NCBI GenBank assembly: GCA_025766275.1
Contig: JAFKAC010000021.1
Location: 186,001-250,000 of the forward strand
Direction: 5' to 3'
Source: Lactarius indigo
Lineage: Eukaryota > Basidiomycota > Agaricomycetes > Russulales > Russulaceae
DNA length: 64,000 nt
Part shown: positions 1 to 64,000 of the stretch, piece after piece
How positions within the stretch are numbered: the first letter of the stretch is position 1
Layout of the letters: each line of letters starts with the position of its first letter
Notes under the pieces: generated by a model
The model's database searches: none
What the model was told of the DNA's origin: nothing
What the model saw: only the letters and a program-made list of their open reading frames with translations
Position numbers and translations under genes: made by a program

Positions 1-3000
1 GAAGCAGCACAGCACGCGCCACTGGCAGCGCGTGGTCCGAACTCGAACAAACACCGTGACCGCGAGAGGTCCGCCGAGCTTAAGCAATCATCCCGTCATG
101 TCTTCCGATTTTAACGACTTGTGCAGAGGAGTCCTCAAGGTTTTTTCCGCGCATCGTAAGCGGCAGGCCAATGCTGACCACGAAGTTGAGCGGCCTTGAC
201 GTTGAGCGTTAGCGCTTGCGGACTAGTAGACGATCGGAGGCTGTTCTGAGTCGCGCGTGCTCGTTGTATCGGATTATCAATAGATAAAGTATACTTGATA
301 AGTTTCAGTGCAAAGACAGTATTCCCCTTTCCCCCAAAAAATCTCCCCGTCAGCTGGAGTCCACTAGTAATCACAAAGATTGTGTTGAAGGCTTGGTTGA
401 AGACGTAGGGGGCTTCGAGTTCGATGCTATCGGTCACCGGCAAACTATTGGTCGCCGGTCCGTCCGGTACACTCAGCTTGTCGTCAGGTGATAGTCAGGT
501 GATCCAGCTGACATCAACACGACATCGGCCCGGATAATGACTTGGGACGCTCTCCTAGCTAGGCCCGTAATCCGGAATTTTTTTTTCTTTCTTTTACCAC
601 GTCTTCGCTAGCTATGTACACGGTGAAGAACAGTAGGTACCATCGCAACCAAGACTCCCCTATTCGTAGTCGTCGCTCGTCCGCATTCTAGGCCGTCAGA
701 CGTTCGACTCCCAAAATCATTACCGACCTGGGAGTCGCAAGCAGGCGCAAATGTCATACCGGGTTGGAACTTCGAAAGTAGGCCCTGCATCACAGTTGGG
801 TTTTCTCCGTGCAAATCTTATGCGGTAGAATTGTGCATAGTGGCAGAGTCACCAGTTTGTCCGAGTTGAGACTCGTAGGCCTCACCCGCTGGTGGCCCAA
901 ATTGGATCGTGGACGAGTAGCCAGTGAACGCGTTATCCGGGTTGTTGGTTTCTGACAACTCAAGGATAAAGTCCCGACTGTTTAGCCTGAAAGTGGAGAG
1001 GTGAGAAGTTGGATCCATGATAACACACCGGACGGACTCCTCACATGGCAAGCAATGAATTTACGCCGCCTGTGGGAAAATGTTAGCTGACCATCTCTGC
1101 CCCTGAGGTTATTGTGAGTGTACATTTACTCATCGCCCATGAAAACGCCAACCAGAGCCTGGAGGAGGGTGAGACTGCGAACTGGTCATAAAATAAGAAA
1201 ATCTCAAAAGGAAAGATTGCGACCGAATTTTCTTACATTGATAACCGCGGCGAGAGCAAGGGCGCTGCTTTTCTCAGTTTGTGGTCATTGTTCAACAGGG
1301 ATAGGAACTCACCTTGTCAGCAAGCCCGAATTGATACTATAAGCCATAAGGGTCATGATTAGGGAATCAGTCCTGTGTATGGACGTCAACTGGGTCTACG
1401 GCATAAATGTCAAAAGGACAGCCTGCCTTGCAAAACCGGTCCTCCAGCGGTAGAGAGACCAGCACATTGCGGCAGCGATCAACAAGTCTGTCATCACGAT
1501 CGCGGCCACTCCTACGCACGAGACCCACTATTAAGCATTAGCATGGGTGAATATGCCAGTGATGTGAACCGAAACATACAAGTAAGGAGTGAAACCTGGA
1601 AAATGGCCCTAGAGCGAACCTAATGACGGGTTACATTTATTTGATACACCCAAGGAGGAACGCTACCTACTCTTTTACGGCGAACACTGACATGCAACGT
1701 TCGAAAAGAACTCAAGGACGAATCAGCGGACGCAAAACTGGAAACTCACACAATCTAAAGGCTACGGAGACGAGAAGTACGACAATTATGGATGGATGGG
1801 GATCATGATAGAACTTACAGAGAGAGATAGCAAGCAACGCCACCTGCGAAACCACGTTCAGAGGTGCTTCGGAAAGTCAACCATGATAACGATAACTTAC
1901 GATGAGGATCAAGCAAACGATACTTCGGTTCACTGGTGGAAAACCAAATTATGGCTCGGATATGCAGAAACAACGGAGGAAAAAAAAAATGAATGACCTA
2001 TGAAAACTCGTCTTGCATAAAAGCTTCGCTGTGTTATGACGAATAGCAAGTCAGCGACAGAGTGAAAACGACGAACATCTGCACGAGAGCGCCGACGATG
2101 GCCTCAGGCTACAGTAGTCATTAGCACGTCCGTGGCAAAATACAGAATTCAACCTACTCCGATTGCGACCTGAATCTACGTTAGGCAGACGTAGCGTGAG
2201 TGGTTATGGAAACAAGATACTTCCACAGTTTACGTACGTCCATAATCCTGAGGAATAGATCAGAAACGACACAGCCGCCAAAGTGAGTTGGCTCACCACA
2301 GAGCATAGTCCAGGTTTTCAACATTACCAAAATTAAGGACCAGGTACCTACTGTAATGAGTACATGGAAGATAGTGTGAGCACCAATGTCTCACCAGTAG
2401 GTCGTATAAGCGCTTATGATTGTGTCGAGGGTATCCATAACTCTGATGAAAACATCTCAATACGATTGAGTAGGAACAGGGGCAAGGCTACGCACGTTAT
2501 GAATGAGACAAAGATCTTGAGTGCCTTTGGGTCTCTCTTCCCATAATGCCTGGGACTAGTCAGTTTGTCGCATCCGGAGACAAGGCCGAGTTACCAGAAG
2601 TATATCCATCTACAAGAACATATAATTGCCAAGTCAGCGTGAGAACGGAAACCACGTTTGATCGGACTCACGTCTGCGCAAGTGTCAAACCAAAGAGCCT
2701 ACAAGTTTAGAAGTTCAGGAAAAATACCAGGAAAGGAAGAGCCCAATTGAATACCTACGTAGTACTGACAAGCAACCCGATGAAAACTGCCCCAAAGGAA
2801 TTGCGGATGTCAATGGCAGGAGGACCAGGCATGTCAACCAAGCTAGGTTGTGTTCCGGGGGACATATACTAAGGCCCCACCCCGTAAGTTTGATCGTAGC
2901 TGGGCAGAGACGGAGAAAGGAAGGAGGGGCCGCGGGGCTCGGGAAGGTGCAACCGAAGGATTTTTCTTTGCTTTTTGTTGAAAGCGCGCTTCTATATACT

Positions 3001-3580
3001 GTACCTATCAGGGCAGTAGACTAGTACAAAACCGGTCCTAGCGAAGGCACCGCTCTAGTAAGAACTACTGCACATGCCGAAGCAAAAGGTGGAAACACGT
3101 GGACTAGAGCGAGCGAGCGAGCTGGAGAATCACAAGAAAAAAGTCAAGAATAAAAAGGCGTGGGCACTAAGATGAACACAGTGGAAGTTCTTCAAACATC
3201 ACATGTTTTGGACCAAGTTTTGGATACCATCCGAGTCGTTGTGGCCGCTCTGGATGGGCGTCAATGTCGAAGCGACCCTGATAACGTCAGCACATATCTC
3301 CGATCGGATTAGTCCCTCCTGCACTCCGCCTTACAGTGCGTCTTATACCGCACACAATGAGTGCTAGGCATCCTTTTCCAAGTGCGCGGGAGGGGATGTC
3401 CGCAGAGGGGCCCCATCCCCAACCTAAATCCGCGGAGGCGGATCTGGCTCGTTGGGAGTCTCCGATGCAGTTGAGGGCGGAAGGGGCAAATGGAAAAATA
3501 GAGGAATGATTGTATCTTTGGTGCTCATCCGCTAATGAAGGGGATGGTACGTTCGAGATCGTTCTGTGTTTGCACAATCC
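1..3580. other. gene-poor region, no convincing gene
   Basis: I see no reading frame with splice structure, conserved motifs or codon character here. The frames present are short and overlap on both strands. Segment 68-450 is a diverged copy of 9610-10010 (listed separately). Roughly 1120-2900 is purine-rich on the plus strand and open only in short pieces. A GAGC short tandem occurs near 3112-3121. Confidence 0.5.
68..450 (+). repeat. diverged duplicate segment, copy 1
   Basis: By eye this segment aligns collinearly with 9610-10010. Shared blocks include GAGAGGTCCGC near 64 and 9611, TCTTCCGA followed by TAACGACTTGTG or AAACGACTTGTG near 100-122 and 9640-9662, a TTTTTCCGC block followed by GTAAG, an AGTAGATAA or AATAGATAA block followed by CTTGATA near 280-300 and 9851-9872, and CGAGTTCGAT near 415 and 9996. 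The spacing is similar but there are many substitutions and indels. The second copy runs into the start of the intact reading frame at 9911, so copy 1 may be the decayed 5' part of a paralogue. No terminal repeats or transposase were seen. Confidence 0.55.
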
Positions 3581-3611
3581 CAGGCGAACCGCCGACCGAT
3601 TTACCTCTATC

Positions 3612-3883
3612 CCCGTTTCGTTCGGATACGATTAGCGCGACCGCGACCGTCACAACACTATCACAATCGCGCTTACTAGTGACGCCTCGCAATCGTTCAA
3701 CGAGATATTAAAGGGTTACGAGGAACGCACCTGAAGGAAGCTCGACGTAACCTACCACCCACTTGACTCGCTGCACGCGAAGCTCATGGAGAACCCGCAA
3801 GTCTTCGACGCATACCTGTATCTCAACTGGACGACGGATGGGCTGAACGGCCACCCACCTGACAACAACCTCTACCCAGAATA
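3612..3883 (+). pseudogene. eroded coding fragment, unknown family
   Basis: In the plus strand a protein-like stretch reads through about 3660-3883, interrupted by an in-frame TGA near 3732, and ends at a TAG. The last 45 codons (from LDVTYHPLD to NNLYPE) have the composition of a real folded protein, with LYLNWTTDG and a PPDNNLYPE tail. I cannot assign the family. No start codon or upstream exons can be defined. It is most likely a decayed gene end; a chance open frame is the alternative. Confidence 0.3.
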
Positions 3884-4399
3884 GAACCTACGATATTTTT
3901 CGACATCATTACGCTGAGGAAGTGAACGATCGTGGTGGGAGACGAGGCAACTTAGTATTGCTCATATTTGATATCAGACCTGTTTAGTGGAGGGATGTTC
4001 ATTCTTCCTACGTCGCAGCGATGTCTCGTCCTCAACATCGGCAGGCGCGGGAACAACCACAGAGCCGAAATTGTCAGCTCCAGCAGTTCCAGCTTCTACA
4101 CGGTTCTTTAGCAGCGAATGTACGTGCGAGTTATCTTCTGTCAACGACGCACGTGCCACGCGTGATTCGCTCAGTTCTGTTATAAGATACCCTCACTCTG
4201 TTGCCACCTACTAGTAACTCACGCGAGATAGGGCGCGAGATACCGGTGTTTCCGCATATCTTGCCTGCAACATTAAAATGGTAATTAAAAAGGGTACAGT
4301 AATATAGTATGCCAAGTTATACATGCGCTACACGTCGAATCACGTGGATCAGCGCAAGTCCGAGATTCCGGGTCAGGGATACAAGTAATTTGGGAGGAG

Positions 4400-4720
4400 G
4401 GGGGGATTAAACGTGTATGAGAACAGCGTTTGTAGCATACCGGTGCTCGCTGTTCTCCGCTTCGGGTTTCAGGCGCATTCACGCTCTCCTCGTCGAGCCA
4501 CTGCTCACAGAGCTTAAACATGTCCCGGTCGGGGAACACCTCCGTTATGTCGCACACAAAGCCCTCGGTGGACAAGGTGTACCGCCGCCAAAGCGTGTTC
4601 CTTGCCGTCTTCGACCTTGACACCACAGTCTAGAAGCGCAAACTGAGGCGGCGTTTGCATCTTGCGGAACATCTGCCCGATAGCGAACTTCTCATCGAGG
4701 AAGAGTCGTTCGGGGAGAGG
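4400..4720 (-). pseudogene. eroded coding fragment, unknown family
   Basis: The reverse strand carries protein-like text in two frames that join near 4590. The upstream part contains LFLDEKFAIGQMFRKM and a DCGVKVEDGKE stretch. The downstream part contains YTLSTEGFVCDITEVFPD and MFKLCEQWLDEE. The switch of frame without GT..AG borders suggests an indel. The order and chemistry look like one conserved domain of a fungal protein, but I do not recognise the family. No start, stop or promoter can be defended. Confidence 0.35.
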
Positions 4721-4849
4721 TGCAGTGATAGGTTACGTCGCTTGTCGCAATGCAAGCGGTCTTCCCACCGCAGAGAAGGTGGACTTCGCGACGCTGGGTT
4801 ATGGGCTCCTCCGGGGAGGCGGTGTGTGTATGGGGTGAGGTATGTTCAT

Positions 4850-6590
4850 AGATAGTTTTGATGTTGATGGTGTGAGAAAAGAAGGCACTGCGTCATATAG
4901 TTTAAGTTGAGAACCAGGTCGTGACAATAAAAGAAAGCAGAGGAAAAGACCCACCTAAGTAAGCGTTGAAGTTCACCGCGGGCCGAAAGCATGATACGTT
5001 CAAGACCAGTCAATTCGGCGGGCCACGAAAACTATGGCAAACATTTATGATCTTCAATGGAGAGCGAAGTACCAGCAAGGCGTACCTCCACGCTAGTAGC
5101 GTTAGCCTTGAAAGAGTCGATGATAGCCATGTGTGTTTAGAGAAGTGGTAGTGAACAAAAAAACTTCAAAAGAGAGTGTGCTGGCGTTGTATAGGAGAAG
5201 AGCTTGTGAGGAGAATTGGTGAGGAACTAGGGGTCAACCCTTCGAGCTTATATCCCTGCGGCCCAAGTCGGATCTCCTTATACAGTTTGATTAAGAAAAT
5301 GCCCGCTGGTTTGTAACTCCATACGTGCGTTGCATGTGCAAGAGACTGCCGAGCACCCGGTGCACCGGGAGATTCAAATGGAGCCAACGTGAGAGATAGT
5401 GAGCTCAGAGCTCGAGAACGTCGGATCACAGCGAAACACAGCGGGAACTCATACTGTAGATACAAGTCATGTCGCATCGTGGCACGGTTTGAGGAAAGTC
5501 CGTGGGTAAATAAAACTTAGATAGGACTCCGATTCGTGAAACATAAGTAAATGTTTTATTAACTTATTGTAACTTACTGCAAGAGAAATAAAAATAAAAT
5601 GTTTTCAAAACCTGTGACGACGTTCAACGGTCAAAACGGTCAATGGTCGACACAGCCCAGCGACTTGCTCTACTGTATATGGACCATTCTACATAGCTTT
5701 CGCGGATCGGGTCCGACCAGATCCGTCACGGGCCGCTCAGCTGGGTTGAGCTCCTTTCTTTACATAACTTCTTTACAGTAAAAAGGAGGGTCTGTGCTCA
5801 GATAAGTACACTTTAGCAGCTCCCTTTACCGTTCGGCTCCCACACTTCCTCAATCATGATCATCATTAGACTCTTTGCCCCAAGAATCCTTGCAGCTATG
5901 TCGTTGTAATCAGTGCATCTTTCCTATGAAACCGGACGATTTGTCCCAGCAGCGCCCCAGCTGAATTGCATTATCCATAGAGGCCCGTCTCTGGTCCTTC
6001 TGTAACCTAAACACTTCGCTGTCTCGTGGGCACCTCTCGGTTGTTACTATGCTTTGTCCCCCCTTCCAATCCTGGCTCTCTTTCACTTTACGTTACTCGT
6101 CTCTTCTTCGGCAACTGCGCGGCTTTACCCGTGCACGGCCCCCTTTCCTTCCTGGGTGTTCGTTTCACCACTTTTGGTGGCAGGCCGAAAGGCAGAGCTT
6201 ATCGTTCTCGAGCTTAGGAACTTATACTTGGTCTTGGGACTTGAGCACAACAACTTCTGCATCGCGACTGCGGTGGGATTTGGTCTAATTAGTTAGATTT
6301 CAGCAGCTAGTTTCGACGGTCGCTCTATACCATCGTAGTGCACATAGAGGGGTATAAATTTGATTCGGACTACCTGAGCTGCTGCTGGTTTTTGTGCAGG
6401 TTTCAGGAAGCTGCGTGAGACTTTGGAGCCGGTCAACGTCTTCCTTCAAAGCCTCAACAATCCCTAACTTTGCCGCCGTTCAAACCAGCGGCCACCACCC
6501 ACTGTCTCTCCTTCCTTAGCTCGATACTACAATCTGAAAGGTAAAATCAGCACACAATCACTACGCCAACAGAGGTCTGCTGCCACCACA
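4850..6590. other. intergenic, nothing convincing
   Basis: I see no gene in this stretch. Short frames on both strands lack splice logic. A pyrimidine-rich tract (about 6030-6200) and a TATAAAT near 6351 could belong to a promoter for the broken gene that begins near 6595, but this is only positional. Confidence 0.4.
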
Positions 6591-6594
6591 ATTT

Positions 6595-8740
6595 ATGATG
6601 ACGCTCTCGTCGAGTTCTCGCCAGCATCGCAAATCAATGCTCCCCACTCCACGCCTATCTTCTCGTATGGGCTCCAGGCGTACAGCATCGGGCGAGACTT
6701 CTAGGATCGCAAGGCGTGTTCCATCCCCAATACCGGCGGCGCCAGCGTCATTCGTCGATGGTTCCCTCTAAGCACTCAAGTGTCCCACACCCTGTAGGCG
6801 GGTCGCGGCCTCCCGCCGCCAGAATTCGGCACACTAGCGTTCCTGTTTTCCCTCACGGATACCGTCTCCATCAACGCAGCCACCTCTCCCAACGCCGGAG
6901 CAAAGCGAAGCGTCCTCCCCCGCAAACACACCTCGTGCGGAAGGTGGGCCCGCGGAGGCGCCTTATCCTACTCCTCCTGCGTCGGTGGAGACCAAGCACG
7001 AGCGCATCAACGATCAAGAGGGGCGCACAAAGGTCGAAGTCCTTTGCGCAGCACCAAAATACTGGCGCGCGGGGTCCGGCACCACGCGCACGGCACCTGT
7101 CCCGGCGCCGAGAGCCAACCGCTTTAACTAGTTTCTCCCGGACCGAAAACAAGCACTCCCGGGGATGCCATCTCACACACCTCTCACACACAAGAAGCTG
7201 GCCATGACTAGCAGCGTTATTGGAAAGGAGAACCGCCGCCCCCCAGCACGGGCACGCAGCCATCGTACCCGCAGCGCCGGTCATCGCTGTCCCATCGCCT
7301 CCCATACAATCAACTACCGTCACAGCTTCTTCATCCTAGCGAAACATCGCCTCGTCCTTGGTGATCAAGAAGAAACCTCTGCGTCTTCCCATTGCGAACC
7401 CCGTGCAGGGCCTCCAGGCCAAATCGGCTGCTGAGTTCGCTAGTCGTTCCACCAGGGATGAAGGCGCTTGTAGGGGATCTCGATCGCTTTGCGAAGGAAT
7501 GGACGGGCATGTTCGACGAACTACATGCCAGCGCCGGACGTCATGGGGACGTACTCTCCAACGCATCCACGCGCATACATCCCATCCTAGAATCAGAGGT
7601 CCCAGGAGCTTCTCAAGGGGATGATCATGGAGAACAGGACAAGCAACTCGGAGAGCGATAGGACGACCGGCGGAACAGGGTCATTCGCCCGACTGTGGAC
7701 AAGTCGGAGAGATGACAGCCGTCCCACTGACGCCTTCGGCGTCGGCTACATCCATCAGGACCATACAGGCCTCGAGTTTGGCGAGGGCCGACGGGGAAAC
7801 TGTCCACTTTGACGTAATCTGCTGCGAGCCTAGTGCGCTGGCAGCACAGGGACAACACTATTCTTAAGGACGCCCCCACAGTGGCTGATATGGTGAGTGC
7901 CCGGACACCTATTTTAGCGATTACCGACGCCCTTCCGCATGTCAGGTGCCAGGGTTGCCCGCGAATACCTCTGCATCAAAGTCAGATTCGCCCGTAGATG
8001 CTCCTACCGTGGATCGCCACTCACAGAAGACATTTCTTCGGGGTGTTCCCCAGCCTATCACGCCGCGAAAGCCACGATTCATTACGCTTCTCCCCGAGGT
8101 AAGAGTGGTCCCTTGGTGGGTGGTTCTTGCCGAAGTAGATCGAATGACGAAGGATCGCAGATCAATCAGTCGCCGATCATTTCTGGCCCTCGCCTAGTCG
8201 AGATGACTTCTGCCGTGCTTTCGAACTGCAAAGACTGAAATCGCCAAGTTTCTAGAGCCAACGCCAACGCCCACCCACACGGAGACGACACGACGCAACG
8301 CCAGCTCGAAACCGTGTCAACCCAGCATGGCCCCAGTGGCCCATCTTTCCTCCTCTCCGGCCTCCGTTACAACGTCTCTGTTCTCCATATCGATCCCCCA
8401 TACGTCATCGTCGCTGGCACACCAGCGGCCCCGCGACACCCTCCCGCAGCGAAATGCTACATACCCCGAAAGCGGCGCGGGACCGACGCGCTCGACCTCG
8501 CTGCGCGGCCTGCGCGCTATTTTCAAGCGCACGTCGGCGGGACTGGCGAATGAACAGCGCCAGCGCGCGGAGTCGCTGAAGGAGCTCATTGGCGAACCGC
8601 GTGTCCTCAGCCTCGGTAGTGTCAGTATCAGTAATCTTCGGGACGCTGGAATTCCCGGTGGAGGCGCGGCTCCGGCTGGGCCGACGGATGAAGCAAAGAA
8701 TTCGGGTGAGTTGGTTCGGAAGACGACGGTGACGTGGTGA
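6595..8740 (+). pseudogene. broken Ser/Pro/Arg-rich protein gene
   Basis: A series of plus-strand frames has consistent Ser/Pro/Arg-rich composition: 6595-6771 (ATG start, MMTLSSSSRQHRKS), 6770-7207, 7358-7661 (a more structured part with DLDRFAKEWTGMFDELH), 7946-8197, and 8277-8740 ending at TGA. The last piece has SLRGLRAIFKRTSAGLA and LKELIGEPRVLSLG. The pieces are in different frames. Some joins could be short introns; others, such as near 6770, look like indels. The low-complexity N-terminal half suggests an intrinsically disordered protein. I do not recognise the family, and the boundaries and the assumption of a single gene are inference. Confidence 0.35.
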
Positions 8741-9609
8741 GATCGTTTGGGCCCAAGTTGGCGGGTAACTGCAGCACGACTGAACCGATTTGTAGCTCGT
8801 ACTGTACTGTATCAGCAGACCAGACCACTACGCGAGAAAATAACCATTTGTAGACGTCCAGTCATTGTACATGTTACCGTCCTGTATATATAAAGACCAA
8901 GCAGTTTGATCTTCCCGAGGACTGCGGCGGAGGATGAAAGCCTGAAACATAAGTTCAAGTGATTGACTAGTATATCGTTCTTGAGAGTGCTAATCACAAG
9001 GCCAATCAAATCACGCGAACAATTAGACGAGACAAAGATGTTTGATAGATGTAGTCAAGGCTGAGTACAGTAGGCTCGTGACCAGCCTTCGGTTTAGGCC
9101 TAGCCCGCCTTCGCACGTGACCTATCGTCGAGTTTGGATTTCCTGGCTTGGCCTCATCCACGCGCGGCTCCTCCCGACAGTCCGGCGGGTCTCCGCTTGG
9201 CACGGTGCTCCCCCGACCAAATTGTATGGGTATGGTCTTTATCTCTGCGTCTGTTAATTCTGTATCGCCTCCCTTCTACTTCTTGTTCACCTCACGATTC
9301 TGGCTCGGACTGTCTAGTATCCGAACGACCTCTAGCATGCACTATTTGGGAGAATAGTACCAGGACACCATCGTCAGCAGGTCATTGTGGGGTGTGTCTT
9401 TTGGTCGATGCGACTGTATGGTTCAGTGCGGTAATAGCTGCACACGCTTTCACCCTACGCAATATAGTCTCCATCACCGCAATATCTCACATTAGTTGCA
9501 CAGGCACATAGCCGCTACCCCTCAAGCCACGTACCAGGTCAAATTGAGATGCTGTCACAGGAGCACTGGTAGCACAGCATATACAAGCGTGCGGCGCGAA
9601 TGTCTCCAT
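8741..9609. other. intergenic, nothing seen
   Basis: No protein-like frame, RNA gene or obvious repeat is visible between the broken gene ending at 8740 and the duplicated segment starting near 9610. Confidence 0.4.
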
Positions 9610-10010
9610 GAGAGGTCCGCTATGATCATCTCTCCTTGTCTTCCGACTCTAAACGACTTGTGGGGGAGTCCCAAAAAGTTTTTCCGCATAGCGTAAGTGG
9701 CTGGGCTAATGATGAGGACAATCTCTGAGTTCGATTGGAGCCAATGCTGACTACCGCCGACTACGAAGCTGACGTTAACCGTTATCATTACAGTAGCGCT
9801 TGGTACTGCCAGAATACAGAAGTGCGCGCGCCTATTGTATCAGGACACCAGTAGATAAATTGCCCTTGATAGGTTTCAAAATGGTCACAGGTTGTCCCTT
9901 CCCCTGAACCATGGATCCCCCACGTCCGAGTCAGCTACAGTCCATTAATGCTCACAACGGTGGTGCTGGGGACCGTTATCATGGCGCGTGGCCCTCGAGT
10001 TCGATACCAT
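9610..10010 (+). repeat. diverged duplicate segment, copy 2
   Basis: This is the partner of 68-450. The homology extends past the ATG at 9911, so the duplication includes the promoter and the first codons of the gene at 9911-10426. Its arrangement relative to that gene suggests an old gene duplication rather than an autonomous mobile element. Confidence 0.55.
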
Positions 10011-10426
10011 CGCCGAAAGCACATTCAGATCTCGGTTCAGAACCCACGCCTTCTCATCCAACACCACAGCGGGCCCACCCGAACCCCATTCATAGTCCCC
10101 AGCACGAAGGACTAGCAAAGCTCTTTTCGACAAATCCGTCCCTTGATTCCCTCCAGTCCTTTCACACTGCAATCACGTCACTCTCGCGTTCGTCCATACG
10201 CCAAACGAGCCCAACTCCCACGGTGTCCTCAGACGTGTCATTTTCTTACTCCGTGACCTCGGTAAATTCGTACAATACTCGCAAGAATGTCTTGTATCCA
10301 CGCCGCGTTCATCCGTCACCCCGAGCACCACCCGTCGCGTCACAATATCGTAGTCGGATGAAGAAGGCTTTACCAAAACGCATCCTTCTCACGGCCAGGG
10401 CCACCTTCCTGCGACTCAACTTCTAA
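9911..10426 (+). CDS. unknown Ser/Pro-rich protein, paralogue of the gene at 11020-12350
   Basis: This is a 171-residue open frame with a true ATG (MDPPRPSQLQSINAHNGG). It is rich in Ser, Pro and His. The C-terminal third (SVTSVNSYNTRKNVLYPRR) matches, codon by codon, the minus-strand region 12030-12160 of the neighbouring gene (SVTSINSRKSRKTVLYRRR). The two lie tail to tail and are probably paralogues. The other gene continues for several more exons, so this copy is either truncated after residue 171 or has exons downstream that I cannot see. No signal peptide or membrane segment was seen, and the function is unknown. Confidence 0.45.
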   Translation: MDPPRPSQLQSINAHNGGAGDRYHGAWPSSSIPSPKAHSDLGSEPTPSHPTPQRAHPNPIHSPQHEGLAKLFSTNPSLDSLQSFHTAITSLSRSSIRQTSPTPTVSSDVSFSYSVTSVNSYNTRKNVLYPRRVHPSPRAPPVASQYRSRMKKALPKRILLTARATFLRLNF

Positions 10427-11019
10427 CCCCGTGGTTTATTTGTGCAAAGTGAGTAAATAAGGCTCCAACTGTTTACAGTAGCTTACATTCACTCATAGGG
10501 TACTATCACGTACAGGCTATCGTAAACACTAAATGACTTCTGGAGCCCGGGCCCCAACCACACATCGTAGCTACTACAAGTTGTACGTACTGTGTTCATA
10601 GCAAAATTGTATTTCCTGTCCTCTGAAGATTTTGTTGTCACACTGTCGCCTCCCATTGGTAAGCAATCCCCACCGCCGTCCGTCAACACCTACAGGCACG
10701 CACATATGGTCACTGGATGCTCGTGGAATATCAGATCTCGAAGTATGTCAATTACACTAGACAGTGTAGAAACGCGGGAAGCGTGACTCAGCATTCTGGG
10801 AGAAACGACTGAGGTATGTACGCTAAGACTACAAAGTATTAAATTACATATGATGGGAGTCAACAAGAACGGATCGTAGTAAGGAAATCGAGCTCAACTT
10901 ATCATTGTGGTATAATTACCGGTCCAGCCGGTCCGGAGTCGAACGACGCTGACGCGTCGTGACTGCACCTCCAACAGACAGTAGACTAGAAAATATTTGA
11001 GTGGCTTCACACCTCTTTT
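10427..11019. other. spacer between the two related genes
   Basis: There is no convincing coding or RNA signal. Short frames on both strands overlap and none has splice support. Confidence 0.4.
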
Positions 11020-12350
11020 CTACCCATGGAAGAGACGGCGCAAAAATCTACGCGGTAAGCTGCGCTTTCCGCTATCACTGTGACTTCCGGTGCTGTGACT
11101 CTGGCTGTCGGAGTCTACGAAATTCCATTCGTCCTCGACGTCAGAACCCTCTTCTATCGTAGAAATCACCTGGGGTACCCCCCTGTATAGAGGAATCACC
11201 GGTATCACGCCCGTCGAAGGGGGAAGCCGTCCTCCGGGTTGCCCCAAAGCTGTTCAATTGCGCCACGGTCTGTACGAGGTTCTGATCCAGTTTCTTGCGG
11301 TATTGATCTATTGTTAAGCCCGTGGATACCGATAACTCCTGTAGGGCCGTGCGATAATAAACTCGAAGAGCTCCGTCCTTGGCAGTGGCGGGTTTGACCT
11401 TGATCGTATTCAGTGCACCCTTTGTCGTACGTATAATCAGTAGTTGCCACCACGCTCGACCGAGTTGATAGAGTACCTCGAAGGTATTCAATAAAGAAAA
11501 AAGCGTACGGAGTACATTAGAAAACTGTTGAAGTGCTAGAGCTCCGGCAATGGGCGCTTTGAGACCCGTTTCACTCGACTTCGGGGCCTTCGGGGAAGAG
11601 AAAGCACCTGACTTGGATAAGATATCTTTGAAAGTCCTGTTCAATTGATGCATCGCAGCTTTCAGTAGCCATCTACTATACTAGGAGTCAATACTTACGC
11701 ATGCAGGGCCTTGCAAGGAACTTCCAGTTCCACGGCACTAACGGCATCTTTGAGGAGAATCTCATGAGCCAACGCAATGAATAATTCGGCACAGCAACGG
11801 GTTTCTTCATCAGTCCGAACAGGCACGCGTTTCGAAAAATATCCATGGACCCCCAATGACTGGAGGAGGACCTTTCCCGCGGGCACAAGACGAGTCTCCG
11901 CGTATGGTAACAGGGTTGTACAAAGGAACCGAACTCGCCAGATTAGGGCCTACGTGGAACGGATGTATTCAGAAAGAGTTACACAGACAACCTAGGTCAA
12001 AACGTACATCATGTGAGATCGAGGAGTGTTCCGACGGTTCTGCGACCGGCAGCGGATGTTCACGGCGGCGGTACAAGACAGTCTTGCGACTCTTGCGAGA
12101 GTTTATCGAGGTGACGGAAGTAAGGAAACGACATATCCGAGGACAGCGTAGAGGCTGAGTTCGTCGTCGAATTCGATGACGACTCTCGCGCAGAGTAGTA
12201 TGACTGCTGAGATGAGATGTCGGATTGCCGGGGAGAAGTGTAGTATGACTGGAGTGATGAAGCGTTGTATGGCTGAGAGTGGTGCTCAGGTTCAGAACCA
12301 TGGACAGGGACCCGTGAGTGCTGTACAGGTTCGCGATTGGCCACCAGCAC
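11020..12350 (-). CDS. unknown multi-exon fungal protein
   Basis: On the reverse strand protein-like exons follow each other. At about 12350-12000 there is a Ser/Tyr/Gln-rich segment with QSYYTSPRQSDISSQQSYY and then SVTSINSRKSRKTVLY. At about 11930-11700 there is a structured part with LVPAGKVLLQSLGVHGYFSK and CCAELFIALAHEILLKDAV. At 11653-11200 lies MHQLNRTFKDILSKSG with a hydrophobic stretch around FSNVLRTLFSLLNTFEVLY. The last piece ends in a basic tail (RRFLRRLFHG) and a stop at 11020. A GTAAGT intron starts near 11699. Frame changes near 12100 and 11200 each fit one extra base. The start is uncertain because no ATG precedes the first exon in frame. I do not recognise the family. The disordered N-terminus is shared with 9911-10426. 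Confidence 0.5.
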
Positions 12351-12369
12351 GGTCAGTGTGAGTATTGAT

Positions 12370-12798
12370 GAGCCATGGCCTATACGAAGGAATCCATAAG
12401 AAAAGGGAAGGGGAAGCTGATAGTTGTCGTTAAGTACAGTTTATGTTTATACGGCCGCAGCACAAGCATCTGCCATATGCGGTGCAGCTTCTATCGTGCT
12501 GTCTCGCGGCGCATCGGCGCACAGCTCTGGCGCGTCGCACTGACAGTCTTAGGCGGAAAGGTGGTCAGAGGGATTGGTACTGCATGCAAAGCAGAGTTCT
12601 CAGCGAGGTAGGCCTCGAATACCGAAACGACAGAATAACCAAACGGCGCGCGTACAGGTGTGAGGCTGGGGTTCTGTTCTGCAAGCGAGCGGGAGCCCGC
12701 CATCCGATCATGTATAAGTTAACTCTTATCGTGCGCACATAATTATCTAATTATATATTTTTACAAAAGTAGGTTAATCGAATTAGGCTCAGGTACGT
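12370..12798. other. upstream region of COQ8
   Basis: Only short overlapping frames are present. The stretch ends in an AT-rich tract (about 12740-12785) just before the COQ8 start and probably contains its promoter. No individual element can be defended. Confidence 0.4.
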
Positions 12799-15203
12799 AT
12801 GCCTCCGGGGGCAGCATACAACTGGTTGACCGTCGCGCACTCTGCGCTACAGGTCCTTGACCATGCGCTCAAGTACAGGGCAGCCCAAGTACAGCTAACT
12901 CGCTTACCGACTACCCGCGTCTCACAGAACCAGGACTGTGAGGATAATCAAGGTGTCAACGAGCCAGCTTCACCTCCCCAGGCCTTCGCACAACAGAGCT
13001 CCCTTCACCAAGCAAATGAGGCTTGGCTCGGGCAGCTCCAAATTGCGGCAACACTACTGCCGCCCCTATCTGGGACGGTGTCAGAAGCCACAACAACCGC
13101 ACCATTAGCGACTGGACTGGCACCAGCAAGAGCCGAACTCCGTAGCCACGGCCTTTTCGACCGAAGCTGAAGCCAAACCTCCTGGTCCCCTCGTACTGGA
13201 GGCTGAGACCAATACGCTGCAACGAAACGATCCTCTACCCCAGGGGTTGCCTGCACAAGATGCACTTCCCAAAATTTCTGTGCACTCTACCATCAATCCG
13301 CTACAGGAACTCTCTCCCCATCCCGAGTCAGAACGGCGCCTTCAGTCCTCCAAAGTCCCGTCTTCCCGTATTGGACGATTATTTCACTATGGCGGTACGC
13401 ATATATTCGGCCTCTCTCTCTTCACAGTTTGACGTTCGTCGTCGCAGGCCTCGCCGCGTCACTTGGCTACGGCGCTGCTTCTGAATATCTCCGCCGCTCG
13501 ACGACATCCACCAACTCTACCGATCCACCGCCTTCACTCATGATGACCGAGGCGAAATCTGACCCGCCTCGTGTCGAAGCTCACGCGGATGCGTGGTGCA
13601 GCGCTGAAGGTTGGACAGTTCCTCAGCATCCAAGGTCCTCGTTCCCTCCCCAGCCCGAATTCAAATTGACCTGGGTTTCGTCAGATACCCATGTGCTTCC
13701 CCCAGAACTGGACCGCGTGTTTCGCCGCGTGCAGGACAGCGCACACTACATGCCCAACTGGCAGATGGAGGTACGTACCCCGCTCTTTCCCCTCGCCAGC
13801 GTATGGACTAACTGGCCCCTGCATGGGCTGCATGCAGGGCGTGATGACATCGTCCCTCGGTCCCGCGTGGCGCTCCTCTTTCACTGGATTTCAATCCGAT
13901 ACCATTCGCGGCTGCCTCGATCGGGCAGGTCCACCACGCCACGCTCACAGCACAGGCTTCCCCGACAGGACAGCCAGAACACGTCGCAGTGAAGATTCAG
14001 TTCCCGAACATCGCCGAGAGCGTGTCAAGCGACCTGGGTTACATTCGCCTGCTGCTGACGGCGGGGCGCCTGCTCCCGCGCGGACTGTTCCTTCGACAAG
14101 ACGCTAACGGTACTCCCACCTATTGTACCAGGAGACAGTTGGGATAACTAACGGACGACGAAAACAGGTCATGAAGGAAGAGCTGGCGGACGAATGCAAC
14201 TACGCGCGGGAGGCGGCCTGTATGCGCTCCTTCGGGAGCGCAGAAAGGCTCGGCGGGGATGGCCGCTTCAAGGTCCCGTGGGTATGGGAAGGAAGTACTG
14301 ACAGAGTGTTAGTCATGGAGCACGTTGATGGTACCAGCGTCGGCGGAGACGCAGGTGCACCGTCTTCCTCAGGCGGACCGCGACGAGGTGCGTTCTGCTC
14401 CTTGCCCCACCCAGTAACCCTTGGCCGACGCAATGGTCCATGAAGATAGCGGCGCGCGTAATCGAGCTCTGCCTTGAAAGAGCTCTTCATCTTTCGCTGA
14501 AATGCAGACGGATCCTAACTGGTCCAACTTCCTGTGGAACGCGAAAACGCGCCAGGTGAGGGGATATCTACATTAGTTCTGGAAAAGGCACTTAATTTTC
14601 CGGGGCAGGTCGAACTGGTCGATTTTGGTGCGACGCGTAGCTATAGTCATGCGTTCATAGACAACTGGCTGCGCCTACTCCTCGCCGCCGCAGGGCCAGA
14701 CCGCGAGGGGTGTTTGCGTTGGAGCCTCGAGCTCGGCTATCTCACTGGCGAGGAAAATGACGTCAGTCACCCTCAACGAAAATTTACCTTCCCCCGTTAC
14801 CCATCTGACGAGGTGTGAATGTAGATGATGAACGACGCCCACGTCGAGTCTTTACAGCTGCTCGCGACGCCGTTCCGCAAGGACACACCTCAGCCATTCG
14901 CGTTTGGCCCTGGCTCGACCTGGGCTGGCATCACGGCCGATATCCGAGAGCGAATACCCGTTATGCTAGATCATCGTCTCACACCACCTCCGCGGGAGAC
15001 GTACTCTCTTAATAGGTGCGTTTACCGAACTGGTTCCACGAGAAAACTTAGTGTGCTGACCCATCGTGTTTTTTTTTTTTGGAACAAATAGAAAATTGAG
15101 CGGCACATTCCTGCTCGCTTCACGATTGCAGGCCACTGTGGACTGCAGGAAACTGTGGGATGGTGTCGTTGATGACTACAAATTCTCCACAAATCCATCG
15201 TGA
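12799..15203 (+). CDS. COQ8: COQ8/ABC1-family atypical kinase (coenzyme Q biosynthesis)
   Basis: This is the fungal member of the UbiB/ADCK family, a mitochondrial atypical kinase/ATPase that supports the coenzyme Q synthesis complex. Visible in order: an N-terminal YNWLTVAHSALQVLDHA segment; YGG/LAASLGYGAASEY; the family-defining KxGQ motif (KVGQFLSIQ, about 13600-13635); LPPELDRVFRRVQDSAHYMP; the Ala-rich loop before GQVHHATL (about 13910); an MKEELADECNY block after an intron at 14110-14167; VMEHVDG; LVDFGATRSY with the metal-binding DFG (about 14615-14650); and a C-terminal PPRETYSLN segment ending at 15201-15203. Introns are short GT..AG. Six frame breaks (near 13556, 13885, 14094, 14354, 14475 and 14497) each fit exactly one extra base, and all catalytic motifs are otherwise kept. 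It is either a disabled copy or, more likely, affected by consensus error. It is convergent with OPI3, with 167 bp between stops. Confidence 0.85.
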
Positions 15204-15370
15204 AAACGTAGAGAGCGTACGTAGAGCGGTCTGTACGGTTCTAACAGAGGAAGGGGCTACAATAAATTTTCTATTGTTGAATAGAGACAGTATGGTAGCG
15301 AGATCTATAAATGGGGAGGTGGTGCAGCGTGAAGATCGTAATGACTGTTGAAAGTCGTAGGTGGAGGTAC

Positions 15371-16264
15371 TCAAAGCTCCTTTTCGGAAACTTTCTTAGC
15401 AGGCGTGTACCGTGTAGAGTAGATCATGTCGGTAAATGGCCTGGACGGGAGATAAGTCAAGCGCGAAGGAAGACGACGAAAAGTAGCGCACCCCTCGAAG
15501 CTCAGAGCGATCGTGTATAGAATATAAACGTAGAGCGTCACCAGCAGGCCAACTGGGCGCTCGTACCTGCAGGCACAGAAACGTCAGCCCTTTTTATGTC
15601 ATGCTACATGCGCGCTGCACGCAAGCATAACGCACCACAAGGCCGTCGCGGCGAAGCACATCGTGCTGCCGACGTACATAGGGTCACGAAGCACGTTGAA
15701 CGGGAACCCCTCGACGCGATGGTCCATCAGGATGCCGAAATAGTCACCGAGGAACGTGCCCGTGATCCCGAGCGCCCACGTCGAGCTCACGACGAACGTC
15801 TGGCCCGTGATGAAGAGCGCCAAGGGTAGGAGCGTGTCAAAGGGAGCGGGGAGTAGCGGTACGCGCGGCTGCTCGAGGAGCGCGTTCCGATATCTGCGGG
15901 ACAGTGATAGGGGGGAGGGTTGAGTCTCGATGCGAAGCGATGAGAAGCGGGGGGTGAAGATATGGGACACCGAGAGAGGGGACGAGAGTAGGCAGACGTA
16001 CAGATGGTCGCGCAACATCCCTGCGCTGAAAATGCATGCGGCGAGGAAGTAGCAGCCCAGGTGGGCATTGCCGCCGAGAAGACGGGTGATGGTCTTGTTG
16101 CGGTATTCTTTGTCCACCAATCAGTCCAGTCGGTCACGGTCAGGGGCGCTACCGGCTTACCATTCCGAGCGACGATGTTCCACGCCGTCGGATTGAACGT
16201 TATCGATGCTAGGGAGAGGAAGAGGGATGACTTGGATGTGTCGACGAAGGGCAAGGAGGGACAT
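15371..16264 (-). CDS. OPI3: phosphatidyl-N-methylethanolamine N-methyltransferase (OPI3/PEMT type)
   Basis: This is an integral ER membrane methyltransferase that uses S-adenosylmethionine for the later methylation steps from phosphatidylethanolamine to phosphatidylcholine. Spliced exons give NPTAWNIVARNEYRNKTITR, then an exon with LLGGNAHLGCYFLAACIFS, then LLPLALFITGQTFVVSSTWA, LGITGTFLGDYFGILMDHRV, EGFPFNVLRDPMYVGSTMCF (the family's P-x-Y-x-G segment), and, after two further introns, YERPVGLLVTLYVYILY and PFTDMIYSTRY, with a lysine-rich tail ending at 15371-15373. Several hydrophobic helices are evident. All intron joins keep frame downstream of the first exon. The exact start is uncertain: the best ATG (16262-16264) is one base out of frame with the next codons, so either an extra base lies there or a different start is used. 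Confidence 0.85.
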
Positions 16265-16856
16265 GATTATGAACAAACGGACAGCTCACGTCGTGGTTAA
16301 GAACAGACCCGAATTGAGTACGTGGCAAACAGAACCGCGAGTCCGTGACGTGCGGCACTATCATGCTCGAGATCATACCGTAACCCACTGTCGATCGCAT
16401 TTTTACTTACAGCAGGTTACGTACGTCCCTCCTGCTCATACGCCACAGGGGACTGCTACTACCGTACGAAATAGAGTACTGTAGCATCACGGGTGTCTTG
16501 GTCTCGTGACAAAATCTCATGCCTAGTCCTACCCACCCTACAAAGGATTGTACATGGTATCGATTTATCGTATTTAGATCGTAGATAGACGCCTAGTGGG
16601 ACGCCTGGCGAATAGGCGGTTGTCTTTTATCGCCCCCATGCCAGCACGGCGATGGCGATTCGGGAATTTGTGGGAAGCTACGACATCTACGTCTTCCGCA
16701 TCTAATTGAATAAAGTCGACGTATCCCACCGGACTGAAACAAAAGGTCGTTAATTCACCCACGAGAACCGAGTAAGCGGAACGTACGATCCAGAGCGACA
16801 GCTAAAGCACCACGACGGTGGATCTGGTCTCACGCGGGCGAGGACGGCCCATAGGG
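16265..16856. other. spacer between OPI3 start and the 3' end of the MLKL-like gene
   Basis: There is no convincing gene. The minus-strand frame continuing to 16750 is low-complexity Arg/Pro text and may be 3' exon or untranslated sequence of the gene at 16857-19860. Confidence 0.35.
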
Positions 16857-19800
16857 TTATCCGTAATATACGCCGTGAAGTCCGGGACGGGCAGATGTGA
16901 CGAGGTACACGATGGATGGCATCGGAGGCGCCTGTGCACCGAATCCGTGATGCGGGAATGCGGGAGCACCACCGAACCCGCCAGTGCTGCGGAAACGCCG
17001 GGGCGCGGAACCCTGTCGCACGGCTGGGCACCGGCGGCAGCGAGGGTTTCCAGTCATCGATTTGGTGGTCGTCAATACGCAGAGATCGCGTCACTGTTTG
17101 TCTTGTTTCGTTGTTGTCGGATGCATTGAGGGAAATCTTTGCGTACCTAGGATGAGGTCCTGCGGCATGGTGCCATGCGTCGAGGCGAGCGTCGCGCCGC
17201 TGCGCGATAAGAAGGCGCCAGGCCGCGTTGACGGATGCCAGTCCCGTCTCATGGTGCGCAAACAGTACCGCATTTCCCTGCGGCGGCAGCGCGACGGGCC
17301 AGCACTCCATCTCGTCTGGGAGAGCGAATGGACTCGCAGGCTGGCGCTGCGGTAGCGGCGGAGGGAATGCACCTGGTCCGCCGGTCCGCACGAGCATCGT
17401 GCCATGCGTCTCGCCGACGACCTCCATCGCCTTCCCGTCTTCAAGATCGTTGAGAATGTTGCCGAGACGCACGAAGTTGGCAAAGTCGGTCGAGCCGCCG
17501 GGGATGTACCCGTAGTCGCCTGTCGTGAGGGACCCAACGGGGACGCGTGCCTGCCACGTCTGATCGTGTCGCGATTGCTGGATGCTGAGTGTTCGCAATG
17601 CGCAGAGGGTAATTGGATTGTCGTCGTCTGCTGTCGTCGAGAAGGATCTTCTAGTTCAGGAAGAAGAGCAGGGCCTTCTCGTTGCCGCGGGAGCAGAGAA
17701 TGCAGGAGAGCCTTGAGTTGTTTGAATTTCTGGGCGTGGATCATCAGCATGCGCCATCTGGAAAGACTATGACACTACACGGACCTTAAGAGATGCTGAA
17801 TTCCGAGACGTCCCAGCTTGTAGCGCAGTCTCTTCCGAGTTCATGAGCTCCTTGAGGATACTGTGAAGAGGTCTAACACATCAGTCATGGTGAAGCGACG
17901 TAGACTCACCTGGAGCGCACGGTCTGCAAGCGACTCCTCGAGACCATAACTACGTGCCGTAACCCATCCTTCTCGTGGTGCTGGCAAACCGACGACGATG
18001 TTGTTGTCACTGTCAATGCTATATGTTGCGTGCTGGGACAAGGTGAGAACCTTGACACGCGATGTGACAGCCATAAGAAGCAATTACATCAATAAAGTCC
18101 TGAGCTTCGTTCTCACTCAAGGACAGTTGTTGCTGGGCGTGCGCAATTGCTGACTGACGGTACGTCAATGCATGCCAAGGTGAGCAGGAACTCGACAGAC
18201 TGACGGAAATTTCCCTGTACTAACAAGGATCTCAACGCTCAAGACAATATACAAACGGCTTTGGTCGTGCTTACAGTCTTCAATATAAGGCAGGCGCAAT
18301 CGGCGAGCCCACGCGTCGTCAGAGCAGACTGCATGGCCGAAGCAAGATCGCGGCTTTGCACTGCCCCAGAAGCGATAAGGAACTACACGCTAAACCATGA
18401 ATGTAAGTGCGTACCGCTAGCCAGTAAAATGAATGGCGTCTGTGCCCTTCCCGTCCGAATAACCGATGAGTTGAGGCAGGTTCTCGTGACTGCCGCATCC
18501 ACGCGTCAGCAACCAATGCGACTGGGTAACCCCGCAAAAGACCAACTGAAGATTTCTCAACGTCTTGATGTCCCTCACCCATTGCTAAGACCCACGAATC
18601 AACCTCAGGGGCCCGAAGCAGAGAAGGAAACCCACGCACTTTCAGAGCGAACATCTTTCTGTCCTTCATACCTTCTTGATGGTCGTCTTTTGGCCTCCTG
18701 CCTGCGCTTCTGATGTTCCCGCAAACCAACCGACGGCCTTCCGATTTGCCTTACGGACAATGACGTCTGACTGGTGATATCTACGAAACTGGCTTTATGT
18801 GAGCGAAAAAGTGCTGCGAGATAGGGACAAGCCTCAGCCTCACCCCAAACTCGTCCGTCTCTCCACTGAGGTCAGCAAGGAAGAGATCTTCCTCTGTAGG
18901 CTCGGGGATGACAGGTGCTTGTGATCCCGAATCAGTGACGAGGGCTTCCGGGTCAGCTTCAACGAAAGTAAAAGAAGACTCTGTCGACTCTCTGGAGCAT
19001 CTAGAGTTCTGGTCCACGAGGTCGAAAGTAGAGACGGAGCATTCAGACATAGACAACTGAGAGGAGAGTGGTTCTGGAAACTCGACCGGGCTCGTAACCG
19101 TAACGATGTCTTCGCCAGTGATTCTTAGTGGCTTTGTCGAGGAGTTTCCTTTCGTGGAGCCTATGGCGTAGTGTATTTCTATCAACGACTGCGAGCTAAT
19201 CTCGTACGCGCTCGATTTTTTCGTGACTCTAGTCGAAGGGATGGACCACCCACCTGGAACGACATAGGCCGCGTCCCTCAGTTGCTCCTCGTAACGCAAT
19301 AACGCAGTCCTGTATGCTTGACTTGGCCATAAACCGGCCGATCCACTTCGTCTGCGCAACCCCGAGCATAAAGTCGCGGATCGACAGCAGCGTACTGAAA
19401 AAAAGTCCCAATAGACATCAGAGAGCGTGCTGCAGAACTTTGAAGGGGGAGCTCTCAGTCGCGTTGGACTCACACCTCGAACTCACGGATGTTCTCCAAC
19501 AACGACTCGGGCGCGTCATCCCACTTTCCCTCCATGCGCCGTCCGAGTGCCGTGAGCAGGCGCGCTGCTCTGTGCGCGAGACGGAAACATTCCTGTTGAT
19601 TAGGCTTTGATGTCCTGAGGAGACTGTGTGAGCGCATATAACAAAGAAGAATGCGACACGGTTTGGCACATGAACTAAAAAGAAAAAAAGAGAATTACTC
19701 ACGTTGACGATTTGAAGGAATGGCGAGGAGGAGTGTCGCCGCCTGCCATCGTGGGTGGGAACGGCAACATGGCAGAGACGTTCGCGGCTATCTGAGAAGA

Positions 19801-19860
19801 CGTCAACATCCAGTCGAGGGCATTGTTGCCACTGCTGCGTCTGACAGCCCTAAGAGCCAT
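16857..19860 (-). CDS. MLKL-like helical-bundle protein with kinase-like region
   Basis: This is a multi-exon gene starting at ATG 19860 (MALRAVRRSSGNNALDWML). The first exons encode an N-terminal helical bundle of the kind annotated in Agaricomycetes as MLKL/HeLo-like: ATLLLAI then LQIVN, an exon with CFRLAHRAARLLTALGRR, and one with SIRDFMLGVAQTKWIGRFM. An acidic Ser/Thr-rich linker follows (about 19190-18785). Next comes a stretch resembling the N-lobe of a protein kinase (DIKTLRNLQ then LPQLIGYSDGKG), then SENEAQDFID, IVVGLPAPREGWVTARSYGL, and a C-terminal Pro-rich part with TWQARVPVGSLTTGDYGYIP (about 17500). No HRD or DFG was found, so catalysis is unlikely. At least eight frame changes each fit one extra base. 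The 3' end is approximate. It is transcribed away from the C2-NACHT gene. A role in membrane-directed cell death is inferred from the domain type only. Confidence 0.6.
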
Positions 19861-20184
19861 GAAGTATACGAAATGTGAGAAATGGCAACGATAAGGCGCT
19901 CTTTACGGAGGCACATTACCGCCAGGGGCCGGAAGTTCAGTGATGTCTTCAAATTGCTTGCTAGCGGTTCCTGGCCTGAGCACGACCTCCGAGTCATCGA
20001 ATCGCAGGAGGTTTCAGCAACGCCATCTAACACTCTTCCACTATCCAGCAGCACAAGATATGGAACACGGAAACCGTTCTCGAATTCGTGCGTAAATTGC
20101 CATCGACCGACCGACTATCCGGGCCGGAGTCCCTCAGCCGGTAGTCGATCATCGTCGATCCCATCTTTTGAAGTTGCACTGGCA
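19861..20184. promoter_or_regulatory. shared promoter region of divergent genes
   Basis: This 324-bp interval separates the ATG of the MLKL-like gene (19860, minus) from the likely ATG of the C2-NACHT gene (20185, plus). The two genes are head to head and must share upstream sequence. A plus-strand frame is open across part of it, so the NLR could start further upstream. No specific binding site can be named. Confidence 0.45.
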
Positions 20185-22947
20185 ATGCTCGCTCAGGAAT
20201 CGTCCTTGGACAGCACTCGAATCACTGAGTCGAAGGGAAACCTACGTATTGAGGTGACCAGGTATGTAGATCCTGACTCATTGACGCTTTGATAGCTGCA
20301 TATCCTCTTTATTAGTCCTCCGAGCGCACAATATTCCACGTATCAAGAAACCGTTAAGCCTGAAGAGGCGGTTCTATGTCATTGTAGTCAATCACGCAAC
20401 AACGAAGAAGACTAAGAGCGTCCAGGTTGACTGGACAAACGGTGCACTGGAATCAGAGGCTCGGTGCCTTGTAAGACCTTCCCTTAGGCCTTCGATATTA
20501 TTTTTCGGCTAAAAGTTCAATTCAGTTCTACACAACCTTCTTCACATCTTACTCTGTGCCTTTACGAAAAGCGGTACTTACACCCTGATGTCGTTGTCGG
20601 AACGCACGAGATACCGATACCTGTCGAATCCCAAAACGGTTCGCATCGTATTATAGGCCTCGCCGTTCGACTAACTTAGCTGAGTGTCTCTGGGGCAGAC
20701 GTTTCTCTTATTCTCGGTAACTGGCGATAGGGAAGCGGAAAGGTCGACGCAGCCGGCTACGCTCTACTTAACGATCACTGTTCTATCAAACGCAGCTTCT
20801 CCAATCTTTCCCATCAACCCCTCCGATATACCGACTAGAGGAGACGGCTCCTCCGCTGAAGGGTATACTGAACCTTCTATGGTCACGGACTCCTGGGGAC
20901 CCACCACTCATACCGGCCCGGGTCCTCTCTTACCCTCGTCGGATCGCCTTCCCATCGAGACCGGCTTTCCTTCACCAGGTGGCCAGACATGGATGTCGCC
21001 AACCGAGGGGGCTCTGATTGCTCTCCGTCGCGCCGATGAAGCCAAGAAGCCAGTTGACCGAAAGAATAAATGGAAGGGGGCTGTCAGTAGAATCAAGTGG
21101 GTGATGGACACTGTAGCCCCGATTGCAGAAGTGCGTGCGATATCCGTTTTGCCTCTCCTCAACTGATCCCGCTTTCGCTCTCAGCTCCACCCATTTGCAA
21201 AGATGGCGTATGGCTTGGTTTCAGCCATCCCTGGGGTGCGTGTGTTTGCGTTACTGTTGGGAGGAAGCATTTATGCAATTTTATTCGGGTCACAGACACT
21301 CCTAGAACAGTATCAACGCGACGAAAATGTCCTAGCCCTACTTGAAGCCATGCACGACGCGTTTGATTTTGCGCACCACGAAGACACTTTAAGATCCATC
21401 AAGCCCGACTCTAAGCAGGCCGAAATCCTCACTATGATGCTACAGGACGTCTGTAGCTGCAGCGACTTTATACAATCGTATGCAGAGGACTCACGATTCT
21501 GTATGTTGGCTTCGTCTTCTCTCTTTTGGGTGTCATAATCATTTGGTCCTTAGGGAAGCGTACGTTGAAGAATATGGGCGGGGGAGTTGCCGAAGATATT
21601 GGGAACTTGTCCGCCGCCCTTGTTGGTCGTCGAAGGGCTTTCTTGGATCAAACCACCATCACCACGGAAATAACTGCCTTCCGAATTCTGGACGGCGTAG
21701 GAATACTTTCAGCTAAGGTGGATGGGATATCTACTCAGCTGAAGTGGGTATCAAGCCAAGTTTCAGACGCCGGTACGTAGCCCAGATGACATGGGTTAGG
21801 TGGGATAATCGATCTGATTATCGTTTAAGAACTAGATGCGAAAATCAGAGAAATCCCATATGGGACAGGCTCGCGATTCACACCCGATAAGGGCTGTCTT
21901 ATGGGAACACGCGCGGCCTTCCTGGACTTCATTGTTAATTGGGTAAATGACCCCGCTTCGGAGCGTAGTCTCGTTCTTTTTGGGCAAGCGGGCACGGGGA
22001 AAGTCATCTATCGCGCACGAGATCGCACGTCGATTCGAAAAAATGCATCGTCTTGCGTCTTCCTTTATTTTTTTGCGGAAGGAGCAGTCAAAGCGCGAGG
22101 CTTATCACCTCTTCACGACTCTTTCTCGCGATCTCTCCGACCGCTATCCATCGTTCAAAGCCGCACTTGGAAAGGTCATTGAGGATAATTCCTCTCTTCG
22201 AGTCGGTACTCGCGACTATCCCACGCTTTTTCAATCCCTTATCCTGGAGCCTCTTAAGGGACTGCACGTCGTCGGTCCTATTCTTGTTGTGATTGATGCC
22301 TTAGACGAGTGCGGGGATGTGACTGGTGAAAAGGGGTTACACAGATTTCTTGCTAAAAATCTCTCTAGACTGCCGTCGAACTTCCGTGTGCTGATCACCT
22401 CGAGGCTGGAGGACGGACATCGGGCCTGCGTTCGTTGGAGCCTCGTCAGTCTGCATCAAACACATGGACGATCTTGGGCTAGCTGCTAGTACACATGACG
22501 ATATTCTCACCTTTCTTCGGACGAGGCTCCATTCTGACGAGTTGAATATTTATTGCTAATGCGCTGGCAACAAAGGCAGAGGGTTTGTTTCAGTGGGCAG
22601 CGGTTGCCTGTGGATACATCCTAGAACCCCCCGAATTCTTTGATTTTAGCAGGATCAAATGCGTAGAACACCTTTTGAAACCCACGGCGGATCAATGTAG
22701 ACCAGATCCGTTGGACGAGCTATACGAAGAAGTCCTCAAAGGATACTTCCGACACAAGGGAGCGCAGCGTCTATTCCGCTCTGTCATGGGACAGCTCATT
22801 GCCGCATTTGAACCCCTTTCCATCCGATCCCTCATTACTCTACGTCGGCATGCTTCTATTGGTGACGACTCTGATCCTGAATCCGTCCGTAGAATGCTCT
22901 GTCACCTAAGCTCATTGCTGACTAATGTTAATTCATCTGATGAAACC
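20185..22947 (+). pseudogene. C2-NACHT NLR gene, 3' end cut off by MULE copy A
   Basis: This gene encodes a STAND-type signalling ATPase of the Agaricomycete NACHT family. The likely start MLAQESSLDSTRI is followed by a C2 domain in two exons (LRIEVT, then IPRIKKPLSLKRRFYVIVVN and TTKKTKSVQVD, then SHLTLCLYEKR and GTHEIPIPVESQ), an exon with QPATLYLTITV, a helical region (APIAE joined across an intron to LHPFAKMAYG), the Walker A motif (FGQAGTGK then SSIAHEIARRF near 22000), Walker B (ILVVIDALDECG near 22290), a TSRLE sensor, and the start of the winged-helix part (ALATKAEGLFQWAAVACGYI; ELYEEVLKGYF). Frame breaks near 20332, 20430, 22002, 22414 and 22554 fit single extra bases. The frame runs into the transposon and meets a stop two codons inside it, so no C-terminal sensor domain remains. 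Confidence 0.75.
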
Positions 22948-23214
22948 AGTCTTTGACTTTTCGCACGGATCTCACGGTCCGGGCCGGTCTTGCCGGTTCT
23001 CACGCCACTCAAATTCAAAGTCCGATTTCTTCGAACTTTTGGGCGACCATATTTTATTTCCACCGAGTAAATACCAGAGTGAAATAACAGTAAAATAAAT
23101 AAACGCGTAAACAACGCGTAAATAATGCGTCAATAACGCGGTCTGTGTATCGGTTTGGGTGTGTATGAGGGAAGGGAAGGAAGGACAAACAATCCCTCTT
23201 CCCAATCTCCCATA

Positions 23215-25970
23215 ATGCCCACCTTCGATATTCCCACCGGCCCCTCGATTACCAAAAGGGGCGACACCTACCTTGTTTCCGACGCGAAGCTGCGCCGCGG
23301 GAAACGTGCTGTCACGAAGCCGCCGTACGGGAGCATTACCTACGATCGCGAGAAAGGGGAAATGTCACTGGAATGGGCTAACGATGACCAATTCCAGGTC
23401 TGGCTCGCTGCCGAGGAATACAAGAATACTATTAAGTTTATTCTTAGCCGTACTGAAGAGTCTAACTCACTAAATTGGCGGGCGCGGCGCGAGTACCGGT
23501 GTTCACGCAAGTTCTCGGGCGGGAAGACAGAGTACGAAAATACAAATCAATGGGATCGGAAGATCCCTTCGATGAAGACGGGCTGCCGATGCAAATTGAT
23601 TGTCAAGCTGTATCCAGACACCGATACTATTCTCGGGAAGTACGAGGCCCAGCACGATCACGCGCTTGGCGACGACAATTTGCGATTCCTCAGATTGTCA
23701 GACAACATTAGAAAGCTAGTAATGGAAATGGTTTACACGGGCATGGGCTCACAGGCAATAGTAAGTGCGATGTAATTGCTTCATTTCCCAAGTCAACGGC
23801 TATTGTTTAGCTGAAACGGGTGCGCGAATCCTGTAAGCGGACGGACCGCGATTACCACATGACAATGCGCGACGTCAGCCGCCTACGTCGGGTAGTGGAG
23901 AATGATGAAATACGCCTCGACAACAATGACGCGATCTCCGTTAGACTGTGGGTCACTCGGCTCCAGCAGGGCGGTGCTGAGGCCGTCCTGAAGGACAAGA
24001 GGGATCCCCCTCCACCTGAATCTGGATTATCTCCAGATTGTTTTGTCCTATGCATACAGACTCAATTCCAGAGGGACCGCTTCCGTGCGCTTGGCTCCGA
24101 TTTTTTATCAGTTGATGCCACCCACAACACCACTCAGTATGCAGGGGTGCAGCTTTTTACCCTGATTGTGAGGGATCTGTGGGGCCATGGTGCGCTTTGT
24201 GGCGCTTCCCGCTTATGGTCGCTTACACCACTTCCGCTTGACAGGTGTTCCTGTCGCGTGGATGCTGTCGTCAAATGGCACGGAAGCGACAATTGAATAT
24301 TTTTTCAATTTCGTAAAAACGCGGAACCCGGAGATCACGCCGCGAATAACAATGACCGATCGTGACAAGGCGCAAATGGGGGCAATCAAAACCGTATACC
24401 CGGAGACCACAGTGCTATTGTGCTGGTGGCACGTGCTCCGCGCAATGCGGATGCGCTTCTGCACGGATGAGTTCCCAGATCTTTGGCAACGTGTACGGGA
24501 ATGGGTCAAAACCCCCGATCAATCAACGTTTGATTCAACCTGGGAGTGGATCCAGACCAGCGACAAGGTTCCCGAAAGCTTTGTGGAGTACCTCAAGACC
24601 AATTGGATGAATGTTGTGCCCCTTTGGGCAGGGATCTCAAGGCAGAATCGGACGATCTTTCAAGAGGGTGATACCAATATGCTTATTGAGTCGTAAGTAA
24701 TCCTATCACATAGAAGATCAGGCTGGATCACTCAAATCAATGTCCATCTAGCTATCATCATGTATTAAAATCGAAGTGGCTGGAGGGGAAGCGCAATCGC
24801 CGCGTGGACCATCTGGTCCACACCCTTGTAATTCTTATGCTTCCGTCGTACGAGAACCGGCATGATCGCCAGCAGCTTGGATTTGAGGGGGAAGATCTGG
24901 CCGCCAAGCGTCGCAAGGAAATTCTCTCGCGAACACCGGAAATGAATGCCGAGAGTATCCGCGACCTAGGCGGCGATCGTTTTTACGTGCAATCCGTAAC
25001 AAACCCGTCGCGTAGGTATTTGGTTGAGCTTGGCACGCAGTCCTGTGACTGCCCCGACTGGCCCAGGGTCCGGCTGTGCAAGCACGTCTCCGCCGTTGCC
25101 CATTTCTTTGGGAACGGTGATCAGCGAATAGAAGTGGTAGTAGACAGGTCCCCGAAGAAGGTGCAACCAATTCGAGAGGGCTCGGTGCAGAGCGATATGA
25201 GTGCTGCATCGATTGTGGAGAATGTCATTGCTGTCTCCAAAGCATTCCTCACGGACGGCGCACCGTCGTCTCCTGAGACGGTTCGAAACCTTCAGATGGT
25301 TGAGTCCCGCCTGACCGCCGTTGTCCAGAACTCACGCAGTTCAGAGAGCCCACTCCCAGAAAAGGATGCCATCCCACCCAATCAAGGCACATGGGCCGAG
25401 ACCGCCGAGCGAATGGGAGCAAAGCGACAAAGGAGGAGACCTCGCTCTCCCCTCGCGTCCTCCCCGGAACTTCAAGTTGAACCCCCAGCAACTGAACGCA
25501 TTGGGAACCTCAATCGCAAGAAAGTCAAGCTAACGGATCCGTACAGTGGCGGAATCAGTTCCGGCCGTGACGCTGCGCCAGATGCGCGAACCGCAGCCCA
25601 GAACGCTGAAGCACGCGCCCGCGCCGCAGCAGACCCCCCTCTCACACAACTCCCGAAGCGTGCCCGCAAGCGTGCAGGTGTTCCAGCCCTATCCGCGCCC
25701 CCCTCTTCCTCGGCCCCCCCATCGTCTTCTTTCGCCCCCGTCGCGTGGTATACCTCCCCGGGAACTCAAGCCGCGGCGCACAACGCAGGTGCACCTTCCG
25801 CCCCCTCAGAAAACCATCTCTCGCACCCATCCGCTCCCCTACCCCTTTCTGCCCCCACCGCGTGGCACCCCGTTGCTTACCCTCCCGGAATGTACCCACA
25901 TGCCTCGTATCATTCAGTATATCCTTCGTATTGGCCTTACGGTTATTTCTCCTCCCCCCAGCCTCGTTAA
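23215..25970 (+). CDS. MULE transposase with SWIM zinc finger
   Basis: Four exons (23215-23760, 23811-24189, 24245-24692, 24752-25970) join into an uninterrupted 863-codon frame; introns are GT..AG, 50-59 bp. The N-terminal part (about residues 60-180) is a DNA-binding-type region with CSRKFSGG and GCRCKLIVK. The DDE catalytic core has D284 (FLSVDATHN), D347 (ITMTDRDKAQMG) followed by CWWHVLRAM, and E457 (NMLIESYHHVLKSKW). The SWIM zinc finger CxCx8CxH uses C556, C558, C567 and H569. The last 230 residues are Pro/Ser/Ala-rich. ATG 23215 was chosen because it follows a pyrimidine-rich leader; an in-frame ATG 60 bases upstream is the alternative. All catalytic residues are present, so the protein could be active. 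A Lys at 23509 replaces Glu in copy B. Confidence 0.88.
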
Positions 25971-27799
25971 CCGCCCCGCAATAGAGTAGAATAGGTTTTT
26001 TTTTTGGTTCTTTTTCGTTTCCGTTTGCCCTTCCGTACGTCTGCAAAGTAGTACATCCCTATATACCAGTAGTGCTACTACACGGCTTTCCGCCGTAATA
26101 TAATCCCTTCACCTTCGGTTTTGCGTGTACGAAGCGCACCTGAGCGATACAATATTCCCGTCCCCTGGCCCGCGTTCTACTATTCGGACCTGGGTTGGAT
26201 CACTTACGCTCTCCACCACACCTCGCGCTCACCCTTTCACCGCACTTGCGACTCTTTACGCCCAAGCTGTGTGGTCACTTCGTTTCCCACCTCGTGGTCG
26301 CTTCGTTTCCCGCCTCGTGGGTCGCTTCGTTTCCCACTTATTGTCGCTTCTGTCTCATCTCTTCAGTTGTCACCCCCGCGCCGCCTTCCACCACTCCAAC
26401 TCAGTTGGATTGCTGCGCCCCACTTCCCTCATGTCGTTTTACGTCTACGCTCTACCTCTTCTGTATTAAAGGTACGTTTCCTAGTCACTCCGGTGGCCCT
26501 CCCATCTTCTGACTCGCCTCCTAGCTCAGCCGCCCTCGCTGCCATCACTCTCGTTGCCCTACTCTCACCCTCACCCTCTGCCTCGCCAGCCTTATACCTT
26601 GCCGGCCCGCTCGCCCTCGCTGCCATCACTCTCGCTCTCACCGCCCTATTCTCACCGTCAGCCTGGTCGGCCGCGCTATCACACCTCGCCGGCCTCACTC
26701 CCGCCGCCAGCCCCGCCGCCACTGCCTACACTCTTACTCTCTCCCTCGCCGGCCCTCTGTCACCTTGTCCGTTCTCTGTCGCTCATGTCCCACCGACCTC
26801 ATACCCCTCCTTGCCCCTCTTTCACGACCCGCGCCTCTCTCCTGAAGCATGACCTCGTCATTCCCAGACCTCCGATCGCTTCATACCCCTCCTCGTCCCT
26901 CGATACCCTGGCGGTTTCTTATTCGGCTTCTACCTCACCAGCGTCTTCGGTATCGCCACAAACGCCTTTTGATGCGCACATGCCAGGACCCGTCAAGTTC
27001 GCTTTGGTAGAATCGAGCCTCGTCGAGGCTTCAGTTATTCCCCACGGTCACTCAATATCTTCCTCTGCAGAACCGAAGACCGTCGTGGACTCCAGTTATC
27101 CCCCACGGTCACTCAATATCCTCCTCCACCTCTGGGAAACTGAAGATCGTCGGCCCAGAGGTTATCTCTTCGACCATCCTCCTTGGGCTCGACTGGCTCC
27201 AGGTACCCCCCACGGTCACTCAATATCCTCTGCGAAGCCGAAGACCGTCGGCCCAGAGGTTATCTCTTCGGCCATCCTCCTTCGCGGACTCGACTGGCTC
27301 CAGTTACCCCCCACGGTCACTCAATATCCTCCTCTTCGAAGCCGAAGACCATCGTGGGTCAGTCATGTAAGTCAATTCTCGCTCACCTCTCCCCCTCCCT
27401 TCTTGCTTACGCACTCGTCCTCTCGCGCGCACGTAGTCCAACCCCTTGGTTGGACCATTTCATTGCTTACTTTCTCCACCCTCCGTCTTCGTCTCACCGT
27501 CTTCAGGATCTCACTCACACGTACTCCAGCTCCCTAGTTGGACCATTTCATTGCCTACACCGATTGGGCGGCGGTGCTCGGGGCCCATGTGACTTTCATG
27601 ATTAGCTAACAATCAATACATGTCGTGCTTATTGATTGTCTTGAAAAAATAACATGTTTAAGTCATTTTGTTTATTAGCTAATCGTCGAAAAAAGTTTGG
27701 TTCGAATGATCAGTCAAATGTCTGTTTAGGCGGAGACTGAAACTGAGTCCGGTCCAGAGGCGGACCGGACCGTGAGAACCGTGCGGAAAGTACCTAACT
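25971..27799 (+). other. long C-rich 3' region of MULE copy A
   Basis: This 1.8-kb stretch follows the transposase stop. The plus strand is strongly C/T-rich and the minus strand G/A-rich, so long frames stay open on both strands (for example 26121-26852 and 26554-27537) but begin at TTG, not ATG, and encode Ser/Pro/Leu low-complexity text. It contains a triple repeat of TCGCTTCGTTTCCC (about 26270-26335) and the tandem block at 27034-27360. It is probably non-coding internal sequence of the transposon rather than a second gene. Confidence 0.55.
27034..27360 (+). repeat. tandem repeats inside MULE copy A
   Basis: Four units share the core CCCACGGTCACTCAATATC (beginning near 27041, 27102, 27209 and 27310), each followed by related text with GAAGACCGTCG and, in the larger units, CCCAGAGGTTATCTCTTCG. 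The mirror block in copy B lies at 33269-33595. The arrays are identical in number in the two copies, which supports their recent common origin. Subterminal repeats in such elements can be transposase binding sites; that role is only inferred here. Confidence 0.7.
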
Positions 27800-27808
27800 G
27801 CATGCCAC
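27800..27808 (+). repeat. 9-bp target-site duplication half (GCATGCCAC) at right end of copy A
   Basis: The nine bases right of the AACT end of copy A are the exact reverse complement of the nine bases right of copy B (37682-37690). A 9-bp duplication is typical of Mutator-like insertions. A single element would show both halves at its own two ends in the same orientation. Here they are divided between the two copies. Confidence 0.75.
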
Positions 27809-28522
27809 GCGCCGTAAATCAAAGTCCGCGACTCCGAGTCTGCGGTGGTCGAATGTACGTACTCGACTTCTTGAGCGCACATACTGTACAACGCTGGCCT
27901 TTTGTGAATGGGAGCTATCACCCCAATTGATCCTTAGTGAGGTTTTGGTGGGTAGGAGTAAATGCATTTCTTCCTCACCTCTGGGCTCAGGCCCAGCTCC
28001 ACGCGCGCTAGATAGAGCTGATGGAACAATCTCCTGCTAACTATCATAGGACTCATTTTCGGTAATTACTGTAAGGACAAGATTAGTTACTGGGAATAAA
28101 TGCTCCCCAAAAAAGGACAGTCTGGAAGTCCTGGCACGAGATAAACTGTAAGCCGGTGGAATGGTCCGTATCCGGCCCAGGACTCGCGCATTGCGCCCAC
28201 TTAGCGCACTCACATCCTTCAATGTTTGTCGTCGCAACGTTGTTTCCCGTCACAGTCTCAGCTTGGTCGGATTCGGATGCTTGTCAGTTGTCGAAGCAGT
28301 GTCATATGCGTCGCGCGTTTATCAGCTTATTTTGAATAAGCGCCACACTGAGCGCTGCCCTCGGGTAGTCACCTGGTCTCAGTTTGGGCAGTTCCATGAG
28401 GCGTGAGGCAGTGCCATAATTTCCCAGCCCAAGCGTACAAGGTCATCGTGTTTCCTCCACGACTCACAAACACTTTCTCCAAACAGTAATCGTCACGACA
28501 GATTTCCTTCTCTCACTAGCAC
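27800..28522. other. 5' flank of the Goodbye-NACHT-ANK gene
   Basis: No separate gene is visible. The stretch holds the presumed promoter and leader of the NLR that starts at 28523. The first part (from 27800) is inferred to have been originally contiguous, in the opposite orientation, with 37691 onward. Confidence 0.5.
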
Positions 28523-31500
28523 ATGTCTTCACCCTCTGCCTCGTCCTCGAACTTCGTATCTGTCCTTGGTGCCGCCTTGAGCGAGTATAATAAGAAGACT
28601 GGCAAAGACCTTCTGGATCAACCGCTCACTGCTGATCTGGGGCTCTGCACCTCCACCGATGACATCCTGACTATACTCCAACATCACGCCAATGCGTTTG
28701 AGCAATTTAGGGGAGGTGATCACAGATTAATGAAATGGATCGGTTCGTCGGTACATGTCCTCGACACACTTTCCGCTACTCTTAGCGAGAGTGTTGGCCT
28801 GGTACGTCTCAGTGCTCGAATTCATGGCTATTCAAAGCTCGTTGTAACGTTATTATGCAGGCGTTCCCCCCTGCAAAAGCGATCTTTGTTGGCATTGGCG
28901 TCCTCCTCTCTGTTCGTATCCCGTATCTTCGTCCCTTATTACAAGCGCTGTTAATACTGGAGTTGTCAGGCTGCAAAGGACGTTAGAGAAAGCCATGATG
29001 TGCTTGTTGGCCTTTTTGAGCGCATCGCGGACTTCTTCAAGCGCTTTAACTTGTATATTCACAATTCCCCGGCAATTGAATTGGCGGAGGTACTGATTAA
29101 GGTCGTGGTTGAGGTACTGTGTATTCTCTCCATCGCAACGAAGGAGATGGAACAAAGTAGAACAAGTAAATTATTTCTGGGAGACGTACTTATTATTAGA
29201 CTCCTCTCACAACGTTTTCAGAAACGTACTTCAAGAAGCTCGCGGGAAAGGCGGATATTGAAGACGCGCTCAAGAGGTTGGAAAACCTGATACAAGAGGA
29301 GCACTGGGTGGCGACGGCTCAGGTTCTGAGGGACACCAGTGGCCTCAAAGACGGTGCGCAACCCTATCGACGGAGCGTCTTCGTCTCACTAAGCCTTTCA
29401 TCTAGATATGAAGACGGTCCGGGTAGCTGTACAGCAGATTGTAGACAATACAGACGAAGTAAAATGTCCGTGATCCCCTATTTTCGCCACCGTCGTGGAG
29501 ACTGAATTCGTGTCGCAGGGGAGCAAATACGACTGGGCGTTCGAAAATGGTTCTGTCCACCTGACCCATCGACGAATCACAATATCGCATGCGAGACCTT
29601 CCACGAGAGGACAGCCACGTGGTTCTTTGAAGGCAACATGTTCATGGACTGGATGTCAATCGGTTCCCTCCTGTGGATCCACGGAAAACGTACGTCTCCG
29701 CTATCCTTCCTTGGTAAATTCTCAATGGTATCCCGCAGCGGGGTCTGGGAAGAGCGTCCTTTGGTTTGTCCCTTCCCAGCCTCTATCGCTGATCACCGTA
29801 ACTCATTGACTACAAGTTCTGCAATAATACAACGCATCATGGAATTTCGCAAGACTAGACCAGTTTCCTTGGCATATTTTTACTTCGATTTTCGGGACAA
29901 GGAAAAGCAGAATGTTCGCAACTTTGTCACTTCGCTGCTCATCCAGCTTTCTGCATACTCGAACTCTTGTTGTGACGTACTTTCCCGCGTTTATTCAGAG
30001 CACGGAAACGGCGCGCAACAGCCCAGTAATGGCCTGTTGGTAAGCTGTCTAAAGAAGATGCTCAGAGTCGCAGCCGAACACCCAGTTTACATTATCAGTT
30101 GACGCACTCGACGAATGTCCTGACCTCTCTGGGATGCCGACACAACGAGAGGCGGTACTTGACCTTGTGGAGGACCTCGTTCGCCAGCGCCTCCCAAATG
30201 TACATATATGCGTAACCAGCCGCCCGGAGGTTGACATAAAGACAAGACTCGAGCCACTAGCCTCTAACGCTGTTTCGCTTCACGACGAAAGTGGACAAAA
30301 GAAGGATATTTCTGACTACGTGAGCTCCGTTGTGTACTCGGACAGGAAGTTGCAGAGATTGCGGGACGAGGATAAGAAACTGGCCGTCGAGTTGCTGTCT
30401 GAAAGAGCGGATGGAATGTAAGGGCGTTCTTTGCATTTGGATAAGTCATCTCATCGTAAATCACATAGGTTCCGGTGGGTCTTTTGCCAGCTAGAGGTGT
30501 TACGGCACACCTTTTCGCGAAATGTGCGACGGGTCCTTGACGAATTACCCAAGAGCCTAGATGAGACGTATGAACGCGTGTTGAAGGATATCAATGAGAA
30601 TAATCAAGAACACGCACATCGTCTCCTTCATTGCCTCGCCGTTGCCATGAGGCCGCTTCGTGTCGAGGAACTCGCTGAAATTCTTGCGTTTGACTTTGAC
30701 GTGGCCGAGGAAGACATTCCGGAGTTCCGCGCGGATTGGCGGTGGAAAGACCAAGAACAAGCCGTCCTGTCTACGTGCTCAAGTTTGATCGCTATCGTGA
30801 ACAATAACGGCTCTCAGGTCGTCCAGTTTTCCCATTTCTCCGTTAAAGAATTCTTGACGTCGAATCGCCTCGCGACGTCAACCGAGGACATCTCTCAATA
30901 TCACGTTCTCCCAAAACCCGCACATACTATTCTTGCGCGAGCCTGTCTCGGGTTCCTTCTCCATTTGGACGATCACGTCGACGATGAGGCTTCCAAGGAT
31001 TTCCCACTGGCCAAATACGCAGCTCAACACTGGGTTGCGCATGCCCAATTCGAGGACGTCGCATCACACGTGAAGGACGGGCATGGAGTCCCTCTTTGAC
31101 CCGGACAAACCACATTTTGCAGCATGGGTCCGGATACACAATATAGACCCACCGCTATATTGGGGGTTACCATCATCCTCGAAGAGTCCCACTCCCTTGT
31201 ACTATTCATCGCTTTGTGGATTCCAAAACCTAGTTGAGCACCTCGCCGGCAAGCACCCGAAGCATTTAAACGCCATTGGTGGAAGATTCCAGTCTCCGCT
31301 ACTTGCGGCCCTACGCGGAAGACACATTCAGGTTGCGAAGATCTTACTCAAGCACGGTGGAGATATTAATGTCCGAGGAATGAGAAATCAGACCCCACTG
31401 CACAACGCTATCTCATGGTCCCATCACGCCGCTGTCGAAACAGTGCAGTTCCTACTCGAACATGGCGCAGATGTGAACGCTCGCCAGGGCGATCCTCGGT

Positions 31501-32829
31501 ACTCCCCTACATCTGGCAGCAGATATCGGCGCACTCGAGGTAGCGCAGATCCTACTGGAGCAAAATGCAGGACATCCATTCTCGAAATAATAAGGGCCAG
31601 ACCCCGTTACACTTGGTGTCAAGGCGAGAGGTTTCCCAGCGCGAATACAATCGTCGCAATCTTGTGCAATTATTACTAGAGCATGGCGCGGATATTGACT
31701 GCACGCGACATGGAGCACGAAACCCCAGTTACATTTCGCATCCTATCATGGGAGGCTCGAGATCGCCCGGGTACTCCTCGACTGTGGTGCAAGCGTCAAG
31801 CATGAAGAACCATCGAGGCCTGACTCCAGTTGCACCTAGTCCTAGAAAAGAATTGGGGCTCCCAAGATGCTTTCGACCTTGCACTGCTACTCCTCGACCA
31901 CGGCGCCGACGTGGATGCAAGGTACAAGGACCACAGCACCCTGCTACATTTCGCATCATACCATGGGAGTGTAGAAATTGCGCAGTTACTCCTCGATCGC
32001 GGCGCAAATGCTAATGCGGAGAACGAACGCGGCCAGAAGCCATTGCACATAGTATTAGAGGGCAATTGCAATGCGCAAGATGCTCTCGCTCTCGCTCTGC
32101 GGTTATTAGAGCGTGGCGCAGACGTGGACGCACAAGACAACTGATCACGCCACCCCGCTACATCTCGCGTGCTACCACGGAAAGCTCGAGATGGCACAGG
32201 TCCTTCCTTGAACACGGCGCAAATCCCGACGCGCAGAACAGCTGGGGCCAGGCGCCATTACAACTAGTATTAGAAGGGAACCACGACGCCCAAGATGGTC
32301 TCGCCCTCGCACTGCTATTACTGACGCACGGTGCTGACGTCGATGTGCGAGATAAGGACCAAATCACCCCGCTAATTTTCGCAGCATTTCACGGGAAGCT
32401 CGAGATGCTACGGGTGCTTCTCGAGCACGGTGCCAACGCCAACGAGAAGAACGAAGGGGGCCAAACACCGCTGCACATAGTATGCGACTCGGACCGCGAA
32501 CCCCCAAGACTCCCAAGATAGTTTCAATCTCGCGCTGCTATTATTAAAGTGCGGTGCCGACGTGAACGCTCAAGATAAGTACCTCAACACCCCGTTACAT
32601 CTCGCATCCTACAATGGGAGGCTAGAGATGGCATGGGCGCTCCTCGACCATGACGCCAATGTCAATGCGGAAGACGACCGGGGCCAGACCCCGCTGCACC
32701 TAGTATCAGGTATAAACCATGACTCCCAAGTTCAAGTTGCTCTTGCGCAGCTACTACTGAGACGTGGCGCCAATGTGAATGCACAAGACGCCGACCACGT
32801 GACCCCATTACATCTGGCATCATACCAGG
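28523..32829 (+). pseudogene. Goodbye-NACHT-ankyrin NLR gene, cut by MULE copy B
   Basis: ATG 28523 (MSSPSASSSNFVSVLG) opens a region matching the fungal STAND N-terminal Goodbye domain, with exons ending in FKKLAGKADIEDALKRLEN and LRDTSGLKD. Then come WFCPPDPSTNHNIA, Walker A GKPGSGKS (split by an intron near 29690-29742; a further intron follows at about 29766-29811), YFYFDFRDKEKQNVRNFV, Walker B VDALDECP (about 30100), VTSRPEVDI, FRWVFCQLEVLR after an intron at 30419-30469, the winged-helix/arm region to VVQFSHFSVKEFL, FDPDKPHFAAW, and ankyrin repeats from about 31270 to 32829. The first 1.6 kb keeps frame through all introns. From about 30099 on, some eleven frame changes each fit one extra base. 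At 32829 the MULE begins and supplies 24 foreign codons and a stop (32903). An adaptor or cell-death sensor role is inferred from the family. Confidence 0.82.
31590..32829 (+). repeat. double-ankyrin supra-repeat array
   Basis: The ankyrin region is built from units of two repeats, about 70-75 codons each. One repeat carries the form LHLVLEGN..AQD..ALALLLL..GADVDA, and the next TPLHLASYHGKLEMAQVLLE followed by HGANxxAxNxxGQ. About four to five units are visible before the transposon cuts in. Adjacent units are very similar, including the rare inserted segment QDALALAL, which points to recent duplication or homogenisation within the gene. Such arrays usually form a stacked recognition surface. 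Confidence 0.7.
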
Positions 32830-33268
32830 AGTTAGGTACTTTCCGCACGGTTCTCACGGTCCGGTCCGCCTCTGGACCGGACTCAGTTTCAGTCTCCGCC
32901 TAAACAGACATTTGACTGATCATTCGAACCAAACTTTTTTCGACGATTAGCTAATAAACAAAATGACTTAAACATGTTATTTTTTCAAGACAATCAATAA
33001 GCACGACATGTATTGATTGTTAGCTAATCATGAAAGTCACATGGGCCCCGAGCACCGCCGCCCAATCGGTGTAGGCAATGAAATGGTCCAACTAGGGAGC
33101 TGGAGTACGTGTGAGTGAGATCCTGAAGACGGTGAGACGAAGACGGAGGGTGGAGAAAGTAAGCAATGAAATGGTCCAACCAAGGGGTTGGACTACGTGC
33201 GCGCGAGAGGACGAGTGCGTAAGCAAGAAGGGAGGGGGAGAGGTGAGCGAGAATTGACTTACATGACT

Positions 33269-33595
33269 GACCCACGATGGTCTTCGGCTTCGAAGAGGAG
33301 GATATTGAGTGACCGTGGGGGGTAACTGGAGCCAGTCGAGTCCGCGAAGGAGGATGGCCGAAGAGATAACCTCTGGGCCGACGGTCTTCGGCTTCGCAGA
33401 GGATATTGAGTGACCGTGGGGGGTACCTGGAGCCAGTCGAGCCCAAGGAGGATGGTCGAAGAGATAACCTCTGGGCCGACGATCTTCAGTTTCCCAGAGG
33501 TGGAGGAGGATATTGAGTGACCGTGGGGGATAACTGGAGTCCACGACGGTCTTCGGTTCTGCAGAGGAAGATATTGAGTGACCGTGGGGAATAAC
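33269..33595 (-). repeat. tandem repeats inside MULE copy B
   Basis: This is the mirror image of 27034-27360: four units with the core GATATTGAGTGACCGTGGG on the plus strand. Confidence 0.7.
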
Positions 33596-34658
33596 TGAAG
33601 CCTCAACGAGGCTCGATTCTACCAAAGCGAACTTGACGGGTCCTGGCATGTGCGCATCAAAAGGCGTTTGTGGCGATACCGAAGACGCTGGTGAGGTAGA
33701 AGCCGAATAAGAAACCGCCAGGGTATCAAGGGACGAGGAGGGGTATGAAGCGATCGGAGGTCTGGGAATGACGAGGTCATGCTTCAGGAGAGAGGCGCGG
33801 GTCGTGAAAGAGGGGCAAGGAGGGGTATGAGGTCGGTGGGACATGAGCGACAGAGAACGGACAAGGTGACAGAGGGCCGGCGAGGGAGAGAGTAAGAGTG
33901 TAGGCAGTGGCGGCGGGGCTGGCGGCGGGAGTGAGGCCGGCGAGGTGTGATAGCGCGGCCGACCAGGCTGACGGTGAGAATAGGGCGGTGAGAGCGAGAG
34001 TGATGGCAGCGAGGGCGAGCGGGCCGGCAAGGTATAAGGCTGGCGAGGCAGAGGGTGAGGGTGAGAGTAGGGCAACGAGAGTGATGGCAGCGAGGGCGGC
34101 TGAGCTAGGAGGCGAGTCAGAAGATGGGAGGGCCACCGGAGTGACTAGGAAACGTACCTTTAATACAGAAGAGGTAGAGCGTAGACGTAAAACGACATGA
34201 GGGAAGTGGGGCGCAGCAATCCAACTGAGTTGGAGTGGTGGAAGGCGGCGCGGGGGTGACAACTGAAGAGATGAGACAGAAGCGACAATAAGTGGGAAAC
34301 GAAGCGACCCACGAGGCGGGAAACGAAGCGACCACGAGGTGGGAAACGAAGTGACCACACAGCTTGGGCGTAAAGAGTCGCAAGTGCGGTGAAAGGGTGA
34401 GCGCGAGGTGTGGTGGAGAGCGTAAGTGATCCAACCCAGGTCCGAATAGTAGAACGCGGGCCAGGGGACGGGAATATTGTATCGCTCAGGTGCGCTTCGT
34501 ACACGCAAAACCGAAGGTGAAGGGATTATATTACGGCGGAAAGCCGTGTAGTAGCACTACTGGTATATAGGGATGTACTACTTTGCAGACGTACGGAAGG
34601 GCAAACGGAAACGAAAAAGAACCAAAAAAAAAACCTATTCTACTCTATTGCGGGGCGG

Positions 34659-37414
34659 TTAACGAGGCTGGGGGGAGGAGAAATAACCGTAAGGCCAATA
34701 CGAAGGATATACTGAATGATACGAGGCATGTGGGTACATTCCGGGAGGGTAAGCAACGGGGTGCCACGCGGTGGGGGCAGAAAGGGGTAGGGGAGCGGAT
34801 GGGTGCGAGAGATGGTTTTCTGAGGGGGCGGAAGGTGCACCTGCGTTGTGCGCCGCGGCTTGAGTTCCCGGGGAGGTATACCACGCGACGGGGGCGAAAG
34901 AAGACGATGGGGGGGCCGAGGAAGAGGGGGGCGCGGATAGGGCTGGAACACCTGCACGCTTGCGGGCACGCTTCGGGAGTTGTGTGAGAGGGGGGTCTGC
35001 TGCGGCGCGGGCGCGTGCTTCAGCGTTCTGGGCTGCGGTTCGCGCATCTGGCGCAGCGTCACGGCCGGAACTGATTCCGCCACTGTACGGATCCGTTAGC
35101 TTGACTTTCTTGCGATTGAGGTTCCCAATGCGTTCAGTTGCTGGGGGTTCAACTTGAAGTTCCGGGGAGGACGCGAGGGGAGAGCGAGGTCTCCTCCTTT
35201 GTCGCTTTGCTCCCATTCGCTCGGCGGTCTCGGCCCATGTGCCTTGATTGGGTGGGATGGCATCCTTTTCTGGGAGTGGGCTCTCTGAACTGCGTGAGTT
35301 CTGGACAACGGCGGTCAGGCGGGACTCAACCATCTGAAGGTTTCGAACCGTCTCAGGAGACGACGGTGCGCCGTCCGTGAGGAATGCTTTGGAGACAGCA
35401 ATGACATTCTCCACAATCGATGCAGCACTCATATCGCTCTGCACCGAGCCCTCTCGAATTGGTTGCACCTTCTTCGGGGACCTGTCTACTACCACTTCTA
35501 TTCGCTGATCACCGTTCCCAAAGAAATGGGCAACGGCGGAGACGTGCTTGCACAGCCGGACCCTGGGCCAGTCGGGGCAGTCACAGGACTGCGTGCCAAG
35601 CTCAACCAAATACCTACGCGACGGGTTTGTTACGGATTGCACGTAAAAACGATCGCCGCCTAGGTCGCGGATACTCTCGGCATTCATTTCCGGTGTTCGC
35701 GAGAGAATTTCCTTGCGACGCTTGGCGGCCAGATCTTCCCCCTCAAATCCAAGCTGCTGGCGATCATGCCGGTTCTCGTACGACGGAAGCATAAGAATTA
35801 CAAGGGTGTGGACCAGATGGTCCACGCGGCGATTGCGCTTCCCCTCCAGCCACTTCGATTTTAATACATGATGATAGCTAGATGGACATTGATTTGAGTG
35901 ATCCAGCCTGATCTTCTATGTGATAGGATTACTTACGACTCAATAAGCATATTGGTATCACCCTCTTGAAAGATCGTCCGATTCTGCCTTGAGATCCCTG
36001 CCCAAAGGGGCACAACATTCATCCAATTGGTCTTGAGGTACTCCACAAAGCTTTCGGGAACCTTGTCGCTGGTCTGGATCCACTCCCAGGTTGAATCAAA
36101 CGTTGATTGATCGGGGGTTTTGACCCATTCCCGTACACGTTGCCAAAGATCTGGGAACTCATCCGTGCAGAAGCGCATCCGCATTGCGCGGAGCACGTGC
36201 CACCAGCACAATAGCACTGTGGTCTCCGGGTATACGGTTTTGATTGCCCCCATTTGCGCCTTGTCACGATCGGTCATTGTTATTCGCGGCGTGATCTCCG
36301 GGTTCCGCGTTTTTACGAAATTGAAAAAATATTCAATTGTCGCTTCCGTGCCATTTGACGACAGCATCCACGCGACAGGAACACCTGTCAAGCGGAAGTG
36401 GTGTAAGCGACCATAAGCGGGAAGCGCCACAAAGCGCACCATGGCCCCACAGATCCCTCACAATCAGGGTAAAAAGCTGCACCCCTGCATACTGAGTGGT
36501 GTTGTGGGTGGCATCAACTGATAAAAAATCGGAGCCAAGCGCACGGAAGCGGTCCCTCTGGAATTGAGTCTGTATGCATAGGACAAAACAATCTGGAGAT
36601 AATCCAGATTCAGGTGGAGGGGGATCCCTCTTGTCCTTCAGGACGGCCTCAGCACCGCCCTGCTGGAGCCGAGTGACCCACAGTCTAACGGAGATCGCGT
36701 CATTGTTGTCGAGGCGTATTTCATCATTCTCCACTACCCGACGTAGGCGGCTGACGTCGCGCATTGTCATGTGGTAATCGCGGTCCGTCCGCTTACAGGA
36801 TTCGCGCACCCGTTTCAGCTAAACAATAGCCGTTGACTTGGGAAATGAAGCAATTACATCGCACTTACTATTGCCTGTGAGCCCATGCCCGTGTAAACCA
36901 TTTCCATTACTAGCTTTCTAATGTTGTCTGACAATCTGAGGAATCGCAAATTGTCGTCGCCAAGCGCGTGATCGTGCTGGGCCTCGTACTTCCCGAGAAT
37001 AGTATCGGTGTCTGGATACAGCTTGACAATCAATTTGCATCGGCAGCCCGTCTTCATCGAAGGGATCTTCCGATCCCATTGATTTGTATTTTCGTACTCT
37101 GTCTTCCCGCCCGAGAACTCGCGTGAACACCGGTACTCGCGCCGCGCCCGCCAATTTAGTGAGTTAGACTCTTCAGTACGGCTAAGAATAAACTTAATAG
37201 TATTCTTGTATTCCTCGGCAGCGAGCCAGACCTGGAATTGGTCATCGTTAGCCCATTCCAGTGACATTTCCCCTTTCTCGCGATCGTAGGTAATGCTCCC
37301 GTATGGCGGCTTCGTGACAGCACGTTTCCCGCGGCGCAGCTTCGCGTCGGAAACAAGGTAGGTGTCGCCCCTTTTGGTAATCGAGGGGCCAGTGGGAATA
37401 TCGAAGGTGGGCAT
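34659..37414 (-). CDS. MULE transposase with SWIM zinc finger (copy B)
   Basis: The four-exon, 863-codon structure is the same as in copy A (mirror exons 37414-36869, 36818-36440, 36384-35937, 35877-34659). The DDE residues and the SWIM finger are intact. It differs from copy A by one amino acid (Glu for Lys, at 37120). Transcription runs toward the NLR gene, which is itself transcribed toward this element, so the two would produce convergent, partly complementary transcripts. Confidence 0.87.
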
Positions 37415-37681
37415 TATGGGAGATTGGGAAGAGGGATTGTTTGTCCTTCCTTCCCTTCCCTCATACACACCCAAACCGATACACAGACCGCGTTATTGAC
37501 GCATTATTTACACGTTGTTTACGCGTTTATTTATTTTACTGTTATTTCACTCTGGTATTTACTCGGTGGAAATAAAATATGGTCGCCCAAAAGTTCGAAG
37601 AAATCGGACTTTGAATTTGAGTGGCGTGAGAACCGGCAAGACCGGCCCGGACCGTGAGATCCGTGCGAAAAGTCAAAGACT

Positions 37682-37690
37682 GTGGCATGC
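37682..37690 (+). repeat. 9-bp target-site duplication half (GTGGCATGC) beside copy B
   Basis: This is the exact reverse complement of 27800-27808. Read in the orientation of the element, the two halves give GCATGCCAC at both ends of one original insertion. Confidence 0.75.
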
Positions 37691-38559
37691 CTCTAGTCAC
37701 GTGACAATTAATCTTATATTTGATTCCCCGATTGCCTTTCTGGGTTTACCCCACACCCTTGCACTCGCACTGCGACCACACACACCCACCAGTGTCTTAC
37801 GCGGATTTGTCTTTTTCTTTTATTTCCTGCATTTTATATCCTGCTGTTTGTGCCCAGTAGAATATAAATGCAGAGTGGAATAAAAAGGAAAGCCTGCAGA
37901 TGGCGCTCGCTGGTTCGGTCTCCGCTCCGAGTCGCGTCTCCAATTCAAGTTCCCGACCCGACAAACTCAGCAAGGTCCACTCTCACAACGGCGCCTAGTG
38001 CCCTAGTGCCCTCCCGACTTGCGAGTACCTTTATTATCGCATTTTCTCAGTAATTTAAGTTCTAACGTTGTGTTCATCTTCCGTCTCATCATTTTCGAGT
38101 CCGGAGAGTAGATCTGATTCTTCTGATGTGCTGCATTGCGTCGGAGAGTGGTCGTGTCAGGTTGCCCTTATACCACGTCGAGGCGATCTTGGGGCAGTCA
38201 GGGTGGCAGCACATAATATTACCTCAGAGCCCTACTGTATCTGGTGTTGTAGTTCTATATTATAGGATGCAACTCTATGCACTATGGATTACTGGCTCAC
38301 CTTTTTGACCAAGTTTTTGACCGCCGAATTTAATTCCGTCGACCTGAATGATTTTGAGGCGTCATCGCGTCTCTGGCGGTTATTGTGCCTCGTGGTTGCC
38401 TCGTGTCACGTCGTCGAACCTTCATTCACATTGGATGTTGCATCTAATTCAGTATAGTGATTACTGAACGCCTCTCGTCGATTTCGTATGCCTTTCTTGT
38501 TTGGAACAAACGGTACGTGTCAACGTTTAAATCACTATCCACTTTATTCAGGCAATGCG
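37691..38559. other. intergenic, upstream of LCL3
   Basis: No gene is supported. The stretch probably holds the LCL3 promoter. A run of short overlapping frames on the plus strand lacks splice logic. Confidence 0.45.
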
Positions 38560-39865
38560 ATGGCCACAGCCCATGCCAGCAAGCACCAGTCTCATCAGAC
38601 AGACGGTCAGTCGCTGCCCAAGCAGCTCTCTACGATTGGCCTGTCTTCCTTTCCGGGGGGCCCTCTCTGGCGTAGCCTCCAGCCCCACCCTGATAAGCTA
38701 ACGCTGTGGATCCAGGCTCAGAGCCGACGCCCGCACAAGCTCCTTCTGCTCACGATAGCTCCCGAATACCGGACCAGCCCGATACCAACGCGATCGTTGC
38801 CCTCGCGTTTCTTCTCGGTTCCGCGACCACACTGAGTACATATGCCATCTACCGCCGCTTCTTCATGCGCCTCGTGAGCGCCGAATGGGTCACCCCGAAC
38901 ATCCTAAAGCGTAGGCCTTGGGTCACAGGTGTCGTAACCAGGTGCGTCGCAGGCTCATACCTCCCTACGACGCCCTCGGCGACTAAACGACCCATTGGCC
39001 CTTCATTATTATTATTATTATTTGTTGGCGCGCAGCGTGGGCGATGGGGACAACTTTCGTCTCTACCATACCCCGGGCTTTGGCTGGCGTGGGTTGCTCA
39101 AATTCAGGCACATACCCAGACGTTCTCGAGGTGCGCGCACCGCCGCGACTCCCCCAGACGAGATGACGGACCATCCCTAACCCCACTGTGCGACGATGAC
39201 CCAACACAGAGTTAGTCGGAAAAACGATCCACATCCGCATGGCAGCGATCGACGCTCCCGAGGTGAGTCTGAGCGCCCACCCGCGTTTCACAACTTTGAC
39301 CCCTCGCAGCGCTCGCATTTCGGGAAGCCGGCGCAGGCGCAGGCCGATGAGGCGCTCGCATGGCTCAAAGAACACGTTCACGGCCGGCGGATCAAGTGCC
39401 AGCTCTTCCAGCGCGATCAGTACGGGCGCATCGTCGCGCTCCCAATTCTCCCCCGCAGCTGGTGGTGGTCTCGCCTCGGCGCGACGCGTAATCTGCCTCT
39501 CGAGATGGTCCGCGCAGGGTGGGGCGTTGTGTACACGGGCAAGGGCGCGGAGTATGGCGGCTGGGGCCAGGACGTGTTTCTCGCAGCGCAGGCCGAAGCC
39601 CAGTATGTGTGCTTATGTTTGTTCCTGTTTGCTCTCTCTAACTGGACTCTGATCAAGGGCGGCGAGGAGGGGCATTTGGCATGCTGGCACGGACATCGAA
39701 ACACCTGCAGAGTACAAAAAACGGCATCGTGCTGAACAAGAGGCGACGCGTGAGGATGATTCGGAGACGGAACTGGAAGTATTTGAGCCTGAGCTCGAAC
39801 CAAAGGGCATCCTCGACAGGATATTAAGACGATGGAAGTCTAGTAGGGGCAACCCCCAGGTTTGA
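38560..39865 (+). CDS. LCL3: LCL3-type staphylococcal-nuclease-like endonuclease
   Basis: This is a membrane-anchored, mitochondrially assigned nuclease of the fungal LCL3 family. Spliced exons give a Ser/Pro-rich N-terminus, a membrane segment (NAIVALAFLLGSATTLSTYA), WVTPNILKRRPWVTGVVTS, then the nuclease core: VGDGDNFRLYHTPGFGWR, ELVGKTIHIRMAAIDAPE (with the conserved Arg and Asp of the active site), SHFGKPAQAQADEALAWLKE, RIKCQLFQRDQYGRIVA and GWGVVYTGKGAEYG, and an acidic C-terminus ending RWKSSRGNPQV. Introns lie at about 38664-38717, 38952-39030, 39142-39209, 39270-39307 and 39603-39659. All five keep frame, and no frame break was found. ATG 38560 is preferred because the first intron then joins in frame; the N-terminus is the least certain part. 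It is convergent with the SNF2 gene, 157 bp away. Confidence 0.85.
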
Positions 39866-40022
39866 CGAAAATACCTGCTTTCGTTGCTAGTACACTCGTG
39901 GTGGACACGATAGTACTATCCAATAGCAAGGTAGCAAATATCAGATTGTAGTATAAAGTAGCAAAACCATACGAGTAGATTTGTGGGAGACGAAACCGAA
40001 GCGGCGCACAGAAATACAAGGA

Positions 40023-43000
40023 TCAGCCGTCGTCTGCGCCCTCATTCTGTTGAGGAGCTTCGGGGGCTCTCTGCTGCTGAGGCAGCATACCGAAGAGCTA
40101 AGGAAGAGCGTGAATAGGTGAGATATGCGCAAAGCGGATAAATGAGCGTACGGCTTTGATCTCTCTGACACTGAGCTTGTGTAGCTTTACTCCCGTACCC
40201 TCGCCGAGCGCCGCATCGGCCAACCCTAGTAATGCATCAACATTTTATTGCAATCGCACCAATGGGACCACGGCGTACCCATCTTGACGTCCTGTAGTCG
40301 CAACATGCGCTCCTCGATGGTCTCTTCTACGACAAGGCGCTTCACAAACACGTCCTTCTCTTGCCCAAGACGATGGACGCGATCGTACGCCTGCGATTCT
40401 GCAGCGTAGTTCCACGAGAGGTCCATGCTGCATGACGTTTCGTATGCCAATGAGGGCCCCGATCGCGTAAGAAACTAAGGACGAAGGTACACGCACTTGA
40501 CGACCCGATTCGCGATGGTGAGGTTGAGTCCGACACCGCCGCACTTGGTGCTGATCAGGATGACTTTCGGCCCGCCGATCCTGCGGAACCCAGCGAGAGC
40601 TGCCTCACGAGCCTCGCTCCTCATCTTCCCATCATATCGCAAGTTCTGGATGCCATGTCTCGCCAACAGCGTCTCTAGCAAGTCCAGCATCGACGTCCCT
40701 GTTGGACGCGAGCGCATATCAGTTACGTTGCCCAACCTCCGAAAAAGAAGACTATAGTCACATTGGGAGTACACGATCGTCTTGTCGCCGGCACCCTCTG
40801 CGATGCGGAGCTGCTCCACCAGCGCGTTCATCTTGGCGCTCGGCTCCATAGTCGTCGTCGCCCCGGCGCCAGGTGGCAACTGTGCGTTGACTGGGCTTCG
40901 CGACCTCTTTGCGTGCGGCAGGCTGCTTGCCTTTCTTTTGTGATGAAGACTCGGGTTTTTTCTCAGGTTTGACTTCGCTGCTTTCGTCATCGTCAGAGGC
41001 GCTTGACATTCGAGGTTTCTCCTGCGATAAGAGTAAAGTCAACACGATTATTATCACTTGCCCTCTCAGAAGCTCACATCTTTAGGGGAAGCCTTCACTT
41101 TCCCTTCAGGCCGGGTTAGTCCTCACATTCGCTCGAAGATACAGCCAATGACGCACAGCGTACCTTCCTGCTTTGTGCCGGCCAAGATCTGGGAAAAATC
41201 CGGTAACTCCTCATCCGAACTCAGTTCGAATATTTCTGGCTTCGCCTGTACAACAGGGCTTTGGCTTCGGAAGGGGTTTCCTTTCTTGTTTAACTGACTT
41301 CATTTCCCGTACAAGACGCGAGCGCTCCTTTTCGGCACGAGCGAATGCGCGCAACTCCTCGTGCGAAGGCTCAAAGGCACTAGAAAGGAAGATAGAGTTG
41401 GGACTGATGTCGTTCATTTTCTTGCAGACCGGGCCTATTTCCAAGTTAGCCATCCGATACGCTCAGAGTGAGTAACTGACAACCAGACGACGGAAGAGAA
41501 GAACATACAGGGACGGAAACCTCGGGCTGCCGCTTCCTCAAACGCCTTCTCCACAAGGTTATTCTGTCGTTCATCCCCATAGCCAAAGATTCCATCATGG
41601 ACAATCGCAGACTGACTCATGTCTTCCAAGCAGTCTATCGCGCGCCAGGTGAACAACGGTAACTCGTGCACGATAAATAGCACTGCTCAGGCCTCACCTG
41701 CGCAGACTTCATGCCCGCATTTCAAAACCCTGCCATTGTTTTCGTAGACTGCGCACCGGAGGTTTAGCGGATACCGAAAACGAGCAACCGAGGTGGTCGC
41801 GTACTCTCGTGACACACGGGGCACATAGTATCCTCTTCGTCCGCACTATTCGTGAAGTCAAGCTCGATCGCCCGCGCGCGATCTAGTGCCCTGTCGGGCA
41901 GTAAAAATCATGTGAGTCGACAATTGTCGCACAGATGCGAAGGCCCTACCTTTTCTTCATCCGCACAACCCACTCGGGTCCCATCACTCTCCTCGCACGT
42001 GCAAGTTCCCTTTCGCTCTCACCGCTCACCAGTAAGGTTGGATCATCGCCCTCCTCTGCTCGGATCTTCGTTGACAACGGCGGCAATAAAACGAATCCAT
42101 CAGGAACGGGTCAGAAGAGGAGACGGTATGCTCACGAGAGTGAGATGTGGGTGGCAACACAGCTGTCGCAGGCGCAAAATCATCACCAGCACTGCGGAAT
42201 GGCTGTACACCAGAATAAGCGGGGGGAAGAAGGAGAAAACAGGGGATTTACTTTTGGATAATCGTCCCTTCGCGAATGAACTTGTTTACCCGAACTTTCG
42301 CCTGCTTCTCAAAGTCATCGTATATCTGTAGAGTAGATCAGCTTGGAATCCCGTATATCTGGGAATAACGATTGCACCTGGCGCTCTTCGGGAGAGAACT
42401 GCAACGTCTCCAATTCGACGATCTTAGGTGGGAGCGTAAGTAACGGTTTTCCCTCGAGCTTCGAATCCTTGGTCCGTCGCAACAAGATGGGCTTCAGAAT
42501 ACTTTGTGCGCGTGCGCCTGCCAGCGGCGCGTCGTGAACCTGCACCTTGGTCTAAGAGATGGGATTAGCCTCATTACGGACATACGTTCAAAGTGGGGGC
42601 ATACAATGTGTTCGTGAAACGATTGCCAGTCGTTCCACGGACGGAAACGACCGAAGCGAATCAGCCCGTAAAGATCCACCCTATCATCGGGTCACTTTTG
42701 GATATCCAGGTGCGCGAATTGAATACACACAGTGAATTCGTGACCGGCGTGCCAGTCAACATCCAACGGTATTTAGCACGAAGTTGAGCAACCACCTTGC
42801 TGGCTCGTGTGGTTCTATATAGCGAAAATAAGACTAGTTGACGGGTACGGAAAGTAAACTGACATACCGGTTACGAATGAATTGTGCCTCGTCAAGCACA
42901 ACGCGGTGCCATTTCATACGTGCCAGCAGACCACTATGATGGTGGCATTTAGTCGTGACATGAGAACATATAGGCGATGAAAAATAACCCATGTTCTGAT

Positions 43001-44375
43001 AACCATTCGATTTCATCCTCCGGGTCAACATTGGGGTCTTTAATGACAAAGTCTTGGATGAGAGTGTGATACGTCGTGATGATGATCTACCAACCCGTGC
43101 GATGAGATGAGTGCTAGGCGAAGACAATCGTAAAAGGAAGAGCGCTACGTCTTTTTCTCGTATTGCGGATAAATTCTTGAGTTTGGTCTTTCCGTGATGA
43201 ATATGCGCAGTGAAGATCCCGTTCGTCTTTGATTCTAGTTCTTCCTTCCACTACGTAAACTAGAAGTCAAAAGAGGCATGCCTTCACATAATGTAATGAC
43301 ATACTTGGTGCAATAGTGCAGCTGGAACGACGACGAGGGTTGTGCAGTAATTTTCATTGGGGCCTGGCGTGTTCGTGGCCATAGTGGCAATCATCTGAAC
43401 GGTTTTACCTTTACGGTGGTCATCAGAACACGCGCGTCCCGCACAGGATGCAAAACAGACCAAGTCCCATATCGTCGCTACGGTTCAAAGCTCAGACAGT
43501 GAGACAGAGACGTAACAAATGGGTACGGACGCCAAAATTCCGCCCTTGTACGCCGTCTCTTTCTCTTGCATCAACATCCTAGGATGGCAATCTAGCTTTT
43601 CTCTCGACGCGGTGCGGAGTCTTACCAACTGACACCGATAATTTGATGTGGGATAAGGCGGACCTCCATCCCTGGAAGGAGGTCCTTCGCACTGAAAGGT
43701 TGTGTGGTGTCAGTGGAGAGAATGTATGAGATACTATTGCACGGACTCTTTCAGGCCTAGGTATTTCATTCCATCCTTGACTTGCATGTCCTGACCCAGA
43801 TTGTCGATGGACCTCGAGACAAACTCCGCCAACCTAAGTCAGCGTTAATAATTTTACGACTGGTCAGGAGGTACACATGCCGCTGGTCTTGATCATCCCC
43901 TCCAAAGTCTAATCTGGTTAATGGGCCTTCCACTTCACCCCTGACAGCAAACTCGGCATCCAGGGGATTCTCCGATGAGCCGGCCCTGAACATAGATGTA
44001 ATGAGAGACTGCGTCTCACGAGCAGCGCGTTCCTCGGGTGAGAGAATTGGGTCGGTGACCGCGGCATCTAATCAATGTCAAGATGACAAAGTGGGTCAAA
44101 TTTTAAGAAAGTTACGTACTTGGAGACTGAGTATTCGCAAGGAGGCCTGAAGGCAGCTCCCTGAGGTCTGTACGTGGCACTCGCTGTGCCTGACGCTTGT
44201 TCAGGGGTGCTACCAGTGCACCAGTGTATCCAGCGCCTCGCCTACGCTTGTCGCCGGTTTTCTGTGACTGTAGGAGAGACGGAACTGGCGAAAAAGACGA
44301 ATCATCCTCCGCGTCAGAAAGAGTGAGATCGAGGGCTGCAAGGATACGCGATTTTGAGGGACCTTGTTCTGCCAT
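40023..44375 (-). CDS. SNF2-family ATPase with inserted RING finger (RAD5/RAD16/ULS1 type)
   Basis: This is a DNA-translocating ATPase with a C3HC4 RING between its two helicase lobes, the architecture of ubiquitin-ligase chromatin remodellers. Visible in order: MAEQGPSKSRILAALDLTLS; GMEVRLIPHQIIGVSW (Q-motif region, about 43660); GGILADDMGLGKTVQMIATM split by introns (Walker A, about 43450); VITTYHTL-like text; RVVLDEAQFIRNR (motif II, about 42880); MLTGTPVTNSL; ILKPILLRRTKDS; RLRQLCCHPHL; the RING residues CPVC (about 41800), KCGHEVC, DCLEDM and a final CPVCKKMND; then YDGKMRSEAREAAL, STKCGGVGLNLT (motif V) and AYDRVHRLGQEKDVFVKRL (motif VI with the Arg finger); and a last exon with LFGM ending at 40023. 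More than ten introns keep frame. One break near 40850 fits one extra base. No HIRAN domain was seen. Confidence 0.85.
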
Positions 44376-44819
44376 GATCAATGTAGAGGAGAAAGCAGTG
44401 GAGAATTGTAGACGCCGCGCAGGACGGACCAGTCGCGTCCCAATTCGGCGCGTCTGTTCCCGTGGCATCGCTTACTCACGTCTCACTTACCTTAATAGGC
44501 AACCGACTAGTTGTGGTCCTAGCCTCGTTCCTCGCTCCTAGGATCTCATCTCCCACGCCTTCCTAGGCCCCCTGCTGAGCGTCTTGTTCTTACACGGTCA
44601 CTCACCCAGACTGCTCAGGCTCGTGGACGTTCAAGCGTAGGATTATCGAAACAGGTCCATTTATTATATCTAAGCGGAATGATGATCGGTTAGCCATCCT
44701 CTAGCACCCCTACCAACATATTTTCCTGGGAAACAGCGAGGGCGAGGTTCGTGCCCAAGTGGTCGCCCAGTCCGCCCCAAACTCGTATAACGCTCTACCA
44801 CCAAGTCCGCATCGGAACC
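44376..44819. other. spacer between SNF2 gene start and the conserved unknown gene
   Basis: This stretch holds the SNF2 promoter and the 3' flank of the next gene. No other coding signal was seen. Confidence 0.4.
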
Positions 44820-46010
44820 TTACATGCCGGCCAGGGCAGCGAAAGCCCATGAGTTTTGAACATGAGCCTTTTCGGTTCTAGCGACGACGAAACTGTCGAA
44901 TTCCCAGCGCCCGAAAACAAGCATAACGAGGCCTGTAACCTAATCCGCAGCCGCTGCTAAATACCCCTGAAAAGCGTGTGAACATAGCACATCAAGAACA
45001 GTCCTCGACTTACCTCTCGATCTCCTAGAAACTCGCCGTATGCCAATGCGATGGCGATCCAAAAGCCAAGATCGACCCCGAGCTTCCCAACTTCGTCGAT
45101 GTGTACCTCGAAGACACCCGTCGATGAACTGACGGAGAACACGGGTGTAGTATCATGGAAGGTGACGAGGGGTGCCGGACCATGTGCTATTTGTGAAGAG
45201 TGAGCGCCCTCCAGTCGGCAGTCACCATCGGCCCAGTCTGGAAGCGGGCTCAGTGAGAACGAGTTGGACTGCGTGGGTGCACTGTTCCTTAGGGCACGGA
45301 GTGCTCGTGAAAACAACCCCTCGGACGCTGGGGTCGCGGAGGCGTATGTGTAGGGTGACAATATAAACTGGGATACCCCAGAGCGCGTCCTCGGATGCCG
45401 CTGCGCAAGCTGGTCAAGCTTCGCATGTACAGCGCCCGGAGATGGCGGTGCCACGAGCGCACTCGGAGGCGTAGGCGCAGGCGGGTAGGTGTGCGTCTGC
45501 GAAAATTGGCCGCTCGTTGCGTCTGTGAGTGTCGCATCCGAATCTGTGGACGAGTGGGACGCCGCAGGGATGCGGGGCGAAGGGGAAGGGCTGGCTCGCA
45601 GGTACTGAGGGCGGTGAAGTGATATTGGTGCGGCATGAGAACTTAAGTGAGCCAGGAGAATGATACAGAGAGCTGGGGGGCACGGGGGTGAGGGGGACGA
45701 AGACACCTCGTGGAAAGTTGGGGGCTCGCAGATGAATATACCACCCACGCAAAGGCCGATGTATTTCCCACAACACCTTCGACGTTGCATTATCCTAATG
45801 ACCGTTATCAAATAACAATGCAACAACCACAAGATTGAGACGCACGACCACGTGTTCTATGATCTCATTGTCCGACAGGAGCCGGTCCTGTCAATGCCAG
45901 AGTCGCATGGGTATCCGGAGTAAACAGATAAGAGGCAGATACGCACCTTGTACCATATGACGCGCTCACTCTTCTCCTCGGCGACGTTAACCCTATTCAC
46001 GGACAAAACA
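44820..46010 (-). CDS. conserved fungal protein of unknown function
   Basis: Minus-strand exons join in a consistent order: VNVAEEKSERVIWYK (about 45960), DRLLSDNEIIEHV, then a long exon with KVLWEIHRPLRGWYIHLRAP and FPRGVFVPLTPVPPSS, a Ser/Thr/Pro-rich middle, and GVSQFILSPYTYASA, LVTFHDTTPVFSVSSSTGVF and LGVDLGFWIAIALAYGEFLG. After an intron (GTAAGTCGAGG to GATTAG) the last exon has VTGLVMLVFGRWEFDSF and ends at 44820-44822. One frame change in the middle (about 45580) fits one extra base. The C-terminal part has two hydrophobic stretches that could span a membrane. I do not recognise the family. The first exon is not resolved. It is head to head with the PIG-N gene. Confidence 0.6.
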
Positions 46011-46363
46011 TCCGAGCTGACAACGTTACGGTACACCAGGTAGACACGAGTGGTTATCCTAACTCACCTTCGTACCGTATATCTGACTGTCGGGGAGATT
46101 GGAGATCCTGGTATCTGGGCTTGCATGTTTACGTTACTTGTAGCGGTGGTTACTTTCAAAGTATATGGTGAGGGGTTCGCAGAGGGTATCCGCGGCTGTA
46201 TCCTGCCTCCACGTTTAATCAATCCAGCGATATGTTGGCATCATTGTCACCGACAGCGGCCCGGCCCGCCTGGTCGATCAACTCGGCCACGACTTCAACC
46301 CGCCTTTCCATTTAGCGCCGACCCTCATGCTCTTTGCTCTCCTCCCATCGGTTACCCACAATC
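46011..46363. promoter_or_regulatory. shared upstream region of the unknown gene and PIG-N
   Basis: About 350 bp lie between two divergent genes. They hold the PIG-N promoter and probably the first exon of the minus-strand gene. No specific element can be assigned. Confidence 0.45.
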
Positions 46364-49300
46364 ATGACAACAAGTTGGGGCTCAACAGCCCGCCTTCTCG
46401 CGCTTGGCATCGTCTTTCACCTGGTCTACATAGGAACAGTTTTCGATTGCTATTTCACGAGTCCAGTTGTCCATGGCATGCGCCAGCACAGGATGTCGCA
46501 AGCGCAGGCTAAACGTCTCGTGCTCATAGTAGGTGCGAATCTTGTCACCGCTTGCTTTTGGAACGAAGTTGAAAACCGCCCCTCGTGCCCTGTCAGGCGA
46601 TGGACTGCGCGCAGACTTCGTCCTCAGCGCAAACGCTTCCCAGATCGTGCCCGGCGCTCCGGAGCGCGTCGCGCCCTATCTTAGGGACATTGTAGAGAGC
46701 AGGGGCGCGTATGGTATCTCGCATACACGCGTCCCAACGGAAAGCAGACCTGGACACGTCGCTATCATCGGTACGCGTGCTCAGTTCAACTCGAGCCATG
46801 CGCACGCTAATTCGTAACAGGCGGGATGTACGAAGACGTCTCTGCTGTGACCAAAGTGGGCCTCGACTTTTCCCGCTGCATATATGCACTTACCGTATTG
46901 TGAAACCAGGGATGGAAGACAAATCCGGTACGCTGACAGTCCACGCTGCCAGGTCTCGCTGCCAGACACGGGAACTTCCAGGTCGACTTTGATTCCGTGT
47001 TCAATCAATCTAGCCATACGTTTTCTTTTGGGTCGCCCGATATACTTCCCATGTTTGTTCAGGGAGCTACGCCGGGGAGGGTCGAGGGATGGTCATATCA
47101 TGAGGATCAAGAGGACTTCACGAAAGGCACGTTGAGCATAACTACTGGGCATTATTCGGCGTATTGGATGCTGGCTGAAAATATTACTAGATGCTACGGC
47201 ACTTGATATCTGGGTTATTGACCAACTCAAGTCGTTGTTTCGTAATGCTACCACGAATGAGACACTGGATGCTCAGCTCCGCGCGCCTCAAGTGGTCTTC
47301 TTCCTCCATCTTTTGGGCCTGGACGTCACAGGACACTCTTATCGACCCCACTCGAAGGTATTGTGCGTTCTCCCAGCCTGGCGTGTCTATTATCCCTCTC
47401 ACACCAAAATAGGAATACATGAATAATATCCGCGTTGTCGACGATATCGTTCGCGAAACGGAGCAACTCATTTCTGGATTCTATAGAGACCAAGAGACAA
47501 GCTATATATTTACGGCCGACCATGGAATGTCCAAGATTGGGAACCACGGAGACGGCGGTAATTTTTCTCGCCCTCCAGAAACACGCCTCGCTCATGTACT
47601 CTTCTTCAGATCCCGACAACACTCGCACCCCACTTATTGCTTGGGGTGCTGGCATTCGTAAACCCATCCGTGACCTGGCCCGAGTAGCAGACGACTATTC
47701 CACACCGTGGAAGCTGTCCCATATCGTACGGCGTGATGTCGAGCAGGCGGATATCGCCTCATTGATGTCAGCTTTGTTGGGCACGTTTTGGCCAGTCAAC
47801 GGGGTCGGTATCCTTCCCGATGTCGATCCGACCAAAGACGGATACCTCGATATGCATGGCGGAGCAAGGGAGGTCGCAGAGGCTAGTGTTGTGAATGCGA
47901 AGGTATATGCTCAAGTCTGATTGTGTACACGACCTAACCCCGAAGCCAGGTCGTGTTAGAACATTATCGCGTCAAACATGGTGAGGGCGCCTCTCGTACA
48001 ACCGTACCTTAGATACTTATCATGACGCAGAGCTAAAGAAGGCACACGCAATCTGGTACAAGCCATATGAGTTCCTTGATCACCCGTCATCCGTCTCGGA
48101 GTACCCAGGGTCTCAGCGTCTATCCTCGATCGAGAGCCTCGTCGCATCTGGTCGCTTCCAGGAGGCCCGGCACCACTCACACGAACTAATCAAGGCAACG
48201 CTTAGTGGCATCCGCTACCTTGAGACATACGACCGCACTCTGATTCGCACTATCGTTACCCTCGCCTACACTGGTTGGATTGCTTTCACGGCAGCATATA
48301 TTCTGGTGCCTCGACCACCATTGGTTAGCTCATTTTGGATACCACTATTCTTCAATGTCACGACTGTCGCATTTTGTGGATTCTTCGCTATCCAGCGACT
48401 GCCGTGGACGCTGCACATCTACATTCTATTTCCCTCTTATTTTTGGCAAAACGTGGTAAGGAGAGTATCTGGGGTGCCATCAGTCATCCGCAGTCACAAG
48501 TTGGACACGAGATGGATTGCGAACACGGTACTTGGGCTTTTTTTAGCCGTGGCTGCGTTACAGAGTATGGTTGTACGTCGCCTTACACATTCTTATTATT
48601 GTGCGAGAGTCTCTGACAAAACCTGAAGTTTGGGTACAATAACCGAGCAATTTGGAGCGTCGGCTTCGTCACTATTGGGTTCGGGTGGCCCCTGACATCC
48701 TGGCCAGAGGGCAGAAGGAAGCTCTTTGGACTGTGGGCAGCTTCGTGTCTTCTCACTGCAGTATTCCCACTGCTTCGCGTGGACCCTTCTGAGAGCCTTA
48801 GTACTATGTAAGAATGCATAGACGCTTGTACTGCCTTTGCTGATGCCAAAGTTACAGATTGGTCGGCGGGGTGTGTATGCTATCCGCTGGAGAGCTGGCC
48901 GTGCGCAAGATTTCGGAGATGGAATCTACCGTTTCTCAGCGTATACCACGTTTCAACTTCAGAACCACCGCTCGGATTCAGGTAGTCTGGACCCGCTTGT
49001 TCTTCTCTACTGGCGTGCTTACGTCCCCGCCGCGTTTCAGCTGCTACTTACCGCGCTCAGTATGGTGGTCACTGCGTCTTCTGTGCGGAGCCTCCAAGCC
49101 AAGAATGGACTCCCGCGCCTAAATCAAGCAGCTGGGTGGATCATCTTTCGTGAGTTCGACTCGATTCAGATGCAGGCTTCTTCGATGTGATTGACCTCTG
49201 CCCAGTGCTCTCCGCGCTACTCCCATTTTTCATGAGGGCTCCAAGGACAGCGGATGGGCGCCTGCTCACCTACTTTCTCTCATTCTGCCCGTGCTTTGTC

Positions 49301-50292
49301 CTCCTGTCCATCCGCGCAGAGGGTCTTTTCTACCTGTCGTATTGCACGACTTTGTTTCTCTGGACGCGCGTCGAGGAGATTGTGCGCCCAGAGGCACTGA
49401 AACCCCACACGCAGGCCAATGGTGGCGAGCATGAATTAAGATGGAACCCGCAGCGTCTCAGTCTCGATGATGTCAGAACTGCGTTGTTCTTTTTGTTCTT
49501 CGTTCAGGTGGGCTTTTTCGGTACTGGAAAGTGAGTACCAACATATTTCTGATTCGAGACGAGACGTTGACCACGAGGTTAGTGTCGCTTCTATGTCGTA
49601 GGTCCAGGTCTCTTGGCCTCTGCACGCCTACGCTTATACCGGTTAATTTAGGTCGTTCTACTTAGAACCTGTGTATCGGCTGATTCCAATCTTTAGCCCA
49701 TTCTTAACGGCAACCCTTCTCGTGAGCCTTGTCGTCCGTCGAGGTGTTCCCCTTCATCCGCTTAACGTGAATTCCAGCTTTTCAAGGTTTTCGCTCCCTT
49801 CGTCTTCCTCTCGGCTGCCTTTGCCACCTTAAACGCGCGCTTAGGAATGCCACCTTTTGCGCTCTTCCTGGTTGCGCTCAGCCTCACTGATGGTACGCCG
49901 ACCGTCTCTGCCAGTGGGAGACGCTGACCTTTTGCATGTAGTGATGACAATGACGTTTTTTTTCAACGTCACAGACACAGGTGAGAACTGGGCCCTCTTT
50001 GTCCAAATTTCAATTACATAATATAATAAATTTTTTACGCGCAGGTTCATGGCTACAAATCGGCCAGTCGATATCCCACTTTTGCATCACCTCTCTGCTT
50101 CTCGTGTTTTCTGCTGGCATAACATCCTTCGGGGAGACCTTGATGAGAGGTACGGTTTTGAGGCTCCCGAAAGACGACCGACAGGAACCGCACCCCCGGG
50201 TGGACAACCTCACGTCCATGCATAGTGGACACACTCTTTCGAGCCCATCGTTTACAAACAACGGCATTACAAAACGCAACGCGGCATCATAA
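46364..50292 (+). CDS. MCD4: GPI ethanolamine phosphate transferase 1 (PIG-N/MCD4)
   Basis: This ER enzyme adds ethanolamine phosphate to the first mannose of the GPI anchor precursor. It starts [20 protein letters not shown] (membrane segment). The lumenal catalytic domain of the alkaline-phosphatase fold follows: LIVGDGLRAD across intron 1, [98 protein letters not shown] (metal-binding DHG), and [11 protein letters not shown] multi-helix membrane domain with [77 protein letters not shown] and [20 protein letters not shown] follows. About 15 short introns all preserve frame, with no frame break. One intron, starting after 47123, appears to use a GC donor. The stop is at 50290-50292; the last 30 codons are not conserved-looking. 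Confidence 0.92.
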
Positions 50293-51780
50293 TACGCGGC
50301 ATGCTACCATAGGTGCCACTGGAACGACCGATGCGGATTGCGTGCGTTATCATTTCAGTGTCATAGGTCTTAATACCATAGACTACAGTAGCTGAAAATT
50401 GCCTCATTGGTCGGTGATTATTTCGATTCGTTTAAGTTTGCGAGTGGAGAAAGAATGTTTACTTCCAAGACAATGCAACCGCCGTCTCTGGCCATAGTTA
50501 GCGTGCGTGAGTCCACGAGATGCGAGCAGATCCCAAGCCCGAGAGCAACGAGAAAGGGAGCCGAAGGGGGAAAAACCAAGGCAACGATTACGATGATCCC
50601 ACGCATTGAGGTGCAGGCGCGCCTGGTTAGGCGCCATAATGGCTGGATCCGAGACTACCGAGTCCGAGGGTCCGAGTACTTCAGAGGTGGCACATGAACG
50701 TCGGTCGCTCTACAGTATTCCAGGAATAGACAATTATTGTATCCCGATGGGGAAATACAAGTCGTTTGGTGCGCGAACAACCAATAGCTATGAATAGCCG
50801 CGGGGTCAAGCGGAATGCGGTGCGCGAGCGAGGGGCTCGGTGAACGAGATTTCGGAACAATAAGAACAAGAATAAGAGAATAGAACGAGGGGGCGTTTAC
50901 GGTAACTCGAAGCTTGGAGCTTAAATGGCTAATGAATGGAGAAGCTGAGATAGTAGCGGCCGTGAAGACCAAGGCCTGGGTGGAGAACACAAGGACAAGT
51001 CGAGAAGAGGCGCAAAGGAATGTTGTTGTTGTTGGGTGGACAGACAAAAGGTCCTAATGCGTCACGATGTGGTAACCCGCCAGGGCGTTCACAATATGAC
51101 TCGGATGCGTGTCGCGGCGATACGACGCATCGGAATGAGCGACGCGAGCACCCGAGTCGAGCTCGTGACGGTCCAACCGCCCAACAGTTGTGTTGTGAGT
51201 CTAATGCTAAAAGCGCCGAACTCCAGTGAGCGCGTACAACCTACGACTCCTAGTCAACGACTAGTACTTCCCCGTAGAAGACCGCAGTGAGACCGCCTGG
51301 CAGACCGCCTGCGTCCGCGTCAAAAGACTTGAATAGAGTCACGGTAACTTAGAGATTCCCAGAGAAAGACTTGTCATGGTCGCGTTATAGTTCTTCGCCT
51401 CCTTTTTTTCACGTCGCAACGCACATAACAATCTATTGTTATATTATTGGTCGAGTGTCATATTCCTCATACAGAAGTAACCCCTTCGCTTCGCACCCAA
51501 AAATAAACATCTAGGGCAACCACTGGCTAGAACTAGAAGGAAGGAAAGATAACGGTATATCTGCGTGCGCGGCAGAACAAAAATAATAGCAACTGTGTTT
51601 GGCACGCGGTGACCAAGCACGCACGCGGCGATCTAAGGGTATAGAGATAAAGAGCGACAATACAACATCTCGTCAGTGAAGGAAAAACTCGGAGACCAGG
51701 TTAAGCTATCGGATAACAGTACGATAAACAATTACGCGTGAACCACAGAAGGGGTATCGGGAAGTAACGACGGACAGCAA
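50293..51780. other. intergenic, nothing convincing
   Basis: No spliced gene could be built. A minus-strand frame at 50418-50606 begins with an ATG and a hydrophobic, signal-like stretch but lacks any other support. The remainder is short overlapping frames. Confidence 0.4.
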
Positions 51781-52718
51781 CTAGTTTGTAGATTTACTGT
51801 TCTTTGAGTCCTTGCCCTTCGCAGAGTTGGACGGGTCATCGGACTTGGACTTGTCACCAGACTTGGCGTCATTGCTCTTGTTCTTGTCATCTGTTGCAGC
51901 GGCAGCCTGATTTTTGGCTGGCTGGCCATCGTTGGTCACGCTGAACTGTGGAGGAGGGTGAGCCGAATCAGGTCAACTGCAGTTTTTGGAAGACAACTCA
52001 CGTAGGTCATGTCGTCGGGATGGCCATGCTGTGCCTGTGGCATAAGTACGGGCGTGTGGTTCGCTGAGGTGTTAATAGAAGCGAGCCTGTAAGTGCCTTC
52101 TGGGAGACCCTTATCCACGGCGACCGCAATGATGCCGTCTGCATCTGCAGGATCATTCGCGCCTTTAAAGAATGTGAAGGTGTTAGGATCCAAAGGATCG
52201 GTTGACGCGAACGAATCGATTTTCTGAATGACATAGTGCGTGTGACCGATGATGTTGCCCGCCTTGTTCAACTGCTGCGGCGCGGAATAGTAATTCGATT
52301 CTGCATTCACGAAATTTCCCGACTCTAGGTTTTGGATTTTCATCTTGATGGTGAAATTCGTGTTTGCCTTGATGGTGGCAAAGTTTGTCGGGAATGTAAA
52401 CTTGGACGAGGGCAAGTTTTGGGTGCTAGGAATCACCCCCATGGGAGCTGTGTTACACGACCCGGTCTTGATCTGTTTACCATTCGTGAGGGGTTTGTCC
52501 ACAGTAAGGCAGAAGTTGATGAAGTTGTTGCTCGAGGTTAGCGAAGCAACCTGGCCCGGTGGAGCGCCTTGCTGGCCGTCATTTTCGAACCCTTTAGAAA
52601 TCACCTTAGGGTCCAGTGCTTGAAATAGAGTGAGTTGGGTTTGCAAGAAATGCTGCCAAGACACTCACTAAGGGACGTCTGAGCGTCGTTGTTGCCGTTG
52701 TTGCCGTTGTTGTTGCCG

Positions 52719-52756
<38 letters not shown>

Positions 52757-53024
52757 GCCGGCTTTGCCTTGGGTGCGATGAGCACAATAAAGTATTTCTA
52801 ACGAAAGACCAACGAACCATCCTTTGATCCGTTAGCCAGACTGTTTGAACCCTTTTTGGATGTTCCGTCCTAATAAAATGAAAATTAGATATGATCGCGC
52901 TGGTCAGAGGTGCTGACAAACGCACGGGACACTTGTCGTTAACTTGAGGACTAGGAAGGCCACGGGCGATAGAGGACGAGAGGACCAAACCGAGGAAAAA
53001 GACAAGAAAAACTTTGGAAAGCAT
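51781..53024 (-). CDS. secreted Asn/Gly-rich protein of an Agaricomycete extracellular family
   Basis: The start MLSKVFLVFFLGLVLSSSIARG is a clear signal peptide. Three short introns join KCP to DGTSKKGSNSLANGSKD, then GKAG followed by a long Asn/Gly tract encoded by a GTT/GCC microsatellite (plus strand 52680-52757), then SL to LDPKVISKGFENDGQ. The core contains GQVASLTSSNNFINFCLTVD, QIKTGSCNTAPMGVIPSTQN, SSKFTFPTNFATI, SNYYSAPQQLNKAGNIIGH, THYVIQKIDSF and LPEGTYRLASIN. This core is widespread in mushroom genomes, where it is often mislabelled as ribosomal protein S17. After a final intron the C-terminus is Lys/Asp/Ser-rich (KNKSNDAKSGDKSKSDD) and ends KNSKSTN at 51781. No catalytic motif is evident; the protein is probably extracellular. 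The gene is intact. Confidence 0.85.
52718..52756 (+). repeat. (GTT)13 microsatellite encoding poly-Asn on the minus strand
   Basis: This is a perfect run of 13 GTT units inside an exon of the secreted protein gene, continued on the left by GTTGCC variants. In the minus-strand reading frame it encodes Asn with interspersed Gly. Length variation between strains would change the protein without a frameshift. Confidence 0.9.
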
Positions 53025-55900
53025 TGTTCGCCTGGTGTCAAATCAAGTGAATGGTAGAAGAAATGATAATCAGAAGGTCGAGAAAAGGCAAGACGACGCC
53101 AGGCCGGGAGCTCTAGATGAGCAAAAAAAAATGAGAGTACGCGAGGCGAAAGGAAGAGGGGAGGAATAATACTATCTTGACATTCTTCAAACGTTGAGAT
53201 GGTCGGATTATATCTGCTCGAGGTGGTCATTGTTCGGCATCCTCTTCATCCCCGTATAGACTCGACGACCTCGACGACGACTTCGTTGCCTTCTTTACTT
53301 TTGTTCCTCGGCCGCGGAAGCAGTCCTCACGTAAGAAGTAACGCCACGTAGTTGCGTCATGACCGCTGCTTTAACCACAGTGCGGTGCAGCGCAAAGAGA
53401 ATGTCTACGGCCCAACACTTGACAACAAAGAGTGGTTGGGCGTTGACTTATTCAAAAGTCAGTAGACCGTCCGGGTAGCATTGCAAGTGGGCTGCACTAT
53501 ACGTGCGACTCGATGCCGCAATGTCATCTCCAGATTGTAGGTTACCTCAATTGGTCGACCGGAATGTGAGCGTGTGAACGGCTGAAGTGTCTCAATTCGA
53601 CTTGCTGATTATAAATGCTTTGGCAACGCGAACCGGCGACAATTGGAAGGGGGTATCCCTCCCCGGCCTTTTGTGTGGTATACTCAGCTTCGATGAAGCC
53701 CAACTTGCCTCGAGAGTATGTCCTATTCTGAGAACTCTGAAGAGTTAACTATTGTGGGTAATGCACAATTAGGATTATGACTTACGTTGGAACGTATCTG
53801 GGGCCGGGTGCGCCTTGAGGTGCGCAGATCTACTCTTCGGGCAACTGAATTGGGCACGCTGACAATTTTTAGAATATACCCCGCAACATGTACTATATCT
53901 GTGACAAAGACGCGATGTTACTGTACAGCGACAAAGCCAACATCCGGTACCGTATTGTAAGCCCGTTGCAACACAAACATGATACACCCGGGCCGTAGCC
54001 GAACGCGACGATCCACTTTTGGGCCAATTGTTCAAGTTCCTACTACCTAGTTCCCATTTCCGCACTGGACCGTGCTTTCCTGTACGCAGGGCGACCTTAC
54101 CGATCATCGTAATCTACTGGCCCCTTCCACAAGCCCGTTTGCCTGGGCCTCTCCACCTATGCAGTTTCCTTGACTCTGTTGGATTCCGCAACAAGTAGCT
54201 TGGACTCCGACGGTCCCGGTCACCTTCCCGCTTAGCAGGCGTATCGAGGACCGGGGTCGATGGTAACCAACCTTCTTGCGAGGTCGAGTTGGGGCCGGGA
54301 TTCACAGGTACAGTAACTTAGAGTTCATGCGTCTAACGATAGCACCTGAGTTCTATTAATTCATGAACCCAAGAAAGCACTGTGGTATAGAGGCCATAAG
54401 GGGTCGAACATGGCTCCCGCCATCATTTATTTACTATTGCTAGACTTGACAGTGAAGTGACAGTACGGTGAATACTGTAGCGTAGGAACTAAATCATTCA
54501 CGTTTAGACCCAACTTGGACGAATTGTGGTTAAAGCTGCGCAGACCATATGATGCTTCGCGACCTAATCTAACTATCGTGCATCAGCTTGTGACTATCTC
54601 TCCCTCATTATAGTCTCTGTAAATTCACGTATTCATGATTTTCAAGAAGTGGCAGATAGTAACGTAGACAGTTTGGATGACAGGATCGAAGAATGACGGA
54701 AAAGGAGGAGTGGGTGCGTATCAAAACCCACGCAAGGGAGAAATCGCCCCGGAAACAGAGAAAAGATCAGTGGTCGGTTCACCCAGGGTTCAAGGTGGTT
54801 CGAAAGAATTGCCAAATAGTCAAGTTCCCGTGGTAAGTGCCCCTCAAACTCGGGTGGGGAGTAATCACGGCTTGCAAACCAAAGAAGTTGATGCCTGGCC
54901 TCCTCCGCACACGGGGCCTGAGGCGATGTGCTCGATAGTGATAAGTAGTTCACCGTATGGGCAACGACGCAAGTTCCAGTCATCCGGATCGGGGGAGATG
55001 AAGTAGAATAAGTGCCCATGAAGGTGTGCCCAGTGATCATGACAACGAGACTGAGGCTGATTTACGTGCGAAGTGTGAACCAAGCGAACTCAATCTTACG
55101 ATAGTAGTTTGATGGTGGGAAATCCTGGAGTTGTTCAGTTTGAGCGGCATGGGAGGCATGTGGGCGGTCGGTCGTCGCTATTCTGCTATCGTACGCTCTA
55201 GGTATGGATGGTATCCGCAGCTGGTGGCCAGTCCCGTGACGGGCGCTGGGCGCTGAGCGGCGATGTGGTAACCGCTGGGTGCTTCACATGGTTGGAGCAG
55301 GGTCGGGAGAGCGAAGCCCCCTACGTAACTTACTGAGGATCATCAATCACCTTTGGGCTGCCAGCGTGCAGTGTCGCCCTGGGTGCCAGTGGCGGAGCAG
55401 TCCTGGGATACGGTAAACCGAGAAGTGGCCGGTGGCGTACTCGCGCTTCAAACTCTGTCATGGTCTATTTGACTCGGGCCGCTTCCATTGGCAGTGCATC
55501 AATCACTGGCTACTGCAGTACTACTGTACTGCTTGCTACTGAAGCAGCAACACTGATGTCATTGGCGTGAATGATCTCGGGGTTCTCATATTAGACCCTC
55601 GGAGGTTAGAAACCCCACTGCGCCATGCGGGTCGCCCGCGTGTGTAGTCACACAACGCCACCCATTACTACGCCGTCCCAGCTGGTAAAATTTATCGAGC
55701 CTAGATCCTATACTGGATGTGGCTCGTGGTTATTTCCCTACATGCCGTCTTGAATACATCAAGCCACTAATTATCAAAATCTTATCGTACAGTGTGGTGA
55801 AATTTGGATATCGGATCTACTACGCACAGTATGTATTGACTGTACAACGCGCATCAAATATACACCGATGCTTCGCATGAGAGAATACTCCACGGAAACG
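53025..55900. other. gene-poor region, part 1
   Basis: I could not build any spliced gene or recognise a protein family. Longest frames are about 130 codons and unsupported. The first 300 bp probably hold the promoter of the secreted protein gene. Confidence 0.45.
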
Positions 55901-55922
55901 TCTGCCCGAGCTTGCCGATTTA

Positions 55923-55954
55923 ACAGCGTCGTAAAAACGTATTTGCGACGCTGT
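55923..55954. repeat. perfect 9-bp inverted repeat with 14-base loop
   Basis: ACAGCGTCG (55923-55931) is followed after TAAAAACGTATTTG by its exact reverse complement CGACGCTGT (55946-55954). It could form a hairpin or be a palindromic binding site. No gene lies next to it, and a role as terminator is unlikely in this nuclear context. Confidence 0.6.
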
Positions 55955-58900
55955 GGATACGCCTGTAGTCACAAAGAGGTCCATGGGGCTGATGCATCCC
56001 TTTATGTTACCATCAACTGTGCGCGTCAGTTACAGTACGTCGCGTAACTTGAACCGGGAAAACAGGTGCCCGTGGTTGGCTTTCGCACTGGTATCGCCGA
56101 GAGTCGCATTACACAGCGTTATCGTTTCTATTGAGGGCGCTGCCGATCATCTAAGATTTTCGCTAAACTTTTACTACTCTAGTAGTAAATGTAGTGACAG
56201 CGCGCCACTGGCAGCCCCTTGATCACCCATGTGAACCCCATGGCTGCGCCGGCAGATAATCTGGCCACCTGCAAGTGGGTCAAGTGGTTCTGGACCACAT
56301 TGATGGGGGATGTAGTGCCTGCCAGTGCCCGTTGTGAACTTGTGACATCAATATATTAGTGCCATCACTCGTTACAGCAGCGTGCAAGAGAGATTGACTG
56401 TTGGTAGTCATATCAAGAAACGGAGATAATATTCTTTGCATACGCAAGGGCTATATTGTACGTTATTTTCGGCCATAGGACAACTTCAAGTCGAGCCCCT
56501 TATCTCAGTATGGCCAAAAGTCCGTGAAACGAGTCTTTGCCTGAGTCAGCACCCCCTTACCCGGGCCGTTTCTTGAGACCATGACTTGGCCTTGCTTAGG
56601 TCGCTGGTCTCAGCTCACATCGAACCGGCATACCCCAGTGTCACCCATTCCAGTTGTGGACACACCAATGGACCCATTTCCAGCAAGTACTTCAAGCTAC
56701 CGAGCTTGTGCCGATCGCACTACATTTGGCCTGCGCTTCCAGTCCTGGTGTACCTTGCGGCGTACAATATCGTGCCATCAGCTCGTCAACTGATCACTGG
56801 AACCAATAATCTCCTCTGACGTGATCCCGTACACGAGCAACGGAAATCCCGAAGGACAATTCCGACAGAGTCCTCTGTAAGCATGGCACGCCATGACATC
56901 TTCCGTGTGCTGCGGTCATTCCATGACTGCGTCTCAAAGGGTTTGCCGCGATCGGCACGCCTCCGCGACTCGGCGTAGGTCCACTTCCTCTCTCCGGGTG
57001 CCCTGGATTAGCAGTCGGTGCTCCCTCCATCAGTTCGCCGAATTTACTCTGGAGGTCCACGCGTGCCGGACATCGGCATGACAAGCATATGGCACCACAT
57101 TACGAAGAGTGGAGCTCTCTAGTGCCGCTACACCTGGTGCTGTGTTTCTACCTCGCCTGGAGTTGAAGTTCTCAGAGGGGTGCCGACCAACCTCCGAACG
57201 CTGGACGCTAGCACTTGAGCACAGGCCGTGACTGTATCGCTCGGAGGTAAAGGGGATTGGGGGGTTTCCCTGTTATACCGTCAGTGGATGTCAATCGGGG
57301 AAGATATCTTCACACGTCAATAAGTGGGTACTAACTTTGTGGAGCTAATCTATATTGTTTCCATGTTGAGCAAGTCTTTGGCATGACTGGAAGCATTCTT
57401 GGCTTGCTCTATGGTGAGTAAGCGCCCAGAAGTCGCTCGATATGGACATTACCATCACTGGCCTTTACTTGGATGAATGCGGCAACACAGACTAGTCGGT
57501 CCTCTGGCCCGTACTTGATTGTACACCTCCACTGCAGTAACGCTCAGTCTCCGACTGGGAACATTCTTGTTCACTGGAGACGTAGAACATGACGTTGTCT
57601 GTGAACAAATTTCGAGGTACCTGTCAACCTCGGCTTCTGATGCTTATATGGTCCAAATTAACAAGTACCTCATCTGGCCAACTGTCGCACATTCGATTAG
57701 CAACATCTTTTATTGAGATACATTACACCGCCGTTCTTGGAAGATTACGAAAAGGCAATCAGTCGTCCGTTAGGCTCTAACCACACATCTTCCTTACCTC
57801 TGCGGCGGTTGTGGTAAATATGCATGAATTCTTTAATCCGCAGAACCTCGCTGACGGTATGGGAAAAAATACGCGGATTTCTGTCATCTAGGTGTCATAC
57901 AAACAAACAGCAAGAAGCTGAGTTGCAGCGAAGGTGCTAAGAAAGATATGGCAACGTCTGCCCGGGTATACGCAACAGATCTGACGAGTATGTACGTCGT
58001 TTTCGCTCCTCTATCGCGCCCAGCATTACTTATCGGGTCAGGTTCGTTTCTGTGCGTCGATCATATCACGTTGGTGTATTACGCACCATTCTAATCTCCG
58101 GAATCTGAGAGTGAGTGGAAGCGATCCCTCCGGCATCTTTTTTCTTGATTTCAGAATGATCATTGAATTTACACAACAGTCCATCACTTTTCTGGAATCG
58201 CTTCCAGTGCGAGAGAAATCAGGAGCACAGTTATCAAGTCAACTGAATTAGCACAGCTTCCACAAAGCCTTTGCAAATTTACTTCGAGCGAAATCATTGT
58301 TACACCATAACTCGGTTCGCCGCCAATAGGCCGAAGCTCAAAGCCGACATCGAACACAGCATGAGTACTGTACAGGATCACCGCCGTGACTGTCCAATTC
58401 TTACGGCCGCTGGCTAGCAACATTACCCTGGAAATCGGGGGAGACGGTCTGACGGGTAAGCGGCGGTTTAACTGCGCCGCCTATCACCAGGGTGGCACCA
58501 CACCAGTACGTGGTCTCATAACGAGAACTACAATATACACTACGACCTACGGAAGAAACCGCTCAGGACTGTGACAGCTAAAATTTTCTTTACTGCTTTC
58601 GACGCAATTCGCCCTGCGAGGTAGAAATGCAATAATCCCTGGCGAAAAGGCAGCTAACCAAAACATCGCCGTGCCGAATCATGTGGATTAGCATCAGCGT
58701 GCCACTTCTATCGCAGAACCTGATGTGTAAGACATTGATTAGCGATGGACAAGTCCTGCCCGACCTCGGGCCTGACCACGAGGGGAGCACCCACCGCGCG
58801 TTCACGTGTTACTAATGGTATGTTTTTCTGTTTTGCTTTTATGGTAAAGAGACGTGCGTTGAGTACCAATTCTAGATTTGACGAGGGGTACTTGATATGG

Positions 58901-60718
58901 CTTGATGGCGTGACAGTCTCTCATGAGCGCGATTACGATGGGCATCGAAAAAAAAAACACGATGCAGACCGCTTTCATAAAATGGACGCCACCATCTTGG
59001 ACGAAAATAAGCTCTAGGCACAACCTAGCGCGTAGGGCTCACGCGCTAGCCCAACGCTACGGACACCATCTCCACACGAGCCCGGTGGTCCTTGTGAAAA
59101 TTTGAGACCAACCAAAGAAGAAACAGCAAGTCAATTCTGGGAATTGCGCCCAGAACGGGACAACAGCTATGACACTAAGTAAGCGACCTTCTCTGGAGGA
59201 TCACAGTAGGCTACATTGCCGAGCTACCGGACTAGACACTTATCTACAGTGACAGTGATCACTATCTGACTCAGGTGACTTAGGTGCATGACCCCCCCCC
59301 TGCTGACTGATTTCACTTTTGAACCTTGGAGTTGATAGGCACCAGCCTCGAGGTGATGGAGCGCGTTCCGCGCCCCGGAAGTTGAGTTCGCGTGGATAAA
59401 GGATCATCCAAAAGTTGTGAGCGCTTCCAAGCGTGAAAGTACAGAATCGCTCTGTTCCGATCCGCTTCCTGAACCTTCACATCTTTCTAGATTGTGTGCA
59501 AAGGCAAAGGCAAAAAAAAAAGTTACCCCAGTACCTGAACGAACACGAAAAAGGTTGGTCATTAGCGTCGTAGTGGTACGATCCCCTAGACGGCACCCGG
59601 CCCGTAATCTCCCCGATTGACTTATCCCACCAAAACGCCAGTTCGACGCAAGGTTCGATGGCCCCAACTCGTGGGATAGATAGTCGTGCAATCTGAACCC
59701 TCTGGGATATCAGGTCCAGTTTTCCGTGGGACCACCACCCCTACTTACAGATTACCCGATGTCTACGATAGTCTTATCATGAGGTCTGTTGAACTCGCCA
59801 CAGGCGACGTGTCAACCTAGCCGTTGAATTGGAGGTCCTGGCTAGGCTAGGGCAGTCGACTTCTCGCCCGCTCGGCGGACCTCGTTCCGTTCCTCGGTGG
59901 GGTCTCCGTCGTCGTCTGCTTCTACACTCGCATGAATTGTTTTCCTTTGTTTTTTTTTTTTTTTTTTGGAGAAGAGAATGACCCCACACGTGGTGCCGAG
60001 AGAGTCCACGCGACAGCGGCCGATAGCCCGGGCGCACTGCCCAAACTTCTCGGCCGCGCCTGCCGAAGGACAAATTCCGAGGGCGTCGCTGCCTCGTGTG
60101 CGAGCGAGGGAACGGTGCTTCACACGGGTGACGTACCAGGTCTCCGAGTCTTCCATCGTTCGTAAGATTACAGTAATACCTGCTCCGCAATTCTGGGAAC
60201 TTGTACTATCTGTGGTGAATCAGACGGTCGGGTCACTTTCGATTTTCCCCCGAGTGCCTTCTTCTCGGGCGGGAATGGGGGGTCCTGAACTCCTCTAGAC
60301 CGCTGGCACCCATCATTCTGGAGCTGTCAGGCTTGCTTTGCTACGTGCTGTAATCCATCACGCCGAGGCTCCAGATGTCTTGCTCGGCATTCTATTCCCT
60401 AATTTTTTATTCCCAACAGGTAGGTGTTGTCTATCGCTCGGGGGTGTGCCCTTCGGTGGCACAAGAGAGCGAACGACCGGCCCTTGGATCGACTTCTAGG
60501 ACGTTCCAATCGAAGGTACCAAGTGCTGCGCCTCGTAATTATCGCCGCCGCCGCCACCAACCATAACGAAAAAGCAATCGACGAACGGACGATTCGCCAA
60601 CTCGCTGGCTTCTGTCCCCGTGGCTCTATGTACGATTCTGGTGACACCAAGTGGCGATGCGTTCTGTATCAGTTAAACAAACTTTGCAGAACCGAATAGG
60701 TAGGATCGTCCCCTCTCT
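55955..60718. other. gene-poor region, part 2
   Basis: No convincing gene. The stretch holds an 18-base T run (59950-59967), a 9-base C run near 59291, and scattered short frames on both strands. A kinase-like phrase (DIWSLGV) occurs on the minus strand near 60375 but is isolated. The region could be decayed repeats, but no terminal repeats or transposase text were recognised. Confidence 0.4.
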
Positions 60719-60990
60719 TCACTTGCCACCCCGCGCCACCTCATACCCGACTTCGATGGCCGTGCCCCAGGACATGCCAGCAGCGATAAGCCCTGGGAAG
60801 GGCACCGCTTGGGTGGGCCCCCCTTCTTCCTGAATATTGAAGGTACCACGATTTCCAATATTCACCAAGCGAATGAATAAGAGGGTCCACGAGGCTCGAG
60901 CCGAAATTTGTTTGGCTTGGGATATGGGCGCTTCAGCGACGTATACAATGCTACGAACCTGTACCCTTTTTCTGGCCCCGACTGCCTGCT
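60719..60990 (-). pseudogene. possible C-terminal remnant of an unknown protein
   Basis: A minus-strand frame of about 85 codons has protein-like composition, with SARASWTLLFIRLVNIG, GTFNIQEEGGPTQAVPFPGL and IAAGMSWGTAIEVGYEVARG, and ends at TGA (60719-60721). I do not recognise the family. No upstream exon could be attached. It may be the 3' exon of a gene lost from this place, or a chance frame. Confidence 0.3.
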
Positions 60991-61557
60991 ATGGATGACG
61001 TTATGGATTCTATATTCTATATTTCCTTTCCGCAGCTGTCGGTCTGTCCGATAACTTCTCGGACTGGCATAATCACAGAACGTTGGAAGCTATTAGTAGT
61101 CATAAGTAGGTCTTGGTTACTGAAAAGTGTGCTTCTAAATGAATGGATAGCGATGGAAGTGCCAGCGCATGAGCAGACTGCTCTTACGTCCAAGAAAACG
61201 TGGCACACGTCACAAGATTTCGACGTGGGACCACAGAACTTCTCCGAAGTGATGCTTCAACAGTTGTGCCCATTGCCACTCTAATGACTATTTTACAAGC
61301 ACGACACCTAAATACGGAGAGAAAATCCTGACATTACAACGTCCACTTCCGACCAACTACGAGTGGGTACAAGAAATACAATTACAAGGGATCATGGCAC
61401 GTGGCGTTGTGGGGAATGGGGGTGGCGTAAGCGGTAATATACGTTAGGGACATAGTGAATCAAAAGGGGAAGCTAGAGAGAATAAGGGGTCATTGAACGT
61501 GTCGTGTCGTAGGGTTCGGCCCTTCTGGATCCGGAATACATTGTGGACATCAGAGGG
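60991..61557. other. intergenic, 3' of the UbiA gene
   Basis: The short frame at 60991-61284 has no support. Nothing else was seen. Confidence 0.35.
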
Positions 61558-62643
61558 TTATAAATGTGACAGCGCAGCTGCGATCACAGGGACATGCACG
61601 ACTTGAGCAGCGGCGAGCCATATCTGCAAGAGGGCGAGATGTTAGCTTGAACAGGCGTCACTTGAGTTAGCAACGTACATTGTAATAACGATAAGACCGC
61701 TGGTCTGCTTCCGCGGACCTCTTGCGGAAGAAGCGCAAGCCCACAAACATGGCCCAGGCGCAGAAGGGCACAGAGAAAAACGAGCCGAGGCCACACGCCC
61801 AGGATAAGCAGATGGACCAAGCAGCTAATACAATAAAGATGCCGATCCGACTTCCTTTCGGCCATAAAATTGGGATAGTTCGTCGTCCCATGCGCTTGTC
61901 GCCGACTTCGTCGCGGAAATCTTGAGCGTAAATGGTTGAAATGATGATAAATGCGTTAATGGCGAAGGAAATCATTGTACGAGTGGTCATCGTAGACTGG
62001 CCTAATGCAAAAGGAGGTTACGATCGTGGGATGCGCAGGTGGAGTCGGAGAACATACCAGATGCTATCGTAAATGCGCCCGCGTTAAAGGACGCATATCC
62101 CCATGCGTTACAAATGTTTCGCATAAACAAATGCGAGTGGAGACCGAATTCGTTATGCGCGAGGAAGGCCAACGCGAGGGAAATGCCTTGCCAATATGCC
62201 TCTAGTCTCACAGAAACGGAAAGGCATAAAGGAAGCAGCATCCAACGCAGAATGCGTGCATTGTCAACAGATATGAGGCTTGAAGGGATGGGCCTCCAGG
62301 GTTTGTTTGACGAGTCCTCCTCAGGGTCCAGGCTCTGATTTGAGACACAAAATTGAAGCAAGTGCAGCCATGTCCAAAGCATGGCAAACAACATGCGATC
62401 AGGAGTCGTGCTAGGTGATGCGAGATAAGCAAAAAAGGTCTGCAGTAGGTGAGTGGATGGGGATAAAGTCGTGAGCAGAGAGGGACATACGACCGGTAAC
62501 ACGATAGTCTTGAGATCGGAGCGGGTGAAGAGGAAGAGAATCCTTGGATAGTTTTCCAAGGGCCGTGACACGCGCAGACCCACACTCCATGGAATGTGCA
62601 GAGATGGAGAGTGCCCAAATGCTGGCAGAGGGAATGCGGACAT
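61558..62643 (-). CDS. UbiA-family membrane prenyltransferase
   Basis: This is a membrane enzyme of the UbiA superfamily, which transfers or rearranges isoprenoid chains; Agaricomycetes have many copies, some in terpenoid pathways. It starts MSAFPLPAFGHSPSLHIPWS. RILFLFTRSDLKTIVLPV precedes an intron, then TPDRMLFAMLWTWLHLLQF. The first Asp-rich motif is SNQSLDPEEDSSNKPWRPIP (N..xD..xD form) and the second is AQDFRDEVGDKRMGRRTIPI; both bind Mg-diphosphate in the family. Other helices include LRWMLLPLCLSVSVRLEAYW, MISFAINAFIIISTIYAQD and IFIVLAAWSICLSWACGLG. After a last intron the C-terminus is IWLAAAQVVHVPVIAAALSH with its stop at 61558-61560. About four exons, frames consistent. The substrate cannot be predicted, and no other pathway gene lies beside it. 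Confidence 0.82.
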
Positions 62644-64000
62644 GTCGAGGATGAACGGAGGGAGGGGGGAAGGAGGATGGCTGGGCGGTGAGCGGCGAGT
62701 GAGTGGGCTGGAGCGCCAACTTATAACTTCGTAACGATCCCACTAACATCATCCCAAGACCAGAGAAGCGAAAGCATGGCACAAGGTTAGATCTAGGGCG
62801 GAGTTACCTTTTTGGGGGACTGGATGTGCAAGTCATGGGCCATGCAAAAGAAGCCAGGGGCCAGGGCGCACGCAGACTGGGAATCGGAAAGATCTGATCG
62901 TAAGTACGAGCGTATGGAGGTGTGAATGAAATTGTATCCCCATCCAGAACATTGATAGTCGACATGCCAAAGATCTTCCGCACAAATACACAGCATGCCA
63001 TGTGGGGAAAAAAATTGCGCACAGCTGTTTAAACCGGTGAGTGTCGACCACGTCTAGTCTGCCACGCAACTGGGGGGTCGATTTGCTTCCGAGGTCACCG
63101 GTATAGAAGAGCTGTAGAAGTTATCCAGAGCGCCCGGTTTATTAGCCCTATTGGGCTAGAGGGGAGGGATTCGAAGCCCCAACCCCACCCAGAGTCTGGA
63201 AAAGCTGGACCAGACTCCCGAGTCGGGTTCCTAAACTGTATCATACGTACGAGCCACACGTGATTACGGGTCTCGAGTGGAACTGCAGGTTCTGGTTTCT
63301 GGCAACGCGAAGGAAAGGCCAAGAGGCCACAGCGGGACGTGGTGCCATACGAGACATAATTCCGTGTGTTCAGTTGGTCGCGAGTAAAGTCAGGGAAATG
63401 CTCCCGAGTAGGTTCATGTCACATTGTGACATCTGCCAGAAATAAATAATATAAATAATAACATAATACCGATCGACGGGATGGGGGTGGTGTCATATTG
63501 CTTACGTGTGGCTCAGCTTTAGTGTTCTCCACTTGGTTCTCCACTTATGGCAGAGGGTCCTTAGTGTGATCGACAGTCTCTTGTCCTTTTTCGGCAAGAG
63601 ATCAGTCAACAGTACGAGGTCCAGGTCCCAGGGAGAAAGCATTCCGCCGGCAGAGGGACGCAGTACTGTACGACCTTGCGTATGACGCCCTTGACGAACC
63701 TCAGGCTGCTCGCGCCGGAACACAAGCTGGATCAGATGGCTAGTGCAAAGACCGGTGAACGCAATCCTCAGGTTCAAATATTGGTCATTCGATCACCACT
63801 TGCACGGTATTTGGCTAGATTCGCTTCTGGGAGCTCACTAATTCATTACCAACCCAGATAGCCTCATGAACCTTGCGCAGTAATGAGCGTGGTACGTTCT
63901 GCGCCAATTTAAACTATGTCACACGTAGAGAGCACCCCACTTCTCGAAAGTCGGTAGAAAGGCTTTTTCGGGTCATTTTATTGCGCTTCCCTTCAAGGCG
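62644..64000. other. intergenic to window end
   Basis: The upstream flank of the UbiA gene probably holds its promoter. Short frames (for example 62804-63069 minus) lack support. A T-arm-like GGATTCGAAG near 63168 does not fold into a tRNA. Confidence 0.4.

Follow-up and report, generated by a model that had tools for sequence, protein, structure and literature searches.

Two nearly identical elements in opposite orientation

How did two almost identical transposable elements come to lie in opposite orientation on either side of an NLR gene, with one target-site duplication divided between them? The window, i.e. the whole stretch of DNA analysed, comprises 64,000 nucleotides of the Lactarius indigo contig JAFKAC010000021.1, and coordinates refer to it. 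Homologous copies in inverted orientation occupy both breakpoints: element A at 22948-27799 (+ strand) and element B at 32830-37681 (- strand). Re-measurement gave 4852 bp for each, the length first reported from the sequence. They share 99.88% identity, their alignment containing no indels and six substitutions, where the sequence-only reading had counted three. All six differences (element positions 170, 291, 378, 562, 3954 and 4077) are CpG-to-TpG/CpA transitions. Judged against up to six further copies, the minority base is carried by A at 562 and by B at the other five sites, with polarity less sure at 170, 378 and 562, where the minority base recurs in a single copy of greater divergence, C135 or C254. 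Chimerism of A and B has only these six differences to be judged by, which are too few. The next most similar copy compared in full length differs from A at 39 positions.

Element A contains matches above cutoff to the MULE transposase domain (PF10551, 2.5e-9) and to SWIM (3.6e-4); FAR1 (1.7e-5) falls just under its cutoff, and the RNaseH-like domain of ZSWIM1-3 (5e-4) is also under cutoff. Terminal inverted repeats, imperfect and judged by eye, lie in the first 40 bases. With a transposase domain, a duplication of about 9 bp and terminal inverted repeats all present, A and B are classed from their sequence as Mutator-like elements (MULEs).

Flanking duplications

The nine bases to the right of A (its 3' flank, GCATGCCAC, 27800-27808, + strand) are, as had been claimed, the exact reverse complement of the nine to the right of B (its 5' flank, 37682-37690, - strand). 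This 9-mer occurs once per strand of the window, and the chance agreement of two random window 9-mers is 2.0e-5, or 8e-5 with four pairings allowed. Of the two element ends that bear the new duplication, one faces the inter-element segment and the other faces outwards. The remaining flanks, GATGAAACC 5' of A (22939-22947, + strand) and CCTGGTATG 3' of B (32821-32829, - strand, given in element orientation), are without partners: they match at three of nine positions, and the adjoining 20 bases to the left of A and to the left of B have no word of 6-8 bases in common. Exchanged duplications had been proposed in the plural; one pair of the two is exchanged, where recombination predicts both.

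Neither partner was found at other element ends. GATGAAACC follows none of the 19 3' ends found in the assembly, and CCTGGTATG precedes none of the 15 5' ends read (A and B included in both counts), the 15 being ends of more than 75% identity and not in short pieces, from a search that scored 40 of 57 candidates. This absence is expected if both flanks left with the DNA between the elements. A translocation that carried the partner ends elsewhere was considered and rejected on the same counts; a reintegrated spacer circle was rejected too, the exact pattern of its predicted joint giving no match.

NLR genes at the breakpoints

NLR 1, of the NPHP3_N/NACHT type (20182-22947, + strand; Pfam NPHP3_N 4.9e-20 at 21947-22489), is cut off at element A. 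Six of the eight paralogs compared (74-77% identity) align up to 2-13 bases from the element; the other two end at 22844, with an extra 51-base piece (76%) that reaches 22945. Paralogs run on past the breakpoint for at least 1.5 kb, with WD40 repeats. The tail thereby expected of NLR 1 has no match in the window, whether searched at the DNA level with eight paralogs or at the protein level with one (pieces of 175 and 340 residues).

The inter-element segment (27800-32829, + strand), inverted relative to its right-hand neighbour, carries NLR 2 (28523-32828, + strand), comprised of a Goodbye-like N-terminus just under cutoff, NPHP3_N, and ankyrin repeats spread over more than one frame. Its reading frame runs without a stop right up to B, and the break falls inside an ankyrin repeat. 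The unmatched NLR 1 tail and the open end of NLR 2 would fit a loss of sequence between the elements. Ankyrin arrays vary, so the loss of the NLR 2 tail is the weaker of the two. No allele of the locus emerged from the assembly: working queries flanking it outside the NLRs matched only themselves, and what other locus queries matched beyond the window was limited to diverged NLR paralogs and some short pieces.

Other copies of the family

Perfect 9-bp duplications flank nine of the ten other copies with both ends read, at seven sites, a count to be read with the caveat that a mismatched copy would have been classed as rearranged, as the tenth (C228) was. They are C248, C208 and C124:804136 (one site), C135, C287 and C226:1067820, and in a sister subfamily C225 and the pair C218 and C82 (one site). 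Two of these perfectly duplicated copies are about 5% diverged from A. C254, in which the last bases of the 3' end are missing, was left out of the count. Decay of an original duplication is an unlikely cause of the mismatch at A and B, given how regularly the duplication is retained elsewhere in the family.

C228 derives from the C287 copy by recombination, with a switch at about 700 bases; it may instead be a misjoin. Unless it is, ordinary ectopic recombination also occurs in the A/B family. Apparent giant MULEs of 30-41 kb were set aside as nested insertions where sampled; the 600-base samples held retrotransposon-like frames in C226 and C254 (by eye) and MULE interior in C226. The 5' end at C226:406219 and the 3' end at C226:323614, 82 kb apart and with unlike flanks, were treated as separate elements.

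Origin of the inversion

Given a correct assembly, there is good support for an inversion that has one junction at 27800/37682, and likewise for the derived orientation that had been proposed for NLR 2, the latter relative to its right-hand neighbour. The chances are about even that the inversion was made by reversed-ends (alternative) transposition, acting on two elements that then lay in direct orientation. The starting point would be two near-identical MULEs near each other and in the same orientation, A in NLR 1 and B in the ankyrin region of NLR 2, with NLR 2 formerly pointing towards NLR 1. Transposase would pair the facing ends (3' of A, 5' of B) and cut both, and the paired ends would insert jointly at a target some 5 kb past B, where the 5' side of NLR 2 bordered the right-hand region. 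As the outer ends would keep each element tied to its chromosome arm, B and the NLR 2 stretch would be turned round, each of the new junctions would receive a copy of the target's 9 bp, and the DNA that had separated the elements, including both NLR tails, would be lost. In a variant, the same ends would be joined from homologous chromosomes (hybrid element insertion), leaving an identical trace. The inverted segment had been put at 5 kb; the inversion stands, and under reversed-ends transposition its extent would be B plus 27800-32829, about 9.9 kb.

A single event of this kind would explain at once why the segment is inverted, why one duplication is new and the other flank pair unmatched, and why the tails are missing; in the literature, lost sequence combined with such a flank pattern is the signature of reversed-ends transposition. 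That the elements once shared one orientation, that the DNA was lost as one piece, that NLR 2 has lost a tail and that all this took a single step are inferences; the ancestral order at the locus is unproven. Several observations count against reversed-ends transposition. A and B are so alike that two independent old insertions are improbable, and a recent local copy must be assumed. The missing partner ends would fit any deletion, and C228, if no misjoin, shows ectopic recombination in the family. The order before the event is unseen, the assembly being the sole source for the arrangement.

Reversed-ends transposition is preferred over a stepwise path, which is possible yet clearly the less probable of the two. 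Recombination between direct copies would delete the DNA separating NLR 1 from a reversed NLR 2, and the single hybrid element left behind would have flanks that do not match; next, a copy would insert at the GCATGCCAC site, and recombination between the inverted copies would flip 27800-32829. Such a path accounts for the unmatched flank pair and for both truncations, it would explain the near-identity of A and B provided that one is a copy of the other, and C228, unless misassembled, is a recombinant of two family members. However, the path involves two initial insertions, then a deletion, a third insertion and finally an inversion, and all of these would have to fit within the six differences between A and B.

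Less probable again is that a lone element in NLR 1 gave rise to an inverted copy at a nearby target, by sister-chromatid hybrid element insertion or by replicative adjacent inversion, and that a later transposase-linked deletion from the 3' end of B removed the NLR 1 tail and the end of NLR 2. Two special events would be needed, and eukaryotic MULEs are not known to undergo replicative inversion. Nevertheless, copying would account for CpG decay being the sole difference between A and B; single-site hybrid insertion leaves identical copies according to PMC2775673, and Mutator often induces deletions according to PMC4334395.

An assembly artefact, with the 5-kb segment placed backwards between near-identical 4.85-kb inverted repeats and B in truth an ordinary insertion flanked on either side by its own duplication, is improbable. 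Inverted repeats are a known assembly ambiguity, and the C228 recombinant is possibly a misjoin itself. In an assembly of 291 contigs, this one being 846 kb long, reads probably span 5 kb, and flipping the segment would still leave the flanks of A unmatched and both NLRs cut, so that a rearrangement remains.

Two normal insertions followed by a single recombination between the inverted elements, the sequence-only reading unchanged, would fit the near-identical inverted copies and the one exchanged pair but can hardly be upheld, since under it neither flank pair should be mismatched and flipping the segment back should restore the broken genes, and the second pair agrees at only three of nine bases in a family that otherwise holds perfect duplications, with the NLR 1 tail unmatched in the window. 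Simple recombination of this kind is ruled out by the second flank pair unless at least one extra event is added, a deletion ending at element ends.

Comparison with known systems

Alternative transposition is well documented in maize Ac/Ds. VANDAL21 of Arabidopsis belongs to the MULE superfamily, and impala of Fusarium to a transposon family different from MULEs. According to PMC8225341, reversed-ends transposition leaves each breakpoint occupied by an element, duplicates target sequence anew where the inversion meets its surroundings and removes the intervening fragment, while recombination creates no new duplication. The maize inversions in that account resemble the present one in having one breakpoint element inside and one just outside the inversion, a new junction duplication and a lost fragment; they differ in involving Ac/fAc, 8-bp duplications and a known progenitor allele, whereas here there are MULEs, 9 bp and an unseen progenitor. 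Impala is named there as an example of fungal rearrangement through non-standard transposition.

In Arabidopsis met1, as presented in PMC12312487, paired VANDAL21 elements gave inversions and spacer loss, the pair lying in a TIR-NLR-pseudogene-like region. Those events were somatic, in a hypomethylated mutant and from a head-to-head pair about 200 bp apart, with duplications not fully resolved by reads, whereas here the arrangement is assembled and the duplication readable. The same source states that VANDAL elements had not been linked to alternative transposition before that case. It also recounts the natural inversion of the chromosome 4 knob, for which its authors suggest alternative transposition and which is attributed to the insertion elsewhere of one end of one of two nearby VANDAL5 elements; that inversion is paracentric and from a plant, and duplications and a lost spacer are not described in this account.

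Ectopic recombination is exemplified by Galileo in inversion 2z3 of Drosophila buzzatii (PMC2775673, in part), with opposite-orientation transposons at the breakpoints and exchanged duplication, as here. There both pairs were exchanged, both copies were chimeric and nothing was lost, whereas here one pair matches and sequence is missing. By that account, recombination is recognised by the exchange of both duplication pairs, and aberrant transposition involving copies at different sites by an inversion that comes with a deletion or a duplication. In the citrus Arrufatina MULE (PMC4334395, in part), dissimilar 9-bp duplications are likewise tied to sequence loss, but this was a 2-Mb deletion with an inverted element, for which the authors saw no match to alternative transposition. 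A reversed-ends inversion by a fungal MULE was not found among the open-licence papers listed in literature searches.

Implications

For inverted transposon pairs, the locus suggests a rule, namely that both flank pairs be checked: two matches would point to recombination or single-site hybrid insertion, and a single match together with missing sequence would suggest that transposase had acted on a pair of elements. Missing sequence is recognisable in NLR families because many paralogs exist there. A natural case with a readable duplication, unmatched old flanks and a missing gene tail would extend the mechanism to fungal MULEs. Tentatively, and at slightly short of even chances, this may be a heritable, sequence-resolved reversed-ends inversion by a fungal MULE pair, in which one reaction inverted about 10 kb, removed the sensor ends of two NLR-type genes and left its trace in a readable 9 bp; MULE pairs would then seem to take an active part in reshaping NLR clusters.

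Elements A and B and their target-site duplications

The near-identical MULE copies A (22948-27799, plus strand) and B (32830-37681, minus strand), each 4852 bp and in opposite orientations, both lie on an 846-kb contig, part of an assembly of 291 contigs totalling 90.3 Mb. They differ at six positions, with no indels. All six differences are CpG transitions, with the minority base, relative to other copies, in B at five sites and in A at one; methylation-driven decay would be expected to leave such CpG-only differences in a young pair. Among the full-length copies compared, the next closest to A, on contig C248, differs at 39 of 4852 positions. A MULE transposase and SWIM finger score above cutoff in both elements, a FAR1-like domain just below it, and the coding domains are spread over several reading frames, so either introns are present or the coding region is broken. 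Both elements contain internal repeats of ~60-170 bp (27027-27357 and 33272-33602).

The 9-mer GCATGCCAC right of A matches that right of B exactly, as the sequence-only reading held, and each is the sole occurrence on its own strand within the window. The left flanks, GATGAAACC at A and CCTGGTATG at B in element orientation, agree at three of nine bases. This mismatch is informative because perfect 9-bp duplications flank nine of the ten other copies with both ends read, at seven independent sites: TATAATGTA (C248), CTTTTTAGA (C208 and C124:804136, one site), GCCAAAACC (C135), CACGCTCGC (C287), TCCAACTGT (C226:1067820) and, in a sister subfamily, CCTGTTTAC (C225) and TTCACTGGT (C218 and C82, one site). 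C226 and C225 were each entered as one element despite ends 41 kb and 30 kb apart, and C254, whose 3' end lacks its final bases, was left out. Diverged copies retain the duplication, since it is intact in C135 and C287, both ~95% identical to A (C135 as compared over its first 2.1 kb).

MULE ends 30-41 kb apart occur at C226:1067820-1109053, C254:228438-269980 and C225:27027-56895, two of the three pairs (C226, C225) with perfect 9-bp duplications. Samples between the ends contain retrotransposon-like frames in C226 and C254 (by eye) and MULE interior in C226; on these grounds giant MULEs were set aside for nested insertions where tested (C226, C254).

The tenth copy (G000:C228:487836-493251, noted together with C251:302931) is recombinant, and its flanks do not match. 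Its left flank (20 bases read) is that of C287:172081-177530, and its first ~700 bases are identical to C287, ~560-base insert included, before it becomes A-like; its last part differs from A at 34 of 3414 positions versus 168 of 3415 from C287. The right flank is a duplicate: its 136 bases recur exactly, inverted, 58 kb off on the same contig at C228:429697, a site that is itself intact. Samples 4.9-5.1, 14.9-15.1 and 24.9-25.1 kb in showed no homology. This copy could have arisen by ectopic recombination or by break-induced copying, or it could be a misjoin.

Interruption of the NLR-type genes

NLR 1 (NPHP3_N/NACHT; 20182-22947, plus strand) resembles many paralogs as far as A. Six of eight compared (74-77% identity) align to 22934-22945, and the other two to 22844, plus a separate 51-base piece (76%) to 22945. 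Past the break point, the tail of paralog L031 is conserved in 15 of 15 other paralogs compared, its last 243 residues being WD40 repeats (PF00400, 4.2e-51). Neither the tails of the eight paralogs at the DNA level nor the L031 tail at the protein level (E 0.01) matched the window.

NLR 2, between the elements, carries NPHP3_N and ankyrin repeats. An open, ankyrin-encoding stretch of 96 codons leads up to B (PF00023, 1.4e-20), and the break falls within a repeat. The ankyrin part spans more than one frame, so the gene may hold introns or may already have been damaged. All window matches of 19 paralogs fall in 27800-32829 save one, 47 bases at 10.8 kb, common to two of the 19. Numerous NLR 2-type paralogs occur in both orientations on few contigs (C124, C227, C283, C35, C285), several of them on the window's contig. 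The presence of STAND genes with a Goodbye-like domain points to a fungal genome.

Proposed mechanism of the probable inversion

In passages on the Galileo case (PMC2775673), recombination of two normal inverted insertions swaps both duplications, loses nothing and yields chimeric copies. According to passages of PMC8225341, when two direct elements undergo reversed-ends transposition, in which transposase pairs ends of two different elements, a single new duplication arises at the inversion junctions and the spacer is lost; the two remaining flanks then belong to separate insertions, and no match between them is required. The pattern in the window is the latter, not the recombination type. 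The transposition target would have had the 5' side of NLR 2 on one side and the right-hand region, of which a search found no second copy, on the other; the inverted block would be 27800-37681, B included. Missing partner flanks were found at none of 19 element 3' ends or 15 read 5' ends, and the circle joint, the predicted junction of a lost spacer circle, had no exact matches; spacer loss predicts both absences, as does any deletion. For reversed ends to be compatible with the near-identity of A and B, the second element must have been copied locally and recently.

Deletion, insertion and recombination in separate steps could also explain the arrangement, a reading that gains from the C228 copy (if not a misjoin), whose sequence makes recombination within the MULE family likely. 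The sequence-only reading, in which recombination between two normal inverted insertions inverted 27800-32829, fits poorly with the left flanks and with an NLR 1 tail unmatched in the window. The assembly could have placed the 5-kb segment in flipped orientation, but the flanks of A would still mismatch and both NLRs would still be cut.

Alternative transposition, though not proven, is better supported than that earlier mechanism. It is an already known kind of event, attributed here to paired MULEs within NLR-type genes.
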